Below are positions 1 to 64,000 of a stretch of DNA of 64,000 nt, piece by piece. A program made the position numbers and the translations under genes. The DNA is from a virus. The DNA is taken from IMG/VR virus record IMGVR_UViG_3300006754_000012, positions 1 through 64,000 of that record. One strand, given 5' to 3'. The notes below the pieces were generated by a model. The model did no database searches. It was not told the origin of the DNA and saw nothing but the letters and a program-made list of their open reading frames with translations. Within the stretch, counting starts at the first letter, position 1. Every line of letters starts with the position of its first letter.

Positions 1-39
1 AACCTAGCTACCCTGATCGGTACCCTGTAAACCCTAACA

Positions 40-63
40 GCCGCGCCCGTAACGGGGCGCGGC
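40..63. other. GC-rich perfect hairpin
   Basis: Nine-base arms (40-48 and 55-63, GCCGCGCCC with its exact complement) surround a 6-base loop. No run of T follows on the plus strand, so it is not a standard intrinsic terminator. It sits about 20 bases before a possible small leader peptide and may be an RNA structure or a protein binding site. Its function is unknown. Confidence 0.4.
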
Positions 64-161
64 ACCATAAAGGATCTATTATGTTACTTATTGTGTTTGC
101 TACCGCTAACGTAGTTTTAGCTTGCTTTGCAAGCGTTACCTAAAACCTAAAACCTAAAACC

Positions 162-189
162 AAAAAGCAAGGGGCGGCCTTTGCTTTTT
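162..189. terminator. Probable bidirectional terminator below dam
   Basis: A stem made of AAAAAGCAA (162-170) and TTGCTTTTT (181-189) encloses a GC-rich loop and ends in a T run in either reading direction. It lies about 120 bases beyond the stop codon of the leftward Dam gene and is well placed to end that transcript. It would also stop rightward transcription entering from the left of the window. Confidence 0.5.
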
Positions 190-310
190 GCGGTTTTGGC
201 GCTGGTACCATTTGCCTACCATCGCAGGATATTTCTCAAAAAACCCCCACCCTGTGCGCAGTGCTTTTTTTTTCTATAAAAATTTTGGGTTATTGCGGTA
301 AATGACCCAA

Positions 311-835
311 CTATTTAGGGCAAGGCCAGCTAACTACCCTTGGGCCTTCTGGGTATCCGTTGTGCGGTACGTGTGGTCTAAAAATAAGTATGGCGCTTCC
401 TTTTGGTGCTGCGGCAGCTTTTTGGCCATTACTTCTTGTAAAGCTTACTCGGCCTTTTACTAGGCGTATTTCTGCTGCTTTCCATGCTTGATCGTGCCAC
501 CAGTTTGTATCTGTGCAGGCCATTACAATCATTACAACTGTTGCGCCTTGCTGTGCTTGTTCTTTGGCGTGTTGTACCCATTGGTTTACTGTTCTACCGT
601 ATGGTGGGTTGCAAAACACGGTACCGTTCCAGTGAGCTTTTAGGCTGTTACGTTTTGCTGGGTTGGGGTGATCAAGGCCAAGGTAGTTTTCACATTTTTT
701 ATTGTTTCGGCTTGCTGCCGCATCAAGTGTAAAGCCAAATTCCTTATCAAGTGCGTTGTATAGGGCTGCTGGTGTTCGCCATGCTTGGTCTTTACTACTG
801 TGTAGTGTTTGCCAGATCTTGTTCGCCTTGGACAT
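311..835 (-). CDS. dam: Phage DNA N6-adenine methyltransferase (Dam family)
   Basis: This protein of 174 residues looks like the phage N-6-adenine methyltransferase family (PF05869). These enzymes transfer a methyl group from S-adenosylmethionine to adenine N6 in DNA and can protect phage DNA from host restriction. Near the N-terminus it has a W-R-T-P segment and an F-T-L-D-A-A-A segment, typical of the cofactor-binding part of this family. The catalytic NPPYG tetrad region lies at about residues 76-80. The length is normal. The ATG is preceded by AGGAGG (complement of 844-849). It is one of only two leftward genes in the window and has its own transcription unit. No cognate endonuclease is next to it, so it looks like an orphan methylase. 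The recognition site cannot be read from the sequence. Confidence 0.88.
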   Translation of the reverse strand: MSKANKIWQTLHSSKDQAWRTPAALYNALDKEFGFTLDAAASRNNKKCENYLGLDHPNPAKRNSLKAHWNGTVFCNPPYGRTVNQWVQHAKEQAQQGATVVMIVMACTDTNWWHDQAWKAAEIRLVKGRVSFTRSNGQKAAAAPKGSAILIFRPHVPHNGYPEGPRVVSWPCPK

Positions 836-888
836 AGTTGTTGCCTCCTGGTCGTATTTTTAGGGTGTTGTTTTGCTTCTGCTTACCT

Positions 889-917
889 ATAATAAGGGTG
901 TATTGGTGCTAGGGGTA
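889..917 (-). promoter_or_regulatory. Candidate leftward promoter for dam
   Basis: Read on the minus strand, TATTAT (complement of 889-894) is a good -10 hexamer about 55 bases upstream of the dam start. The 15 bases before it include ACCAA, as in other promoters of this genome. The -35 region is weak. The call rests on position and the -10 box only. Confidence 0.35.
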
Positions 918-1091
918 ACTTTTGCTGTCATTTATACATTATGCGTGTGTGTGCCGTAGCAGCTTGGCATTAGTTAATTTCCCTGGTGGTTCTAGCTGTG
1001 GCAACCCTAAAGCGGGGAAGATATACGCACCGCTTTGCTTAGCTTGCATGCATAGCAAGCCATGGGCCTGGAAACAGGATTAGCTAAAAAA

Positions 1092-1124
1092 GTAACGCGC
1101 AACCGTATATGCCTATAGCGTTCT
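1092..1124 (+). repeat. Structured repeat element, copy 1
   Basis: It starts with GTAACGCGCA and ends with CCTATAGCGTTCTT. The AACGC and GCGTT ends can pair. A second copy with the same start and nearly the same end, but a longer middle, lies at 6828-6880. Both copies sit in intergenic leaders just before a candidate promoter, suggesting a shared regulatory role. Confidence 0.4.
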
Positions 1125-1147
1125 TGTGTTTGCAAGGGCGTTATAGT
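1121..1147 (+). promoter_or_regulatory. Candidate rightward promoter
   Basis: TATAGT at 1142-1147 is preceded by AGGGCGT, closely matching the region before the -10 box of the promoter at 60326-60354. The -35 region near GTTCTTG (1120-1126) is a poor match. It would drive the small accessory genes from about 1.3 kb onward. Confidence 0.4.
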
Positions 1148-1283
1148 GCTTTTTGGAAAAAGTTAAAAACAATGGTAGTGTCGTACCAATAGTGGTTAGA
1201 ACGGTGCGTTTTTTGTGGTGTACCACCTATAAGGGGTTGGTAACCCTACTTAGGGGTAAGCTCCCCGTTTTGCCCTTTGTGGG

Positions 1284-1736
1284 TTGCCTGCTGCATCAGC
1301 TTTTCCTTTTAGTGGGGTTTGGCTGGTGCGGCACCCTCCTACATTGGTAGCCAATGTGTACGCAGTGCAAGTAACAGAACGCGGATGGCCAGAGCAATTT
1401 ACATTTGCCCACCACTGCCGCTTTAGGCGCAATACTCTTGTTAGCCTTAGCCGCAACAATAGCGTTGTTGTCAGTACCGTTGGCTACTATGTGCCTCCTG
1501 TGGTTAATCAACCTACAGGAGGCACAGTAGAGCGTATTCCAGTATTTAACGCCTACTACCAAACATGCGTGTTTAAAGGTAAGCAAGCAGATACAATAAC
1601 AGAAGCAACAGGACTACCAATAGACAAAGCAACACTAGATCAAATAGACAACCCCGCAGCAAACAACATGCACAACGCAATGGTCAACCGCTGGGTAAGC
1701 AAGCTAGAAAACCAAGGAACAAAAGCCTTAAAGTAA
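1284..1736 (+). CDS. Hypothetical protein, start uncertain
   Basis: The open frame reaches 150 codons if started at a TTG, but only the last 80 or so residues look like a real protein. That part contains an I-P-V-F-N-A-Y-Y segment and ends in a helical, charged tail. No ribosome binding site precedes the TTG. In-frame GTG codons at 1491 and 1500 are alternatives. The segment 1491-1525 is a perfect inverted repeat containing AGGAGG, so the true start may be controlled or misjudged. I do not recognise the family. It begins the rightward run of small genes before the terminase. Confidence 0.4.
   Translation: MPAASAFPFSGVWLVRHPPTLVANVYAVQVTERGWPEQFTFAHHCRFRRNTLVSLSRNNSVVVSTVGYYVPPVVNQPTGGTVERIPVFNAYYQTCVFKGKQADTITEATGLPIDKATLDQIDNPAANNMHNAMVNRWVSKLENQGTKALK
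1491..1525 (+). other. Perfect inverted repeat masking an AGGAGG
   Basis: GTGCCTCCTGT (1491-1501) and ACAGGAGGCAC (1515-1525) are exact reverse complements around a 13-base loop. In RNA the AGGAGG would lie in the stem, the layout of a hairpin that hides a ribosome binding site. No ATG lies at a suitable distance after it, so it may instead be a coding coincidence or a protein binding site. Confidence 0.4.
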
Positions 1737-1748
1737 AGGGAGCTAAAA

Positions 1749-2048
1749 ATGCCAGAAACCACAAAAGAGCCAACCGACCTTGATCTATGGTTAGAATCAA
1801 GTTGTGCAGGCGCAATAAGACTAGAACCATCAGCAGACTTCGACTACGCCATTTTAGGTGTAGGCACACAGTTTGACCAACAGCCCTGTATTGTGTACAG
1901 CATACCCAAAGTGTTAGAGGTGCTGCAAACCGCGCAAAGCATGAGCCAAGAAGAAGCCTGGGAGTGGTTCCACTTTAACATAGCCAATGCTTTTTATGGA
2001 GGGGTACAGCCAATGTTTGTAGAACCAACCTGGAAGCCACAACCATAA
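1749..2048 (+). CDS. Small conserved-looking hypothetical protein
   Basis: This 99-residue acidic protein starts at an ATG preceded by AAAGGGAG at good spacing. The C-terminal half has an E-E-A-W-E-W-F-H-F-N segment followed by aromatic and glycine residues. Small phage proteins of unknown function often carry a similar motif near their end. No catalytic motif, membrane segment or zinc site is visible. It is the second gene of the left accessory cluster, probably co-transcribed with its neighbours. Function unknown. Confidence 0.7.
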   Translation: MPETTKEPTDLDLWLESSCAGAIRLEPSADFDYAILGVGTQFDQQPCIVYSIPKVLEVLQTAQSMSQEEAWEWFHFNIANAFYGGVQPMFVEPTWKPQP

Positions 2049-2068
2049 TAAGTTAGACTGGTACTACA

Positions 2069-2209
2069 ATGCGTAAAACCCTACCAGGACACCCAACAGC
2101 ATGTGCTAAGGGCTGCACAAACAAGTCTACCATGTTGATCTGGGGCCACTGGGTGTGCGCCCAATGCGCCATAGCCTTGATTAACAGTAAAAAGGCCATA
2201 CCATGGTAA
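2069..2209 (+). CDS. Very small zinc-ribbon-like protein
   Basis: This 46-residue frame starts with ATG at 2069 and ends at TAA 2207-2209. It overlaps the next start (ATGGTAA), which suggests translational coupling. It contains two cysteine pairs, C-X3-C near residues 12-16 and C-X2-C near 30-33, consistent with one zinc site. A similar start and size is common for small phage zinc proteins. The ribosome binding site is weak. Function unknown. Confidence 0.5.
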   Translation: MRKTLPGHPTACAKGCTNKSTMLIWGHWVCAQCAIALINSKKAIPW

Positions 2210-2727
2210 AGCCAACATTCAGGGTAGTGTTTAGGGTTTCCAAAAAGGGAGCGCCTACTGGGCAGCCTTACTTCTGGCTTGAAATACCCGCCGCAGACAA
2301 AACAGAAGCGATCCTTACAGCATGGAAAGAAATGACTGTATGTGTAGGGGTATTGTTTTCTGTAGTACACAGGGTTGAGCTAGTAGAGCAAATAGGCCAG
2401 CCAAACGACACCCACCTAATAAGCACCCCCATAGCGGCTAATACTTTCCTTTTCCGCAGGGACAGGCTAAAACTGCACGGCGTACCGTTAGAACCCTTAG
2501 CAAAGGGTACAAACGTATTCAAGGAGGAGAAAATGCCAATTTACGACTTTGTTTGTGGCAAATGCGAAAAGCAAACAGAAGTAATGCAAAAGTACACAGA
2601 CCCAAACCCAACCTGCTGTGGAAAAGAAACAAAGCGCATGGTTAGCAAAACCTCCTTTGCCCTAAAGGGTAGGGGTTGGGCATACGACGGCTACGGCGTT
2701 GGTAACACAAACCTACTTAAAAAGTAA
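2203..2727 (+). CDS. Hypothetical protein in frame with an FmdB-like zinc ribbon
   Basis: The uninterrupted 174-codon frame has two parts. Residues 1 to about 45 look like a compact beta-alpha unit with a Q-P-Y-F-W-L-E segment. Residues 111-174 form an FmdB-type zinc ribbon. The middle (46-110) has lower complexity and no recognisable domain. A strong AAGGAGG directly before the internal ATG at 2533 suggests the ribbon is also, or only, made from its own start. The long frame may therefore be a real fusion, or two genes joined by loss of a stop codon. The first ATG overlaps the upstream small gene. Confidence 0.5.
   Translation: MVKPTFRVVFRVSKKGAPTGQPYFWLEIPAADKTEAILTAWKEMTVCVGVLFSVVHRVELVEQIGQPNDTHLISTPIAANTFLFRRDRLKLHGVPLEPLAKGTNVFKEEKMPIYDFVCGKCEKQTEVMQKYTDPNPTCCGKETKRMVSKTSFALKGRGWAYDGYGVGNTNLLKK
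2533..2727 (+). CDS. FmdB-family zinc ribbon protein (internal start)
   Basis: Starting at the internal ATG, the product is 64 residues and begins MPIYDF, the usual opening of the FmdB/CxxC zinc ribbon family (TIGR02605). C-X2-C (G-K-C-E-K region) and a C-C-G-K pair could bind one zinc. A long glycine-rich tail follows, as in other members. AAGGAGG sits 6 bases upstream of the ATG, one of the best ribosome binding sites in this region. The exact role of FmdB-like ribbons in phages is unknown; a regulatory role is usually assumed. Confidence 0.65.
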   Translation: MPIYDFVCGKCEKQTEVMQKYTDPNPTCCGKETKRMVSKTSFALKGRGWAYDGYGVGNTNLLKK

Positions 2728-3036
2728 ATGGCAACACTGCGTGACCTATACACCCACCACCAAGCCAACAACGAGGTTGCTTTTTCGTTAACCTACTTGG
2801 GGCAAACAGTTTGGTTTGGAATAGTAGGTGGCCCAAAGCAGGGGCTTTGGCTTGTTGAATACAGCCAAACCGCGCAAGCCGCGCAAACGGTAGACTGGGA
2901 GCTATTTGGGTGTGACGACCCAGCCAATTGGACAGGATGCCTTGCGCTAGTTTGCGCTGTGTTTAGCAAACTAACAGGTAAGGTTGCGCACGTTGAGCAA
3001 CTACACAAAGAAATAGCCATTGAAATAATGCCATAA
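2728..3036 (+). CDS. Hypothetical protein
   Basis: A 102-residue protein whose ATG directly follows the stop codon of the upstream gene, so the two are probably coupled. The sequence has a tryptophan-rich beta-type pattern (Q-T-V-W-F-G-I-V-G-G; G-L-W-L-V-E-Y) and a helical C-terminus. There are no zinc, membrane or catalytic motifs. I do not recognise the family. It belongs to the left accessory operon. Confidence 0.65.
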   Translation: MATLRDLYTHHQANNEVAFSLTYLGQTVWFGIVGGPKQGLWLVEYSQTAQAAQTVDWELFGCDDPANWTGCLALVCAVFSKLTGKVAHVEQLHKEIAIEIMP

Positions 3037-3092
3037 ATAGGGCATATAAAGTAAAAGCTACGCATCTTGCGCGGCCAAGCAAGGTAGGCAGC

Positions 3093-3458
3093 ATGAAGAT
3101 CAACATATCAGCCAGTGACGAAGCAATAACAGTCAGTGAAAAAGATATTGCGCTGGTATTTAAAAAAGATGGCCTATACGCCTACATACCAAGCGAATAC
3201 AACCCAGACACAAACCCAATACCAGAAATGGTTCCAAAGCATATTGCGCTTGGCCTAATGGCAATGTTTGTAGCCGAAAACCATGAAGACTTTATAGACG
3301 CAATAGAGCTTTCGCGTGTTGCTATGGTAGCAACCCAAATGACAGAAAAAATAGCAGAAGAGCACAGGCGTAGAACAGAAGGTAAGGAAAGCATACAACT
3401 ACAACAAGCGCTAGAGGCAGTAATAAACAGCGTAAGCAGGAAAATAAGTGAAGTATGA
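3093..3458 (+). CDS. Hypothetical protein upstream of terminase
   Basis: A 121-residue protein with an AAGGTAGG ribosome binding site before its ATG. The N-terminal half is mixed alpha/beta; the C-terminal half (from about residue 75) is charged and helical with possible coiled-coil character. It overlaps the next gene by 4 bases (ATGA), so it is probably translated with the small-terminase candidate. Function unknown. Confidence 0.7.
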   Translation: MKINISASDEAITVSEKDIALVFKKDGLYAYIPSEYNPDTNPIPEMVPKHIALGLMAMFVAENHEDFIDAIELSRVAMVATQMTEKIAEEHRRRTEGKESIQLQQALEAVINSVSRKISEV

Positions 3459-4402
3459 GCGGTAAAAAGAAAAAAGCCAAAAAGCCTGCCCCCACCTTTG
3501 CCAGCAAGGCCACAAACAGCCCAGAAGCTTCACCAGCGCCAGATCCTAATGCAACCACGCTAAAGCAATTCGAGCAGCTTGAGAGGGAGTCTGATAGCGC
3601 CTACGAGGGCATGTTGCTGTGGGCCATGCAAACCCCAGATGCCCGCAACCAACGGATGTTGGCAAAAGCGATAGGTGTAAGCGAAGGAAGCGTAAGGTAC
3701 TGGAAAGCCAACTACGGTTGGGCTAACCGCATAGCCCGCGTAAAAGACTCAGAGTACGCTGCCTTACATTTGTTCCGTGATCGCCTAAAGCAGTACGTAG
3801 GAACCGACAGGGCAGAAATGCTAAGGGCAGCGTTAGATATTGTCCTTTCTACTGCTGGGTATGCACGGCTAAGATCAGAAGTACGAAAACAACGTGTAGG
3901 CATAGAGCAAGAGCACCCAGAAGATAAAAGCAGGGCAACCGCCTATAAAAGCGAACTAACAATGGTTGAGCTGGATCAAATAGATCCAAGTAAATACATG
4001 CGTGACCTGGCTGGTAGGATCAGGGCAAAGCACCTAAAAGAAGGTGACATAAGCAAACAAATAATGCTTATAGACGCCGTGCTTGGTCTTATTGCAAAGA
4101 GAATCCAAACTGGCGAGTTGCAGGTAAAAGTTAGCGACATACCAAGCCTACTAAAAGCACGAGCACTACTAACAGGGCTGCCAACTGAGCAAGTTGCCGT
4201 ACATCAGCAGGTAGAGCACAGCCACAACCATAACGTAGTGGTAGACACAGTAAGAATGCAAAAAGCTAAAACAACAGGCGACGATCAAGCAGTAATAGAA
4301 GCAATGAAAGAAGATGTAGCTGAACTAAGTGTAATCTTGGGCGCAATACCTAAAGAAGCCAACATATTTGATGCAGAAATTATAGAAGTAATGGAGGGAT
4401 AA
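3455..4402 (+). CDS. terS: Candidate small terminase subunit, DNA-binding
   Basis: This 315-residue protein opens with a lysine, proline and alanine-rich tail. At about residues 65-95 it has a helix-turn-helix containing M-L-A-K-A-I-G-V-S-E-G-S-V-R-Y-W and then G-W-A-N-R. This W-rich helix-turn-helix pattern is typical of small terminase subunits that recognise phage DNA for packaging. The rest is helical, with an H-X-H-N-H stretch near residue 250. It lies one small gene upstream of the large terminase, the usual position. The length is above average for TerS, so the assignment rests mainly on the DNA-binding motif and position. Confidence 0.6.
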   Translation: MSGKKKKAKKPAPTFASKATNSPEASPAPDPNATTLKQFEQLERESDSAYEGMLLWAMQTPDARNQRMLAKAIGVSEGSVRYWKANYGWANRIARVKDSEYAALHLFRDRLKQYVGTDRAEMLRAALDIVLSTAGYARLRSEVRKQRVGIEQEHPEDKSRATAYKSELTMVELDQIDPSKYMRDLAGRIRAKHLKEGDISKQIMLIDAVLGLIAKRIQTGELQVKVSDIPSLLKARALLTGLPTEQVAVHQQVEHSHNHNVVVDTVRMQKAKTTGDDQAVIEAMKEDVAELSVILGAIPKEANIFDAEIIEVMEG

Positions 4403-4406
4403 GGCA

Positions 4407-4736
4407 ATGTCTTACCTAATAGACGCAATAAGGCAAAACCTACCCTTTGGAAAAGGTAAAAAGCTTCCAGGCCGAAAACACAGGCTCGTAAGTGAAAGGA
4501 AGATAGCAGGCCCAAATAGCGGCGCAGATATAAGAATGTACATGGACGCAGAAAGCCTAGCAAAGCTTTTAGACATAGCCAGATCAAGCGCAGCCCAACG
4601 TGTCCAAATGAACAACGTAGGGCTTTTAATAAACAAGTACCAAGCAGAAGACGGCCATACTTACGAGTGCTGGTCGCTTATTAGTGGCACGCCAATTCCA
4701 GAGCGCGTCCCGCTTATTGATGGCCTAACTAAATGA
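4407..4736 (+). CDS. Hypothetical protein between terminase subunits
   Basis: A 109-residue basic protein that starts shortly after the small-terminase candidate and overlaps the large terminase start by 4 bases (ATGA). The N-terminus is rich in lysine and arginine (about residues 15-40). The rest is mixed, with a G-H-T-Y-E-C-W segment. It could be a packaging accessory or nucleic-acid-binding factor, but only its position supports that. Confidence 0.7.
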   Translation: MSYLIDAIRQNLPFGKGKKLPGRKHRLVSERKIAGPNSGADIRMYMDAESLAKLLDIARSSAAQRVQMNNVGLLINKYQAEDGHTYECWSLISGTPIPERVPLIDGLTK

Positions 4737-6403
4737 AAGATAAGAAAGGTAAAACACTAGCCCCAGTGGTGGCTAATATAAAAGAGAATTATCCGTTACT
4801 TGGTAACGCGCTAAAACACCACAAAAGCACTCGTGGGACGCCGCTAACCTTTAAAGACAAACCGTATCTAATCGAATTGTATTGCGATGCCCCCAAGGTA
4901 GGCTTTGACGCAATGAAAGCAGTGCAGGTGGGGTGGAGTGAATTGCTTATCCAGTTGTGTTTGGAAAGGGCAGGCGAGGCGGGCCGAATTGCCGCTTATG
5001 TATTGCCAACGTATCAGCTACGTGATCGGTTTGTTCAGCGCCGTGTACACCCACCATTAGAGCAAGTGGCTTATTACCAAAAAAAGCTACCGAACAATGG
5101 GGATCTTGGTAGCTTGAGGATCAAGAAGTTTGGCGAAGGCGCACTGTTGTTTTTGGGTAGCAACACAGTAAACGACTTTATTGAGTTTAGTGCCGACGTT
5201 TTGATTGTAGACGAGTTTGATCGCTGTGTACAAGAAAACCTAGCTTTAGCTAAAGACCGCTTGCGTGCAAGCCCATACCCGCAAATGTATAGGGTAGGGA
5301 ACCCAACAAGACCGCATTACGGGGTAGCTGGCCTATACGAAATAAGTGATGGCCGCAAATGGCACCACCAATGTGAACACTGCGGCGAAAAGCAGCACCT
5401 AGAATGGGCGCAGCATGTTGTAGACAGGGACGCAAGTGGCCGCTGGGTAATAAGGGATAAAGCGCGAGCAGCAGGCGGTTGGATACGCCCAATTTGCCGA
5501 AAATGTGGCAAGCCGTTTGAAAGGGTAGCAGAAGGCGGAAGTTGGGTAGCCGAAAGGCCAGAACGCACAAGGCGCGGCTACTGTGTGAGCCGCCTAGACG
5601 TACTAAGCCAAGACATTAGGCCACTGTGGCACGAATGGTTAGAAGCGCAAGGTAGCGCTGTAAAGCTTTCTGCCTTTTCCACTAGTGTTATGGGTAGACC
5701 GTACGAAGCAGAAGGGGCGGCTGTTACTGCCCAGGTTCTTGCTAATGCTGCTGTTGGTGAGCCAATTGATGTTGCTGGGCACAAGTCTTTACAGGATGAG
5801 TTTGTTGTGGCGGGTGTAGATGTTGGCTCTAAAGCGCTGCATGTCAACATTGCCATACTAAAGAAAAATGAAGATACAGATAAGCGCACTAGGGTTGGGA
5901 GGTTTGTTGGTACAGTGGCAACATTTGACGACCTATACGATATGTTGCTTAGGTTTAGCGTAAATTCAGCAGTAGTTGATAGTAGGCCAGAAATGAGGAT
6001 GGCACAGGCGCTAAGAGACAAGTGCATGGAAACAGGCGTATGTGATCTATGGTTATGCCAGTTCCACCCGACAGAACGGGTAGGGCGCGAAGCCTATGGC
6101 AGGCGCTTGGATTATGGTAGGCGCTTAGTAACTGTAGACCGTACACAATTACTAGATGCAACATTAGACGAAATGCGTACAACCCCACCGCAAAAGGTCT
6201 TCCCAGAAGATGTTTGGCACGTACAAGGGTGGCAAGATGAAATGGTTGCATCAAGACGTATGCTAAACGATAGGGGTGATAAGTTTATGTGGGACGAAGG
6301 TAACGCAGATGATCACTATAGATTTGCTGACGCTTACGAGCGTGTAGCTGCCGACATGTTAAATACATCAGGTAGCTACATTAGTGAAGATTGGGAATCC
6401 TAA
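4733..6403 (+). CDS. terL: Terminase large subunit, lambda gpA type
   Basis: This 556-residue protein is the packaging motor and nuclease that pumps phage DNA into the prohead. It matches the GpA family (PF05876). The variant Walker A, A-V-Q-V-G-W-S-E (63-70), resembles the R-V-G-Y-S-K motif of lambda gpA rather than a classic P-loop. Walker B is V-L-I-V-D-E-F-D (156-163). A four-cysteine zinc ribbon (C214, C217, C255, C258) links ATPase and nuclease, as usual in this family. The nuclease part shows V-D-V-G (D363) and V-V-D-S (D416). The length is normal. GpA-type terminases often cut at specific ends (cos), but no cos site was identified here. Confidence 0.92.
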   Translation: MKDKKGKTLAPVVANIKENYPLLGNALKHHKSTRGTPLTFKDKPYLIELYCDAPKVGFDAMKAVQVGWSELLIQLCLERAGEAGRIAAYVLPTYQLRDRFVQRRVHPPLEQVAYYQKKLPNNGDLGSLRIKKFGEGALLFLGSNTVNDFIEFSADVLIVDEFDRCVQENLALAKDRLRASPYPQMYRVGNPTRPHYGVAGLYEISDGRKWHHQCEHCGEKQHLEWAQHVVDRDASGRWVIRDKARAAGGWIRPICRKCGKPFERVAEGGSWVAERPERTRRGYCVSRLDVLSQDIRPLWHEWLEAQGSAVKLSAFSTSVMGRPYEAEGAAVTAQVLANAAVGEPIDVAGHKSLQDEFVVAGVDVGSKALHVNIAILKKNEDTDKRTRVGRFVGTVATFDDLYDMLLRFSVNSAVVDSRPEMRMAQALRDKCMETGVCDLWLCQFHPTERVGREAYGRRLDYGRRLVTVDRTQLLDATLDEMRTTPPQKVFPEDVWHVQGWQDEMVASRRMLNDRGDKFMWDEGNADDHYRFADAYERVAADMLNTSGSYISEDWES

Positions 6404-6468
6404 AAGAACAACGCACGTTTTTTAGCCTTGGCTGCTATAGTATTATTAAAGTAGTGAAGGTAGTTGAA

Positions 6469-6789
6469 ATGAATGATCCGCTGGCTGAATATGCAAAATC
6501 TAGGGAGTGCCTTTTTTGTGGGAAAGAATGGGTGCAGTCGTGTGAGAATTGTCCAGGGTGCGGAGGGCTTACTGCCCCACACGCAAAGCACGGCGAAAAG
6601 TTACGTGTTTGGGGTGAGATGCTGCAATGCTTCTTAGAAGAAGGCTTTTCTAGGGATGAGGGAGTTATGCACTCCCCAACATTCCAACAACTTTATGAGG
6701 CTTCTCATTACATGCAGCTTGAAGGTAAAAGGCAGGTTTTGAACGAGTGCGGGCCGCCACTTAAGCTAATAATTGGCGGCAAAGAGTAG
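6469..6789 (+). CDS. Small protein with zinc ribbon
   Basis: The frame is open from 6391, but the ATG at 6469 is a better start: GAAGG lies 8 bases before it and the extra N-terminal residues have no protein-like pattern. The 106-residue product has cysteines in a double C-X2-C arrangement (L-F-C-G-K and C-P-G-C-G-G), which suits one zinc ion. A helical region follows. It lies between terminase and portal, where phages often carry a small morphogenesis or HNH-like gene; no HNH residues are visible. Function unknown. Confidence 0.65.
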   Translation: MNDPLAEYAKSRECLFCGKEWVQSCENCPGCGGLTAPHAKHGEKLRVWGEMLQCFLEEGFSRDEGVMHSPTFQQLYEASHYMQLEGKRQVLNECGPPLKLIIGGKE

Positions 6790-6827
6790 CTACTCAACAG
6801 TGGTACTCTTGAAAAATACAGAAAAAC

Positions 6828-6880
6828 GTAACGCGCACAACCTTCCACATAAAGGGTGGCAGCGGAGCCTATTGCGTTCT
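6828..6880 (+). repeat. Structured repeat element, copy 2
   Basis: It begins GTAACGCGCA and ends CCTATTGCGTTCT, nearly matching the ends of the element at 1092-1124. The interior differs and contains its own short complementary segment (CCAC and GTGG). Terminal AACGC and GCGTT can pair. It stands directly upstream of the portal promoter candidate. Confidence 0.4.
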
Positions 6881-6898
6881 ACACAACATGTTGGTTTC

Positions 6899-6919
6899 TA
6901 ACCACAAATGTAGTATAGG
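6899..6919 (+). promoter_or_regulatory. Candidate promoter for the head operon
   Basis: The 21 bases TAACCACAAATGTAGTATAGG match the promoter at 57810-57830 at 15 or more positions. The -10 would be TATAGG (6914-6919), about 75 bases before the portal start. It follows copy 2 of the structured repeat. Confidence 0.5.
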
Positions 6920-6992
6920 CACATTTATGTAAATCTTCTTTGTGCCGAAAAAGCCGCCTGCATGATACGATAAACAAAATCTTGGGTACGAC

Positions 6993-9389
6993 ATGTCTAA
7001 ACTAAAAATCATCTCCTCACCTATTGTGCCTATGAAAAAGGCGCGTGAAGTCCGCCCTGGTGGTTGGCTTGCGACAGGTATGGCTAAGCCTAACAAATCA
7101 ATCCGAGAGCGCCTTGGTTGGTCACATAGTGATGATGCGAATGGTACTGCGGTAGGGGGGATAAACTCGTTCTATGCTAACAATAGAAGTTTGTTTCCAG
7201 ATCAATATTGGCAGCTATATAAAAGCACCCCAGACGTAAGGGCTTGTATTGATAGTATTGCTAGGCGCATCGCTACTTGGGATTGGTATGTAAAAGTAAA
7301 CTCTGATCCTAGAGATGAGATTGAGTACAGTAGGCTTAGTGAGCAGTCTGCGAAAGTAAGAAACTTCTTAGCCATGCCAAACACTGATGGAACTACATGG
7401 CAAGAAATGATGCAAGCAATGGTTACAGACCTATTGTTGTATGATGCAGGTGTGATTGAGCTTGTAAATGATGAGTCTGGCCGAATGTCGGAACTGCAAG
7501 TGTGGCTTGGTAGCGAGTTCCTACCTGTAGTGGATGACCGTGGTCATTTGCTGTACTACGAGCAAGACCCAGGGGGTGCAACTGGTGAGTCAGTACAAAT
7601 AGCACCAGAAGACATTGCTTATTTTAAGATCTATTCAAACACTAGATCTGCACTTGGCTTGCCAATGATGGAAACAGTGATCAATGAGTGTGTGACAGTA
7701 GTATTGGCTAGTGAGCACGCAATGTTGGCTTTAGATGCTGATGAGATACCTCCTGGGCTGCTTGTCTTAGGCGGTATTTCTGGGCCTGCTGCTGAGCGAG
7801 CAAGAACAGACCTAATGGCAATGAAAGGTAAGGATCACCGTATTCGTGTAGTTACAAGCCCTCAACCGTCTGGGATTGATGCGAAATGGTTAGAGCTTAG
7901 GCACACCCCAAAAGACCTGGAGCTACTACAAGTAGTAGCGGAAATGCGCCGTTCAATTTGGCGGGTGTTTGGTGTTATGCCTGTTGAGCTTGGTGAGACA
8001 GCAGGCATCCCAAGAGCCGCAGCAGAAATACAGATGGACGTATCTAGTAGTCATTTGATTTCGCCAATACTTGAGCTTATCCAAGCGCGACTAAACGCTC
8101 AAATAGTTCCTAAGCTTGTTGATGCAGATGATATTGGTAAACTTTCATTCACATTTGATCGTATTGCCCCCTCTACTGCGGAAGAGAAGCTATCTATGGC
8201 TAAGCGGGCTGAGAGCTTGATTAGGCAGGGGGTTCTTACTGTAAATGAAGCAAGGTCAGAAATGGGCTTTATGCCTATTGATGGTGGCGACGTTGCAATG
8301 GTGACAACGTCTTATGGCCCAATGCCGTTATCGCAAGTTGCTGCTGGGTATTCTCCTGCTGTAACAGTCCCAATGGGGGACGCTGCTTACGCATCGTTAG
8401 ATGGGGGAGCTATAGCTACTGATGGTGGTGTAAGCACTGGCGGAACCCCTGATCCAGTATCAACTACCCCAGAAGAAACATTATCGGCTAAAAACCCAAA
8501 GATTAATCGCACCCAAACAGTGAAGGTTACGGGTTGGCGGGGGGCCATGCTTTCAGACCCAGGGCTACCGAGCCACTGGGCAGATCCAGAAGCGTTTAAG
8601 GGTGAAAGGACGATTGATTTACGTAGCTTAGCGAACGTTGTTAGAGACTATACATTTGAAGTTGCTTCTTTATATGATGGCTTAGTAATTGAAGTTGGTG
8701 GCATTATCTCCTCCTCATATAGGGGCGGCGCTATTAGCGTTGAAACTTCTAACCAATCAAAGAAACGCCTTAGTGAAGCGTTTGATGCTTTTGTAGTTAG
8801 GTGGGAAATGGCAACTACCCGCTACTATATCAATGCGGCAAGGCTCGGCTATGAAGCAGCCGTGGACTTTATGGAGAATGTGCCTGATATGTCCCCTGTG
8901 CAGGTAGCTCTTTCATACCAAAATAAAGCAATGCAATACTTGGTGGATTCAAGTGGGTTGGTTGGTACACTTAAACAGAAGATTGGGCGCATATTAGAGT
9001 CAGCTACTTTATCTCAACGTGACCGCGCAGATCAAGTAAGCCCAGAGGATTCGGCTGGGGAAGTGGTAGCCCAAGTAGATAAAGAGCTTGAGGCGCAAGC
9101 TTATAGGATTAAGAATTGGAGCGGGAAGCTTGTTGCCTTGGCAAGCCTAGTCATGGTAAGCGCTCTCCGCAGTACAGTAACCATAGAAAACGGGAAGCCT
9201 GTTGTTTGGAAATATGATTGGAGGAGCCAGCCTGGTGATAATTGCGTCACTTGCACCACAGAAGGTTCGTCTGGCCCAAGATTATTAAGCGATATTTCTG
9301 CATACCCAGCATCAGATACTAAATGCGGCGCTAAGTGCCGATGTGTCCTTGTTATTTACAAATCTGACGAACTAACTGATGTTGAATAG
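6993..9389 (+). CDS. Portal protein fused to MuF-like head protein
   Basis: This 798-residue protein combines two head proteins. Residues up to about 440 look like an HK97-type portal (PF04860): an early Y-W-Q-L-Y segment, the C-I-D-S-I-A-R-R-I-A helix, a membrane-like L-L-L-Y-D-A-G region and S-I-W-R-V-F-G-V-M-P before the stem helices. The portal ring is the DNA entry channel and the tail attachment site. After a serine- and threonine-rich linker, the C-terminal 300 residues resemble MuF-type minor head proteins (PF04233). They end in C-V-T-C and C-G-A-K-C-R-C near the terminus, a typical zinc-type ending. Such proteins are carried inside the capsid and may be ejected with DNA. The start lacks a clear Shine-Dalgarno. 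Confidence 0.85.
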   Translation: MSKLKIISSPIVPMKKAREVRPGGWLATGMAKPNKSIRERLGWSHSDDANGTAVGGINSFYANNRSLFPDQYWQLYKSTPDVRACIDSIARRIATWDWYVKVNSDPRDEIEYSRLSEQSAKVRNFLAMPNTDGTTWQEMMQAMVTDLLLYDAGVIELVNDESGRMSELQVWLGSEFLPVVDDRGHLLYYEQDPGGATGESVQIAPEDIAYFKIYSNTRSALGLPMMETVINECVTVVLASEHAMLALDADEIPPGLLVLGGISGPAAERARTDLMAMKGKDHRIRVVTSPQPSGIDAKWLELRHTPKDLELLQVVAEMRRSIWRVFGVMPVELGETAGIPRAAAEIQMDVSSSHLISPILELIQARLNAQIVPKLVDADDIGKLSFTFDRIAPSTAEEKLSMAKRAESLIRQGVLTVNEARSEMGFMPIDGGDVAMVTTSYGPMPLSQVAAGYSPAVTVPMGDAAYASLDGGAIATDGGVSTGGTPDPVSTTPEETLSAKNPKINRTQTVKVTGWRGAMLSDPGLPSHWADPEAFKGERTIDLRSLANVVRDYTFEVASLYDGLVIEVGGIISSSYRGGAISVETSNQSKKRLSEAFDAFVVRWEMATTRYYINAARLGYEAAVDFMENVPDMSPVQVALSYQNKAMQYLVDSSGLVGTLKQKIGRILESATLSQRDRADQVSPEDSAGEVVAQVDKELEAQAYRIKNWSGKLVALASLVMVSALRSTVTIENGKPVVWKYDWRSQPGDNCVTCTTEGSSGPRLLSDISAYPASDTKCGAKCRCVLVIYKSDELTDVE

Positions 9390-9468
9390 TGTGAAATCCC
9401 GTATTATCGGCTAAGTAACGAATCACTGTTAGCCTTGTGTCGGTAGAACTAATATGATACATTCAGTT

Positions 9469-9491
9469 CATTGACGCCAAACAAGGTGCAG
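9469..9491 (+). repeat. Leader repeat, copy 1 (protease gene)
   Basis: CATTGACGCCAAACAAGGTG with the following CAG matches the segment at 21650-21672 except for small indels and one substitution. It overlaps the predicted TTG start of the protease gene. The twin copy lies in the leader of the tail tube gene, so a shared translational or transcriptional control of two major structural genes is possible. Confidence 0.45.
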
Positions 9492-11690
9492 TTTTACTCG
9501 GAAATGGATATGAAACTGCGTATAGAATTACCAATTGGCGAAAAAAAGTACACACTGGACTTTGATAAAGACAGTGAGGAAGGTGGCTTATCCAAGTGGG
9601 TGGGGCGTTGCCGTATCCCGTGTACGGGTTCTCTCCCAATGCAGGTTCGTCGTGTAGAACTAGCAAGCGAAGGCGGGGAAGAATCCTCTACAACTTTTAG
9701 TGAAGAAGGTGACGGCTCAATTTTAATTGAAGGGGTTGCTAGCTCAACCAGTGTTGATTGGCATGGGACAGAGATGAGCCTGACAGCCTTACACGGAATG
9801 GCCCAACAATTTAAGGCTGGAGTACCGTATGTCCCAGGCCATTATGAAGATGAATGGGATCAGGTGTTTGGTGTTACTGTTGATGCCTCAGTAGAACAAG
9901 GCCAAATAGCTAACGACGCCTTAGCTAAAGGTAATTCTGCTGGCTACCTACTCAAAGTTACTACCGCTTTATATAAAGAAGACAGCAGGGCTAAGCGGCT
10001 TTGCTCCTTATTAAGCCAAGGCGCAACCGTTGGTTGTTCCATCGGCGGGTGGTTTACGGAAATGGAAGTAATCACTAATTCTGAAGACGAAGTTGACCGT
10101 GTAATTATTAACGGTGTGGAGCTTGATCATCTTGCTGTTACTCGCAGGCCAAGCAATCCAGATAGCTGGATTTCAGATGTGGCGAGGAGTGTGAGTGTGG
10201 CCGTAAAGGATTCACGTTCAGTTTTAGATGCTCCTAACTATGAAGTTAGCAATGAAGTTACTAAACGCTGTGGTACTTGTAGACATTTCAGTGGAACAAA
10301 TTGGTGCGGCGCACATGAGTTTACCGCTTCCCCAGATTATGTTTGTGAATCATTGAGCGTAGAGAGCGGCGAAGAAATTATTGCACCAGCCGATCAAAAT
10401 GTTGATGTGGTTGTAGATGATGGGCCAGTAAATCCAGATGATCGCACTACCCTCCCACCCGAAGCAACAAGGGCAGCAACATCATTTGCTAATCTTCCGC
10501 TTGCACCACCCGACGCCAAGTTCATCAAAAGCCCCTCTCAAATGGTAGAACTAAAAGATAACATATTGGGTACATTGTTCGGTGGTGATCCAGACTGGGA
10601 TCGGTACCGTAAGGCTTTCCTTTGGTTTGATGAAGAGCGTCCAGAAGAAAAAGATTCATACAAATTAGCAGTCGCTAGGATGTATGATCCAGATGCGCCA
10701 GATAATGCCTCTTCACCTGACGGAACCTTGCATGTTTTTTATGATAAATTGCAAACCGTTGCTGAGAGGGTTGAATCGCAAAACCCTGGTATCCCAGAAG
10801 AAGATTTGGGTGAGGTAAAAGCTAACTTAGAAAGGTATATTGAAAAGTTTACTGCTGTAGAAGATGAAGATTTGCCGACAGGCGAAGACGAAGAAGCAGA
10901 GCTTTCTATACCCAGCCCGCAAGCAAGTACACGAGATGCTTGCGAAGAAGAAAATACGGTAGCCGATACAAATTCTTGCGATAGCGAGGATCTTGAAAAA
11001 GAGGCACCTGAGTTCACACCAGAAGAGGCCCGCAATAAAGAGGACACAGTTCCACTTGACAGCGGCGTTAATATGGGTGAAAAATCTTTCAGCGAAGACG
11101 CACACCGAGGCGCAGAAGTGAAAGTTGATACAGTCAAAAACCTAAAACAAGAGGAACGCGCCATGAGCGATGTAAAAATCGAAGAAACCGCGCCTGTCAC
11201 TGAGAACCACGAAGCGAACACGCTAGAGGCAATTGCCCGCAGCATGGACGCTATGCAAGGACTTCTCGGTAAGCTCGTAGAGCGGGACATGGCGCAGACT
11301 AAAGAACCCGTGCAGGAAACTGCACCTGAAACCAAAGAGGTTGATGGTAACGTAGAAGCAGAGCTTCGCGAGCGCCTTCAAGCTATGGAAGCTAAGATGG
11401 CACGGATGGCGGCTCGCCCTGTTCGTAACGGATTTGCCCATAGCCCGAACGATATGCGTTCTTGCCAGCCTGGTCGCTTGGGTGAGTTTGTTCGCGCAAT
11501 GGAAGATGTGCAAGGTGGAGCAAGTGCTTTGGCTGCTGTTTGTAAAGAACAAGCCGAACGCCGCTCTATTGAAGGAATCGAAGAACTGCCGTCACGTGGC
11601 TCCCTTGAGAAAGACCTTCGGTCTGTACTTGAGGCTGCCTTTGTTGATGGTGTAATCACTGACCCTGACGCCCGTAACGGCTGGAGGTAG
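9471..11690 (+). CDS. Prohead protease fused to scaffold
   Basis: This 739-residue protein (TTG start; ATG 9504 or 9510 are alternatives) appears to be an HK97-type prohead protease joined to a scaffold. Residues 85-260 carry the protease: I-E-G-V-A-S-S near the start, the likely catalytic histidine in V-P-G-H-Y and serine in V-G-C-S-I-G-G. These match the U35/S78-type prohead protease layout. A cysteine cluster (C-G-T-C-R-H, C-G-A-H, C-E) follows, which could bind zinc and is unusual in this family. A helical domain and a long acidic, coiled segment come next, then the scaffold-like end. The capsid gene starts 2 bases after its stop. The protease would remove the scaffold during head maturation. 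Confidence 0.8.
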   Translation: MTPNKVQFYSEMDMKLRIELPIGEKKYTLDFDKDSEEGGLSKWVGRCRIPCTGSLPMQVRRVELASEGGEESSTTFSEEGDGSILIEGVASSTSVDWHGTEMSLTALHGMAQQFKAGVPYVPGHYEDEWDQVFGVTVDASVEQGQIANDALAKGNSAGYLLKVTTALYKEDSRAKRLCSLLSQGATVGCSIGGWFTEMEVITNSEDEVDRVIINGVELDHLAVTRRPSNPDSWISDVARSVSVAVKDSRSVLDAPNYEVSNEVTKRCGTCRHFSGTNWCGAHEFTASPDYVCESLSVESGEEIIAPADQNVDVVVDDGPVNPDDRTTLPPEATRAATSFANLPLAPPDAKFIKSPSQMVELKDNILGTLFGGDPDWDRYRKAFLWFDEERPEEKDSYKLAVARMYDPDAPDNASSPDGTLHVFYDKLQTVAERVESQNPGIPEEDLGEVKANLERYIEKFTAVEDEDLPTGEDEEAELSIPSPQASTRDACEEENTVADTNSCDSEDLEKEAPEFTPEEARNKEDTVPLDSGVNMGEKSFSEDAHRGAEVKVDTVKNLKQEERAMSDVKIEETAPVTENHEANTLEAIARSMDAMQGLLGKLVERDMAQTKEPVQETAPETKEVDGNVEAELRERLQAMEAKMARMAARPVRNGFAHSPNDMRSCQPGRLGEFVRAMEDVQGGASALAAVCKEQAERRSIEGIEELPSRGSLEKDLRSVLEAAFVDGVITDPDARNGWR
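11163..11690 (+). CDS. Nested scaffold protein (in-frame internal start)
   Basis: The in-frame ATG at 11163 is preceded by GAGG at about 8 bases, giving a 175-residue product identical to the end of the protease protein. It is acidic and helical, with a likely coiled coil around L-R-E-R-L-Q-A-M-E-A-K-M. Codons shift at this point to those used in the capsid gene (more CGC, GAG and CTT), as expected if this part is made in larger amounts. In lambda, the scaffold Nu3 is nested in the protease gene in the same way. The product is inferred, not proven. Confidence 0.55.
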   Translation: MSDVKIEETAPVTENHEANTLEAIARSMDAMQGLLGKLVERDMAQTKEPVQETAPETKEVDGNVEAELRERLQAMEAKMARMAARPVRNGFAHSPNDMRSCQPGRLGEFVRAMEDVQGGASALAAVCKEQAERRSIEGIEELPSRGSLEKDLRSVLEAAFVDGVITDPDARNGWR

Positions 11691-11692
11691 AC

Positions 11693-12694
11693 ATGAGCGG
11701 TATTATTTCCCCACAATGGGCTAACTTAGACAACAATCGTCGTGAGGCTTTTCAGCGTGCAATCAATGTATCGACTGCTGGAACCACACTTATCCAGAAC
11801 TATGTGAATAAGATCATTCAGCAGCTTACTCTTCGTGAGTTTGGTGCCCTTGGTACTTTGCAACGTCGTCCTGGCCAAGGCTCGCAAGCAATCATCAATC
11901 GCCGAACTGGTTCTTTGATGACTTCTGCGAGTGTTTGGGTTGGTGATACGGCTACAGTAGCTGAATCTACTGGTACTTACACACAGGCCACATTCACGTA
12001 CCAAACCCTTGTTACTCGCGGTAAAGTTACCCGCAAGATGCGTGCCCGTGGCCGCAGCTATGTGGATATCCTTGCAGAAGAGATGACTTGGAAGCTTGAT
12101 GACTTCAACAATAAGCTTGAGTCTGCACTTTTCATTGGAGACAGCGCCACTGTGACTACACAGATTGATGGTATGCTTTCTCTTGTCGGTGCAGTTTCTG
12201 GTCAGGTTGTGGCTAACACCACTGCTGCGGCAGGCGACAGCTTGACGCTTGCAAAGCTTGACTCTGCCATTGATAAGGTCAAGGGAAGTGGATCACGCGC
12301 CGATCTTGTTATTTATGCGTCTTACTCAGGAGCGCGTAAGCTTAATGCTGCGCTTTCTGCCCGTCAGCGCTTTGATGACATGGTTGATATTGCGGCTGGT
12401 TTCCGTGTCCGTTCATACGACGGTATCCCAATCGTAGTTTCTACGGGTGTGCCTGATGATATGACTTGGTCTGGTAGCGCTATTACGGCGTTTACTGGTG
12501 AAACCACAAACCCAACTACAGCGCTTATTGTAATGAACAAGCGCTACAACTGGCTTGAGGAGCTTACCCCAACGACAATGATGCCATTGGCACGCGATGA
12601 TTCTCAATTTGAGCAGTTCGATCTGTTCTGGGATGGAACGCTTGTTTTCGGAAACACCCTTGGTGGTGCTATCCTTGGCGGTATTGACGTATAG
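11693..12694 (+). CDS. Major capsid protein, HK97 fold
   Basis: This 333-residue protein forms the icosahedral head shell. The pattern fits HK97-fold capsid proteins: an N-terminal helical arm, then a long E-loop (about 70-125) with T-F-T-Y-Q-T-L-V-T-R-G-K-V, a spine helix segment (D-I-L-A-E-E-M-T-W-K-L), a G-D-S-A-T region, and an A-domain with a late T-T-A-L-I-V-M-N segment. GGAGG precedes the ATG by 5 bases, overlapping the protease stop. Codon use is that of a highly expressed gene. A strong terminator follows, so the head transcript probably ends here. Confidence 0.85.
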   Translation: MSGIISPQWANLDNNRREAFQRAINVSTAGTTLIQNYVNKIIQQLTLREFGALGTLQRRPGQGSQAIINRRTGSLMTSASVWVGDTATVAESTGTYTQATFTYQTLVTRGKVTRKMRARGRSYVDILAEEMTWKLDDFNNKLESALFIGDSATVTTQIDGMLSLVGAVSGQVVANTTAAAGDSLTLAKLDSAIDKVKGSGSRADLVIYASYSGARKLNAALSARQRFDDMVDIAAGFRVRSYDGIPIVVSTGVPDDMTWSGSAITAFTGETTNPTTALIVMNKRYNWLEELTPTTMMPLARDDSQFEQFDLFWDGTLVFGNTLGGAILGGIDV

Positions 12695-12719
12695 TAAGCA
12701 GATTGTTTACTACCATATA

Positions 12720-12759
12720 GACCTGGCTAACTATTACGGTTGGCCAGGTCTTTGTGTTT
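12720..12759 (+). terminator. Intrinsic terminator after the capsid gene
   Basis: A 12-base stem (12720-12731 with 12739-12750; one G-U pair) with a 7-base loop is followed by TTTGTGTTT. It lies 26 bases after the capsid stop codon. The T run overlaps the -35 box of the next promoter, so ending of one transcript and start of the next share the same bases. Confidence 0.85.
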
Positions 12760-12780
12760 CTGATACAGTTAGATTACAAT
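12752..12780 (+). promoter_or_regulatory. Sigma70-type promoter after the capsid terminator
   Basis: TTGTGT (12752-12757) and TACAAT (12775-12780) are separated by exactly 17 bases. Transcription would start just before the ribosome binding site of the gene at 12799. The -35 box lies within the T run of the capsid terminator. Confidence 0.6.
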
Positions 12781-12798
12781 CAGCATTGGAGGTTAGAT

Positions 12799-13290
12799 AT
12801 GCCCGCTATTACAACTACAGTCCCTAAAGAAGAATCCTACAATTACGTTGTTGGACGAACAGATATAAATACTGAATTACATGACGCACAGGCGTATGAA
12901 TTCCATTCATACACTGAAAACCAAGACAGCCGATTGATTGAGTTTGGCTCTACGATTTACCACATGCTTTTCTTGCGAACGAGAGAAGCCAAAGAACGCG
13001 CTTGCTGCACTGGCTGGATGGATCTTACCCCACAGTGGAATGAGAAGTTAAATTCAATCCGCGTAGAGGCTACAACTGATAGTCAGCGCCAAATCTTGGC
13101 TGCGCTTGGAGATGGCGAGTGGCACAACAAGAAATTCATTACAAGCAATAGTACATTCAAAGATACTGAATGGAGAACTGCTATCAAAACATTGATGGAT
13201 CGTAAATTAGTTGAATGCAACATTTACGGCATGATGAAAGGCCGCGCTTCTAATCGTGGGTACAAGTACAGACTAGTCGTTAACGACTAA
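12799..13290 (+). CDS. Winged-helix-like protein downstream of capsid
   Basis: The ATG at 12799 follows GGAGG at good spacing and gives 163 residues. The upstream extension to 12754 is rejected because it overlaps the promoter. The N-terminal half is unfamiliar and contains a C-C-T-G-W segment. The C-terminal 70 residues look like a winged helix: a helix with R-Q-I-L-A-A-L, a turn, a helix with W-R-T-A-I-K-T-L-M-D, then L-V-E-C and a basic strand pair ending near G-Y-K-Y-R-L. That fold usually binds DNA. A DNA-binding protein with its own promoter among head genes suggests late-gene regulation, but this is inference. Confidence 0.65.
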   Translation: MPAITTTVPKEESYNYVVGRTDINTELHDAQAYEFHSYTENQDSRLIEFGSTIYHMLFLRTREAKERACCTGWMDLTPQWNEKLNSIRVEATTDSQRQILAALGDGEWHNKKFITSNSTFKDTEWRTAIKTLMDRKLVECNIYGMMKGRASNRGYKYRLVVND

Positions 13291-13301
13291 CAGGGGGATC
13301 A

Positions 13302-13868
13302 GTGGCAGACTTAACAACAAGGGTAAATGTAAAGCGGTTACTGGGTGTTCCCAGTGCTGTGACCATGCACGATGGTCTTATAGATACTTTGCTAGAAGTT
13401 GCTGATGAACAAATCATTGCCTATACAGGCATGGCTGCCCTGACCCAAACTACTGTTACAGAGAAGTACAATATTGATGGGTCTGCTGAAACCCAATTTA
13501 CATTACGCAATTTCCCTATTAGCGCCGTTGCGGCAGTAAAAAGCGCAGGGCAAACATTATCTACTGACAGTTGGTATTTTGAGCCGCGTAGTGGCTTATT
13601 GGCCCTATCAGATGCAAGCAGGTTCTTCGCATCAGGTAGACAAAACGTAGAAGTAACATATACTTATGGCTATAGTAGCGTACCAGCAGACCTGACTTAT
13701 GCTGCATCTCTTATCTGTGCCTATCATTTTAATGTTGGCAGGCACGCAGGTATGAGAAGCGAATCTGGGGGTGGGTACTCTTACAGGGTTTCTGAAAACT
13801 ACCTACCAGCAGCAGCAGAAGGTATTTTAGCTAAATACAAGAGAATTTTCCCAAAGGAGGGTAACTAA
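13302..13868 (+). CDS. Head-tail connector, gp6-like
   Basis: This 188-residue protein (GTG start after AGGGGG) resembles the HK97 gp6-like head-tail connectors (PF05135) that form a ring under the portal. An N-terminal helix (V-N-V-K-R-L-L-G-V) leads to a second helix with I-D-T-L-L-E-V-A-D-E-Q-I. A central beta region follows with F-T-L-R-N-F-P-I and Y-T-Y-G-Y, and a C-terminal helix. The length and position right after the capsid genes fit. It abuts the next gene (shared bases at 13868). Confidence 0.72.
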   Translation: MADLTTRVNVKRLLGVPSAVTMHDGLIDTLLEVADEQIIAYTGMAALTQTTVTEKYNIDGSAETQFTLRNFPISAVAAVKSAGQTLSTDSWYFEPRSGLLALSDASRFFASGRQNVEVTYTYGYSSVPADLTYAASLICAYHFNVGRHAGMRSESGGGYSYRVSENYLPAAAEGILAKYKRIFPKEGN

Positions 13869-14341
13869 TGCCTTTTTACGTAAGAAGAATTGAAGAAGGT
13901 GATCCTTCTGGCATTTTGAAAGTGTTTTTACCAACAGCAGTGCTTAAAGCTAAGCGAAACAACGGCCAATGGTATGTTGAAGCTAACTATAGTGGCGTAG
14001 TAAACGCATTGCGTGATAATGGTTGGCGCAAAGCAAATGATAAGCGTCAAGCCCAACTGCAAGGCCCACAAAGCTCACCAAAGCCTAAGGCAGCAGCACC
14101 TAAAGCTAAGCCACCAGTGAAAAAGGCACAGCCTAAGCCTAAGCCTAAACCAAAAGCAAAGCCAAAGGCTGCCACACCACCTGTGGAATTAAGCCTGCTT
14201 GATAGTAGTGTTAAAGTGATTGAAAAATTGCTGCGTTCTGGCGATTACGATGCTTATTTGCAGCCACTTTTAGATGCAGAAAACGCTGGCAAAACTAGAA
14301 AAAGCGTTGTCACGCTGCTTGAAGACAGGTTGAGTAAGTAA
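13868..14341 (+). CDS. Hypothetical protein with lysine-proline linker
   Basis: A 157-residue protein with an N-terminal beta-type domain (1-60, including N-G-Q-W-Y-V), a low-complexity linker of lysine, proline and alanine (about 70-105), and a short helical C-terminal domain with L-L-E-D-R-L-S. AAAGGAGG precedes its ATG. The linker resembles the one at the C-terminus of the product of 15372-15923. Such flexible tails often connect a virion-bound part to a tethered module. Function unknown; position suggests a virion or connector accessory. Confidence 0.7.
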   Translation: MPFYVRRIEEGDPSGILKVFLPTAVLKAKRNNGQWYVEANYSGVVNALRDNGWRKANDKRQAQLQGPQSSPKPKAAAPKAKPPVKKAQPKPKPKPKAKPKAATPPVELSLLDSSVKVIEKLLRSGDYDAYLQPLLDAENAGKTRKSVVTLLEDRLSK

Positions 14342-15363
14342 TGAACGTGTTGGTAACAGGAGGCTGTGGTTTTATTGGCCAGCATTTAGTTGAGCGTTTG
14401 GCCGCAAACCCCTATGTCACATCTGTATGGGTCTTAGATATCTTAGATAAGACAGCTACAGGTAAGACTCGTATTTCAGAAATTTCAAAGCTGGTCATTG
14501 GCAATGTTTGTGACCCTGACTCTGTAAACACAGCTATCGTATCGGCATATTCAAACGGGACTCCGATTGATTTAGTTATGCACTTAGCAGCCCAATCACA
14601 TGTGGACGAAAGCCTGAAAGACAGCTCAGGTACAATGTATGTGAACGCTGTTGGTACTCAGGTAATAGCGACAGCATGTTCTTATCACGAAATCCCAATG
14701 CTTTATTGTAGTACTGATGAAGTGTACGGCCCTTCAGCTATCACTGAGAATGGTGAAGTTGAAAAGAAAGGAGAAGGTGATGCCTTACTTCCAAGCAGCC
14801 CGTACAGCGCGGGGAAAGCGGCGGGCGAATTGTCGGTTCGCGCAGAAGGCAGAAGCTTTGGTTTGCAGTTTGCTATTACTAGGGGTTGTAATGCTTTCGG
14901 CCCAAATCAATTCCCCGAAAAGTTAATCCCCATTGCTTGCCAAGCACTACAATCACACAGCAAAGTCCCACTGCATGGCGGTGGCAGCCAAATTAGGCAA
15001 TGGGTTCATGTTTCCGAGTTTGTAGAAACTTTAATGGCGGTTGGCTCTAAGCTTGTAGCTGGAACCTTAATTCACGACACTTACAACATCGCAGGCCCAA
15101 CAAGCACAACAGTAAGGGAGCTTGTAGAGGGTTTAGCTCTCGTATCAGATTACCCAGAAAGCATGGAGCCTGGTGAAACCGTTGGTGATCGACCAGGCCA
15201 AGATGAGGCTTATTACGTTTGCGGCGATAGGTTTTTTAATGAGTTTGGCTGGAGGCCAAAGCGATCTATTTTAGATGAATTCGAGCTTTCAGCGCTCTTG
15301 GATTCATATAAGGATATAGAAAGCGTATATATCGCAAACTACACTGTTACACCTATAGCATAG
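14341..15363 (+). CDS. rmlB: dTDP-glucose 4,6-dehydratase-like enzyme (RmlB family)
   Basis: This 340-residue extended short-chain dehydrogenase has the NAD-binding T-G-G-C-G-F-I-G (6-13), H-L-A-A-Q-S-H-V-D (81-89), the active-site S-T-D-E-V-Y-G (124-130) and Y-S-A-G-K (Y155, K159). It also has N-A-F-G-P-N-Q-F-P-E-K-L-I-P, characteristic of RmlB. RmlB converts dTDP-glucose to dTDP-4-keto-6-deoxyglucose, the entry to rhamnose and many deoxysugars. The Thr-Asp-Glu catalytic triad is intact, so it should be active. It sits between connector genes in a late operon, near a sulfotransferase-like gene and a large glycosyltransferase. It may serve virion glycosylation, or the sugar for DNA modification encoded at 45.7 kb. 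An RmlC-like protein is at 62.3 kb. Confidence 0.82.
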   Translation: MNVLVTGGCGFIGQHLVERLAANPYVTSVWVLDILDKTATGKTRISEISKLVIGNVCDPDSVNTAIVSAYSNGTPIDLVMHLAAQSHVDESLKDSSGTMYVNAVGTQVIATACSYHEIPMLYCSTDEVYGPSAITENGEVEKKGEGDALLPSSPYSAGKAAGELSVRAEGRSFGLQFAITRGCNAFGPNQFPEKLIPIACQALQSHSKVPLHGGGSQIRQWVHVSEFVETLMAVGSKLVAGTLIHDTYNIAGPTSTTVRELVEGLALVSDYPESMEPGETVGDRPGQDEAYYVCGDRFFNEFGWRPKRSILDEFELSALLDSYKDIESVYIANYTVTPIA

Positions 15364-15371
15364 GAGAAGAC

Positions 15372-15923
15372 ATGCTTTTTTATAGAGGAAATGAATACAT
15401 TGGGGTTATCCCTGCGGGGGTGGAATTAAAAGGCCGCCTTGCAGATGGTTTGAGTATGGCAAATTGTGTAGTCAGTTTTGATGATCATAAAAAAGCTGTT
15501 TGTGTTGGGAAAATGGGTTTGCTCGAAGAAGGTAAATCCTCGTTTTATAGCGGGGAAAAATTCTTAGTGGTTTGGGGTGATAACGATAAGCAAATGGCAG
15601 AACATCTTTCTAACCGACCTAGGCGCTGCATTGTTTATGTTGGTAGTAAGCCCGCTGGGGCCACATCTGAAGCGATGCTTAAGCTTTATGATAAAGATCC
15701 ATCCCATACTGTTTACCGTTTCGATAATCCAAGCAAAGCAGTACGGGTTGTTGTCTTGTCAGATGAAGATCCAGTTGCCCAAACATACGACGGATCTAAA
15801 TGGGTAGGCTTAGTAGATAGTAAGCCAAAACCTAAAGTTGTAGCCCCAAAACCCGCCACCCCAAAGGCAACCGACGTAAAGAAAGAAGAAAAGACAAAGA
15901 AAGTCGAAAAAAAAGAAAAGTGA
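15372..15923 (+). CDS. Hypothetical protein with lysine-rich tail
   Basis: A 183-residue protein after AGGAGA. The first 140 residues are mixed alpha/beta with no motif I recognise. The last 40 residues are lysine- and proline-rich, then lysine- and glutamate-rich, similar in style to the linker of the protein at 13868. It overlaps the sulfotransferase-like gene by 4 bases. Function unknown; the sugar-gene context may be relevant. Confidence 0.7.
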   Translation: MLFYRGNEYIGVIPAGVELKGRLADGLSMANCVVSFDDHKKAVCVGKMGLLEEGKSSFYSGEKFLVVWGDNDKQMAEHLSNRPRRCIVYVGSKPAGATSEAMLKLYDKDPSHTVYRFDNPSKAVRVVVLSDEDPVAQTYDGSKWVGLVDSKPKPKVVAPKPATPKATDVKKEEKTKKVEKKEK

Positions 15924-23305: not shown

Positions 23306-26300
23306 GTGAGCATTAAAAATGAAATAGGCTTTGTCCTTAAACTCAGCGCTCAGAAGTTTACTGCTGGTGCAAGCGCAGCTACATCTTCGTTACAACAATT
23401 AGATAATGCAGCAAAAAATATAGGTAAATCCTTAGATAAGCACACAGGGCGTGCTTTAAAGAGAACCACCCAAGCCTTTACTGGCTTGATGGCTGCAAGC
23501 GCAGTTGTTGGTGCTCGGTTTGATCGTGAAATGACCTTTATGGGTGCGATCACGCAAGCGACAAGCCAAGAAATGGAGGGGATGACTGAAAAAGCCAGGG
23601 AGCTTGGCCGCAGCACCATGTTTAGTGCGACCCAAGCTGCCCAAGCCATGCAGAACCTTGCTCGTGCTGGTATGACTACAAACGAGATCATGGAGGCTTC
23701 TGGGCCTGCGTTGATGCTTGCTGGTGCTGCTGGTACAGATATGACTACAGCAACAAACTTGCTGGCAGCAACACTCGCTCAGTTTAACCTTGATGCGACT
23801 GAATCTAGCAGGGTTACGGATGTATTCGCTACAGCAATTACAAGCTCTCTATTTGATGTAAACAGCCTTAAAGAGGCTATGAAGTATGCTGGTACGGTTG
23901 GTCAAGCTTTTGGCATGTCCATTGAGGAAAGTACGGCTGCTGTAGCGCAATTTAGGAATATTGGTCTAGAAGGAAGTTTGGCTGGTACTAACTTCCGTAT
24001 GGCTATGCAGTCGGCGGCTGTAGAAACGGAGAAAAAGCGCCGTACTTTGCAAAAACTTGGCCTCACAATGGCCGACATTAACCCCCAGTACCACACTTTT
24101 GGGGACATTCTAGAAACACTGGGTAATACATCAGCAGATGTTGGGGATTCTCTTGAGATCTTTGGCCGAAGGGCTGGCGCTAACATGGCTGGCCTTATTG
24201 ATAATGCTAGGCAAGGAAACGACGAATACGGTGAACTTCTTAGTACACTAGAGTCTTCTGTTGGCCAAACTGATCGCTTGTACCAACAAGCCACAGACAA
24301 TATTTTAGATCAAGCCATTATTGTAAAGTCAGCATTTCAAGACATATTGCTTTCGATCTTTGGTACTTACCAAGAACCTATGTCGAATATGCTTACCACA
24401 ATAGCATCTTCGTTAAACAAAACTTCAGAATCTATACAGGCAGATGCGGATAAAACGGAAAACGCCTGGACTAGGATGATGGAGCGCATTGAAGTCTACT
24501 TTATCTTAAATGCAGGCAATTGGGGTGAAATCATAACCAACCTAATGGTAAAAGTGGCGAACGTAGCCGTCACATTTATTAGGTGGCTGCCCATCCTTGC
24601 AGATATCGCTACAGTTATGGCTACAATATGGGCTGTAAATAAAGTCCGAGCGTTTTCAACAGTGATAACTGGGACAGTAATCCCAGCTATGAGGAGTTTA
24701 GCTGTTGCGGCTACACAAGCGGGGACAGCCCAAAGAGGCTTTGGTGGCGCTGGCGCTATGTTTAGCAAGGCGGGCTTGGCTACCCTTGGAAAAGGGTTAG
24801 CGAAAGGCGCAATGAGGCTTACTGGGTACGGGGTGGCCATTTGGGGGGCGACTAAACTTGTAGGCCCGTTGACAAGCGGCCTTAGGAAGCTGTTTGGAAT
24901 GACCAATAATGTTGGTGATGCACAGGAGCGTGCTGCCCAAGCAATGCGGAGGTACAGAGAGCAGCTTGATGAGGTTAAGAAGGCAACGGATAGATTCTAT
25001 TCCGTAGCTTCAAGTCAAACTAATAGATGGGCATTACAGCAACTAGAAGCAGCAAGAAGCGGGGACGAGCTTTCAAATTCACAAAGGCACGAATTAGAAA
25101 CTTTGGCTGAGCTTGAGGCTGGGCAAGTAAGGGCGGCTATTGCAGCAGGCCAAATGCTTATAGTAAAGCGTGAATTGAATGGCGCAATGGTAGATCAAAT
25201 TGCTACCCAAAGGCAATTGGCTGACGCCATGGTTGCTGGTGAACAAGCAGGCGCTACAGATGAAGAGTTAGAAGCAGCAGCACAAGCAAATGTTGACCGA
25301 ATAACTTACCGACAGACTTTAGAAGATGATTATTACAACGGAACTGCTAAGCAAGCAAGAGAGCTTAGGCAACTGCTTGAGGATCTTAACCAGCCCACAC
25401 ATACACAGAGAAGGTATAGGGAACAAATTCTTCTATCGCAGGCGGATTCGCTTGGACTAGAATACGAAAGTGTAGACGCAGCTAGAGTGCTGTTAGAGTT
25501 GCTTAATCGCAGAGCAGCAGAAGAGCGGGCAATATTAGATAACAACAAGCGACTTGCTGATCTTGAGCTAGAAAGGGCGAGAGCTAGAACACAAGCCGTT
25601 GAAGATGCTGCTGCTGCTGAACAAGCCAGGGAAGACGAAGCAGCAGCTAAGAAATGGCGCAGTGCTTGGGAGGCTGCCCTTAAAGCCGTAGAAAAAGCTC
25701 ACAGAAAAATACGCGAGGATTGGCGGGATTCAAGAGCAACTGACAATGAACTGATCGGGATAGAATTTGAACGTAGGGTTAGGGATTTAAGGGAAACCTA
25801 CCAAACAGCTATTGACCTAGTAGGGCAGGCTTCAAGAAGAGGGACGGCACTATTAGAACAATTCTATAGAGATGTCCGCAGGATGCAGCTGACATTGGCT
25901 AACGAGTATGTAAAGGCGGTAGCAGAAAGCAACCGTGAAGCTCACCAAGAACTAATGTTGTCAGAGCTTGTACATTCACAGGATGTAGCAAAAGAGCGAC
26001 TAAGAATCGCTTTACGTAATGAAGGAGATATTGCCCGTAATTCCTACGCTGCCGTTGAGGGTAATGCGGTTGCACAACGGCGTATATGGGAAGCATGGCT
26101 AGAACGCAAAGCTATACTGGAGGAAGAGACTGACGCGGAAATAGCTAATATAAATTATGAACACGCACTAGAAGCAAGCGAAGCCTATCTTGATTTATCT
26201 CAAGAAGGGGAAACCGAACGTTTTCAGATAGTGGCCAAGTGGTCAAGGAAGGTTGCAAATCTCCATGAGTCTGAAATTGAGAGAAGAAATACATACGAAC

Positions 26301-28399
26301 GCACAATGGCTCTTGAGCTTGCACGGTATGATCGTGAGCTACGTAAAGAAACGTATGAATATGTAGGGAGAGAAGCAGAAGCTACATTGATGGAGCTATA
26401 CGATAAGCTCCGAACAGCAGCCGACATACAAAACGACATATTGCGCGGGCAATTTGAAGCGGTTGTTCTAGGCCAAATAGATGAGCAGAAGAAAAGGCTT
26501 TGGTTAGAGCAAAACTTTGGGTTTGTCTTAAATGAGTTGGGCGAGCTTGGTCAAGAGATAGCTTACAAATTTGCAGGGGTATTCAGAGGTATTGCCAATG
26601 CAACTGTGGGGGTATGGTCAGCGATCACCCCTGCCATCGGAAAGACTGTTGGTGGGCTGTTTAGCCTTATGGGTACTGGGGCAGAAACCCTTGGGTTCCA
26701 GATTAGGTTTGCGCTTGGAACCGCAATAGAGTCTGCATGGGATACAGTAAAAGGCCCGCTTGCCACAGGGTTTACCGTAGTTGCTAAAAGCGTCAAAGGC
26801 GTGGGCTTTGCCTTAAAGGCGGTAAAAGCCACCCTAGGGGCCATGGTGAGCATTGTAGGCGCAGTCGGGGGCGCTTGGACTAAGGTAACAGACATTGTTG
26901 CGCGGTTTACAGGGCTAAGCATTGACGTACTTGGAACCCTTAGTGAAGCCAGGGATCTAATGAAAGAACGCGCTGATCTGCAAGAGGAGATCAATAGCGG
27001 GCAGCTAACAGGTGATGACCTAACAGATGCCCAAGCACGTTTAGCAGAAATGCCAGCGTCAGCAGGCGCAGCAGCAGCCCAAATGATCGCAGATCAATTT
27101 ACAGAAGCCACCAGCTTCTTTAAGAATCTTACCAACTCCCTACCAGCTATCTTTACTGAGATAATGGCTCAGGTGCCTGTATTTGTAGCTGCAATTGGGG
27201 AAACGATTCCAAGCCTAATGGGTGTCGTTGCAAACAACATCGGGCCTCTAGTAAACGCTTTACTTGATGGTGTGCTGTCTCTTGTTGATGCTGTGATTGA
27301 CTCTCTTCCAAATGTCATCATTGCTATTACAGACATGATTCCTGGGTTTATCGGGAAGCTTATGGACGCGGCCCCCCGTATCCTTGAGTTTGTATTTGAA
27401 GCTATCGCCTACATTATTGGGGAGATTCCAAAGTTTGTAGATGTGATTGTAGCTAAGCTTCCGTCACTCATTACAGCTTTAATGGATGGCCTTGTAGATG
27501 TAGTGGTAGCACTAATGCAAGCGGCTCCAAAAATCCTAAAATCATTGGCCGATGCTTTGCCAAGCCTGATTGGGCCACTCATGGAAGGTGTGGTTGCTAT
27601 CATTATTGGTATATCTGAGAACTTAGGGCCAATAATCATGGCGGTAGTAAATGCAATACCAGATATTGCTGCTGCGATTGTCAATGCACTCCCACAAATC
27701 GTGCTTGCTTTAGGGGAGCTTATGTTCACCCTTATTAGGGATTTGATAAAACTTACCCTTACCGTAGTCCCTGCCTTGATCATTATGATCCCAAGGTTCT
27801 TCGCAGAGGTCGCTAACAACTTCTGGGCATTGCTAGATAGTGCTTTCGGCAAGATCAAAGATTGGTGGAATAACTTTGACTTTAGCCAATTCATGGATGG
27901 GCTTGGCGATGCTATTTGGAATGGGCTGAAACAAATGGTTGGGTTCTTTAGAGACTTAATCAAAGAGATTGTAACTTTAGGGTATGCGGAAACACAGTCA
28001 TTTGGGGACACCCCAGAAGTAATGACCGCTGGATCAGGTGGGGCGCTTACAAGGTTTGCTCCTGGCGATTTGTTCTTAGCCGCAAAAACTCCAGCAGGTT
28101 TGCTGAAACAACTTGCAGGATCTCTTGGCTCAATGGGGCTTAGCAGCCCATCAGCACCAGAAATGGATTTAAGCGCAATACCATCTATGGTTAGCGCATT
28201 AGGTAACGCTGTTCTTACAACTGGCAGTTCGGGTGGCGGGGACTTAAGGGTAACAGTAGTTGCAGAAGGAAAAACATTAGACGATGTGCTTTATACCGCT
28301 GGAAAGCGTGGGCACACACCATCACTTAAGCAAGACTTGCGAAGAGCGTCGGGGGCCACTGTTGGCTTAGATCGCGGTCGCTTTTCTAGCCAAAGCTAA
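23306..28399 (+). CDS. Tape measure protein
   Basis: This 1697-residue protein (GTG start) sets tail length. Residues 60-280 match the TP901-type core (PF10145): A-T-Q-A-A-Q-A-M-Q-N-L-A-R-A-G, then F-G-M-S-I-E-E-S-T-A-A-V-A-Q, and L-A-G-T-N-F-R. Several hydrophobic segments lie at about 420-530, then a long charged coiled-coil region (about 570-1100). The C-terminal third has repeated amphipathic and membrane-like helices (about 1290-1530) such as V-V-A-L-M-Q-A-A-P-K-I-L. At roughly 1.5 angstrom per residue the tail would be about 250 nm. No lysozyme or peptidase motif was seen. Confidence 0.9.
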   Translation: MSIKNEIGFVLKLSAQKFTAGASAATSSLQQLDNAAKNIGKSLDKHTGRALKRTTQAFTGLMAASAVVGARFDREMTFMGAITQATSQEMEGMTEKARELGRSTMFSATQAAQAMQNLARAGMTTNEIMEASGPALMLAGAAGTDMTTATNLLAATLAQFNLDATESSRVTDVFATAITSSLFDVNSLKEAMKYAGTVGQAFGMSIEESTAAVAQFRNIGLEGSLAGTNFRMAMQSAAVETEKKRRTLQKLGLTMADINPQYHTFGDILETLGNTSADVGDSLEIFGRRAGANMAGLIDNARQGNDEYGELLSTLESSVGQTDRLYQQATDNILDQAIIVKSAFQDILLSIFGTYQEPMSNMLTTIASSLNKTSESIQADADKTENAWTRMMERIEVYFILNAGNWGEIITNLMVKVANVAVTFIRWLPILADIATVMATIWAVNKVRAFSTVITGTVIPAMRSLAVAATQAGTAQRGFGGAGAMFSKAGLATLGKGLAKGAMRLTGYGVAIWGATKLVGPLTSGLRKLFGMTNNVGDAQERAAQAMRRYREQLDEVKKATDRFYSVASSQTNRWALQQLEAARSGDELSNSQRHELETLAELEAGQVRAAIAAGQMLIVKRELNGAMVDQIATQRQLADAMVAGEQAGATDEELEAAAQANVDRITYRQTLEDDYYNGTAKQARELRQLLEDLNQPTHTQRRYREQILLSQADSLGLEYESVDAARVLLELLNRRAAEERAILDNNKRLADLELERARARTQAVEDAAAAEQAREDEAAAKKWRSAWEAALKAVEKAHRKIREDWRDSRATDNELIGIEFERRVRDLRETYQTAIDLVGQASRRGTALLEQFYRDVRRMQLTLANEYVKAVAESNREAHQELMLSELVHSQDVAKERLRIALRNEGDIARNSYAAVEGNAVAQRRIWEAWLERKAILEEETDAEIANINYEHALEASEAYLDLSQEGETERFQIVAKWSRKVANLHESEIERRNTYERTMALELARYDRELRKETYEYVGREAEATLMELYDKLRTAADIQNDILRGQFEAVVLGQIDEQKKRLWLEQNFGFVLNELGELGQEIAYKFAGVFRGIANATVGVWSAITPAIGKTVGGLFSLMGTGAETLGFQIRFALGTAIESAWDTVKGPLATGFTVVAKSVKGVGFALKAVKATLGAMVSIVGAVGGAWTKVTDIVARFTGLSIDVLGTLSEARDLMKERADLQEEINSGQLTGDDLTDAQARLAEMPASAGAAAAQMIADQFTEATSFFKNLTNSLPAIFTEIMAQVPVFVAAIGETIPSLMGVVANNIGPLVNALLDGVLSLVDAVIDSLPNVIIAITDMIPGFIGKLMDAAPRILEFVFEAIAYIIGEIPKFVDVIVAKLPSLITALMDGLVDVVVALMQAAPKILKSLADALPSLIGPLMEGVVAIIIGISENLGPIIMAVVNAIPDIAAAIVNALPQIVLALGELMFTLIRDLIKLTLTVVPALIIMIPRFFAEVANNFWALLDSAFGKIKDWWNNFDFSQFMDGLGDAIWNGLKQMVGFFRDLIKEIVTLGYAETQSFGDTPEVMTAGSGGALTRFAPGDLFLAAKTPAGLLKQLAGSLGSMGLSSPSAPEMDLSAIPSMVSALGNAVLTTGSSGGGDLRVTVVAEGKTLDDVLYTAGKRGHTPSLKQDLRRASGATVGLDRGRFSSQS

Positions 28400-28408
28400 G
28401 GGGTAAAG

Positions 28409-31400
28409 ATGGCTTGGGTTTGGCATCATGGGTTTGAAACTGGTTTAGCTTACACAGGCTATAAAAACAGCATTTCTACAGGCGGGGCTTACGGGGCTTC
28501 TGGTTGGGTTGTAATCGATGATGGGTCTGGTAACTATCCTGACTTTGCAAGCACGACTGTACACCCTTCTGGCAGCGCTACAGGCGGTGCTGAAAGTGAC
28601 TACTCTCTAAAATTAGATAGAGAGAACCAGAAAGCAGGCCCAATGGCGCTGCGATCAGATGCTTCTGGGACAGCAGAGGCGTTTGCTGGGTTGTCTATTT
28701 CGTTTGCTTTTAGAGCAGAAGGAACAGTAAGTACCAGCGGAAGCCCAATAACAGTCGTCAAAAGAAACGCTGGCGGTGCTTCTGCTGGCTTTTCTGTCAC
28801 CCCTGTAGCTGGCGGGGGAGGGGACTTTTCCCTGGGCTTATCACTAGAAACAGATGGCACATCACCAGTAGCTAAGGCTACACCTACCGCACTAAGTTCA
28901 AACACTTGGTATTGGATTACAGTAGGAGCATCTAATTCTGGTGGAAACAGGTACTACAGGCTCTACATAAATGGTGTGCTTGAAATCCAAATCATAGATG
29001 CTGGAAGTGCTATAAACTGGCGTACATTTGAGTTTGGATGGCCAGGTTCAAGCGGCGTTCAAGATTTCTTTTTCGATGATGTTGTTGTTTATAATCAACC
29101 AGAGATTTTCTCAGATATAGATTCGTCAAATACAGACTCTTGTAACCAAAGGCACCATATCTTTGGGCTTCCAACTGCAAGGGTTGTAGAGCGCGATTAC
29201 TTTACTACTGATTCAGGCGCAACAGGCGAAAGCGATCTACTGACTGCGCTTCAAACCAAAAACCTGACCACTTACCTAAAAGTAACAAGCGCTACAGCCA
29301 AGACGCTAAAGCTTAACGTAAAGTCTGCTTCTGCTGTAATTGACACAGAATATGTGCCGCCAACTATCGTGTCTGTTTCCGCCGCTGTTCCACTTATGAT
29401 GGATTCTGTTGGTTCGGAATGTGGTGTTGTCCTTTTGCGTGATGGTGTTCAAAAATCCGCCACTGGTACTTATAGCGGATCAACCCGTACTGAAGGTTAT
29501 GGGGGCACTACAACATACGATGACGGCGTTTTAATGCAGGTGCCAGCATACGGATCTGGCTTTAGTGCAAGCGATGTTATTGAGCTTGAGGATATTGATC
29601 GGGCTAATTTAACTTTAGAAGTCACCATAGCGCCGACAACCGCCTTTTCTATATCTAAGGTTTATTCTGCAATAGTTGAAGTCCTTTGGAATAAGAAGCG
29701 AAGAGCATCAAAAGCATCTACAAGAACAGACATTGAGCCTAAAGCCGCGCTGATCTTCCAAGATCCAGAACTACTAAAAGACAACAAAGACGATACTACC
29801 GCTGCAATAGGGTACAGCTTCACCCAAAGAAGCCCAATGCAAGGGGTAACATCACCAGATACTTCAAACGACGGCAGTATGCTTGCCTTCCTTCAGGGCG
29901 ACTGGAATGAAGATAAAGGTGAAGTTAACGCGAGAACACCACAAGACATTAACCTTCAAGTATGCCAAAGCGGTGGGTTGCTGTCTGGTTCAGAATGGAT
30001 GTGGGGGTACAAAGAATTCCCAGAAAACCCAGCAAGCAGCTTCTATATGGGGTACAGCGATCCAAAGCTCCCTTGGACAGCTTATGAGCCATTTGCGAAC
30101 GGCACAGCTACCCTTGGCGCAGGGGGCGGCGTTGGTGAATTTTTAGAGGTTGCATACTCTAGTAAATTTGATCGAGTGTTGTTCTTCAGGCTTAGGGCTG
30201 GACAATTTGAAATAGCTTACAAAAACAACAGCATGTATGGGACTTACGACAGTGGGTACGAAACCATATTCAGCTACGCAAAGTTGTACCAAGACACTGC
30301 TGGCCACCTAAATACATCTGGTACCAATGTCACCAATTATATGCGTGACCTAACTACCGACAATTGGGGCTTTAGTGTTGTAGAAACTGATGATGGTGTA
30401 ATGCACCTATTCATTGGGTACAAAACACCAAAGCACAGCCCCATGACGGCTGTCGGCGCTATAGATGCTTCTGATATTGCGAGGTACACATCTGATGATG
30501 GTGGCCTAAATTGGAGATTTGAAGAAGACGGGATCTTAGAGAAGTATTTTGAAGGGCCAACCCTTACCGACTTTTTCCAAGTAGCTGTTTCTGGGAACTG
30601 GTTTTACATGGGGCTACTGGAAATTGGGATCTCTGAAAAAACAAGAGGTTTCTACTCACTAATCTCTAGCAACCAAGGTGCTTCTTGGGTGCAGGGTTAC
30701 CCAGCAGATCCCAATACTGGAGCAGACGATCCAAATGCTCAAATAGTAGAAAAACAAGGATTCCCAGGAAACCTTTCAAGCAGCGCATTGGCTGATGTCG
30801 GTGCTGTTTTTAGCATTTGTGGTTCGCAAACAGGCGATGGAACATTCATCGTATATGCGGGGTATTGGGGAGCATCTCCAGACACAACGGTTGGTAGTAG
30901 GGTCATACAGGTGTTTACTGCTTACAGGACTGGTAAGCTACAAGCGGTAACGACTGGTTCTGTTTACCTTGGCACTCAATATTCGTATTACAATACGCTT
31001 TACACCCCACAAGCGATGTGTGCGGTAGCTGGGCCATCAGACGTATTCGTGTTTGCAAACGGCTATTTGGAAGGGTTTGACGCTTCTGCTGGAGCATTGA
31101 CCGATATGGGTTGGGTAGGTTCTACTTCAAGAATAATACCAATCAATAAGATTGAAGATATTTCGATCTTTGGTAATAATAATTCGTCCCCTTACGATAT
31201 TGATAGACGTACAGAAGGATCTTGGGCTGCTTATTCTGGTACCCAACAAAGGGATTATCTTGGGATGATGGGTAGCCAAGGCTACACCCCTTCGTTTATT
31301 CGCGGAGTATGGGCTGGGGATCGCATCATTACAGCCCATAGGGCTTATAATTCAGTGGATCAAGACATAGCCCTAGAAGGGACAAGAGCGCAAGAGTGGG

Positions 31401-33460
31401 GTGGTTGGTCTTACAAGCCACTAAGAGCAGAAAACTCTTGGGCAAGCCCGTTCCCTAACGGTATTGCATGTGCTTACTGGAACGCCTCTATGGGCGCTAT
31501 AGACTGGACTACTGCTGATTCACCTACTGTTAGCGCTAGATTTTGGGACGTAGATGCTGATGGTACTGGTTATTCAAACGAAATTGATAATACTGATCTT
31601 ACGCTCAAGTTCACATCTACTGTGGCTAACAACAACCGAATTTACGCTAGAAAAGATAATGGATTCTTAGTAAACTCAACATCAGCTTCTGCATTAACTC
31701 AAAGCATAGGCTGTAGGGGACTTGTTGCTTGGTCGGTAAACCTAAAAGATATTCAGGACAGTATTCCAGCAAAAGGCCCAAGCTGGCAGGGGCCTCTTTT
31801 ATCCGACACGGGTCAAAATTTGACTGCCAATGGGCCAACGACAGGTGTTGTATCTAAAATAGTCAAGTACATGCCCACAGCCGCAACAACAATGGAAGCT
31901 ATTGTTACTGTAGACATGGTACGCAACGGCAGTAATTATGACTTCCATATTTATGACAATGTTGCGGGCACTTCTCTAGCTGTTTTCAGCAAGGCAACGT
32001 ATGATGTAGCAATGGATTGCAGGCTGTCGTTGTATGATGATCAGCACTACAATGGTGCTGCTGGGACAACAAATCAATTTTGCGATTTGGCTGTTGGGTT
32101 ACATGGTGTCCGCTACCCTGCGTGGGTTTCTACTGGCCAGCTTACTCTTTCATTTAGGGCTGTTTCATCTGGAACCACAGATGAGCGCGAAAATGTGTGG
32201 TGGGGCAACTTTGGTAACGGCACTGGTTTTAGTGTGAGCACACAATCTTCCAGGTGGTCACAATTCCTAGTATCTAGGTTGAACCAAGGTAATTCACTAA
32301 GCCAAGTTGATTGGGACGAAACTACCAACAATAGGGGCTTCCCATGCACCCCTTATGGGCAAGACTTAGCCCAAGGTATTTCTGCAAGGTGGGGCGGCGA
32401 CGGGGCAATGGCTAGGGATAGCTTTGTTGGAAAAGCAGAATTCCAGTATGGAATGGCTAAGCTACCGCTCGCTTCCAAAAAATATGAGTGGCGCTCTAAC
32501 AACCTAGGTGCAGGCGCAACTGAGACATTAGCGTGGCGTGCTGGAAATGCTGAAGACGATGGCTATGTTCACAGCTTTGCCCACAGAGCTTTTAGTGTGT
32601 GGGGTGCGAACACAAGGCTAATGACCCTAAGCTACCAATACCCAGGAGCAAGCACTAACATCTCTATCGACCTTACAGAGTACACAAGCTCTATAGTTAG
32701 CCTTGGGGATACGGGCGCTTCATCAACAATGAATTCTAAGCTATCGTTCCAAGTGCCAACCAATGATGCTAGGCGTTGGCGTGAAAATGAGTTGGCTGGA
32801 AAATATGTTGATATTGAGGCTTTAGACGGCAATAAGCGGGCATATAAAATATCTGGAAACAGGGGTAATTTAGTCTCTATTACTGGCCTAAATACCCTTA
32901 TGCAGAATGTGATTTCACCGCTTTCTACCTTGTATATTTACAGCGGCAACAAAACAGTATTCTTTGATCAAGACATGGAATACAACGAAATGACATTAGC
33001 GATGACAGCAGGCGGGACTACTGCCACTAATCCAAACCCACCAGAGGGTTACTTCAAAGTCAGCAATGTTGTTGCTGGCATGACATTGCCGTTCTCGGTT
33101 CCTTTAGATTGGAAATCAACCCTTGCCGAAAAAGGCAATGTGTCCCTTTATACGGCTAAAACTGGTGTTAGGTCAGCTTATAAGCAAGGCTCGCCAAGAA
33201 AATCCTTTTCTGGCCAAGTAAAGGGAGACATAGAAGAGTGGCGGAACAGCTTCAGATCTATGGTAAACAAGATTTCTGATTACAGCGCCAACCCACTGGT
33301 CTTATGTTTGGACACCTCATCATCAGATGATGAGAATACAATCTATTGTAGGTTTACTGGAGAAACAAAGGATCAAAACGTCGGGTGGGCTTACAGTGAA
33401 ACTTCCAACAAGTGGTACCAAGTGGGGGACACAACAGTAACATTTGAAGAGGAAGTTTAG
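28409..33460 (+). CDS. Large tail protein with LamG-like and Asp-box segments
   Basis: This 1683-residue protein follows the tape measure. The first 230 residues resemble a LamG or concanavalin-like jelly roll (F-A-F-R-A-E-G, W-Y-W-I-T-V-G-A-S, a late F-F-D-D-V-V-V-Y), often sugar-binding. Around residues 690-760 are two Asp-box-type motifs: S-D-D-G-G-L-N-W, then S-N-Q-G-A-S-W. Asp-boxes mark beta propellers such as sialidases. The last 120 residues are a separate domain (S-V-P-L-D-W-K-S). A sialidase-like FRIP and arginine triad was not found. The protein is probably part of the tail tip and may bind or cut host surface glycans. Confidence 0.6.
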   Translation: MAWVWHHGFETGLAYTGYKNSISTGGAYGASGWVVIDDGSGNYPDFASTTVHPSGSATGGAESDYSLKLDRENQKAGPMALRSDASGTAEAFAGLSISFAFRAEGTVSTSGSPITVVKRNAGGASAGFSVTPVAGGGGDFSLGLSLETDGTSPVAKATPTALSSNTWYWITVGASNSGGNRYYRLYINGVLEIQIIDAGSAINWRTFEFGWPGSSGVQDFFFDDVVVYNQPEIFSDIDSSNTDSCNQRHHIFGLPTARVVERDYFTTDSGATGESDLLTALQTKNLTTYLKVTSATAKTLKLNVKSASAVIDTEYVPPTIVSVSAAVPLMMDSVGSECGVVLLRDGVQKSATGTYSGSTRTEGYGGTTTYDDGVLMQVPAYGSGFSASDVIELEDIDRANLTLEVTIAPTTAFSISKVYSAIVEVLWNKKRRASKASTRTDIEPKAALIFQDPELLKDNKDDTTAAIGYSFTQRSPMQGVTSPDTSNDGSMLAFLQGDWNEDKGEVNARTPQDINLQVCQSGGLLSGSEWMWGYKEFPENPASSFYMGYSDPKLPWTAYEPFANGTATLGAGGGVGEFLEVAYSSKFDRVLFFRLRAGQFEIAYKNNSMYGTYDSGYETIFSYAKLYQDTAGHLNTSGTNVTNYMRDLTTDNWGFSVVETDDGVMHLFIGYKTPKHSPMTAVGAIDASDIARYTSDDGGLNWRFEEDGILEKYFEGPTLTDFFQVAVSGNWFYMGLLEIGISEKTRGFYSLISSNQGASWVQGYPADPNTGADDPNAQIVEKQGFPGNLSSSALADVGAVFSICGSQTGDGTFIVYAGYWGASPDTTVGSRVIQVFTAYRTGKLQAVTTGSVYLGTQYSYYNTLYTPQAMCAVAGPSDVFVFANGYLEGFDASAGALTDMGWVGSTSRIIPINKIEDISIFGNNNSSPYDIDRRTEGSWAAYSGTQQRDYLGMMGSQGYTPSFIRGVWAGDRIITAHRAYNSVDQDIALEGTRAQEWGGWSYKPLRAENSWASPFPNGIACAYWNASMGAIDWTTADSPTVSARFWDVDADGTGYSNEIDNTDLTLKFTSTVANNNRIYARKDNGFLVNSTSASALTQSIGCRGLVAWSVNLKDIQDSIPAKGPSWQGPLLSDTGQNLTANGPTTGVVSKIVKYMPTAATTMEAIVTVDMVRNGSNYDFHIYDNVAGTSLAVFSKATYDVAMDCRLSLYDDQHYNGAAGTTNQFCDLAVGLHGVRYPAWVSTGQLTLSFRAVSSGTTDERENVWWGNFGNGTGFSVSTQSSRWSQFLVSRLNQGNSLSQVDWDETTNNRGFPCTPYGQDLAQGISARWGGDGAMARDSFVGKAEFQYGMAKLPLASKKYEWRSNNLGAGATETLAWRAGNAEDDGYVHSFAHRAFSVWGANTRLMTLSYQYPGASTNISIDLTEYTSSIVSLGDTGASSTMNSKLSFQVPTNDARRWRENELAGKYVDIEALDGNKRAYKISGNRGNLVSITGLNTLMQNVISPLSTLYIYSGNKTVFFDQDMEYNEMTLAMTAGGTTATNPNPPEGYFKVSNVVAGMTLPFSVPLDWKSTLAEKGNVSLYTAKTGVRSAYKQGSPRKSFSGQVKGDIEEWRNSFRSMVNKISDYSANPLVLCLDTSSSDDENTIYCRFTGETKDQNVGWAYSETSNKWYQVGDTTVTFEEEV

Positions 33461-35131
33461 GTGGCTGTAAACCTTTACACAGACCACCCAGCTTTTAGAG
33501 TCTGGGATAAGAATAGGTACGGCGGCAAAATGCTTTTGAGCACGTATTGGGCTGACTACCTACGTGCTGATCCAGACCTTAGCCACCTAGTAATGTGTAT
33601 AGATGTTGTGTTTGGTGTAGACAAGCGTGTCTTCATCTCAAGTAGGGAATGTAATACCACCTCTACAGAAACAGGGGCAGAGTACAACTACCTACCTGTT
33701 ATGTCTTCCGAACCGCCTATCTCCAACAGCATTGATATTGGAAGCGGCAACAGTTCTGCCAGAAGCTTTAGTTTCACCCTGCCGAATGAGCTTGTAGATG
33801 CGGCATCTTTAATCTCCAAAGGTAGGATGCTTGCTGGTGTAGCGGAGGTTTCTCTACAATACGATGGTGGGGATTATGACAATAGGCTTGTGCTTATGCG
33901 GGGTGAAATGGACAGTGGGGTTAACTTTTTCCCTGCTGACGGTGGTACGATAGAATTCAGCATTACAGATCCTAAAGAGTCAATGGATTTATCTTTACCG
34001 CCTTATGTTGTGGACAATGTGGCATTTAGGCAAGCGCCAAAAGAGTCTATAGGCCGCAGGTATCCTATTGTAGCCAACAGTTATGAATGGGTTCCGTGTA
34101 TTTGGGTGAGCGGGACAGCATCTCTGCAACAATTGATGGTGGGGATAGGGGATCTTGATGTGCAGTCTGGTGGTTCAGACAGCATCTATGTTGATGGCGT
34201 GGCTTACGGGACAACAGATATTACTTACGGGTGGTCTGTGTTTCGTGGAAATGACGATAAAGGGGTGCCTTATACGGGTATCGAGTTTACTAACAATCCA
34301 TCTACGGAATATACCGAAGCAGTATATGTGAAGGTTTCAAGGGGTGTTTCAAGCCAAAACCCAATCGGCCAAGCGCTGTACTTTCTTGAAGAGTACTCTA
34401 CTTTTGGTAAAGCCAGCATAAACTATCAAGCCTTTTCTTTAGCTAACAATAAGGCTTCTTCTTTAAAGTCCACCACATTAGTAAATGCTGGAAGCGGCAA
34501 TGACGCTACAACGCTTTCATTTATAGAACAAGGGTTGCTTGGTTGTTTCCCTATGGTTTCTATGGCTTGGATGCTGGGCGGATACGGCCCTGTATTTGTG
34601 GACAGGAATGGGGCTAAGGTTGGGTTTAAACTTAATGCCCAAACGCACCCTGTCATGGGGAGGGCTACAGCAGTATCCGAAACAGCTAAGAATAAGTCTT
34701 ATAATAGCTTCACTGTTGAGTATAAATTCAATGCAATGGAGAATGTGTACGAAGGCGTTGTTTTAGCCGATCATACCAATAATGCTCTATGTAATGTAAG
34801 CGCACAGAATATCGGGCTAAGGCAGCACATTTCTATACAATGCCCGTACATCAATGACGATCAGACTGCTGGGCTAGTCGTAGACTGGCTTGTATCCCAC
34901 TTAAGCTTGCCTTCGTATTATGTTGAGTATGAATGTATAGCCAGCGCTATGTTTTCTGTATCTTTAGGGGATAATATTTCACTAACTGATGATGAATTTG
35001 GTTGGGAAAACGAGTCTGCTACAATAGTTTCTATTACTTACCAATCAGGGAGGGTCGTTTTGGGCGCTCGTGTTTGGTCGCCGTACTATGCAAAGTTAGA
35101 CGGTGATGTTTCCACTTATTCAATAGCGTAG
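33461..35131 (+). CDS. Tail tip hub-like protein
   Basis: A 556-residue protein (GTG start directly after the upstream stop). The beta-rich pattern, with an N-terminal Y-T-D-H-P-A-F, a central Y-W-A-D-Y-L region and a late W-L-V-S-H-L-S-L-P segment, resembles the baseplate hub or tail-associated proteins downstream of tape measure genes. The late L-G-D-N-I-S-L-T segment is typical of hub proteins where domains alternate. No peptidoglycan-cutting domain is visible. Assignment is by position and pattern. Confidence 0.5.
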   Translation: MAVNLYTDHPAFRVWDKNRYGGKMLLSTYWADYLRADPDLSHLVMCIDVVFGVDKRVFISSRECNTTSTETGAEYNYLPVMSSEPPISNSIDIGSGNSSARSFSFTLPNELVDAASLISKGRMLAGVAEVSLQYDGGDYDNRLVLMRGEMDSGVNFFPADGGTIEFSITDPKESMDLSLPPYVVDNVAFRQAPKESIGRRYPIVANSYEWVPCIWVSGTASLQQLMVGIGDLDVQSGGSDSIYVDGVAYGTTDITYGWSVFRGNDDKGVPYTGIEFTNNPSTEYTEAVYVKVSRGVSSQNPIGQALYFLEEYSTFGKASINYQAFSLANNKASSLKSTTLVNAGSGNDATTLSFIEQGLLGCFPMVSMAWMLGGYGPVFVDRNGAKVGFKLNAQTHPVMGRATAVSETAKNKSYNSFTVEYKFNAMENVYEGVVLADHTNNALCNVSAQNIGLRQHISIQCPYINDDQTAGLVVDWLVSHLSLPSYYVEYECIASAMFSVSLGDNISLTDDEFGWENESATIVSITYQSGRVVLGARVWSPYYAKLDGDVSTYSIA

Positions 35132-35141
35132 CGCGTATAAT

Positions 35142-36020
35142 ATGGCGGCTGAAAAAGAAAGGTTAGTATTACTCAATCGGGCGCGGCACGCCCCGAAGTT
35201 GCGCGATGACGTAACAAACGAAACCCCAAATGGGTACGTCTTAAAATGGGATCAGTCTAGCCTTTCTTGGTACCCATCAGCAGATTCAGAGGGTACTATA
35301 AAATCGGTTGTTGGTACAGCTAACCAAATAACGGCCAACACTGTCGATGGCGTAGTAACAGTTGGTCTTGATCCAAGTATAGAAACCCAGAGTATGAGCT
35401 TATCTGGAAATCTCGCTGTTTCTGGTAAGCAAGTTGCTGGCTACACTGTACCAGGGGATTACCCTTATACTGTCGGTGCGGCGGACTACATAGTTACCGT
35501 CAATACTGCCGAGTCTGCTAAGTCAGTTACCCTTCCAAATGCGGCCACTGCTGGATCGGGTCGTATAATTCATGTTGTAGACCAACTTCCTGGTGGTGGC
35601 GGCGCTGGCGTAAATAAGATTACTATCAATGCTTCCGACCCTACGGGAAGCGGCGGTATCGGCATTGCTGGGGCTAACAGTAAAATAATAGAGACAAACG
35701 GTGGCTACCTTTGCCTTGTGAGCAATGGGCTTGCTACTGGGAGTGGTGGCGGCTGGCTAATCATTAGCGCAAAGCTTAATGACTACGCTTTCTTGGAAAT
35801 AGAAAATGATCTTAGTGGCCAAGTAGATGGTGATCAGACTATATTCAATACAACACAAAGTTATAAAGCAGGAAGCTTGGTAGTGTACTTCAATGGAATG
35901 AGGCAAAGAACGGGGTCGGGGAAGGAAGTTGTAGAAACAACCTCTAGTTCATTCACTACATATTTTGGTGAAGCACCACCCGTTGGGTCTGTAGTTGTTG
36001 CGGTTTATGAACCACTTTAG
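35142..36020 (+). CDS. Tail fibre or tip protein with shared C-terminal module
   Basis: A 292-residue protein with an N-terminal linker to the tail (N-G-Y-V-L-K-W-D is common in fibre N-termini), a central serine-, threonine- and glycine-rich beta region, and a C-terminal module from about residue 220. That module (Q-T-I-F-N, V-V-Y-F-N-G-M-R-Q, Y-F-G-E-A-P-P-V-G) resembles the end of the next protein (36135). A terminator follows. Likely a receptor-binding component. Confidence 0.6.
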   Translation: MAAEKERLVLLNRARHAPKLRDDVTNETPNGYVLKWDQSSLSWYPSADSEGTIKSVVGTANQITANTVDGVVTVGLDPSIETQSMSLSGNLAVSGKQVAGYTVPGDYPYTVGAADYIVTVNTAESAKSVTLPNAATAGSGRIIHVVDQLPGGGGAGVNKITINASDPTGSGGIGIAGANSKIIETNGGYLCLVSNGLATGSGGGWLIISAKLNDYAFLEIENDLSGQVDGDQTIFNTTQSYKAGSLVVYFNGMRQRTGSGKEVVETTSSSFTTYFGEAPPVGSVVVAVYEPL

Positions 36021-36076
36021 ATTAGCCGATTGACTTTAACAGTTTCAATATTAGGCGCAGTCTGATATTGATCACC

Positions 36077-36108
36077 ACAGTTTGCGATGGGGGTTGCAAA
36101 CTGTTTTT
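36077..36108 (+). terminator. Intrinsic terminator between fibre genes
   Basis: ACAGTTTGC (36077-36085) pairs perfectly with GCAAACTGT (36096-36104), followed by TTTTT. The 10-base loop is G-rich. It ends the tail transcript and sets the next fibre gene apart. Confidence 0.85.
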
Positions 36109-36134
36109 ACTAAACCCCACTACGGAGCATTATC

Positions 36135-37778
36135 ATGGCCCTTCAATTCGTCAGATCGCAGATCAAAGATCTTGCAATCGATACATCTAAATTGGCAGCA
36201 AACGCAGTCAACGCAACCAAAATGGATCTAACAGCAACCTATGACTTTACGGGCGGTACGCTTACGGTCGCAACACCTAGTGCTGATGCACAAGCCGCAA
36301 CTAAAGGCTATGTAGATAGCATTGCACAGGGGCTTCACTGGAAAGACTCAGTAGCTGTTTGCGCTAGTGGAAATATTACACTTTCTGGTACACAGACCAT
36401 TGATGGTGTTGCTGTCATTGCTAATGACCGCGTTCTTGTAAAAGGTCAGACAGATGGAACCGAGAACGGAATTTACGTTTGTGCTGTTGGCGCTTGGTCA
36501 CGTTCAACTGATATGAACGCGGCTGGCGAGTTCCTTGGGGCGGCAATGTTCGTTCGCGAAGGTACTGTAAACGCTGATTCTGGTTGGGTTTGTACTAACG
36601 ATGCCGTGACTGTTGGCGTAACTTCTATAGCTTTCGCTCAATTCTCTGGCGCTGGACAGATTGTTGCTGGCCTTGGTCTTGCTAAGACTGGAAACACTCT
36701 TAGCGTGAACGTTGATGATTCTTCTCTTGAGATTTCTGGAGATAGCCTTCAGGTCAAAGCAGGCGGTATCACTTCTGCCATGATCGCTGATGGCGCAATC
36801 GTAAATGCAGACATCAACGCTTCTGCGGCAATTGCATACAGCAAGCTGTCTTTGAACAACTCTGTCACTAACGCTGATTTAGCTGGAAGCATTGCTTACG
36901 GAAAGCTGGCTCTTGGTGGGGCTATCCTCAACAGTGACTTGGCTGGAAGTATTGCTTATAGCAAGTTGGCGCTTACTGGCGCAGTTCTAAATGCTGACTT
37001 GGCTGGAAGTATTGCTAATGACAAGCTGACCAACAACAGCATTACCATTGCTGGTTCTGCAACAGCATTAGGTGGTTCAATCTCAGCTTCAAGCATCTTG
37101 AATGTTGATATGGGAGGTGATTTCACGATTGGTACTCAAGGTGATGACAACGCCGTATTCAGTGGCAAGATCAAGGTTACTGGTAACCAGTTGCTTGATA
37201 ATGCGAACAATGCCGCTGTTTCATTTGATGGTGCTGGAAACATGGCCACAGGCGCTCTTCAGTTGAATGGTAACCTTATCAAAGCAAGCACTGGTGCTTC
37301 TGCAATTACCTTGAGTGGTGCAGACGTAACCGTCGCTGGTGATTTGACTGTTACTGGTGATTTGACTGTTACTGGTGATGATATCACGATGACCACAAAC
37401 ACTGCTGGACACATGCTTGTTGCTGACGGTACTAACTACAACCCTGTAGCTATTAGTGGTGATGTTGCGATGGCATCTAACGGTGTCGTGACCATTCAGG
37501 CAGATGCTGTTGATCCTTCAATGATCGCATTCAGGCCACGTTACCAAGAATTCGCTGGTGATGGTACTGCAACTGTGTTCAACCTTAGCTTCCGTATTTT
37601 GGATGCTAACTGGCGTGTAGCCACTGTGTTCCGTAACGGACAGGCTCTTACCCAGGTTGCTTCTGGTGCTGATGATATAGATGAGTTCCAAGTTGCGGAC
37701 AATGGTTCTGCTACTCAAATCACGTTTGGTGATGCACCAGAGTCTGGTGACGTACTCTACGTGACGTACTTAGCCTAA
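36135..37778 (+). CDS. Tail fibre protein with tandem repeats
   Basis: A 547-residue fibre protein (ATG after GGAG). The N-terminus has A-T-K-G-Y-V-D-S, a fibre attachment motif. Residues about 215-300 contain four near-identical 20-residue repeats built on D-L-A-G-S-I-A-Y-X-K-L-A-L. A second short repeat, G-D-L-T-V-T twice in tandem, is encoded at about 37341-37376. The last 80 residues resemble the end of the upstream protein and are probably the receptor-binding tip. Codon use is that of a highly expressed gene. Expansion and loss of repeats may vary the fibre length. Confidence 0.78.
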   Translation: MALQFVRSQIKDLAIDTSKLAANAVNATKMDLTATYDFTGGTLTVATPSADAQAATKGYVDSIAQGLHWKDSVAVCASGNITLSGTQTIDGVAVIANDRVLVKGQTDGTENGIYVCAVGAWSRSTDMNAAGEFLGAAMFVREGTVNADSGWVCTNDAVTVGVTSIAFAQFSGAGQIVAGLGLAKTGNTLSVNVDDSSLEISGDSLQVKAGGITSAMIADGAIVNADINASAAIAYSKLSLNNSVTNADLAGSIAYGKLALGGAILNSDLAGSIAYSKLALTGAVLNADLAGSIANDKLTNNSITIAGSATALGGSISASSILNVDMGGDFTIGTQGDDNAVFSGKIKVTGNQLLDNANNAAVSFDGAGNMATGALQLNGNLIKASTGASAITLSGADVTVAGDLTVTGDLTVTGDDITMTTNTAGHMLVADGTNYNPVAISGDVAMASNGVVTIQADAVDPSMIAFRPRYQEFAGDGTATVFNLSFRILDANWRVATVFRNGQALTQVASGADDIDEFQVADNGSATQITFGDAPESGDVLYVTYLA

Positions 37779-38239
37779 TGCGAAAAATACTAGTGCGATG
37801 GGATTCCCCAGATGGAACCGCTACTGTGTGTGCTGAAAGGGTTGGTGAACACCAATTACTCCCTTCGCACCTAGTATTATATAATGTGCAGGGGATGGCG
37901 GAATCGTCATTCCCTGCCGTTACTATTGATACGCTGGCTATCAAGCGTGAAGAAATCTCTTACATGGCGGAAGGGAATCAAGAACAAGAGACAAAGGGGG
38001 AAAGTGTTGCTACTGTTGAGCAACAGCCAGTAGCCCCTGTTCCTGTAGAAAAGGGAAAAGCGGAAAAAGCGCAAACTACTGAACAAACCGAAGAAAAGGC
38101 GGAAGTAAAAGTTCCAACTGATTCTGTAAAGAAACAAACTGCTGGGGAGCAATCAGAAAATGGAGCAAATAATAGCGTCATACGCCGCACTCGTCCTAAG
38201 CGCAATCGTCGGACTAGATCACGTAATCCGCAGGTCTAA
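37778..38239 (+). CDS. Hypothetical protein after the fibre gene
   Basis: A 153-residue protein whose ATG overlaps the fibre stop (TAATG), so translation is coupled. The first 65 residues look folded (M-R-K-I-L-V-R-W-D-S-P-D-G-T). The rest is low-complexity: glutamate, lysine, threonine and proline, ending in a basic R-R-T-R-P-K-R-N-R-R tail. It overlaps the next gene by 80 bases. It could be a fibre chaperone or an accessory factor. No motif supports one over the other. Confidence 0.65.
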   Translation: MRKILVRWDSPDGTATVCAERVGEHQLLPSHLVLYNVQGMAESSFPAVTIDTLAIKREEISYMAEGNQEQETKGESVATVEQQPVAPVPVEKGKAEKAQTTEQTEEKAEVKVPTDSVKKQTAGEQSENGANNSVIRRTRPKRNRRTRSRNPQV

Positions 38240-38474
38240 AGACGACACTAAATCTTCGTTCGAAAAAACCGATGAACAACTAGTCTCGTTACGTTCATTT
38301 CGTGATAGGATAGAAGGAGCCAACGCGCTTAAAAGGTTATCTAAGGTTGAAACTCTACAAAGGGCTGATGAAAATGCCCTAATAAGGATCGAGCAAAAAC
38401 TTCAAGCACTAGAGACTATACTTACAGTTTTGGCTGAAGATATTAGGGAAATGGGAAAGAATGATGCAACGTAA
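38160..38474 (+). CDS. Small membrane-anchored coiled-coil protein
   Basis: A 104-residue protein overlapping the upstream gene by 80 bases in another frame. An N-terminal hydrophobic segment (Y-A-A-L-V-L-S-A-I-V-G-L, about 8-22) is followed by a charged helical region with heptad-like leucines. The topology is like that of an inner-membrane spanin or a lysis accessory. The position before the endolysin candidate fits but does not prove it. Confidence 0.55.
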   Translation: MEQIIASYAALVLSAIVGLDHVIRRSKDDTKSSFEKTDEQLVSLRSFRDRIEGANALKRLSKVETLQRADENALIRIEQKLQALETILTVLAEDIREMGKNDAT

Positions 38475-38640
38475 TGATCGAATGAGGCTGCTAGAGCTTC
38501 TAGATGCAGCTAAAAAAGAAGTTTCCGCTGCTAAGGTTGAAGTGGTGCATTGCAAATCTAATAGAGTCAATGGGCGAGTCCTATCAGACGGGGAATACTA
38601 TACCTTTAGTGATAAAAAGGTTATAAACTCTAAAGTCTGA
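38461..38640 (+). CDS. Very small hypothetical protein
   Basis: A 59-residue frame starting at an ATG inside the end of the upstream gene (14-base overlap) with GGGAAAGA just before. The N-terminal half is a charged helix (L-L-E-L-L-D-A-A-K-K-E) and the C-terminal half a short beta pair. It is shorter than usual gene-calling cut-offs. Function unknown. Confidence 0.5.
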   Translation: MMQRNDRMRLLELLDAAKKEVSAAKVEVVHCKSNRVNGRVLSDGEYYTFSDKKVINSKV

Positions 38641-38677
38641 CCATAAGGTTAGTGCTAACCCACCAGATAGGTGAATA

Positions 38678-39280
38678 ATGGGATACTCGTTACCCCCTGT
38701 TTTGCAGCACATTCAATCGCTTGGTTACCGAGTATTTACTACTGGTGCCTACAACCTAAACCTGTTTGGTATTCGTGGCAAAAACCGAGAATCTGATCAG
38801 TTTGATGACTTACTTGGGTGTGCTTATAAAACCGAAGAGGGCGGGGGTTGGCATGTTCGTTATTGGCCAGCCACAACAGACCCAGGCGCATTCTGTTTGC
38901 AAAACCCAACTGTTTATGGGACTGAGCTTGGCACAGCCATTTATAAACCTGGACAATATAGAGGCGTATATGAGGTTGGTATGCACAGAGGTAAATACCT
39001 AGCACTTGTCCAAACAGGGGGTAAAATCAAAGTCTACAGGGATTCCGATAGGGATACTGTATTAGATATGAATGAGTCCTCAGTACAAGAGGGGTACTTT
39101 GGCTGCAATATCCATAAGGCTGGTAAGGAAAGCACTCGCGTTGGAAAATGGAGCGCTGGGTGCCAAGTCCACGCCACCGAAAAAGGCCATTTGGAAATGA
39201 TGGAATTAGTGGGGCTTCAATTGGGCCACCACCCTACATGGAAGAAAGTAACATATACGCTACTAGATCAGTGGTGGTAA
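38678..39280 (+). CDS. Endolysin candidate
   Basis: A 200-residue soluble protein with N-L-N-L-F-G-I-R-G near residue 27, T-T-D-P-G near 66, Y-K-P-G-Q-Y near 89, V-Y-R-D-S-D-R-D near 119, then N-I-H-K-A-G (H146) and W-S-A-G-C-Q-V (C162). The histidine plus S-X-G-C pattern recalls the L,D-transpeptidase (YkuD) active site, and similar phage proteins are found next to holins. It would act on peptidoglycan. A holin-like gene follows at 13 bases. There is no signal peptide, so it would need a holin. The biochemical activity is inferred. Confidence 0.6.
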   Translation: MGYSLPPVLQHIQSLGYRVFTTGAYNLNLFGIRGKNRESDQFDDLLGCAYKTEEGGGWHVRYWPATTDPGAFCLQNPTVYGTELGTAIYKPGQYRGVYEVGMHRGKYLALVQTGGKIKVYRDSDRDTVLDMNESSVQEGYFGCNIHKAGKESTRVGKWSAGCQVHATEKGHLEMMELVGLQLGHHPTWKKVTYTLLDQWW

Positions 39281-39292
39281 AAGGAGAGAGAA

Positions 39293-39502
39293 ATGCCAGA
39301 TAAACTCAAAAGTCGTAAATTTTGGTTCGCCCTGCTTGGTGCAGTGCTACCAATTATTGCTCAATATTTTAGTTCTGAAGTTGAACTAAGTGAAGCTCTT
39401 CAACTTAGTACAGGTGTCATTGCTGCTTACTTGTTTGGTCAAGGGTACGTAGACGGTAAAGCGTTGGAAGGTGTAGTGCCTGAACCGCAAAAAGAAGAGT
39501 AA
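39293..39502 (+). CDS. Holin candidate
   Basis: A 69-residue protein with two likely membrane helices (W-F-A-L-L-G-A-V-L-P-I-I, about 11-27; L-S-T-G-V-I-A-A-Y-L-F-G, about 38-52), a short acidic link and a charged tail. The S-R-K-F-W opening and the later Y-V-D-G-K are like many small phage holins. AAAGGAGAG precedes the ATG. It lies immediately downstream of the endolysin candidate. Confidence 0.65.
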   Translation: MPDKLKSRKFWFALLGAVLPIIAQYFSSEVELSEALQLSTGVIAAYLFGQGYVDGKALEGVVPEPQKEE

Positions 39503-39526
39503 TTATTTTCTCAACGGGGAGAAATC

Positions 39527-39766
39527 ATGAGTCTTAAAGATAAACTAGAAAAACTGAAAGCCAAGAAGCATTCTGCTGTTATTTGGACAGGAATCCTATT
39601 GATCGCAGTTGCAACCCTTCTTGCGCCACTTTGCATTGGTGGTGGAGAAGAAGTGCCACAGGCTGAGCCATTAGCGGCTGTAGAAGATCCAGCAGAAGCT
39701 GAAGAAGCTGAAGAGGCTGAAGAGGCCCCGCTACCAGAAGCGGAAGAAACTCAAGAGGCTGAATAG
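39527..39766 (+). CDS. Single-pass membrane protein with acidic tail
   Basis: A 79-residue protein with a basic N-terminus, one membrane helix (I-W-T-G-I-L-L-I-A-V-A-T-L-L-A, about 18-35) and a tail rich in glutamate and alanine in short repeats (E-E-A-E-E-A). GGGGAGA precedes the ATG. It may belong to the lysis group or be an envelope factor. No family is recognised. Confidence 0.6.
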   Translation: MSLKDKLEKLKAKKHSAVIWTGILLIAVATLLAPLCIGGGEEVPQAEPLAAVEDPAEAEEAEEAEEAPLPEAEETQEAE

Positions 39767-39768
39767 GT

Positions 39769-40035
39769 ATGCAAGAAGGCGTACTACTCGCCCTTGGGGC
39801 GCTGGCGGCTGGGGGTCTAATGGCCCTTATAAAAGCTGCCAGCGCCTTTTTTGCCAAGGGTGAGGGCAGGCCAGTACCAAGCCATAATAAACGTGCTGCT
39901 GAACAACAGGCAACAAATGAGAAAGCTACAGCTACAGCAGAGGCCAAGGTTGCCCATAATGCAGTAGATAATGCAGTTGTTAGCGAAACTCCAGAGCATG
40001 ATATTGTTGCCCTATGGAATAAGGAGAACACTTGA
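39769..40035 (+). CDS. Small membrane protein
   Basis: An 88-residue protein starting 2 bases after the preceding stop. An N-terminal membrane helix (L-L-A-L-G-A-L-A-A-G-G-L, about 5-25) is followed by a soluble alanine- and glutamate-rich helix. The layout suits an inner-membrane spanin, but the outer-membrane partner is not obvious. It overlaps the next start by 4 bases. Confidence 0.6.
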   Translation: MQEGVLLALGALAAGGLMALIKAASAFFAKGEGRPVPSHNKRAAEQQATNEKATATAEAKVAHNAVDNAVVSETPEHDIVALWNKENT

Positions 40036-40442
40036 GCCTGTTACTAATCGGCACAATTATAATGACTATCCCAGAAGCCCCTGTTGCAAGGGAGCCGATA
40101 ACTGATCAGTGTGAAGTGGCTTCGGCGGTAGTTGGTGGGGCTACTATTCCAGCAACCTTGTCTAATAATGGTGTTGGCGTGTGTGGTGCTGTTTGCTTCC
40201 CTACATCTGACGCTGCCGATCTTATAGATATGAAAATCTATAGCCAAGAGCTGTATACTATCTGCTCTGTAGATATTACTACCCTGCAAGCAGAAAATGC
40301 ACTATTGTTAGAAGAGTTGCAAAGACCAGTGCCACTATCAAACCAGCCTTCCTTTAACAGGTGGGTTGGTAGGGGTGAGGGAATAGTGGCTGGTGTTTTG
40401 TTAGGTTTGGCCGCCTGGGGGGTCTACCAGGGGAGAAACTAA
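40032..40442 (+). CDS. Small protein with terminal membrane segment
   Basis: A 136-residue protein that may start at a TTG overlapping the previous stop (TTGA). The N-terminus is hydrophobic (L-L-L-I-G-T-I-I-M, signal-like). Cysteines lie in the middle, then a short coiled part, and a second hydrophobic segment near the end (G-I-V-A-G-V-L-L-G-L-A-A-W-G). It overlaps the next gene at one base. Probably an envelope protein of the lysis region. Confidence 0.55.
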   Translation: MSLLLIGTIIMTIPEAPVAREPITDQCEVASAVVGGATIPATLSNNGVGVCGAVCFPTSDAADLIDMKIYSQELYTICSVDITTLQAENALLLEELQRPVPLSNQPSFNRWVGRGEGIVAGVLLGLAAWGVYQGRN

Positions 40443-40708
40443 TGAGTGCTGAATCACCGTCAAACCTATTAGGTAAATTGCCACCTTGGGCCTTAATGTT
40501 CGTTTACCTTTCTGGCGGTGGGGCTATTGGCGGCCTTGGTATGAACTTTAACCATACATGCCCAGTAATCCCTGAACCTAGTATGGAACTGGCTTTAGCT
40601 ACACTACAAGCGGAAGAATCGCTAAGGGACTTAGAGTCTATGACTCTTAGCTTTAACTTGATCACAGAATTGCTTTCTAAATGCCAAAGAGCTACTTCCG
40701 ATGAGTAA
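40442..40708 (+). CDS. Small membrane protein
   Basis: An 88-residue protein with its ATG overlapping the previous stop (TAATG). A hydrophobic, glycine-rich segment (W-A-L-M-F-V-Y-L-S-G-G-G-A-I-G-G, about 16-35) is followed by a helical tail with leucine heptads. It is the last of the run of small membrane proteins. Confidence 0.6.
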   Translation: MSAESPSNLLGKLPPWALMFVYLSGGGAIGGLGMNFNHTCPVIPEPSMELALATLQAEESLRDLESMTLSFNLITELLSKCQRATSDE

Positions 40709-40793
40709 GTAAAGGCAAGCTGTCTTCATTTAAGAAAAAAGCCGAGGGTGCGTTTTTAAGCCGCCCCCCCTAAAAGTAAGCAGGAGAAAGCTA

Positions 40794-41666
40794 ATGTTAT
40801 GCCTAAAAGAACTGCCAACATCTGCCGAGGGCAGATTGTGCCGAGCAGTCCCAAGAAAAGACGCAACTGGAGATATCTCATGGGATATTGATGTTTCGTT
40901 TAATATTAGGTGTGAGGAAGATGCTTACATAGCCAATGAGTATGTCCCAGGAGCGCTTCAGGCTTGGCACGCTGGTCAAGATGGGTCTAAGGGATCTGTT
41001 AAGTCTACAAGTGGTTATGATCTTGTTCACGTTATTATTGATGACGGTAATAACCAAGAAAAAATCGCGACTGGGCATAGCGATATTAGGCATTGTGTAG
41101 TCAACATAAACGGGCAAGACTCATCATTGGTTGTCCGTTTCAGATTGCACGGGCTTTTGCCTCACGCCGCAAGCGCAATGGTTTATAAGCTTGATGAAAT
41201 CATAGTAGTAAAGCTTTCTAGCCACCAGCTTTCTGTGTTTGGTAATGAAATTTCAAGCGTGTTTGAGAGTCAAATCATAGGTAAAGTTGCTTTAGTAGAA
41301 GTAGGCGAAGATCAGCATTGCGGAATAGTCACTGAAGAAACAGAAGAAAGCGTTAGCCTTGATCTAATAAATGGATCATTGAAAATAGAAAGTCCTTATA
41401 AATTGCTTTCTACAGTAAATGTTATCCCTCAAGAAGGTTTTGCTTTCGATCAACTTCTCGCTTCATATAAAGAAGCAATGGTTAGTATTGGCCGTGATGC
41501 TAGTTGGCATGATTTGATCGAGTCAATGGGGCAAATGTATGCAAGCAACCAATTAGAGGCCAAGGCTTCTGACTACTCTGATGATTTTGCATTTGAGTTA
41601 AATGGTAACGTAATCAAGAACGCAATTTCATTGTGCTCAGAAAGAGAAAGCGAAAATGCCATATAA
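40794..41666 (+). CDS. Hypothetical protein
   Basis: A 290-residue acidic protein after AGGAGAAAG. The first half shows alternating strands (D-I-D-V-S-F-N-I, V-V-R-F-R-L-H-G), possibly a beta-sandwich; the C-terminal third is helical. No catalytic motif is visible. It overlaps the next gene by 11 bases and begins the run that leads into the modification cassette. Function unknown. Confidence 0.7.
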   Translation: MLCLKELPTSAEGRLCRAVPRKDATGDISWDIDVSFNIRCEEDAYIANEYVPGALQAWHAGQDGSKGSVKSTSGYDLVHVIIDDGNNQEKIATGHSDIRHCVVNINGQDSSLVVRFRLHGLLPHAASAMVYKLDEIIVVKLSSHQLSVFGNEISSVFESQIIGKVALVEVGEDQHCGIVTEETEESVSLDLINGSLKIESPYKLLSTVNVIPQEGFAFDQLLASYKEAMVSIGRDASWHDLIESMGQMYASNQLEAKASDYSDDFAFELNGNVIKNAISLCSERESENAI

Positions 41667-41916
41667 AATAACTAAAGATATGATCTTTCATAAAAACTGC
41701 TCAGCCAGTGAAAAAATAACTTTGGCAAAAGGTACTATCGTAAAAGAAGCGCACTGGTCTGAAATGGGTGCTGAAGATTTAGCCGCTTTTAGAAAGCTTG
41801 TTAAAAGGCACCAAGCAAAGCACCCAAATGAGAGAATAGGGTTTTTCCATTACGATGGAAGAATACGATCCGCTGTCTTTAATAAAGGTTTAAGAAGAGC
41901 CAGGGGGTTGTTCTAA
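41656..41916 (+). CDS. Small basic hypothetical protein
   Basis: An 86-residue basic protein overlapping its neighbours at both ends (11 bases before, TAATG after). It has F-R-K-L-V-K-R-H-Q-A-K-H and a C-terminal R-R-A-R-G-L-F, so it may contact nucleic acid. Family not recognised. Confidence 0.6.
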   Translation: MPYKITKDMIFHKNCSASEKITLAKGTIVKEAHWSEMGAEDLAAFRKLVKRHQAKHPNERIGFFHYDGRIRSAVFNKGLRRARGLF

Positions 41917-42194
41917 TGGAAGATAGAATGACTGTTCATTTTATGTCTCTTGAAGACCCTAAAAGGTCTTTACAAGATCCAGCATTAGCGTCCCTTTTGG
42001 AAAAGGGGTGGGTCATTGTCTCACATTTTGTTGTAGAGCGATCAGGTTCTCCAGAAATTGCCTTTGTGCTATCCCCACCTGAATATTCAAATCAGGTCGC
42101 GAAGCTTACCGCGAAATTGGTTATGTTCGGTACGATTGGCGGTGTTTTTATTGGTTCTATAGCCTCTGCTCTTTTTTTAAACTTCCTACAGTGA
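41916..42194 (+). CDS. Small protein with C-terminal membrane helix
   Basis: A 92-residue protein coupled to the gene before it (TAATG). Residues 1-65 are soluble; a hydrophobic segment (V-M-F-G-T-I-G-G-V-F-I-G-S-I-A, about 68-90) ends the protein as a tail anchor. It ends 7 bases before the ParB-like gene. Function unknown. Confidence 0.6.
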   Translation: MEDRMTVHFMSLEDPKRSLQDPALASLLEKGWVIVSHFVVERSGSPEIAFVLSPPEYSNQVAKLTAKLVMFGTIGGVFIGSIASALFLNFLQ

Positions 42195-42201
42195 GTAAAT
42201 A

Positions 42202-42867
42202 ATGAATGTACAAAATGTTTCGATCAAAAAACTTGTCCCTGATAACGCTAACCCCCGTGTCCATGATGAAAAAAACCTATCTGCAATCAGAGCTTCATTA
42301 GAGGCTCATGGCCAAGTGGAACCATTAGTTGTCCAAGCCAACACCATGAAAGTAATTGGCGGAAATGGTCGCCTTAGCGTAATGAAAAAACTAGGGGAAA
42401 CACACGTAGATGTTGTCCTTTTAGATGTATCTGATGAGGATGCTCGTAAATTATCAATCTCATTAAACCGTAGTGGTGAGTTGGCAGGCTGGGACGAGCA
42501 AGTATTGTCTCAACATATCCAAGCACTATCTCAGCTTGGCGATGAGTTTGATCCTATTTCCCTTGGCTTTTCTGGTGAAGAGCTTGAAGGTTTACTTGCA
42601 CAATTCGATACAGATATGGATACTCTTGGTTTAGCTCCCCCTGAAGAAAGCTATGTTGGCCAAGGCAGCCCAGAAATCCCAGAAGGAGCCGAACCTAAAG
42701 CAATGCCTAATAGTAGTGTAAGAATGGTTCAGTTATTCTTGAACGAAGAAACTGCACCTATCTTCCAAATGTGGGTAAACACTCTTGCTAAAAAGCACGA
42801 TACGGACAACATTACAGATACCGTTTATAAAACAATTCAAGAAGCAGCAGAAGATTTTGCAAAATGA
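42202..42867 (+). CDS. ParB-fold protein, first of two
   Basis: A 221-residue protein opening with a ParB/Srx-type domain: N-P-R (17-19), an A-I-R-A-S-L-E-A-H-G-Q helix, P-L-V-V and the core G-G-N-G-R (53-57), then L-N-R-S-G-E-L-A-G-W-D (88-98). Domains of this fold include CTP-dependent DNA-binding ParB and some nucleases, and are often fused or adjacent to phage DNA modification enzymes. The C-terminal half is acidic, then helical. It overlaps the TET/JBP gene by 4 bases. It may bring the modification enzymes to DNA. Whether it binds nucleotides is not known. Confidence 0.75.
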   Translation: MNVQNVSIKKLVPDNANPRVHDEKNLSAIRASLEAHGQVEPLVVQANTMKVIGGNGRLSVMKKLGETHVDVVLLDVSDEDARKLSISLNRSGELAGWDEQVLSQHIQALSQLGDEFDPISLGFSGEELEGLLAQFDTDMDTLGLAPPEESYVGQGSPEIPEGAEPKAMPNSSVRMVQLFLNEETAPIFQMWVNTLAKKHDTDNITDTVYKTIQEAAEDFAK

Positions 42868-43742
42868 GAATTGTTGTACGCTCTAAAGTCCCCGAAAAAC
42901 AAATTAGGCCGTGGAAGGGTAAGCACCCACCAAAAGAGCATTACTCTTTTATGCTTACTGAGTCATGTGATGTTTATGCTCCAGACGGTACTCTTATTGT
43001 TGGGTACCGAAGAGGTGCCATATCTGAAAAAGCACTAGAAGAATCATACCCCACCTACCATTACATGAAGCGTTTTAAGAGCGATAATCGCGGGGTGTAC
43101 GCTGGCGAAACTCGCGTACCTAATGTTCGGCCTGACGGCACTGTTTCAAGACAAACACGCACAAGCAATGTCTCTAGTTGTGTAGCTGGGTTCTTTGAAG
43201 CACAGGGCGGGAGGCACCCTTTCTGTCGCCAAACAGCGTTCTTACAGCACCACCCAGAAAAATGGGAGGCCATACAGCCTTGCTTAAAAGAAGTTGCTAA
43301 TGTTTTTAAAGACGTAGCGCCAAGTAAATATGAAGACCAAATGACTTATGTGGAAAAAGCACACCCCGCTTGGATTATTCCTGGGACACCATTTACAACG
43401 CTTACAGTCAATAATTGTGTCCCTTCTGCTTACCACCAAGACGGTGGCGATCTTAAAGATGGGATGGGCTGCTTGTTATGCTTTCGGAGAGGAGAGTACA
43501 GCGGTTTTGAATTGGTAGTCCCAGAGTATAGGTTTGCTGTAGATATGAGGCATGGGGATGTGCTTGTTTTCAACCCATGCGTTTGGCATGGAAATGTGCC
43601 CCCTTATGCTGCGGTAGGTGAAGAAAAGGTCGATTGGGAACGCATCACAGTCGTCCATTATTACAGGGAGGGGATACTCGGCTGTGATTCGCCAATGGGA
43701 GAATTAGAAAAAGCTAAAGAACGAGGCAAATTAAATGAGTAA
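42864..43742 (+). CDS. TET/JBP-family 2-oxoglutarate-dependent dioxygenase
   Basis: This 292-residue protein has the iron and 2-oxoglutarate site of the TET/JBP family (PF12851). The metal ligands are H191 and D193 (Y-H-Q-D-G-G-D) and H242 (W-H-G-N); R260 (E-R-I-T-V-V-H-Y) is the likely 2-oxoglutarate arginine. Before it comes C-R-Q-T-A-F (121-126) and an S-S-C-V-A-G-F-F-E segment, and G-T-P-F-T-T-L-T-V-N (174-183). The distal part has H-G-D-V-L-V-F, as in JBP. TET oxidises 5-methylcytosine and JBP oxidises thymine in DNA. The gene is coupled at both ends to ParB-like genes, and a TAGT-like glycosyltransferase follows. Its substrate base is not visible in the sequence. Confidence 0.78.
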   Translation: MRIVVRSKVPEKQIRPWKGKHPPKEHYSFMLTESCDVYAPDGTLIVGYRRGAISEKALEESYPTYHYMKRFKSDNRGVYAGETRVPNVRPDGTVSRQTRTSNVSSCVAGFFEAQGGRHPFCRQTAFLQHHPEKWEAIQPCLKEVANVFKDVAPSKYEDQMTYVEKAHPAWIIPGTPFTTLTVNNCVPSAYHQDGGDLKDGMGCLLCFRRGEYSGFELVVPEYRFAVDMRHGDVLVFNPCVWHGNVPPYAAVGEEKVDWERITVVHYYREGILGCDSPMGELEKAKERGKLNE

Positions 43743-44415
43743 GACTAAAGTATTAGCAGCCGCCGAATGGTTACCGTTAGATCAATTTTTTGATTGGGAT
43801 AGGAACCCAAGAGACAATGCCGAAGCAATTCCCGCTATTGCAGAATCAATTAAACGATTTGGATTCGTATCACCAATTGTGGTTTGGGAAGGCAAAAATC
43901 GGCTGGTAGCTGGCCACACCCGAATGGCGGCGCTTAAATTCCTTTTAGAAAAGAACCCAGAATTTACCCCCCCTTTCGCTCCAGGCCCAGGACTAATACC
44001 AGTAAGGCAGCACCCATTTAAAAATGAAGAAGATGCTAATGCGTATGCCATTGCTGACAACAAATTAGCTGAAGCTGCAAATTGGGATTCAGAAATACTT
44101 GTTGAGCTTCTTCAAGAGCTAGAAGCTAGCAGGAATGTAGACCTAACTACATTGGGTTGGAGTAATGATGAGTTTGATGATCTAATTGAAAATTTAGATA
44201 TGCCAAGTGGTTTATTTGAGGGCCTTGATCTTGATCCAGATAAACTAGAGCGCATTGATGGCGTTTTAGACGATAGGGCTAAAACAATAGTATTGGTCTA
44301 CACTTGCGATAAAGAGGCACAAGCAATCAAAACTCGCCTGAATATAGATGATGAATATAATTTAGAACATAAAAAAATGTTCCCAGTTAGGGATCTGGGC
44401 TGGGCAGAATTATGA
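43735..44415 (+). CDS. ParB-fold protein, second of two
   Basis: A 226-residue protein with a ParB/Srx-type N-terminal domain: N-P-R-D (24-27), a helix with A-I-A-E-S-I-K-R-F-G-F, P-I-V-V and A-G-H-T-R (59-63), then A-D-N-K-L-A-E-A-A-N-W-D. The last 60 residues form a separate alpha/beta module with D-D-R-A-K-T-I-V-L-V-Y. It overlaps the dioxygenase by 8 bases and the radical SAM gene by 4. The similar domain order to the gene at 42202 suggests an old duplication, with divergence. A DNA-targeting role is proposed. Confidence 0.75.
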   Translation: MSKTKVLAAAEWLPLDQFFDWDRNPRDNAEAIPAIAESIKRFGFVSPIVVWEGKNRLVAGHTRMAALKFLLEKNPEFTPPFAPGPGLIPVRQHPFKNEEDANAYAIADNKLAEAANWDSEILVELLQELEASRNVDLTTLGWSNDEFDDLIENLDMPSGLFEGLDLDPDKLERIDGVLDDRAKTIVLVYTCDKEAQAIKTRLNIDDEYNLEHKKMFPVRDLGWAEL

Positions 44416-45674
44416 TACCAGAACTAGATAAAGGATATTATCACTCTCCTAGGTGGAGCAATGAGGTTGCTGATTGTTCAATGCCCATGACATTTGATCA
44501 GTACAGTCTTTGTACTTGGGGGTGTTTATATTGCTTCGCTGCTTTCCAAAAAGAATGTGGGGCAAGCCGAAGAGAAGCCTATTTAGCAAATAGACCTAAA
44601 GCTGTAAATGTTAAAAGTTTTAAGAAGCATTTCTTAGATCCTGATTCCTCTCAGTTTGGGGAATATATAAAATCTAAGAAGGTAATGCAGTGGGGCGGAA
44701 TGGCAGATCCGTTCTGTACATTAGAAAAAAAACACGGTGTTGGCTTAGAAATACTTAGGTTCTTGAGAGAGTTAGACTACCCACTAACCTTTTCCACAAA
44801 GGGCACGTGGTGGGTTCGGGACGAACGGTATGCTGAATTATTTAGGAATAACCCTAAATGGACTGTAAAAGTCACCCTTATTACCGAAGATCCGTGGAAA
44901 GCTAAAATTGTAGAGCCAGGGACGCCTCCTCCTAGGGCAAGGCTAAAGCTTATTGAAGACATAGCGAATTTTAACTGTGGTGGGGCGATTCTAAGGCTTA
45001 GACCGTTTATGATAGGAATCACATCTCCTGGCCATTTAGACCTTATTAGGGAAGCCCACCAACGCGGGGCTATGTCAATGTCTACTGAGTTTTTCTGTTT
45101 AGAACAGCGTAGTAAAGGCTTAAAAGAAAAACTAAAAGTAATGTCAAGAGCCTCTGGGTTTAATTACTTATCTTTTTATAAAAAGTATAGTTACGCTCAC
45201 GGTTATTTGAGATTAAATAGAAAAGTCAAAAAACCATTTATAGATGAAATGGACGACTTGTGTAAAGAAATAGGTATGCGTTTCTATGTTTCTGACGCAC
45301 ATTTCAAAGAGCGTAGTTGTGATTCAAACTGTTGTGGCCTAGGTCAAGACCATAATGTCAGCAAAGGGCAGTTTACCGAGGCTCTTTTAAAGTGTAAGAA
45401 AACAGGGAAAGTAACTTGGTGTGACATTACATCGAATGGTGAAATGAATCATTTGAAGGGCTTCTTGTGGAGAAGAGCTTCTGGCTTCAATACACGTGGA
45501 ACAGACGCAAGAGCCAAGTTTTTAGATCATACAATGTATGACTATATGAATTGGTTGTGGAACAATCCAAATGCTGGGCAATCTCCATACAAAATGTTTG
45601 AAGGGATAATGCAACCAAATGGTACAGACAATAACGGTAATATTATTTATGTATATAATGAGGATAAAGCATGA
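44412..45674 (+). CDS. Radical SAM enzyme, SPL-like
   Basis: A 420-residue radical SAM protein. The cluster motif is C-T-W-G-C-L-Y-C (C34, C38, C41), preceded by an S-P-R-W-S-N-E segment. G-M-A-D-P-F (about 96-101), then F-S-T-K-G-T and V-R-D-E-R-Y, resemble the spore photoproduct lyase/Rv2578c group, whose members act on nucleic acids or have unknown roles. A second cysteine-rich stretch (S-C-D-S-N-C-C-G) lies near residue 300 and may hold another cluster. It overlaps both neighbours by 4 bases. In this cassette it may tailor a modified base or its sugar by radical chemistry. Substrate unknown. Confidence 0.72.
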   Translation: MIPELDKGYYHSPRWSNEVADCSMPMTFDQYSLCTWGCLYCFAAFQKECGASRREAYLANRPKAVNVKSFKKHFLDPDSSQFGEYIKSKKVMQWGGMADPFCTLEKKHGVGLEILRFLRELDYPLTFSTKGTWWVRDERYAELFRNNPKWTVKVTLITEDPWKAKIVEPGTPPPRARLKLIEDIANFNCGGAILRLRPFMIGITSPGHLDLIREAHQRGAMSMSTEFFCLEQRSKGLKEKLKVMSRASGFNYLSFYKKYSYAHGYLRLNRKVKKPFIDEMDDLCKEIGMRFYVSDAHFKERSCDSNCCGLGQDHNVSKGQFTEALLKCKKTGKVTWCDITSNGEMNHLKGFLWRRASGFNTRGTDARAKFLDHTMYDYMNWLWNNPNAGQSPYKMFEGIMQPNGTDNNGNIIYVYNEDKA

Positions 45675-46384
45675 TTAGGCGTATTGGTGGTGTGAAAGTA
45701 TTCATTGGTGTGATCTCCCATAAGAGAGCTAAAAACGTAACTAAAATGGAAGCAATGTGCGGCCCCCTTACTTGGTACGTTGGGGAGGGAGAAGTGCAGC
45801 AATATGAAATAATGGGTGCATCTAAAGTAGTAGAGTCTGGTGGTTTGTGCCGTAGCCGTAATGCAATCTTAGATGATGCTTTTGCCCAAGACTTACCTGC
45901 TATTGAGCTTAGTGATGATTTGCGCAAGCTAGAGATTGCTACAAATAAGGCTGAGAAGCACGAAGCAACACTTGATGATGCAGTTAGGCTAATGTTTAAA
46001 GCTTTAGATAGTACAGGCTCTTGCATGGTAGGCGTAGCACCTACAGCTAATGCTTTCTTTTTCAACCCGAATAAGCCTGTACATACTAGTGCTTTTGTAG
46101 TTGGCGACTTTATTGCTGTGAAACCAACTAATCTCAGGTTTGATGAAGAACTGCGCCTAAAAGAAGACTATGACTACACAATCCAACACTTAATGAAGTA
46201 TGGATCTATTGCTAGGTGCAACGCAGTATTGGCTACATTCGCTCACCGTACAAACAAGGGTGGTGCTTGCGATTACCGTACAAGCGAGCTTGAACAAACG
46301 ACTATCAAGCAATTAAAAGACAAGTGGCCTGGAATGTTGAAAGATAACCCAAAGCGTAAAGATGAAATCTTGTTGGCGATCTAA
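45671..46384 (+). CDS. TET-associated glycosyltransferase (TAGT-like)
   Basis: A 237-residue glycosyltransferase with a short GT-A pattern. After a V-F-I-G-V-I-S-H-K-R opening strand comes L-C-R-S-R-N-A-I-L-D-D (S-R-N at 62-64) and then the acidic metal site E-L-S-D-D-L (81-83). Later L-K-E-D-Y-D-Y (163-169) and N-K-G-G (195-198) fit the acceptor half. This order (aRN, DD, ED-D, GG) is that described for TET/JBP-associated glycosyltransferases of phages. They add sugar to hydroxymethyl-pyrimidines in DNA. It lies two genes downstream of the dioxygenase in the same tightly coupled operon. Identity rests on motif order and context. Confidence 0.65.
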   Translation: MIRRIGGVKVFIGVISHKRAKNVTKMEAMCGPLTWYVGEGEVQQYEIMGASKVVESGGLCRSRNAILDDAFAQDLPAIELSDDLRKLEIATNKAEKHEATLDDAVRLMFKALDSTGSCMVGVAPTANAFFFNPNKPVHTSAFVVGDFIAVKPTNLRFDEELRLKEDYDYTIQHLMKYGSIARCNAVLATFAHRTNKGGACDYRTSELEQTTIKQLKDKWPGMLKDNPKRKDEILLAI

Positions 46385-47421
46385 TGGGGTTTCTAAAAAA
46401 AAAGCAAATAGGGAAAGGTAAAGGTGAGGGGTTACATGCGCCTTGGTCTGTACAATTAGAGCTTACAGAAGGGTGTAATAGGCTTTGTTCTTTTTGTGGC
46501 CTAAATGGTATTAGAGACAAATTGGGTATGCCATATAACTATATGTCAGTCCACTTAGCTAAAAAGATAGCATTACAATTAAGAGAGCTTTGCCCTAAAG
46601 CTAGGGTAGAGTTTGCAATGCATGGGGAGCCTACACTAAACCCAAACTGGGAAGAGATTATTGGGATCTTTAGGCAATACCTACCAAGCACACAGTTTCA
46701 ATTGACTACCAATGGGCGCACATGGATGCGTTCAAAAAAACATGAAAATGCAGTAGAGGCATACGCTGTACGCGCTTTTGAAGCAGGTATTGACATAATA
46801 ATCTTAGATACATACGAACCAGAAAGATCCAAACTCCAAGAAATGGCTAAATCCTGCAATAGATTTGAGGTAATGGACTTTTATGACGATTGTATTCCTG
46901 CTGGAATTTCCCCCTACTATAATTATCACCGAAAGAAAACGGGCCTAATGATAGTTATGGACGACATAGGGATCAGGTCTGGAGAAAGTGGTTCACGCAC
47001 CTTAATGAACCATGCTGGAAATGCTTCTGACCAACCAGTACCTGAACAACCGTACAGTAGGTCTTGTACCCAACCTTTTAGGGAAATCACTGTTTGCTAT
47101 GGTGGTAATGTAAACATCTGTTGTATGGATTGGGGGCACGAATATACTTGTGGAAATGTTGGTGAAAGGAGCCTAAAACAAATTTGGTGGGGGCCAGAGT
47201 TTACTGCTGCACGTAGGTTCTTACAAAAAAAAGAACGTGGCTTTAGTCCCTGTGACCGTTGTAATGCTGGCAGTGGGACAAGGGCAGGCCTTTTGCCTAA
47301 ATTAGTAAGTCCAAATTTAAATGATTTAGAGGTAATTAAATCTGTACACGCAAAGCCACAACAGAACAAACTCAAACGAAAACTTTGGCCATCAATAAAA
47401 AAGACAGCAAGTAATGATTGA
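46384..47421 (+). CDS. Radical SAM enzyme with SPASM domain
   Basis: A 345-residue protein. The radical SAM motif is G-C-N-R-L-C-S-F-C (C31, C35, C38), with the later F-A-M-H-G-E-P-T-L-N-P segment for SAM binding. The C-terminal part has cysteines in the SPASM pattern: C-T-Q-P, then I-C-C-M-D-W, C-G-N-V and C-D-R-C, which would hold extra iron-sulfur clusters. SPASM enzymes modify peptides or sugars and link to other substrates. The ATG overlaps the previous stop (TAATG). The close coupling to TAGT and dioxygenase suggests a role in base or sugar tailoring. Substrate unknown. Confidence 0.75.
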   Translation: MGFLKKKQIGKGKGEGLHAPWSVQLELTEGCNRLCSFCGLNGIRDKLGMPYNYMSVHLAKKIALQLRELCPKARVEFAMHGEPTLNPNWEEIIGIFRQYLPSTQFQLTTNGRTWMRSKKHENAVEAYAVRAFEAGIDIIILDTYEPERSKLQEMAKSCNRFEVMDFYDDCIPAGISPYYNYHRKKTGLMIVMDDIGIRSGESGSRTLMNHAGNASDQPVPEQPYSRSCTQPFREITVCYGGNVNICCMDWGHEYTCGNVGERSLKQIWWGPEFTAARRFLQKKERGFSPCDRCNAGSGTRAGLLPKLVSPNLNDLEVIKSVHAKPQQNKLKRKLWPSIKKTASND

Positions 47422-47755
47422 TACTAAGCACGCGCCGTGGGGATCAACACTTATTTGGGCAAATGTTCCTGGGAAATATACTGGGAAGATTATGCGTATA
47501 GAAAGTGGCCAAAGAATGTCATTACAGTTTCACCAATACAAGGAAGAAACAGTAATAGTCTTATACGGAACAATGGTTTTCGAGAAAAACAATGTGACTT
47601 ATGAATTAAGCCCAGGAATGTATGCTCACATACCCCCTGGAACACCGCACAGAATGGGGGCTATTGACAATGGTGACTTTGTTATTATCGCCGAAGTAAG
47701 CACGTTTGATGATGGTGATATTATTAGGCTTGAGGATGATTACGGGCGAACTTAA
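47414..47755 (+). CDS. Cupin, phosphomannose isomerase type II-like
   Basis: A 113-residue single-domain cupin. It has G-K-I-M-R-I near the start, then Q-F-H-Q-Y-K-E-E-T (metal-site H and E), L-Y-G-T-M, and I-P-P-G-T-P-H-R-M, and it ends R-L-E-D-D-Y-G-R. This order is that of the cupin part of type II phosphomannose isomerase/GDP-mannose pyrophosphorylase. Such domains interconvert or bind sugar phosphates. It overlaps the upstream radical SAM gene by 8 bases and the convergent primase-like gene by 32. It may prepare a sugar for the DNA glycosyltransferase. Confidence 0.7.
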   Translation: MIDTKHAPWGSTLIWANVPGKYTGKIMRIESGQRMSLQFHQYKEETVIVLYGTMVFEKNNVTYELSPGMYAHIPPGTPHRMGAIDNGDFVIIAEVSTFDDGDIIRLEDDYGRT

Positions 47756-49319
47756 TCCTATCGCATTGTGTGCTTAGCAATTTAGACCTGAACACATTTC
47801 CAGTAGGTAGCAGCCTCCATCCTGGCCTCCTACCAAACCTACCCGCCGCAAAACAAGCCATGTCTACTTTTCCACCAACGCATCCAATATTATGAGCGTT
47901 ACCAATAAGTTTAGCGCCTAAGCTAGAGTACCAGTTACGAACCCCCATATTGGCAAACCAAGCTTCTGGATTAAACCTTACTTCCCTAAGCTCAACCCAT
48001 ATTTGTAAACCAGTCGGGCCAGTTTGGACAATAGCGCAACGCCCACTACATTCATCGTCGGATTTAATCGCAGCTTCAATATCCTTGATCATTGGGGAAA
48101 GGTTTGTTTCCAAACCGCAGATATTGTCAATATCAAATAGTACCCACGACTGGCGTGAAGCAGCCCATTTATAAGGGCGCTTACCAAAGTGTGTTTCTTT
48201 CCACTCTGTAGGCTTCATTTGAGAAACGGAGCATAGTGATGTTGGGAGTATGTGCTTTTGTCCTTGGCTTATATCTGGGCAGTATAACTGTTGGACGGTA
48301 CGCGCAGCGTCAGTAGGTTTAGCGCCTTTACTACGAGTTTCTGACCATTTTAGGATCTGTAGCGGCCCATTACGGAGTTTATGCCCAATACTGCGATTGG
48401 TGTGGCCTGTATTGTCGGCAATGTAGCTAAAAAGCTTAGCGCTAAGATAACTATTGGATGCTTTAACTGTAGAGACTAAACCACCTATTGGCTTAGATCC
48501 TTTACTTAGTAGGTTATTATTGTGCTGGTGGGCTGTTTTTTTAGTAGTTACGGCGGTTTGTGCGCTTGCGTGCTTCATTCTACGTGGAATAAATAGGCTG
48601 GTTTTATTGCCGCAATACTCTACTGAGTATGTTTGTTCGCAGGTTAAACACTTTGCACCGCTCTTTGCTTCAACCCCTGTTCGCCAGAGTATAAGGGAGG
48701 GTGAGTTATCTGCGTGCTTATGGGCTTTGGTGTTGGGGCAACTTACGGCGGCTGTGCGCTGGCTGTTATGCCCCTGTGCTGTTCGCAGCTTGGCTGGGGT
48801 TGCCACGGTGCCAACAAGCACTTTAGAGGCGTTCTGTGCGCCACTAAAGCGCTCAAAAAAACCATTGTGTCTGAACCTCCTGGCTACCTCTAATAGCAGT
48901 TGTTTGCTTTTAGTGGTGAAGAGAATGTGCCTACCCCACTTTTGGCCAAAATGTAGTTTCCTTATTTTAGCGCCCATTGAGGAAGCTCCAGATAAGGAAA
49001 CTTCAATCCAACCCAAATATTTTTTGATTTGTTTCCACGCTTTACCAGCGGCCCACCTAGTAACAGATGGTATTGATGATAAATATGTTGGGCAAAGCTC
49101 TAAGTACCAATACCCAGACTTAACTTCCTGTATTTGATGGGCTTTTAATTCGCCCATTACCCACAGAAGCGCTTTGCCCGCGTTGGATACCGCGCTTCTA
49201 GTGCAAACAGAAGATTTGATTGAATCAAAAGCAAACTGAAAGTCTGTATCAATACTACCTATAGCACTTGATGGCCTAACTCTAGGGTGATACAATCCGT
49301 TTGCAATTAAATCAGTCAA
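47724..49319 (-). CDS. Primase-like protein with CHC-type zinc finger
   Basis: This leftward 531-residue protein starts with a helical, winged-helix-like region (about 60-150). A zinc motif follows: C194, H200, C224 and C227 in C-P-N-T-K-A-H-K-H-A-D and C-L-T-C. This C-H-C-C order with D-N-S-P-S-L is that of primase zinc fingers. The C-terminal part resembles an archaeo-eukaryotic primase core: V-L-F-D-I-D-N (D396, D398), a T-G-P-T-G-L-Q-I-W segment where a histidine is usual, and K-V-D-M with G-R-F-G-R-R-P-G-W-R-L. A separate Toprim primase-helicase is at 55779. The gene overlaps its convergent neighbour by 32 bases. The protein is real; the primase call is tentative. Confidence 0.6.
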   Translation of the reverse strand: MTDLIANGLYHPRVRPSSAIGSIDTDFQFAFDSIKSSVCTRSAVSNAGKALLWVMGELKAHQIQEVKSGYWYLELCPTYLSSIPSVTRWAAGKAWKQIKKYLGWIEVSLSGASSMGAKIRKLHFGQKWGRHILFTTKSKQLLLEVARRFRHNGFFERFSGAQNASKVLVGTVATPAKLRTAQGHNSQRTAAVSCPNTKAHKHADNSPSLILWRTGVEAKSGAKCLTCEQTYSVEYCGNKTSLFIPRRMKHASAQTAVTTKKTAHQHNNNLLSKGSKPIGGLVSTVKASNSYLSAKLFSYIADNTGHTNRSIGHKLRNGPLQILKWSETRSKGAKPTDAARTVQQLYCPDISQGQKHILPTSLCSVSQMKPTEWKETHFGKRPYKWAASRQSWVLFDIDNICGLETNLSPMIKDIEAAIKSDDECSGRCAIVQTGPTGLQIWVELREVRFNPEAWFANMGVRNWYSSLGAKLIGNAHNIGCVGGKVDMACFAAGRFGRRPGWRLLPTGNVFRSKLLSTQCDRIKFARNHPQA

Positions 49320-49406
49320 TTAGTTTCTCTTCGGGGCTTTTTGTTGTTTGGTTGTCAATCTCCTGGCTTTCTCAACTGGGAAATTTGAACTCCATTATTG
49401 GAACCC

Positions 49407-49449
49407 GCCCTCATCAGACCGCTTTTTACAATCTGGTGGGGGCTTTTTT
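49407..49449 (+). terminator. Intrinsic terminator, plus strand
   Basis: A 12-base stem (49407-49418 with 49432-49443, two G-U pairs) is followed by TTTTTT. On the minus strand there is no T run. No plus-strand gene ends nearby, because the preceding gene is leftward. It would stop antisense transcription coming through the primase-like gene or end a short RNA. Confidence 0.75.
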
Positions 49450-49532
49450 AAAATGGCCACACTTACATATAGGGGGTTTAGCTTAAAACCGCACAAAAGA
49501 TGCGAAAAATGAACTTACGGCCTAAAGTAATA

Positions 49533-49602
49533 GAGGGGAGGGGGGCCGCCCTCCTACTACAGCGGTTAGGTCGTAGCCTTATTCAGCCTTACCCCTCCCC
49601 TC
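49533..49602. other. Large inverted repeat
   Basis: GAGGGGAGGGG (49533-49543) and CCCCTCCCCTC (49592-49602) are exact complements around 48 bases. The loop has its own short complementary pair (CTAC, GTAG). CCCCTTTT follows, so it may act as a weak terminator or as a folded leader of the helicase mRNA. It could also be part of a replication origin. Confidence 0.5.
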
Positions 49603-49623
49603 GCCCCTTTTAACAACGAACAA

Positions 49624-51150
49624 TTGAAAACTATAAAAGCAAGAGTTGGCTCTGAATTGATTTTAGATCATTCAGCAATGCCAGATAAACTTCGTTGGGC
49701 AATAGCGCAGCATTTTATGATAAAGAATCCAGAGCTGGAAAAACGGCAAAGGATGGGCCTGAACAATGGGCATTTACAGCAGCATGTAAAGTTCTATAGA
49801 TTGCGCAATGGGCCAGAATGGGAAGAAGAAATAATATTGCCACGTGGGGCATTTGCTAAGATTGCTCGTTTAGCAAAAAGGCATGGACATATAATTAGTG
49901 TTGATGGTGGGATCAGGGTAACAAATAGATCAAAGAAGATTCTTCAATGCAATGATCTTGGTGTTGATTTAAGGCCATACCAAATAGATGCCTGCAACAA
50001 ACTTATACAGTCCGTTCAGGGGTATGTTTCGTTACCATGCGGGGCGGGTAAAACTGTCTTGGGCGCGGCAGCAATTGTGGCTACTGGCCAACCCTCGATC
50101 ATACTAGTCCATACAGAGGACTTGCTTATGCAGTGGGTGGGTGTTTTTGAGAATATGTACGCTACTGATGTAAGGAGAGTTAGTTCTGGAGGTGGGGATT
50201 ATAGGTGGAGGCAATTGGCTGATAATGAGATAGCGGTTGCAATGGTTCAGACACTACATGCAAACCCACTTAAGAGGAAAGGGTTGTTGGGATCTGCGGG
50301 CGCGGTGTTGCTGGATGAGTGCCACCATGCGCCAGCAGACAGCTTTAGATCTTTGTTTAGGGAAATGCCAGCAAGATACCGTTGGGGATTAACAGCTACT
50401 CCAGACAGACCAGACGGTTGGGGTTGCTTACTCCCAATGTTTATAGGCCCACAATTATTTTCAATGAAACCGAGGCACCTTGTAGAACAGGGTTACCTAA
50501 TGATGCCAAGCATACTCCCTGTTGAAACAGGGATAATTGTTCCGCCTGTAGCGTGGGGTACAGAGAAAGGTGGGACTAAGAAGAGTGCAAGAGCATTGAA
50601 TTGGTTGTGTAGCAATGAAGAACGAAGGCAGTTCTTGATTGATGTTAGTTTTGAGGGGGCTGAAGATGGGCGCACATGCTTAATTTTAGTGCCTAGAGTT
50701 AAATTAGCGTATTGGCTATCTGATCAGTTGTGCCAAAAAGGAATAGACTGCAAAGCAGTAACAGGTAAAATGAATAAAAAGGCACGGGAATACGCTTTAT
50801 CAGACCTACGGAAAGGTAAGTTGCAAGCCATTGTGGCAACACAATTAGCAGATGAAGGTTTAGATGTACCGAACCTTGATTACCTTGTAAATGCAAGCAC
50901 AGGTAAAGCAGGCGGGCGAGCAATACAAAGAATAGGGCGTGCCATGCGTGTTTCTGAAGGCAAGCAGACACCAGTTGTGGTGGATCTTATTGATAATGAT
51001 CCAGTGTACCGAAGGCAGTGGAAAAACAGGGCAATGGCGTACAAGACTGCTATCAATGCACGAATACCAAGTATAGTGCCCGCTGGAAAAGCAATTTCAG
51101 CGATTAAGGCTGAGCTTTTAAAAACAAAGAAAGGAGTAAAGTGTGGCTAA
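49624..51150 (+). CDS. Superfamily 2 DNA/RNA helicase
   Basis: A 508-residue SF2 helicase related to the UvsW/COG1061-type enzymes. Motifs: Walker A L-P-C-G-A-G-K-T (137-144), D-E-C-H-H (231-235), L-T-A-T-P near 255, and Q-R-I-G-R-A-M-R near 440. Before motif I is an R-P-Y-Q motif (Q motif) and an N-terminal region with K-N-P-E-L-E-K typical of this group. It unwinds DNA or remodels recombination or replication forks. The TTG start keeps the conserved N-terminal segment; the first ATG (codon 19) would remove it. It is the first gene of the rightward replication block. Confidence 0.85.
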   Translation: MKTIKARVGSELILDHSAMPDKLRWAIAQHFMIKNPELEKRQRMGLNNGHLQQHVKFYRLRNGPEWEEEIILPRGAFAKIARLAKRHGHIISVDGGIRVTNRSKKILQCNDLGVDLRPYQIDACNKLIQSVQGYVSLPCGAGKTVLGAAAIVATGQPSIILVHTEDLLMQWVGVFENMYATDVRRVSSGGGDYRWRQLADNEIAVAMVQTLHANPLKRKGLLGSAGAVLLDECHHAPADSFRSLFREMPARYRWGLTATPDRPDGWGCLLPMFIGPQLFSMKPRHLVEQGYLMMPSILPVETGIIVPPVAWGTEKGGTKKSARALNWLCSNEERRQFLIDVSFEGAEDGRTCLILVPRVKLAYWLSDQLCQKGIDCKAVTGKMNKKAREYALSDLRKGKLQAIVATQLADEGLDVPNLDYLVNASTGKAGGRAIQRIGRAMRVSEGKQTPVVVDLIDNDPVYRRQWKNRAMAYKTAINARIPSIVPAGKAISAIKAELLKTKKGVKCG

Positions 51151-51370
51151 AATCAAGTTACATGATGAAGTTCTAACCCCAGACGGGAAAATAGGGGTAG
51201 TTATAGATAGGTTCTTTAGGGGCAAGCAAGCACTGTACAAAGTATCAGTAAAACATACAGGTGTGCGTGTGAGTTACAGTGAAATATTTGACTTTAAACG
51301 TGGTGAATTGCAAAAACGGCAGCCTGTCCTTAAAAGTGTACCGTTGCCAAAATTAGGCGTTGCAAAATAA
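51143..51370 (+). CDS. Small SH3-like basic protein
   Basis: A 75-residue basic protein from a GTG inside the end of the helicase gene (8-base overlap; AAAGGAG just before). It has L-H-D-E-V-L-T-P-D-G-K-I-G-V-V, a small beta-barrel pattern like SH3-type DNA-binding or elongation proteins. It may assist the helicase. Family not established. Confidence 0.55.
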   Translation: MAKIKLHDEVLTPDGKIGVVIDRFFRGKQALYKVSVKHTGVRVSYSEIFDFKRGELQKRQPVLKSVPLPKLGVAK

Positions 51371-51388
51371 CCGTTGTGGGGGTACACT
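51360..51388 (+). promoter_or_regulatory. Promoter of the conserved 21-bp family
   Basis: TTGCAA (51360-51365), 17 bases, TACACT (51383-51388). The 21-bp core TAACCGTTGTGGGGGTACACT aligns with promoters at 57810, 59019 and 60334. The gene that follows uses the same ribosome binding site (TGTAGGAGGGCAATATGG) as the MoxR gene. Confidence 0.6.
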
Positions 51389-51414
51389 AATTACAATGCT
51401 TGTAGGAGGGCAAT

Positions 51415-51579
51415 ATGGCACAACACATTACAAACAATATTTTTGGTGAGGAAACACGGGTAGTCCATGTTGGGGACTTATGGTGCGTATTGCACGATGA
51501 GGAATACCACTGGTACAAAACAGAAAAAGAAGCGCAAGATGCGGCTGCTGCTTTGGCTAGTGAGGTGAACAATGCTTAG
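51415..51579 (+). CDS. Small hypothetical protein
   Basis: A 54-residue protein with an excellent ribosome binding site (AGGAGG, 6-base spacing). It has an H-V-G-D-L-W-C-V-L-H-D beta segment and a C-terminal helix of alanines. It overlaps the start of the lipoprotein-like gene by 8 bases. It is driven by the promoter at 51360 and may be an early factor acting on the host. Family unknown. Confidence 0.6.
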   Translation: MAQHITNNIFGEETRVVHVGDLWCVLHDEEYHWYKTEKEAQDAAAALASEVNNA

Positions 51580-51802
51580 GTTATTGTTGGCTGCCCTTAT
51601 TTGTTCTGGTTGTTACATTCCGCCCCAAGCGTTGAAGAGTTGGGAGGAGGATCGCCTGCACCGAAGAGGCGCTTCTGTCCCGTGCTCCGCTTTTAGAGCA
51701 GGGCAAACAATGGGGGGTGGTGATCGGGTTATTCGCGTAACATCACGCAGTGTCACGATCCGTAGTAGTTCTGGTGGCCATTATTCAATAGCGTGTAGGT
51801 AG
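51572..51802 (+). CDS. Putative small lipoprotein
   Basis: A 76-residue protein whose N-terminus (M-L-R-L-L-L-A-A-L-I-C-S-G-C) resembles a lipoprotein signal with a C-S-G-C lipobox-like end, lacking the usual leucine at -3. The mature part is short and basic with a serine-rich beta region. Small phage lipoproteins can serve as outer spanins or block superinfection. The position with early genes favours the second, but this is inference. Confidence 0.5.
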   Translation: MLRLLLAALICSGCYIPPQALKSWEEDRLHRRGASVPCSAFRAGQTMGGGDRVIRVTSRSVTIRSSSGGHYSIACR

Positions 51803-51888
51803 CGGACATATTTTGTCCCACGCATAAGTTATTTATGTTGTGTAAAGCAAAACCTAACCCTATAGGGGTAATGCCAGTAGGAGGGCAC

Positions 51889-53310
51889 ATGAGACATTTC
51901 AGGCCATATAAGACAGTATCGCCTAGGTATGAAGGGGAGCCAATAGCAGGCTTGCCTTCTGCTGCGATGGTTCTAACAAATAGCGAACGTAGGGAGGCAT
52001 GGTGTAGTAGGCGATGGTTGTTTTCTTATGGCAGGCTTATAAGTGGCCTACCTAGTATAGCCATGCAATGGGGTTCTTTTTACCATTCTATACTTGAGGA
52101 TATGTATATCCATTGGGCTAATGAGTCTGGTGAAAAAAGGTTGCAGTATTCAGGGGCAGACTTGTATGTATGCGGCGATACTTTACACCAAAGCGGGCTG
52201 CATTCTTCCTGTGGTAGGTGCGGCGGTAGCCTTTCTGGCCCGATAGCACGCATTGAGAAAGAGCTACAATCTGATCCAGAATATTGGGACAGGCAGGCCG
52301 AAAAGTATGGGGGGATTGATGGTTTATTAAAATCCCTGCATGACACTGCTGTTGGCTACTTACATATATATGGAATGTATGGCCCAAAGAATTTTGATGT
52401 GCTGGCTGTTGAGATACCCGTGGCTTTACCCGTACTTAATTCAAACGGGAAAGTATATAAATCACAAGTCCCAATTGTAGATTTAGGGGAGGGTAATGGG
52501 TGGAGGCTCGCTACCTTTAGGGAAAAGAAGCCTTGGCGTATGGTTCGTTTACCTTGGTACCAAATAGGTAGATTAGATTGCTTACTAAGGCACAAGGAAA
52601 CTAAAGAGCTTTATGTTTTAGAGTTTAAAACATCGGCAAACCCAACCTCTTACGGAAAAGATCTACATTTAGACAACCAACTCCCAGGATATATAGCGGC
52701 TGCGGCTCACCTTGGTTTGGGTAAAGTAAGGGGATACATTTGGGACGTATCTTCTAGCAGAAAGCAGGTTGAGCCAAGGGTTTTAGCAAGCGGAAAGCTC
52801 TCCACAGCTAAACAAAACTGCCCTAGTTGGAAGTATAAAGAGGCAGTTGATTTAGTTATAAGCGGAGGATCTGGGAGTACCGTTGATTATTCTATAGAGG
52901 ATATAAATAAGTCTAAAGAGTTTGTTCGTTACTTAAAAGAGTCTGTTGACACTAAGCTTTACCATAGAGAGTGGGGTAATCCAGCAGAATCAGTCATTGA
53001 TAGGTACGAGACAGAGCTTTTAGTAGATGCACAGCGGTTCGCTAAAATGCGCAGGGCTTTGGTAACTTCGGGTACTGAGGAATCAGTTTTATCATCATTC
53101 CCCCGTGTACCATTCTGCCGTGGCCCAGGAAGCTCATGTTCTTACGCTGGCATTTGTATGGAAGGCGGGGGTGATCTTGATCTTGTCATTGATTCAATGA
53201 TTAACGGCCCAAATACAGGGGTGGAAGAGAGGGGATCAGTTCGTTTTACAGAAACAAAAACTAAAAACAAAGAGAATAAGGAGAATAAGATATGTCCACC
53301 AATGTTCTAA
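51889..53310 (+). CDS. RecB-like PD-(D/E)XK nuclease with C-terminal cysteines
   Basis: The ATG at 51889 follows AGTAGGAGGG, the standard strong site here, and gives 473 residues. The nuclease core has G-R-L-D-C near residue 232, E-F-K-T near 252 and L-D-N-Q-L-P-G-Y, matching the motif II, III and Q-X3-Y of RecB-type PD-(D/E)XK nucleases. An N-terminal A-M-Q-W-G-S-F-Y-H region fits motif I. C-terminal C-R-G-P-G-S-S-C and later C could bind an iron-sulfur cluster, as in Cas4 and AddB. A second cysteine set near residue 110 (C-G-R-C-G-G) looks like a zinc site. It overlaps the Sak4-like gene by 19 bases and probably acts in recombination. Confidence 0.78.
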   Translation: MRHFRPYKTVSPRYEGEPIAGLPSAAMVLTNSERREAWCSRRWLFSYGRLISGLPSIAMQWGSFYHSILEDMYIHWANESGEKRLQYSGADLYVCGDTLHQSGLHSSCGRCGGSLSGPIARIEKELQSDPEYWDRQAEKYGGIDGLLKSLHDTAVGYLHIYGMYGPKNFDVLAVEIPVALPVLNSNGKVYKSQVPIVDLGEGNGWRLATFREKKPWRMVRLPWYQIGRLDCLLRHKETKELYVLEFKTSANPTSYGKDLHLDNQLPGYIAAAAHLGLGKVRGYIWDVSSSRKQVEPRVLASGKLSTAKQNCPSWKYKEAVDLVISGGSGSTVDYSIEDINKSKEFVRYLKESVDTKLYHREWGNPAESVIDRYETELLVDAQRFAKMRRALVTSGTEESVLSSFPRVPFCRGPGSSCSYAGICMEGGGDLDLVIDSMINGPNTGVEERGSVRFTETKTKNKENKENKICPPMF

Positions 53311-54098
53311 GCTACAAAAAAGCAGCAGAGCTTCCTAAAACAGCCAAACTATTATTTACTGGAGATAGTGGTTCTGGAAAAACACGGCTTTGTTGTACAG
53401 CACCAAAGCCAGTGATCTTGTTGGTTGAACCTAATGGTTTGATGACAATACAGGCTACCAACCCAGACGCAATTGTAGTTGAAGCTAATAACCTACAAAC
53501 TGTGTATTCCTTCTTCCAGGATGCAATGAGTGGGCGGTTAAAAGACGAAACAGGCTGCGAGACAATTATTATTGATTCGCTTACAGAAATGCAGAGACTT
53601 ATACGTGATGACATCCTTATGCAGAAAGGCAGCGCTCCTGGTGCGAATGTAAAGTTTTCACTTGCAGACTGGGGCGTTTTGACTGATCGGATGCGTAAAA
53701 TGATCAGGACAGTACGGGACTTACCCTTTACGGTTGTTTGTACTGCGCTTGCTCAATATGAAACCGACGAATCTACAGGGATTAGGTACGCTATGCCGTC
53801 TTTTGATGGTAGGAAAATGCCCAATGAGATTTGTGGATACTTTTCGGCAGTTGGCTATGTTTATAGAGAGCAAGTCACTGAAGGAGAAGAGGTAGAGGTT
53901 AGGCACAAGGTAATGTTCCGTGGGCCATCCAACTACCTTACTAAAGGGCTTCCTGGACTTGACGCAACAGAAGAACCTGACGTTACGGCCATGCTTGCCA
54001 AAATTGGTAATACCGAGGTTGGGAGCCTTGATATTGCAGGTGATCCAAAACAACCCAAAAAACAACGTAGAACACGCAGGCAGCAAGCCAGCAAATAG
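53292..54098 (+). CDS. Sak4-like RecA-fold ATPase
   Basis: A 268-residue ATPase with Walker A G-D-S-G-S-G-K-T (24-31), Walker B T-I-I-I-D-S-L-T near 98, and a basic C-terminal tail with P-K-Q-P-K-K-Q-R. It belongs to the AAA_24 group (PF13479), which includes the phage single-strand annealing protein Sak4. The next gene encodes an SSB-like protein; Sak4 proteins work with SSB. It overlaps the nuclease gene, so nuclease, recombinase and SSB form one recombination operon. Confidence 0.78.
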   Translation: MSTNVLSYKKAAELPKTAKLLFTGDSGSGKTRLCCTAPKPVILLVEPNGLMTIQATNPDAIVVEANNLQTVYSFFQDAMSGRLKDETGCETIIIDSLTEMQRLIRDDILMQKGSAPGANVKFSLADWGVLTDRMRKMIRTVRDLPFTVVCTALAQYETDESTGIRYAMPSFDGRKMPNEICGYFSAVGYVYREQVTEGEEVEVRHKVMFRGPSNYLTKGLPGLDATEEPDVTAMLAKIGNTEVGSLDIAGDPKQPKKQRRTRRQQASK

Positions 54099-54106
54099 GA
54101 GGAAAG

Positions 54107-54616
54107 ATGGCACTTATTATTAATCCAACAGAAGAAGGTAACAGTGGTGGCGGCGGTGAACGTCGCCCAAAAGTTAGGGCTGGTAGCAAAGTCTTATGGG
54201 CCGCTGGTACTAAATGGGGAGAATCAAAAGCGGGCAATGTTAAGATTGACGTTAGGTTTCTCTGTGTTGAAGATCCAGATGGAGGGAAAGATGTAGGGGG
54301 GTTCATTTGGGATACTTTTACACTAACGGAACGTGCAGCTTGGAAGCTGTCGCAGTTTGCTCGCGCAGCGAATGTTGGTGAACCTTGGGACGCAGAAGAT
54401 GAAACAGCAACGGATAATGTGCTTATGTCTTCCCCTATTATGGTTCAGTGTGAAGATGAGGCTGGGCTAGACGGCGCTATGCGTGTTCGCTGCCAACGGT
54501 ATTCCACCTGGGGCGGTGAAATTACTGATGAGATGGAGGCTATGCTTGCTAAAGCAGAAGACTTCCACATGCAGGGGCAAATTAAAGCTGGAAACACTTC
54601 TGATATCCCTTTTTAG
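54107..54616 (+). CDS. SSB-like protein with DIPF C-terminus
   Basis: A 169-residue protein after AGGAGG. The N-terminal part is glycine-rich, then a beta region with V-K-I-D-V-R-F-L-C and F-I-W-D-T-F-T-L, compatible with an OB-like fold or DUF669-type protein. It ends in D-I-P-F, the exact C-terminal tip that bacterial SSBs use to recruit partners. The neighbour is a Sak4-like recombinase, which fits. The call rests on tip and context, since the fold is not confirmed. Confidence 0.65.
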   Translation: MALIINPTEEGNSGGGGERRPKVRAGSKVLWAAGTKWGESKAGNVKIDVRFLCVEDPDGGKDVGGFIWDTFTLTERAAWKLSQFARAANVGEPWDAEDETATDNVLMSSPIMVQCEDEAGLDGAMRVRCQRYSTWGGEITDEMEAMLAKAEDFHMQGQIKAGNTSDIPF

Positions 54617-54630
54617 GTAACAGTTTAGAT

Positions 54631-54669
54631 ATGGGCGCAAGGTATAAGCGGAAATTGCCTTGCGCCCAT
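54631..54669 (+). other. Perfect 12-bp hairpin in the leader of the replication gene
   Basis: ATGGGCGCAAGG (54631-54642) and CCTTGCGCCCAT (54658-54669) are exact complements around 15 bases. No T run follows; the gene start is 11 bases downstream. TAACAGTTTAG (54618-54628), as in the 60334 promoter, lies immediately upstream. It may control translation or bind a protein. Confidence 0.5.
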
Positions 54670-54679
54670 TGGGGTACCA

Positions 54680-55798
54680 ATGAATCGTACAGACTTTGTA
54701 TTGAGAGCATCGTTTTGGCTTGATCGTGGAATTGAGACTTTAAGTGTAGGCGCTAAGCTTACTTTATTAGAGCTAATGTCAAGAGCAGACAAGGACGGTG
54801 TTGTAGAAATACACCGTTCTAAAATGAACCCTATTGATCTGGTTGATCTGGAGGCGTCTGGAGAGATAGCTGTATGGGTTGCTGGTGATGGTGAGTATGC
54901 GTGGATCGTTAGGTTTTCTACCGATCAGCCTTCTAAGGGGAGGTTTGCAATAGGGAGGAATTTAGACTTACCACCTCCGCCTAAAGATAAGGTCGTAGCT
55001 TGCCTAGAAATAAAGCGTGGGTGGAGGCCAACAGAAGCCCAAGCTAAACAGGCGTGCCCCCGTGCTTGGGGTTCTATTAAATCAACAGGTGTAGCGGCAA
55101 GTAGTAGCGAGGTCTACACGGTTTATGAAGAGTGGAGAAAACGCCAAATAAGGCCAGGAGCTTGTAAGCTCGGCCCAGCTACCCAAGAAACAATAAGGGG
55201 GGGGTTAAGAAACGCAACGGTAGAGCAGATCGTAAACCTAATTCGTTATGCTTATGAAGCAGATGAGCCTGGGCCTAGGTTTTGGAGGGGTGATAACCAA
55301 AGCGGGCGAAAATATCTTGGGCTGGACAACCTGCTAGTTGGTAAGAAAATAGAGTCCCGCTTACAAATGGTAAGTGAATGGCTTGAAAAAGAAACTAAGT
55401 CAACAGCTATGGGGGATGGTACGGACTTAGGGCCAATGGCGGCCTACAGAAGCCGTAGGCGCTCGCCAAGTAAGCCCCCAACCCCTACGGGCAATAAGGC
55501 CAGTGTAGAACAACAGGGGGCTACTGAGGGGCTTGTACCAGCAGGGACAAAAACTACACCTAACCCAAGGCCAAAACGCCTAAATGCTCAGTGTAGAAAA
55601 ATACTGTGGTTGTTTAGGAATAATGGGGGCAGTGGTGTCCGTACTGCTGAACTGGCCAAAATAGCATTGAAATATTCAGCGAGAATTTCAGAACTTCGTG
55701 GGTACGGGTACCCAATTGTTTGTGAGAAAAGATCTGCTGACGGCAATAACCTTTACATGATGAAAGAACGGGGCAAAAGTGAAGAAATGGATAGATGA
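54680..55798 (+). CDS. Replication organizer-like protein
   Basis: A 372-residue protein. An N-terminal 110-residue region is winged-helix-like (L-T-L-L-E-L-M-S-R-A-D-K-D-G). The middle (about 130-245) has V-Y-E-E-W-R-K-R and R-K-Y-L-G-L-D-N-L-L, typical of phage DnaD- or gpO-like replication proteins. After a linker rich in proline, the last 65 residues form a helix-turn-helix with R-T-A-E-L-A-K-I-A and R-I-S-E-L-R-G-Y-G-Y-P-I, like PF14090. It probably binds the origin and loads the primase-helicase, whose gene overlaps it by 20 bases. The ribosome binding site is weak and follows a hairpin. Confidence 0.65.
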   Translation: MNRTDFVLRASFWLDRGIETLSVGAKLTLLELMSRADKDGVVEIHRSKMNPIDLVDLEASGEIAVWVAGDGEYAWIVRFSTDQPSKGRFAIGRNLDLPPPPKDKVVACLEIKRGWRPTEAQAKQACPRAWGSIKSTGVAASSSEVYTVYEEWRKRQIRPGACKLGPATQETIRGGLRNATVEQIVNLIRYAYEADEPGPRFWRGDNQSGRKYLGLDNLLVGKKIESRLQMVSEWLEKETKSTAMGDGTDLGPMAAYRSRRRSPSKPPTPTGNKASVEQQGATEGLVPAGTKTTPNPRPKRLNAQCRKILWLFRNNGGSGVRTAELAKIALKYSARISELRGYGYPIVCEKRSADGNNLYMMKERGKSEEMDR

Positions 55799-57752
55799 GT
55801 TAAAAAGTGCAAGCGTTTGGGAGGTAGCGACTAACCTAGGGCTTAAGAAGACGAGGGGTAATGGTGTCAGCCCATGCCCAAGTTGTGGTGTTATCACTCG
55901 CGGATCTACCGACAAAAGGGGGCCAGTTGGGGTTAATGGGGAAGGTACAGGGTGGCGTTGTTTTAAGTGTGATGTAAGTGGTGATGCCTTACAACTCGCC
56001 GCGTATGCTTTAGAAGGTAAAACACTTGCTAACTGTGGTGCAGAAGCGAAAAAAAGGATCTCCCAAAAATTCCAGAAATGGGGAATGGTGGGGGCTATAG
56101 AAAATAAGGGGGGGGGTTATCGGATTAGCAAAGTAGTCCAGACCCAAAAACAAAAAAGGGATAGGTATGCGCCGAAGCCATACATCAACCCAAAATACAA
56201 GTGGCATAAGGACATACTACCCGTATGTGAATCGGCTTTATGGGGTAGTGATGGTGCTTTAGTCCTGTCTTATTTACAGAGTAGGGGCTTCAGAGAGGAA
56301 ACTCTTAAAGCTTGGTATATAGGCGCACTAATCATTAAGAATAATGATGGTAAGATAGTAGAGCAGTTTGTTGCTATACCTGTTTTAGATAAAGACGGAA
56401 AATGTGTCAACATGCGCTTTAGGAGTGTTCCAGGCGACTGCTTATATTGTGATGGGGCAGGTTGTAGAAGATGTCACCAAGTAGGGGAGGTTAAGAAGAT
56501 CTACCTCCGTTGCCCTGGAAGGCCGACAACACTGTTTGGGGTGAAGCAGCTAAAAGAAGACAAGTCAGACGATGTGTATATTTGTGAAGGTGAGCTTGAT
56601 GTTATCGCTCTATGGCAATTGGGTGTAAAAGACAATGTAGTAAGTGGGACTGGTGGTGCTGGTACTTGGGATGACGAATGGCTTGATATACTTGAGCCAT
56701 ACAGGCATTTTGTTATTGTTTACGATACTGATGCCGCTGGGGAAAAGGGGGCAAAAGGTGTAGCTGACAAGCTTGGTAGAGATCGGTGTAGTCGGGCAAA
56801 ACTCCCAGAAAAAGACCCCGCAGAGTGTATGGAAAAAGGCCATTCCCCCAAAAGAATAATGATCGCGCTTGATAATGCACAACCATTATTAGAAGCAGGG
56901 CTTGTTAGGGTGGACGCCTATGCTATGGAAGTTGAAAGGCTAGTAAGTTCACCGCAAAACCATAAGGGATTATCTATAGGCTCCCAAAAAATGGAGGAAG
57001 CGCTTGGAGGTTGGAGGCCTGAACTTGTTGTAGTGACAGGCGACACAGCGGCAGGGAAAACGAGCTTTGTGACATGGCTGGCTCTTGAGCAAGCGAGGCG
57101 AGGAGTAGGTGTCTTATTAACGAGCTTTGAGCAAAGGCCGATAGGGACAGTACAGAAACTCTTGAGAGCGGAAGTCGGTGGGGACTTTACAGAAGTTGAT
57201 CAAGCGACGAGAGCAAATGCGATGGCGACCCTTGGTAGCCTTCCTATCTATATGGTCGATCATTATGGTGAGCTTGCGACGGATCAAATGAGGGACTTGC
57301 TTAGTTACTCTTCTCGCAGAAGAGATGTAAGGTTTGCCGTAGTTGACCACCTTGGTTTTATGGTTCAGAACGCAGACGATGAGAGGAAAGCAATAGAGGC
57401 GGTAGTCCGTGACTATGCAACACTTTCTGTTCACTTAGGCATGACTATTGTGCTTATCTGCCACCCAAACAATATGTCTATCGCCCAACAACGTAGGGTC
57501 AAGTTGGGTGATTTGAAGGGCGCGAGTGCTATACGGCAAGACGCACATACAGGCATCGTTGTGGAAAGGATACTTCCAGGCAAGACAGTTGAGCATCCTG
57601 CGGCTGCCGTCCATATAGATAAATGTAGGTCTGAGTTTGGCCTGCAAGGCGCACGATTGACCTTATTTTACGATCCACAGGCTTGTGTGTATGGCGACAC
57701 ATGGGAAGAAACCCCCGCTGGAAGGGCTATGTCGTACCAGCATGTCCCATAG
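55779..57752 (+). CDS. Primase-helicase, T7 gp4-like
   Basis: A 657-residue protein combining primase and hexameric helicase. The N-terminal zinc finger is C33, C36, C61, C64. The Toprim fold has C-E-G-E-L-D (E270) and Y-D-T-D (316-318). The RecA-type helicase has Walker A G-D-T-A-A-G-K-T (421-428), then the D-H-L-G-F Walker B-like region near 522. An additional zinc motif of DnaJ type (C-L-Y-C-D-G-A-G-C-R-R-C, 221-232) sits before the Toprim motifs and is not general in this family. It makes primers and unwinds DNA at the fork. The GTG start overlaps the preceding gene by 20 bases. Confidence 0.88.
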   Translation: MKKWIDELKSASVWEVATNLGLKKTRGNGVSPCPSCGVITRGSTDKRGPVGVNGEGTGWRCFKCDVSGDALQLAAYALEGKTLANCGAEAKKRISQKFQKWGMVGAIENKGGGYRISKVVQTQKQKRDRYAPKPYINPKYKWHKDILPVCESALWGSDGALVLSYLQSRGFREETLKAWYIGALIIKNNDGKIVEQFVAIPVLDKDGKCVNMRFRSVPGDCLYCDGAGCRRCHQVGEVKKIYLRCPGRPTTLFGVKQLKEDKSDDVYICEGELDVIALWQLGVKDNVVSGTGGAGTWDDEWLDILEPYRHFVIVYDTDAAGEKGAKGVADKLGRDRCSRAKLPEKDPAECMEKGHSPKRIMIALDNAQPLLEAGLVRVDAYAMEVERLVSSPQNHKGLSIGSQKMEEALGGWRPELVVVTGDTAAGKTSFVTWLALEQARRGVGVLLTSFEQRPIGTVQKLLRAEVGGDFTEVDQATRANAMATLGSLPIYMVDHYGELATDQMRDLLSYSSRRRDVRFAVVDHLGFMVQNADDERKAIEAVVRDYATLSVHLGMTIVLICHPNNMSIAQQRRVKLGDLKGASAIRQDAHTGIVVERILPGKTVEHPAAAVHIDKCRSEFGLQGARLTLFYDPQACVYGDTWEETPAGRAMSYQHVP

Positions 57753-57802
57753 CCAGCATGACGGGGCGGTCATACTAAGTTGGGTTTGGCGTAACTTTGA
57801 GG

Positions 57803-57830
57803 TTGCTTCTAACCAAAAGTGTGGTATTAT
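57803..57830 (+). promoter_or_regulatory. Promoter of the conserved 21-bp family
   Basis: TTGCTT (57803-57808), 16 bases, TATTAT (57825-57830). The 21-bp core begins TAACC (57810). It lies about 55 bases upstream of the first gene of the MoxR-VWA module. Confidence 0.6.
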
Positions 57831-57883
57831 AGTTTTAGAGTACAGCAAAACAGTTGTGCTTCAACAACCTGTAGGAGGGTAAT

Positions 57884-58945
57884 ATGAAAAAGGTAGAACA
57901 AAACGTACATGCTCAAGCCATTGTGGAAGACTTGGCGAAAGGGCTTGGCTTTAGTATTTGGTGGCAGTTCAATAGCTGCTACGTCACACCAGATGATCTT
58001 AGGGCGCGAGTCGCTATTGCGGGTGGAGATGATACTAAGATCTCTAATATTGACCCAAGCACTGCATTGAAAGCAGCGGTAAGGGAATTCCGTCAGCGTA
58101 AAGGTAAGAGGACAGTTGCTCAGGCCGAAGTAGTGTCGGAAGATGGCGCTTATATAAAAGTAGGCTTGCTATACCACGAGCGAATCAGTGATGATGAGGT
58201 TGCTAAGAAGCAGCGCGAAACATTGCTGTGGGACAAACACGCAAGAGTCTGGATTGATGGTTGCAACTCAGCCCATGCAGACGCACTCCGCAAGAAAGTA
58301 GAGCACAAGCAACGCTTTTACGATGGAAATGAGGTTCGTGAGCGCATTGTGATGCCAGCTATTCGCAACGCATGTGGCTTTTCAATCAAGAAGGGTTGGT
58401 ACTTTATCCCAACTGACTTTGAGGAAGAGATCGCTAATGCTCAGGTAGCCCTTGAAGGGCTTGAGTCATTCCAGTTGCACTGTGCTTCAGTTCCAAAGGG
58501 GCATGGTTGGGAAGCCCCAGTTGCCGCAGGAGCAAGCGAGTCTCTTGGGGATGAGCTTAGCGCCATCGGTGATCAAGTGGAAGGGTGGCTGGAAATGAGT
58601 AGGCGCGTGCGCAGTGATACTGTAGAAAACGTAATGACTCGCTTTGGCGATATTATGAAGCGGGCGAGCATTATGGAAGCAGCGCTTTCTGTTTCGCTTG
58701 GTGATCTACATGATCGTGTGAAAGAGATGAAACTCCGTGCAAACGAGGTGATTGATCTCAAGGAAGATGAGGTAAGCAGCCGATATAGTGCTCCAGCACC
58801 AATGAAGATTAGGGATACGCTTGCTTCATTAGAGGCTGGTAAAGTGCGTGAATCTTATCTTGCGATTGTTGGCGAAGAGCCACCAGAGGATCGTGAGGTG
58901 ATGCTTGATACTTTGGCTGGACACATGGAAGGGCTGGTTGCATAG
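57884..58945 (+). CDS. Unknown protein of the MoxR-VWA module
   Basis: A 353-residue protein with a strong ribosome binding site (TGTAGGAGGG). Residues 1-200 are alpha/beta with I-W-W-Q-F-N-S-C-Y-V-T and A-L-K-A-A-V-R-E-F. Residues 220-300 form a long coiled coil. The end is helical. I do not recognise the family. The gene has its own promoter and terminator, and uses codons of highly expressed genes. Its place directly before a MoxR-type ATPase and a VWA protein suggests it is their partner or substrate, as in MoxR-VWA-associated protein systems. That is inference. Confidence 0.7.
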   Translation: MKKVEQNVHAQAIVEDLAKGLGFSIWWQFNSCYVTPDDLRARVAIAGGDDTKISNIDPSTALKAAVREFRQRKGKRTVAQAEVVSEDGAYIKVGLLYHERISDDEVAKKQRETLLWDKHARVWIDGCNSAHADALRKKVEHKQRFYDGNEVRERIVMPAIRNACGFSIKKGWYFIPTDFEEEIANAQVALEGLESFQLHCASVPKGHGWEAPVAAGASESLGDELSAIGDQVEGWLEMSRRVRSDTVENVMTRFGDIMKRASIMEAALSVSLGDLHDRVKEMKLRANEVIDLKEDEVSSRYSAPAPMKIRDTLASLEAGKVRESYLAIVGEEPPEDREVMLDTLAGHMEGLVA

Positions 58946-58954
58946 CTCTAATCC

Positions 58955-58987
58955 AAGAGGGGGGGGCGAAAGCCCCCCTCTTATTGA
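58955..58987 (+). terminator. Intrinsic terminator after the 353-residue gene
   Basis: A G-rich arm (58955-58967) pairs with a C-rich arm (58972-58982) across a GAAA loop, then TTATT. The core GGGGGCGAAAGCCCCC is the same as in the terminator at 60289. Confidence 0.75.
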
Positions 58988-59010
58988 TTCGTACAAAATT
59001 ATTTTAGTGA

Positions 59011-59039
59011 TATGTAAATAACCGTTTTTGTGTTATTAT
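59011..59039 (+). promoter_or_regulatory. Promoter of the conserved 21-bp family
   Basis: The core TAACCGTTTTTGTGTTATTAT (59019-59039), with -10 TATTAT (59034-59039). The -35 region (TATGTA, 17 bases upstream) is poor, so recognition may depend on the conserved spacer. It precedes the MoxR gene. Confidence 0.6.
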
Positions 59040-59074
59040 GTATTTAGAACCAAAACAGCTTGTAGGAGGGCAAT

Positions 59075-60283
59075 ATGGGACTGACAAACTTACAGACGAG
59101 AAACCAGCTTGGGTGCGACTTGCACGCGCATGATGCGTGGCAATCGCTAACCGAGGTTAGAGAGGCGCTGAAAGGCGCACTTATCAATAGGGATAAGGAA
59201 ATAGATAGTGCCATTATGGCTCTATTGTGCAGACGGCATGTATTATTCCTTGGGCCTCCTGGTACCGCGAAAACAACAATGTTCAACTTGCTTTCAAAGG
59301 CATTTGGCTTCCAAGGTGATGAAGTATTCCGTAGGTTGATTACGGCGTTTTCTTTACCAGAAGACTTGTTTGGCCCTCTTGACTTCAAGAAGTTTGAGCA
59401 AGGTGATTATGTAAGGAAAACAGGTGGGTTCCTACCACACGCGAAGTTTGCGCTAAAGGATGAAATCTTCAAGGGTAGCGATCCTATATTGAACGCCATG
59501 CTCACGGCACTTGAGGAGCGTGAGTTTGATCAAGGCCCGAACAGGGTAAAGATGCCTCTTGAGACAGTCATTGGTTGTAGCAATGAATATCCTCAGTCAA
59601 GTATCCTTGATGCGCTTTATGATCGCTTTATGTTCCGCGAGTGGACTGATTACCTAAAGGACAGGGGCGCAAGAAAGGAATTGATGATGATGTCTCGTAA
59701 TGGGGCGAGGCCAACGGTCAATGTTACCATTAGTTCTGCTAACAGAGAGCTTCTCCAAGAAATAACTGACAGCGTAAACATCTCAGAAGATCTCATTGAG
59801 ATTATGCTTGATGTATGGGAAACACTTGAGGTCAAGCATGGCATTAGCCTTTCTGATCGTAGATGGGCGCAATGCCTCGCTGCTGTCAAAGCACATGCGG
59901 TATTGGAAGGAAGGACAGTTGCTATAGCTCGCGACTTGATGGTGCTTACCCGCGTGATGTGGAACAAGCATGATGAGCGCCCTTCGGTTTATGCGGCTGT
60001 GTCTCAGCACGCTTGCCCAGGACTGGTGAAGGTAGCCAAAGTACTGGACGGCGTGACAGGGCGCTATGCCGAGGTTGACCTAAAAGCACCAGGAGTTGAC
60101 CACCTTGGCGCTTTGCTCCAAGTAGTCCGTATGGGAACAGATGAGATTGAGCGGATAGCAGGTGCTGGTGACATTAGCGTTGATGACTACGAGTACAAGA
60201 ACGCTGAAGCAAAACTCAACTCAATGAAGAAAGAGGTTGGGCGAGCAATTGCTCGTAACACTGGGGCTTATGGGATGAAGTAG
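59075..60283 (+). CDS. MoxR-family AAA+ ATPase, RavA-like
   Basis: A 402-residue AAA+ ATPase. Walker A is G-P-P-G-T-A-K-T (60-67), Walker B K-D-E-I-F-K-G (128-134), a sensor 1 asparagine lies in G-C-S-N-E-Y (N170), and L-D-A-L-Y-D-R-F (about 178-185) holds the arginine finger. Later S-D-R-R-W (sensor 2 region) and V-L-E-G-R match RavA. MoxR ATPases act as chaperones with VWA partners to mature or insert metals into other complexes. The partner VWA gene follows. A promoter and a terminator surround it, and the ribosome binding site is TGTAGGAGGG. Presence in a phage is unusual and its target unknown. Confidence 0.85.
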   Translation: MGLTNLQTRNQLGCDLHAHDAWQSLTEVREALKGALINRDKEIDSAIMALLCRRHVLFLGPPGTAKTTMFNLLSKAFGFQGDEVFRRLITAFSLPEDLFGPLDFKKFEQGDYVRKTGGFLPHAKFALKDEIFKGSDPILNAMLTALEEREFDQGPNRVKMPLETVIGCSNEYPQSSILDALYDRFMFREWTDYLKDRGARKELMMMSRNGARPTVNVTISSANRELLQEITDSVNISEDLIEIMLDVWETLEVKHGISLSDRRWAQCLAAVKAHAVLEGRTVAIARDLMVLTRVMWNKHDERPSVYAAVSQHACPGLVKVAKVLDGVTGRYAEVDLKAPGVDHLGALLQVVRMGTDEIERIAGAGDISVDDYEYKNAEAKLNSMKKEVGRAIARNTGAYGMK

Positions 60284-60288
60284 GGTAT

Positions 60289-60320
60289 GGGGGCGAAAGC
60301 CCCGTCCCGTTTTGTTTTTT
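60289..60320 (+). terminator. Intrinsic terminator after the MoxR gene
   Basis: GGGGGC (60289-60294) pairs with GCCCC (60299-60303) around a GAAA loop, with additional base pairs below, then TTTTGTTTTTT (60310-60320). It shares the hairpin core with 58955. Confidence 0.75.
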
Positions 60321-60325
60321 ATACG

Positions 60326-60354
60326 TTGTTCTATAACAGTTTAGGCGTTATAAT
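60326..60354 (+). promoter_or_regulatory. Promoter of the conserved 21-bp family
   Basis: TTGTTC (60326-60331), 17 bases, TATAAT (60349-60354), a perfect -10 box. The core TAACAGTTTAGGCGTTATAAT aligns with the other family members. It precedes the VWA gene by about 20 bases. Confidence 0.7.
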
Positions 60355-60374
60355 ATAAGGGTAGGAGGTTGATC

Positions 60375-61898
60375 ATGGAAGGCAATGGCTGGGATCTCAG
60401 TTCACAGAATGTTGATCTTACTTTGAAGTTGGATGGATGGCTTCATTACTTGAGTGAGAGCAGGGTGGAGTCGGTGGCAGAGCTTACGAGGGAAGTAGGC
60501 ACTATGTCTAAACACTTATTGAAGAAGGCGGGTGCCGTACCAAACCTTTCCAAGGAAAGAGATAGGGTAGATACTATTAGTAAGGGAACCGCTAAAGAGG
60601 TGTTTTCAAGACTCTATTCATCTAAAGACTTGGAGCAAGTAGCAGACACAGGTTCTGGAACCGAACTTACTAAGAAGGCACACGAGATCATTTCTGGGCT
60701 GGACGAGTTTGAGTCCTTACGGCAACAAGTGAATGGAGATCCTGATTTCTGCGCTTTGTCTACAAGCAAGTTGATGAAGGCGATAAACAACGCATTGCCA
60801 GCCATGATCGAAACGATGGAAGAGAAGGCAAAGGAAGAGAGGGCAAATAAAGCTAAAGAGCTTTTGGGCCTTCCAACATCACCACCCAAGAACGATGGCG
60901 GCCCCAATGGGGAGGATAGTTTCAGGGCGGCTGTTCGTGGGGCTTGTACGGATGCGGCAGGTGAGGTTAGTGATGTGAGGTCAGCCTTGGCGGGCATTTC
61001 CCCTGGATTAGAAGCGGCCCCGCCCATGTTCGGCCAGCAAGACACAAAGCGGCTTGAGTTAGCACGCCAACTCCAGAACAATGACAGGTTAAAGAAACTA
61101 ATGATGCTTGCTGGCAGACTAAGAAGGCTTGCTGCGGCAGAACGTAAAGAAAGAGATCCAGATGGGGTTGGGGTCGTAACGGGCGTTACTCGCGGGGATG
61201 ACTTCATGCGTATGTTGCCAACAGAGATGGCGATGCTGAAAGTCCCACAGATGAGGACTTACCAGTTAGCAAAGATGGCAGAAAAGAAGATGGCCCAATA
61301 CCAAATGGAGGGCGAGAAAAAAGAAGGTAGAGGCCCCATTATTGTAATGTTAGACACAAGCGGTAGCATGACTAATGGTGATCGCGCGATGTGGGCTTCT
61401 GCGGTGGCAATGAGTTGTATATCTACAGCACGACAAGAGAAGCGGTCATGCACGATCCTTGGTTTCAACCGTAGAGTTAATTTTATCTATACTATAGATG
61501 GTGATGGTGAGGCCTATTCGTACCCAAGCTCAACAGAGCTAGACAAGACGGTGCCAGTTGAAGGCGGCGCTCTTGAAGTATCGCTTAGGATGTCTAAGCT
61601 ACAGTGTAATGGGGGCACGGACTTTGATGATCCTTTTGAAGTAGCACTTAGTTTGGATGAGGAGCATTCTACGAGGGCTGGTAGGGCAGACTTGATCATG
61701 GTCACCGATGGTGAGGCAGAAGTAGGCACTGAAACTTACCAATCGCTTGTTGATGCCAAGGAACAGACTGGCTTGAGGGTTTATGGCCTGACAGTCGGGG
61801 GTGGATCATTCAGCAAGGTAATGCACGAGGTATGCGACAACATTGTTGACATTGGCGCGTTGGCCAACGAAAAGGAGGTTGCAGGTGCTCTCCCATAG
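60375..61898 (+). CDS. VWA-domain protein, ViaA-like
   Basis: A 507-residue protein from the ATG behind GTAGGAGG. The N-terminal 310 residues are helical and charged with an unstructured segment at about 168-182. The VWA domain has a full MIDAS: D-T-S-G-S-M (327-332), T415 in G-G-T-D, and D445 in V-T-D-G-E. The R-G-P-I-I-V-M-L-D entry is as in ViaA. With the MoxR ATPase it forms a RavA-ViaA-like pair. MIDAS domains bind a metal ion and protein ligands. It has its own promoter and no terminator before the next gene (14-base overlap). Confidence 0.82.
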   Translation: MEGNGWDLSSQNVDLTLKLDGWLHYLSESRVESVAELTREVGTMSKHLLKKAGAVPNLSKERDRVDTISKGTAKEVFSRLYSSKDLEQVADTGSGTELTKKAHEIISGLDEFESLRQQVNGDPDFCALSTSKLMKAINNALPAMIETMEEKAKEERANKAKELLGLPTSPPKNDGGPNGEDSFRAAVRGACTDAAGEVSDVRSALAGISPGLEAAPPMFGQQDTKRLELARQLQNNDRLKKLMMLAGRLRRLAAAERKERDPDGVGVVTGVTRGDDFMRMLPTEMAMLKVPQMRTYQLAKMAEKKMAQYQMEGEKKEGRGPIIVMLDTSGSMTNGDRAMWASAVAMSCISTARQEKRSCTILGFNRRVNFIYTIDGDGEAYSYPSSTELDKTVPVEGGALEVSLRMSKLQCNGGTDFDDPFEVALSLDEEHSTRAGRADLIMVTDGEAEVGTETYQSLVDAKEQTGLRVYGLTVGGGSFSKVMHEVCDNIVDIGALANEKEVAGALP

Positions 61899-62295
61899 CG
61901 ACAATCGCGAGATCTCAACACAGGAAAGAATGCGGCTTATGCACGTTGTTTCCTGTGTGTCTACGCTTAGCCATTGGGAGCCGATTGGCACCTTTGTTGA
62001 GGACGTAAAGTTAGCGCTGTCAGAAGGCGCTTGTATTGCTCACAAAGATCTCGATAGGGTTGCACGGTGGGCAAGCCGTTGGGACAGCCTTGATCGGCGC
62101 TTGAGGGCCTTCTATAGCGCCTTGCTGCACGATCCTGACTACAGGTGGGCAGCAGAAGCAGCCTTGTGGTCAATCCTTAAAGGAAATGCGCCAGCAAAGA
62201 GCAATGTTTACTTCACACTAAAGAACAGGTGGTTGGAAATGTATAACGAGCCACCATCTATAGAAATAATACCAACGAGGATCATTAGGCAATGA
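61885..62295 (+). CDS. Hypothetical protein coupled to the VWA gene
   Basis: The GTG at 61885 follows AAGGAGG and overlaps the VWA stop by 14 bases, giving 136 residues. Translation is coupled. The protein is all-helical with a W-A-S-R-W-D-S-L-D-R-R-L segment. It overlaps the RmlC-like gene by 4 bases. It may be a fourth component of the module. Family not recognised. Confidence 0.65.
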   Translation: MLSHSDNREISTQERMRLMHVVSCVSTLSHWEPIGTFVEDVKLALSEGACIAHKDLDRVARWASRWDSLDRRLRAFYSALLHDPDYRWAAEAALWSILKGNAPAKSNVYFTLKNRWLEMYNEPPSIEIIPTRIIRQ

Positions 62296-62876
62296 AAGTA
62301 GATAAAGAATTATTAGACACAACAAGCCAAGCATTCCAAGATTATCTAAAAAGTCTTGGGTACGAGAGTGAGCGGTCTGTTCCAATGAAGCATAGGATTC
62401 CTATCCCAGTGGGAGACTCTCAATCAAAGTATCCGCTTAAGTGGAACGTAGATCCACGGGGTTCCCTTGTAGAGATATGGAGGAATTCATGGACCTATGG
62501 GCAAACAGGAAGCCCTGTGTCGCAAGCGTATATTAGTGTCACCAACCCAGGAGTAGTCAAAGGTTGGCATTGTCATTTGAGGCAGACCGATAGGTTTTTC
62601 TGTGTTCGCGGGAAAGTTATGCTTGTGACGTTTGATGCAAAGGGAGCTTTCTTTAGCGACAATGTTGATTTTGATTATGAAGTAACGATCATGGATTCAG
62701 ATAGGAACCCAGAGACAGTTGTTATCCCTCCTGGTGTTGTCCATGGGTGGAAAGCGCTTGGCAACGAGGAGTCTTGGGTGCTCAACATGGTGAGCCATGA
62801 GTACGACGGTACAGATGAGTGGAGGTGCGATCCGCACAGTCACGCCTTTAACTGGAACAGGAGTTTTGACGGATGA
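62292..62876 (+). CDS. RmlC-like cupin (dTDP-4-keto-sugar epimerase family)
   Basis: A 194-residue cupin. G-W-H-C-H-L-R-Q-T-D-R-F-F (96-108), R-G-K-V-M-L-V (112-118), and I-P-P-G-V-V-H-G-W near 150 match the order of RmlC-type epimerases, which invert C3 and C5 of dTDP-4-keto-6-deoxyglucose. The second active-site aspartate of RmlC is not clear. It complements the RmlB homologue at 14341. It could also be a sugar isomerase of another kind. The ATG overlaps the previous stop. Confidence 0.6.
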   Translation: MKVDKELLDTTSQAFQDYLKSLGYESERSVPMKHRIPIPVGDSQSKYPLKWNVDPRGSLVEIWRNSWTYGQTGSPVSQAYISVTNPGVVKGWHCHLRQTDRFFCVRGKVMLVTFDAKGAFFSDNVDFDYEVTIMDSDRNPETVVIPPGVVHGWKALGNEESWVLNMVSHEYDGTDEWRCDPHSHAFNWNRSFDG

Positions 62877-62986
62877 CGACAGTACAAGTTTTTATGGCAG
62901 CCTACCTTATTGGACTATTTTCTGGTCTTGGGTGGGGTGTAGCTTCAGCAACACACAAACAACAAAAAGGGGAGAAAGATGACTGA
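62873..62986 (+). CDS. Tiny membrane protein
   Basis: A 37-residue frame overlapping the RmlC-like stop by 4 bases (ATGA) and the next start by 8. It has one hydrophobic helix (V-F-M-A-A-Y-L-I-G-L-F-S-G-L-G) and a lysine-rich end. No ribosome binding site beyond coupling. Function unknown. Confidence 0.45.
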   Translation: MTTVQVFMAAYLIGLFSGLGWGVASATHKQQKGEKDD

Positions 62987-63461
62987 TAGAGAAAATACCG
63001 AGGCTTGGGCTTGGGTTTTAGAAAACCATAGTCTTATCAGGGCTACAACTTGGAAAGCGACCAAAGGTACACCCTTTGAGTATGAAGACATACGGAGCAC
63101 ACTAATCATCCGTATTGTGGAAAAGTTTAGTTCTTTTGATCCGAACAAAGGGACGGCTAAGACTTGGCTTTTTTGGCAAGTGAGAGCTGTTTGTTCTGGA
63201 ATGAGGACTAACCACAAAAGGAACAGCCATGAGCCGATTGAAGGTGATGTATTGGATCACAGGAATACATATTCAAGCATGGTTGCTTCTGCTGAATTGC
63301 TTTTCATAAAGCCGCTTGGGACTAAGGCAGAATGGGATGCAGTATTTGCAAGGTTTGAGGGGCTTACCGAGAAAGAGACACAAGAAAGGCTTGGTGTGAC
63401 GCCGTTTTCAGCAAGAAAAAGAGTCGCCCGTTTAGCAAATAAAATTGAAAGGAGAGCATAA
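62979..63461 (+). CDS. Sigma factor-like protein
   Basis: A 160-residue protein resembling small (ECF-type) sigma factors. Region 2-like: Y-E-D-I-R-S-T-L-I-I-R-I-V-E-K-F then F-D-P-N-K-G-T-A-K-T-W-L (about 35-70). Region 4-like: L-T-E-K-E-T-Q-E-R-L-G-V-T-P-F-S-A-R-K-R-V (about 130-152). GGGGAGAAAG precedes the ATG. It could direct RNA polymerase to phage promoters, including the 21-bp family. Alternatively it only shares the fold. Confidence 0.65.
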   Translation: MTDRENTEAWAWVLENHSLIRATTWKATKGTPFEYEDIRSTLIIRIVEKFSSFDPNKGTAKTWLFWQVRAVCSGMRTNHKRNSHEPIEGDVLDHRNTYSSMVASAELLFIKPLGTKAEWDAVFARFEGLTEKETQERLGVTPFSARKRVARLANKIERRA

Positions 63462-63784
63462 TGAGTAAAGAAGAAGAAGAGACAGTACAAGAAGAACGCC
63501 CGTTATTAGAGCTAATGCTTGAAGGGGGTTCTTTACCAGTCAACAAGATCTTCAATGAACTGGCAACAGAATGGATTTATGAAAATAGGTCTACAAGTGT
63601 TGGTTTGTCTGAATATCTTGGGATCAAGCCCCAATCATGCAGTCAGTGGAAGACTGGATCAGATGGCAGGAAGCCAACATGGACAGCGATGATGACTTTA
63701 GCGAAGGATCTAAAACTTGAGATTGTAATCAACTCTGATGAAATGTTCCTAAAGAAGACAAGCAGGCGCAAGGCTAAAAAATGA
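63461..63784 (+). CDS. Small helix-turn-helix regulator
   Basis: A 107-residue protein coupled to the sigma-like gene (TAATG). Residues 43-85 form a Cro/C1-type helix-turn-helix (V-G-L-S-E-Y-L-G-I-K-P-Q-S-C-S-Q-W-K). The C-terminus is basic (R-R-K-A-K-K). Likely a transcription regulator of the early genes. There is no integrase, so it need not be a lysogeny repressor. Confidence 0.65.
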   Translation: MSKEEEETVQEERPLLELMLEGGSLPVNKIFNELATEWIYENRSTSVGLSEYLGIKPQSCSQWKTGSDGRKPTWTAMMTLAKDLKLEIVINSDEMFLKKTSRRKAKK

Positions 63785-64000
63785 GCCACGCGAATAGAGG
63801 GAAGGCTTGGGAGCAGCATTTAGAGTTGTTCCATGCTCGGTATGAGGCTCGTGGGGATGCGGTAGTTATTAGGACACCGCCCCCCATGAGGATCATACGG
63901 AGCAACGCAGGAGGCACGTTTATCGCCTGCTATGAGAAAGAGGGGCCGCCAGATTATGTTTTGCTTGCGCGAGGCAAAGCAATCATGGCAGAGGCTAAAG
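63781..64000 (+). CDS. RecU-like Holliday junction resolvase (partial)
   Basis: The 73 visible codons run off the window. S-H-A-N-R-G-K-A-W-E near the start, G-P-P-D-Y (about 56-60) and M-A-E-A-K at the end give the R-G-X3-E, D and E-X-K pattern of RecU-type resolvases (PF03838), which cut four-way DNA junctions before packaging. It overlaps the previous gene by 4 bases. The rest of the gene is outside the window. Confidence 0.65.
   Translation, partial: MSHANRGKAWEQHLELFHARYEARGDAVVIRTPPPMRIIRSNAGGTFIACYEKEGPPDYVLLARGKAIMAEAK

Follow-up and report, generated by a model that had tools for sequence, protein, structure and literature searches.

What does a phage do to its DNA with two ParB-like proteins, a TET/JBP dioxygenase, two different radical SAM enzymes, a glycosyltransferase and a cupin, all encoded one after another? 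The locus raising this question lies in a 71.1 kb IMG/VR record of an uncultured tailed virus of bacteria, which has no near DNA matches to known phages; its first 64,000 nucleotides are referred to here as the window. A sequence-only reading had described seven genes with overlapping ends at 42202-47755 and had assigned each to a family. Seven plus-strand open reading frames lie at exactly these coordinates, consecutive genes overlap by 4, 8, 4, 4, 1 and 8 nt in order, and profile or fold matches bear out the assigned families (Table 1).

Table 1. Features of the operon and its borders (SPL, spore photoproduct lyase fold).
Feature	Position	Strand	Basis or remark
Three small genes (290, 86 and 92 aa)	40794..42194	+	No Pfam family; function not assigned
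ParB1, ParB/Srx-type domain protein, TET partner	42202..42867	+	PF02195, 1.5e-6
TET/JBP Fe(II)/2-oxoglutarate dioxygenase	42864..43742	+	PF12851 (Tet_JBP), 4e-24
Exchanged ParB2-SPL cartridge, approximate extent	43708..45735		~95% DNA identity to L004 vs 55-83% outside
ParB2, ParB-like, SPL partner	43735..44415	+	phrog_620 (ParB), 3e-35
SPL-fold radical SAM enzyme	44412..45674	+	Foldseek best matches are spore photoproduct lyase
TAGT-type glycosyltransferase, GT-A-type fold	45671..46384	+	PF20691, 27.4 bits
Radical SAM enzyme with SPASM/twitch domain, BtrN-like	46384..47421	+	PF13186 and PF04055 over cut-offs
Small cupin, like sugar-phosphate isomerase domain of GMP_PMI/MannoseP_isomer	47414..47755	+	PF07883 and PF01050 over cut-offs
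Convergent 531-aa gene	47724..49319	-	No Pfam family; bounds operon 3' side, not a member

The operon is not a chance arrangement, because the seven-gene order is maintained in the related loci L002 and L004, with protein identities of 65-97%, and dN/dS is low (0.03-0.07 for most computable pairs, the exception being ParB2 at 0.4, with few changes). The small genes upstream are closely spaced or overlapping, with a gap of 7 nt to ParB1, and orthologues of all three precede ParB-TET in L003, L004 and L045, as do those of the first two in L047. Since they are close-set and travel with ParB-TET, the transcript may begin near 40794, and the three small genes are probably its start. A scan for promoters and terminators gave a number of sites not above that in shuffled sequences. 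At the other end, the convergent gene overlaps the 3' end of the cupin gene from the opposite strand.

Families, context and conservation lend good support to the earlier proposal that the operon combines oxidation and glycosylation in the hypermodification of a DNA base. ParB1 exceeds the Pfam cut-off for ParB_N (28.6 against 26.3) and groups in a tree with ParBs adjoining TET. The Tet_JBP domain scores 85.1 bits against a cut-off of 34.9, and its iron ligands (H191 and D193 of an HxD motif, and H242) and the downstream R260 are invariant in an alignment of six diverse phage TETs. The TAGT score falls just short of the Pfam cut-off of 27.5 bits, which its relatives pass; profile-profile comparison (hhalign) gives 99.9%, D82 and D166 of an acidic motif are invariant, and the structure model agrees with the assignment, being of GT-A type with glycosyltransferases as its Foldseek matches. 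It could be argued that the glycosyltransferase, the SPASM enzyme and the cupin modify a virion or host-surface glycan and lie near TET by accident, as other sugar genes of this phage sit among its structural genes. However, TET is linked to TAGT in 37 of 87 TET loci and the genes overlap here, and we find such a role hardly credible.

The sequence-only reading had not chosen between dC and dT; several observations bear on which base is modified. The three nearest TETs outside the phage group (L045, L046 and L047; 46-53% identity) are each followed by an hmU-kinase-like gene, and in L047 additionally by an ADDT gene (match 1e-34), while the order ParB-ADDT-KIN-TET is seen at 18 loci. Across the 87 TET loci, TAGT and kinase/ADDT are near-exclusive as second steps (p=4e-10). 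No C5-methyltransferase (PF00145) was found in the phage's own record, which is possibly incomplete. The same holds for 23 of 25 SPL-set records, among them L003 and L004, for all 6 isolated phages and for 49 of 50 further records, of which nearly all carry TET. Likewise, PF00303 (thymidylate-synthase type) was not found in the phage's own record and the family was absent from all 45 TET records, phage M6 being detected as a positive control; within the window no hmU kinase, ADDT or hydroxymethylase genes were found. Most of the compared records are fragments, so that single absences are weak. From the lack of C5-methyltransferase and hydroxymethylase genes, the kinase-linked nearest TETs and the near-exclusive second steps, we infer that TET probably makes 5-hydroxymethyluracil (5hmU) and that TAGT glycosylates it in a base-J-like manner; judged from these sequence comparisons, thymine rather than cytosine is most likely the target.

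The alternative is that TET acts on host-made 5-methylcytosine to give 5hmC, which TAGT then glycosylates. Phage TETs that act on 5-methylcytosine are known, which speaks in its favour. So does the finding that glucosyl-hmC is what the TAGT relatives of T2/T6 act upon (PMC13216743). Nevertheless, this route is unlikely, given that a C5-methyltransferase is missing from the record and from nearly all relatives, and that sister TETs stand beside ADDT and hmU-type kinase genes.

The SPASM enzyme and the cupin would belong to the sugar branch. The former reaches 43 bits with PF13186 and matches BtrN at 2e-25, with cluster cysteines C31/C35/C38 and auxiliary cysteines C228/C246/C290/C293 that align to those of BtrN. 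It occurs at none of 45 TET loci with kinase/ADDT, as against 7 of 42 others (p=0.005), and because it is never found with the kinase branch it probably tailors the sugar. The cupin, which accompanies TET in this phage group only, matches TIGR01479 at 5e-9, far under that model's whole-protein cut-off.

The two remaining genes, ParB2 and SPL, are a mobile, horizontally acquired and recently exchanged cartridge, the edges of which were placed by sliding identity between this phage and L004. In that pair dS is 0.10 and 0.21 within the cartridge, whereas it is at least 2.6 or saturated in neighbouring genes, and in L003 both genes are cleanly absent and the other five intact. ParB2 is weak by Pfam (0.02; 15.3 against a cut-off of 26.3) and groups in the tree with SPL-adjacent ParBs. 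An apparent ParB-SPL fusion in L008 was rejected, as it consists of two genes in different frames. L003, this phage and L004 make up a natural with/without experiment on the cartridge.

These results bear on the larger final modification that the sequence-only reading had expected from all seven genes, and which is not borne out, as ParB2 and SPL are separable and the SPL family fills the TET position elsewhere. The idea behind it, a single base worked on by the seven enzymes one after another, with TET and TAGT followed by radical tailoring by SPL and SPASM, is in our view rather doubtful. It is favoured by the single transcript with overlapping ends, by the presence of SPL with both an amino-acid and a sugar branch, and by a remote match of the SPL profile to gp53 of phage M6, which we take to be an isomerase acting late; M6 carries its own thymidylate-synthase-type gene. 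On the other hand, the cartridge is exchanged alone, L003 does without it, and SPL loci generally have no other known source of hmU.

The SPL protein matches the Pfam radical SAM family weakly (0.47) and gave no PDB sequence matches by phmmer or profile, and a search of 50,697 isolated phage records turned up no relatives of it or of the SPASM enzyme. Its AF2 model (pLDDT 91) confirms the fold suggested earlier, the six best PDB matches in Foldseek all being spore photoproduct lyase (E 6e-8 to 1e-6). The cluster motif is C34-C38-C41, and C22, C307 and C308 are further conserved in an alignment of 23. Position 102 (C102) is Cys or Asp across the family; the hydrogen-donor cysteine in solved spore photoproduct lyase structures is C140. 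As the NCBIfam equivalogs TIGR04070 and TIGR03886 do not match, the protein is classed by fold only and not as a spore photoproduct lyase. Repair of thymine lesions caused by UV, by an enzyme encoded beside the modification genes, would suit the fold, but the failure of the equivalogs and the repeated ties of the family to ParB, kinase, ADDT or TAGT make this very unlikely.

Instead, we tentatively propose, as a possibility somewhat short of probable, that the ParB-linked SPL family could be an oxygen-independent counterpart of TET/JBP, functionalising thymine in DNA without O2 and feeding the kinase/ADDT or TAGT branches, and that this phage would possess both entry enzymes and a separate ParB partner for each. 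At 10 loci with the order ParB-ADDT-KIN-SPL, SPL takes the slot of TET. Both branches known from TET, amino-acid (kinase/ADDT) and sugar (TAGT), recur at SPL loci, with neither in the available DNA at 17 of 49 strict loci, and PF00303 had no match in 25 of 26 SPL viral records. Only L004 among the 25 SPL-set records has both SPL and TET. The family occurs mainly in prophages of anaerobes, a distribution not controlled for habitat bias, and its host genomes are largely anaerobes, with TET in 0 of 22. A contrast of TET and SPL over 396 Bacteroidota genomes is uninformative on oxygen, because TET was never found there. To our knowledge, an O2-free thymine-activating enzyme on DNA would be a new reaction. 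Exchange between oxygen-dependent and oxygen-independent enzymes has a precedent in HemF/HemN. Another, for uridine hydroxylation, is TrhO/TrhP (PMC6599085). TET and SPL occur together in this phage group, so SPL need not be the entry enzyme here, and the chief competing role for it is a tailoring step late in the pathway. The proposal connects DNA thymine modification with a large, uncharacterised family of ParB-radical SAM pairs carried by viruses whose hosts are anaerobes of the gut and rumen, and it offers a way for phages to begin such modification where oxygen shortage stops TET/JBP.

Taken as a whole, a post-replicative thymine hypermodification operon has, in our judgement, about an even chance of being the right explanation. 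ParB1 would assist TET on DNA, where the thymine methyl group is probably oxidised to 5hmU, and TAGT would probably add a sugar to the resulting hydroxyl group, so that the thymine ends up glycosylated in the manner of base J. The BtrN-like enzyme may well oxidise or rearrange that sugar, and the cupin may well isomerise a sugar or its precursor. The SPL-fold enzyme might offer an alternative entry into the same pathway. The final product would shield the phage DNA from host nucleases.

Compared with known systems, the phage SPL has in common with spore photoproduct lyase and COG1533-type radical SAM enzymes, M6 gp53 among them, the overall fold (TM ~0.59 on target) and CxxxCxxC, but has ~14% identity to the lyase in the fold alignment, is ~80 aa longer with extra conserved cysteines, and its family is usually found in phages or prophages with ParB upstream. 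With BtrN, a dehydrogenase of an aminocyclitol, the SPASM enzyme has in common the radical SAM core, the twitch domain and the four auxiliary-cluster cysteines, although identity is low and its substrate is presumably a DNA-linked sugar. Iyer 2013 and Burke 2021 are said to describe phage systems of TET, C5-methyltransferase and glycosyltransferase. These have TET and a TAGT-type transferase in common with our operon, in which no C5-methyltransferase was found and ParB and the SPL/SPASM enzymes are extra. In phage thymidine hypermodification (5hmU kinase with aGPT-Pplase/ADDT; M6, ViI, Tonitrus), 5hmU is the presumed common handle, and a sugar branch replaces the kinase, ADDT and thymidylate-synthase-like genes, none of which were found here. 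The same set of ParB, TET, aGPT-Pplase2 and hmU kinase is reported for Rhodococcus phage Tonitrus (PMC11955845), and ParB-TET is common to such systems, L047 and our operon. Finally, in base J synthesis a TET/JBP dioxygenase hydroxylates thymine in DNA and a glycosyltransferase then attaches the sugar (PMC10057400). The scheme of JBP1/JBP2 and J-glucosyltransferase in kinetoplastids is the oxidise-then-glycosylate scheme that we propose, whereas here it would be run from a phage operon, with TAGT in place of J-glucosyltransferase and with two ParBs, two radical SAM enzymes and a cupin.

The seven open reading frames were found on the plus strand where the sequence-only reading had placed them, each overlapping the start of the next, and family searches agree with the identities it had assigned. 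The window comes from an IMG/VR virus record of 71,109 bases, whose genes include those for terminase, portal, head and tape-measure proteins.

Genes of the predicted base hypermodification operon and its 3' boundary
Gene	Position	Strand	Assignment or role
ParB1	42202-42867	+	ParB
TET	42864-43742	+	TET/JBP dioxygenase
ParB2	43735-44415	+	ParB
SPL	44412-45674	+	SPL-fold radical SAM enzyme
TAGT	45671-46384	+	glycosyltransferase
SPASM	46384-47421	+	BtrN-like radical SAM enzyme
cupin	47414-47755	+	cupin
531-aa gene		convergent	bounds operon on 3' side

The SPL label is weak by Pfam alone; the best six PDB matches of its AF2 model (pLDDT 91) are all spore photoproduct lyase. TAGT scores 0.1 bit below the Pfam cut-off, profile comparison groups it with its relatives at 99.9%, and the structural matches of its predicted model are glycosyltransferases. 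Protein order and identity are preserved in two compared loci, L002 and L004, and dN/dS is 0.03-0.07 for most computable pairs, with 0.4 for ParB2, a figure that has few changes behind it.

ParB2 and SPL were exchanged recently, as a pair, since only across this pair is identity between the window and L004 high (89-99%, average about 95%, from about 43708 to 45735; 55-83% outside) and synonymous divergence low (0.10 for ParB2 and 0.21 for SPL, against 2.6 or saturation in the rest). In L003, where both genes are missing, TET directly adjoins TAGT and the remaining five genes are 86-94% identical. ParB lies almost exclusively upstream of TET (75 vs 1) and of SPL (55 vs 1), and the ParB tree, a quick one with some long branches, follows partner type, with 3 TET/SPL label changes vs about 10 in shuffles (0/500 as low). 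A second ParB-radical SAM family (genome contigs L159-L181; shorter, at about 340 aa, and 22-30% identical) occurs mostly in Clostridia-type genomes, with ParB immediately upstream and no kinase, ADDT or TAGT nearby.

The SPL family is present in 33 viral contigs and about 25 closer prophage loci. Our co-occurrence and gene-order counts come from custom profiles and top-scoring relatives, not a random sample; on this basis, 49 strict SPL loci include 20 with kinase and/or ADDT, 12 with TAGT and none with both, and the order ParB-ADDT-KIN-TET (18 loci; KIN, hmU-kinase-like) parallels ParB-ADDT-KIN-SPL (10 loci). Apart from the window itself and the copy of it in L002, the only strict locus with TET is L004, and a TET search of 25 records was positive only for L003 (without SPL) and L004. 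PF00303, which covers thymidylate synthase and dUMP hydroxymethylase, was absent from 25 of 26 SPL viral records. With TET and PF00303 so rare, the searches detected no known source of hmU in almost any SPL locus, and by the matching gene orders SPL occupies TET's operon slot.

Judged by record titles, most SPL hosts are strict anaerobes (Bacteroides, Prevotella, Clostridia, Selenomonas and kin; a few ambiguous), TET is absent from each of 22 such genomes, and TET phages with a named host infect aerobic genera, a pattern that may reflect sampling; a Bacteroidota genome test of TET vs SPL was uninformative. From this slot, the missing hmU source and the hosts we tentatively infer, at somewhat below an even chance, that SPL would activate thymine without oxygen. 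A late tailoring step, rated somewhat less likely than this, stays a strong rival because the SPL family profile matches gp53 of phage M6 (94%), which has its own thymidylate-synthase-type gene.

The sequence-only reading had left the modified base as dC or dT; enzyme-supply searches and neighbouring genes now favour thymine. C5-methyltransferase (PF00145) was absent from the window's own record, 23 of 25 SPL-set records (L003 and L004 among the 23), six isolated phages bearing TET and/or TAGT relatives and 49 of 50 further records, and PF00303 from the window's own record and 45/45 TET records (the positive control, M6, was detected); as the records are often fragments, the weight of these absences rests on their number. 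A P-loop kinase of hmU-kinase type comes after each of the closest TETs outside the phage group (L045, 53% identity; L046, 46%; L047, 47%), joined in L047 by ADDT (1e-34). The isolated phage Tonitrus bears the same ParB, TET-like, aGPT-Pplase2 and hmU kinase set, which the authors who published it interpret as thymidine hypermodification (PMC11955845). Taken together, these absences, neighbours and the Tonitrus set indicate that in this phage, too, the most likely reaction of TET is from thymine to 5hmU. Pelagibacter phage HTVC112P (L039; ParB-TET-FkbM methyltransferase), an isolated, complete 32-kb phage, is tractable as regards TET substrate.

TAGT and kinase/ADDT are near-exclusive across 87 TET loci (TAGT only 32, kinase/ADDT only 40, both 5, neither 10; Fisher p=4e-10); a Pfam check of 20 kinase/ADDT hits returned ADDT in 9/10 and Ploopntkinase3 in 6/10. 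BtrN, which dehydrogenates a sugar-like alcohol by radical chemistry, aligns with SPASM, four auxiliary Cys included, and SPASM is found at 0/45 TET loci with kinase/ADDT vs 7/42 without (p=0.005), so that the predicted enzyme likely tailors the sugar. Similar to the GMP_PMI isomerase domain, the cupin is known to accompany TET in this phage group alone.

Elsewhere in the window, an RmlC-like cupin of dTDP-4-dehydrorhamnose 3,5-epimerase type (62292-62876) may contribute to sugar supply. At 59075-61898 a MoxR-type AAA ATPase (bpMoxR 6e-44) precedes a vWA-domain protein, a pair unusual in phage. Among the head/tail genes (14341-20129) lies an NDP-sugar epimerase/dehydratase, and matches there to sulfotransferase and, in a 974-aa protein, to GT2 are weak; the set is possibly for virion glycosylation. 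A PIG-L-type deacetylase adjoins TAGT in an SPL phage (L013:7377-7985) and Arthrobacter phage Klevey (L044:4762-5352), which suggests an amino-sugar on the base, and at L018:9692-10972 a B12-binding radical SAM enzyme, another possible tailoring step, adjoins ParB-SPL.

TET plus TAGT in phages was reportedly known or predicted by Iyer in 2013. A literature search that missed central papers found no description of the ParB-SPL pair or its equivalence to TET, and a reaction inside the operon is possibly new. TAGT itself is described in phages (PMC13216743). In the window phage TET would convert thymine to 5hmU and TAGT would then serve as the second step, as a glycosyltransferase does in base J synthesis (PMC10057400).
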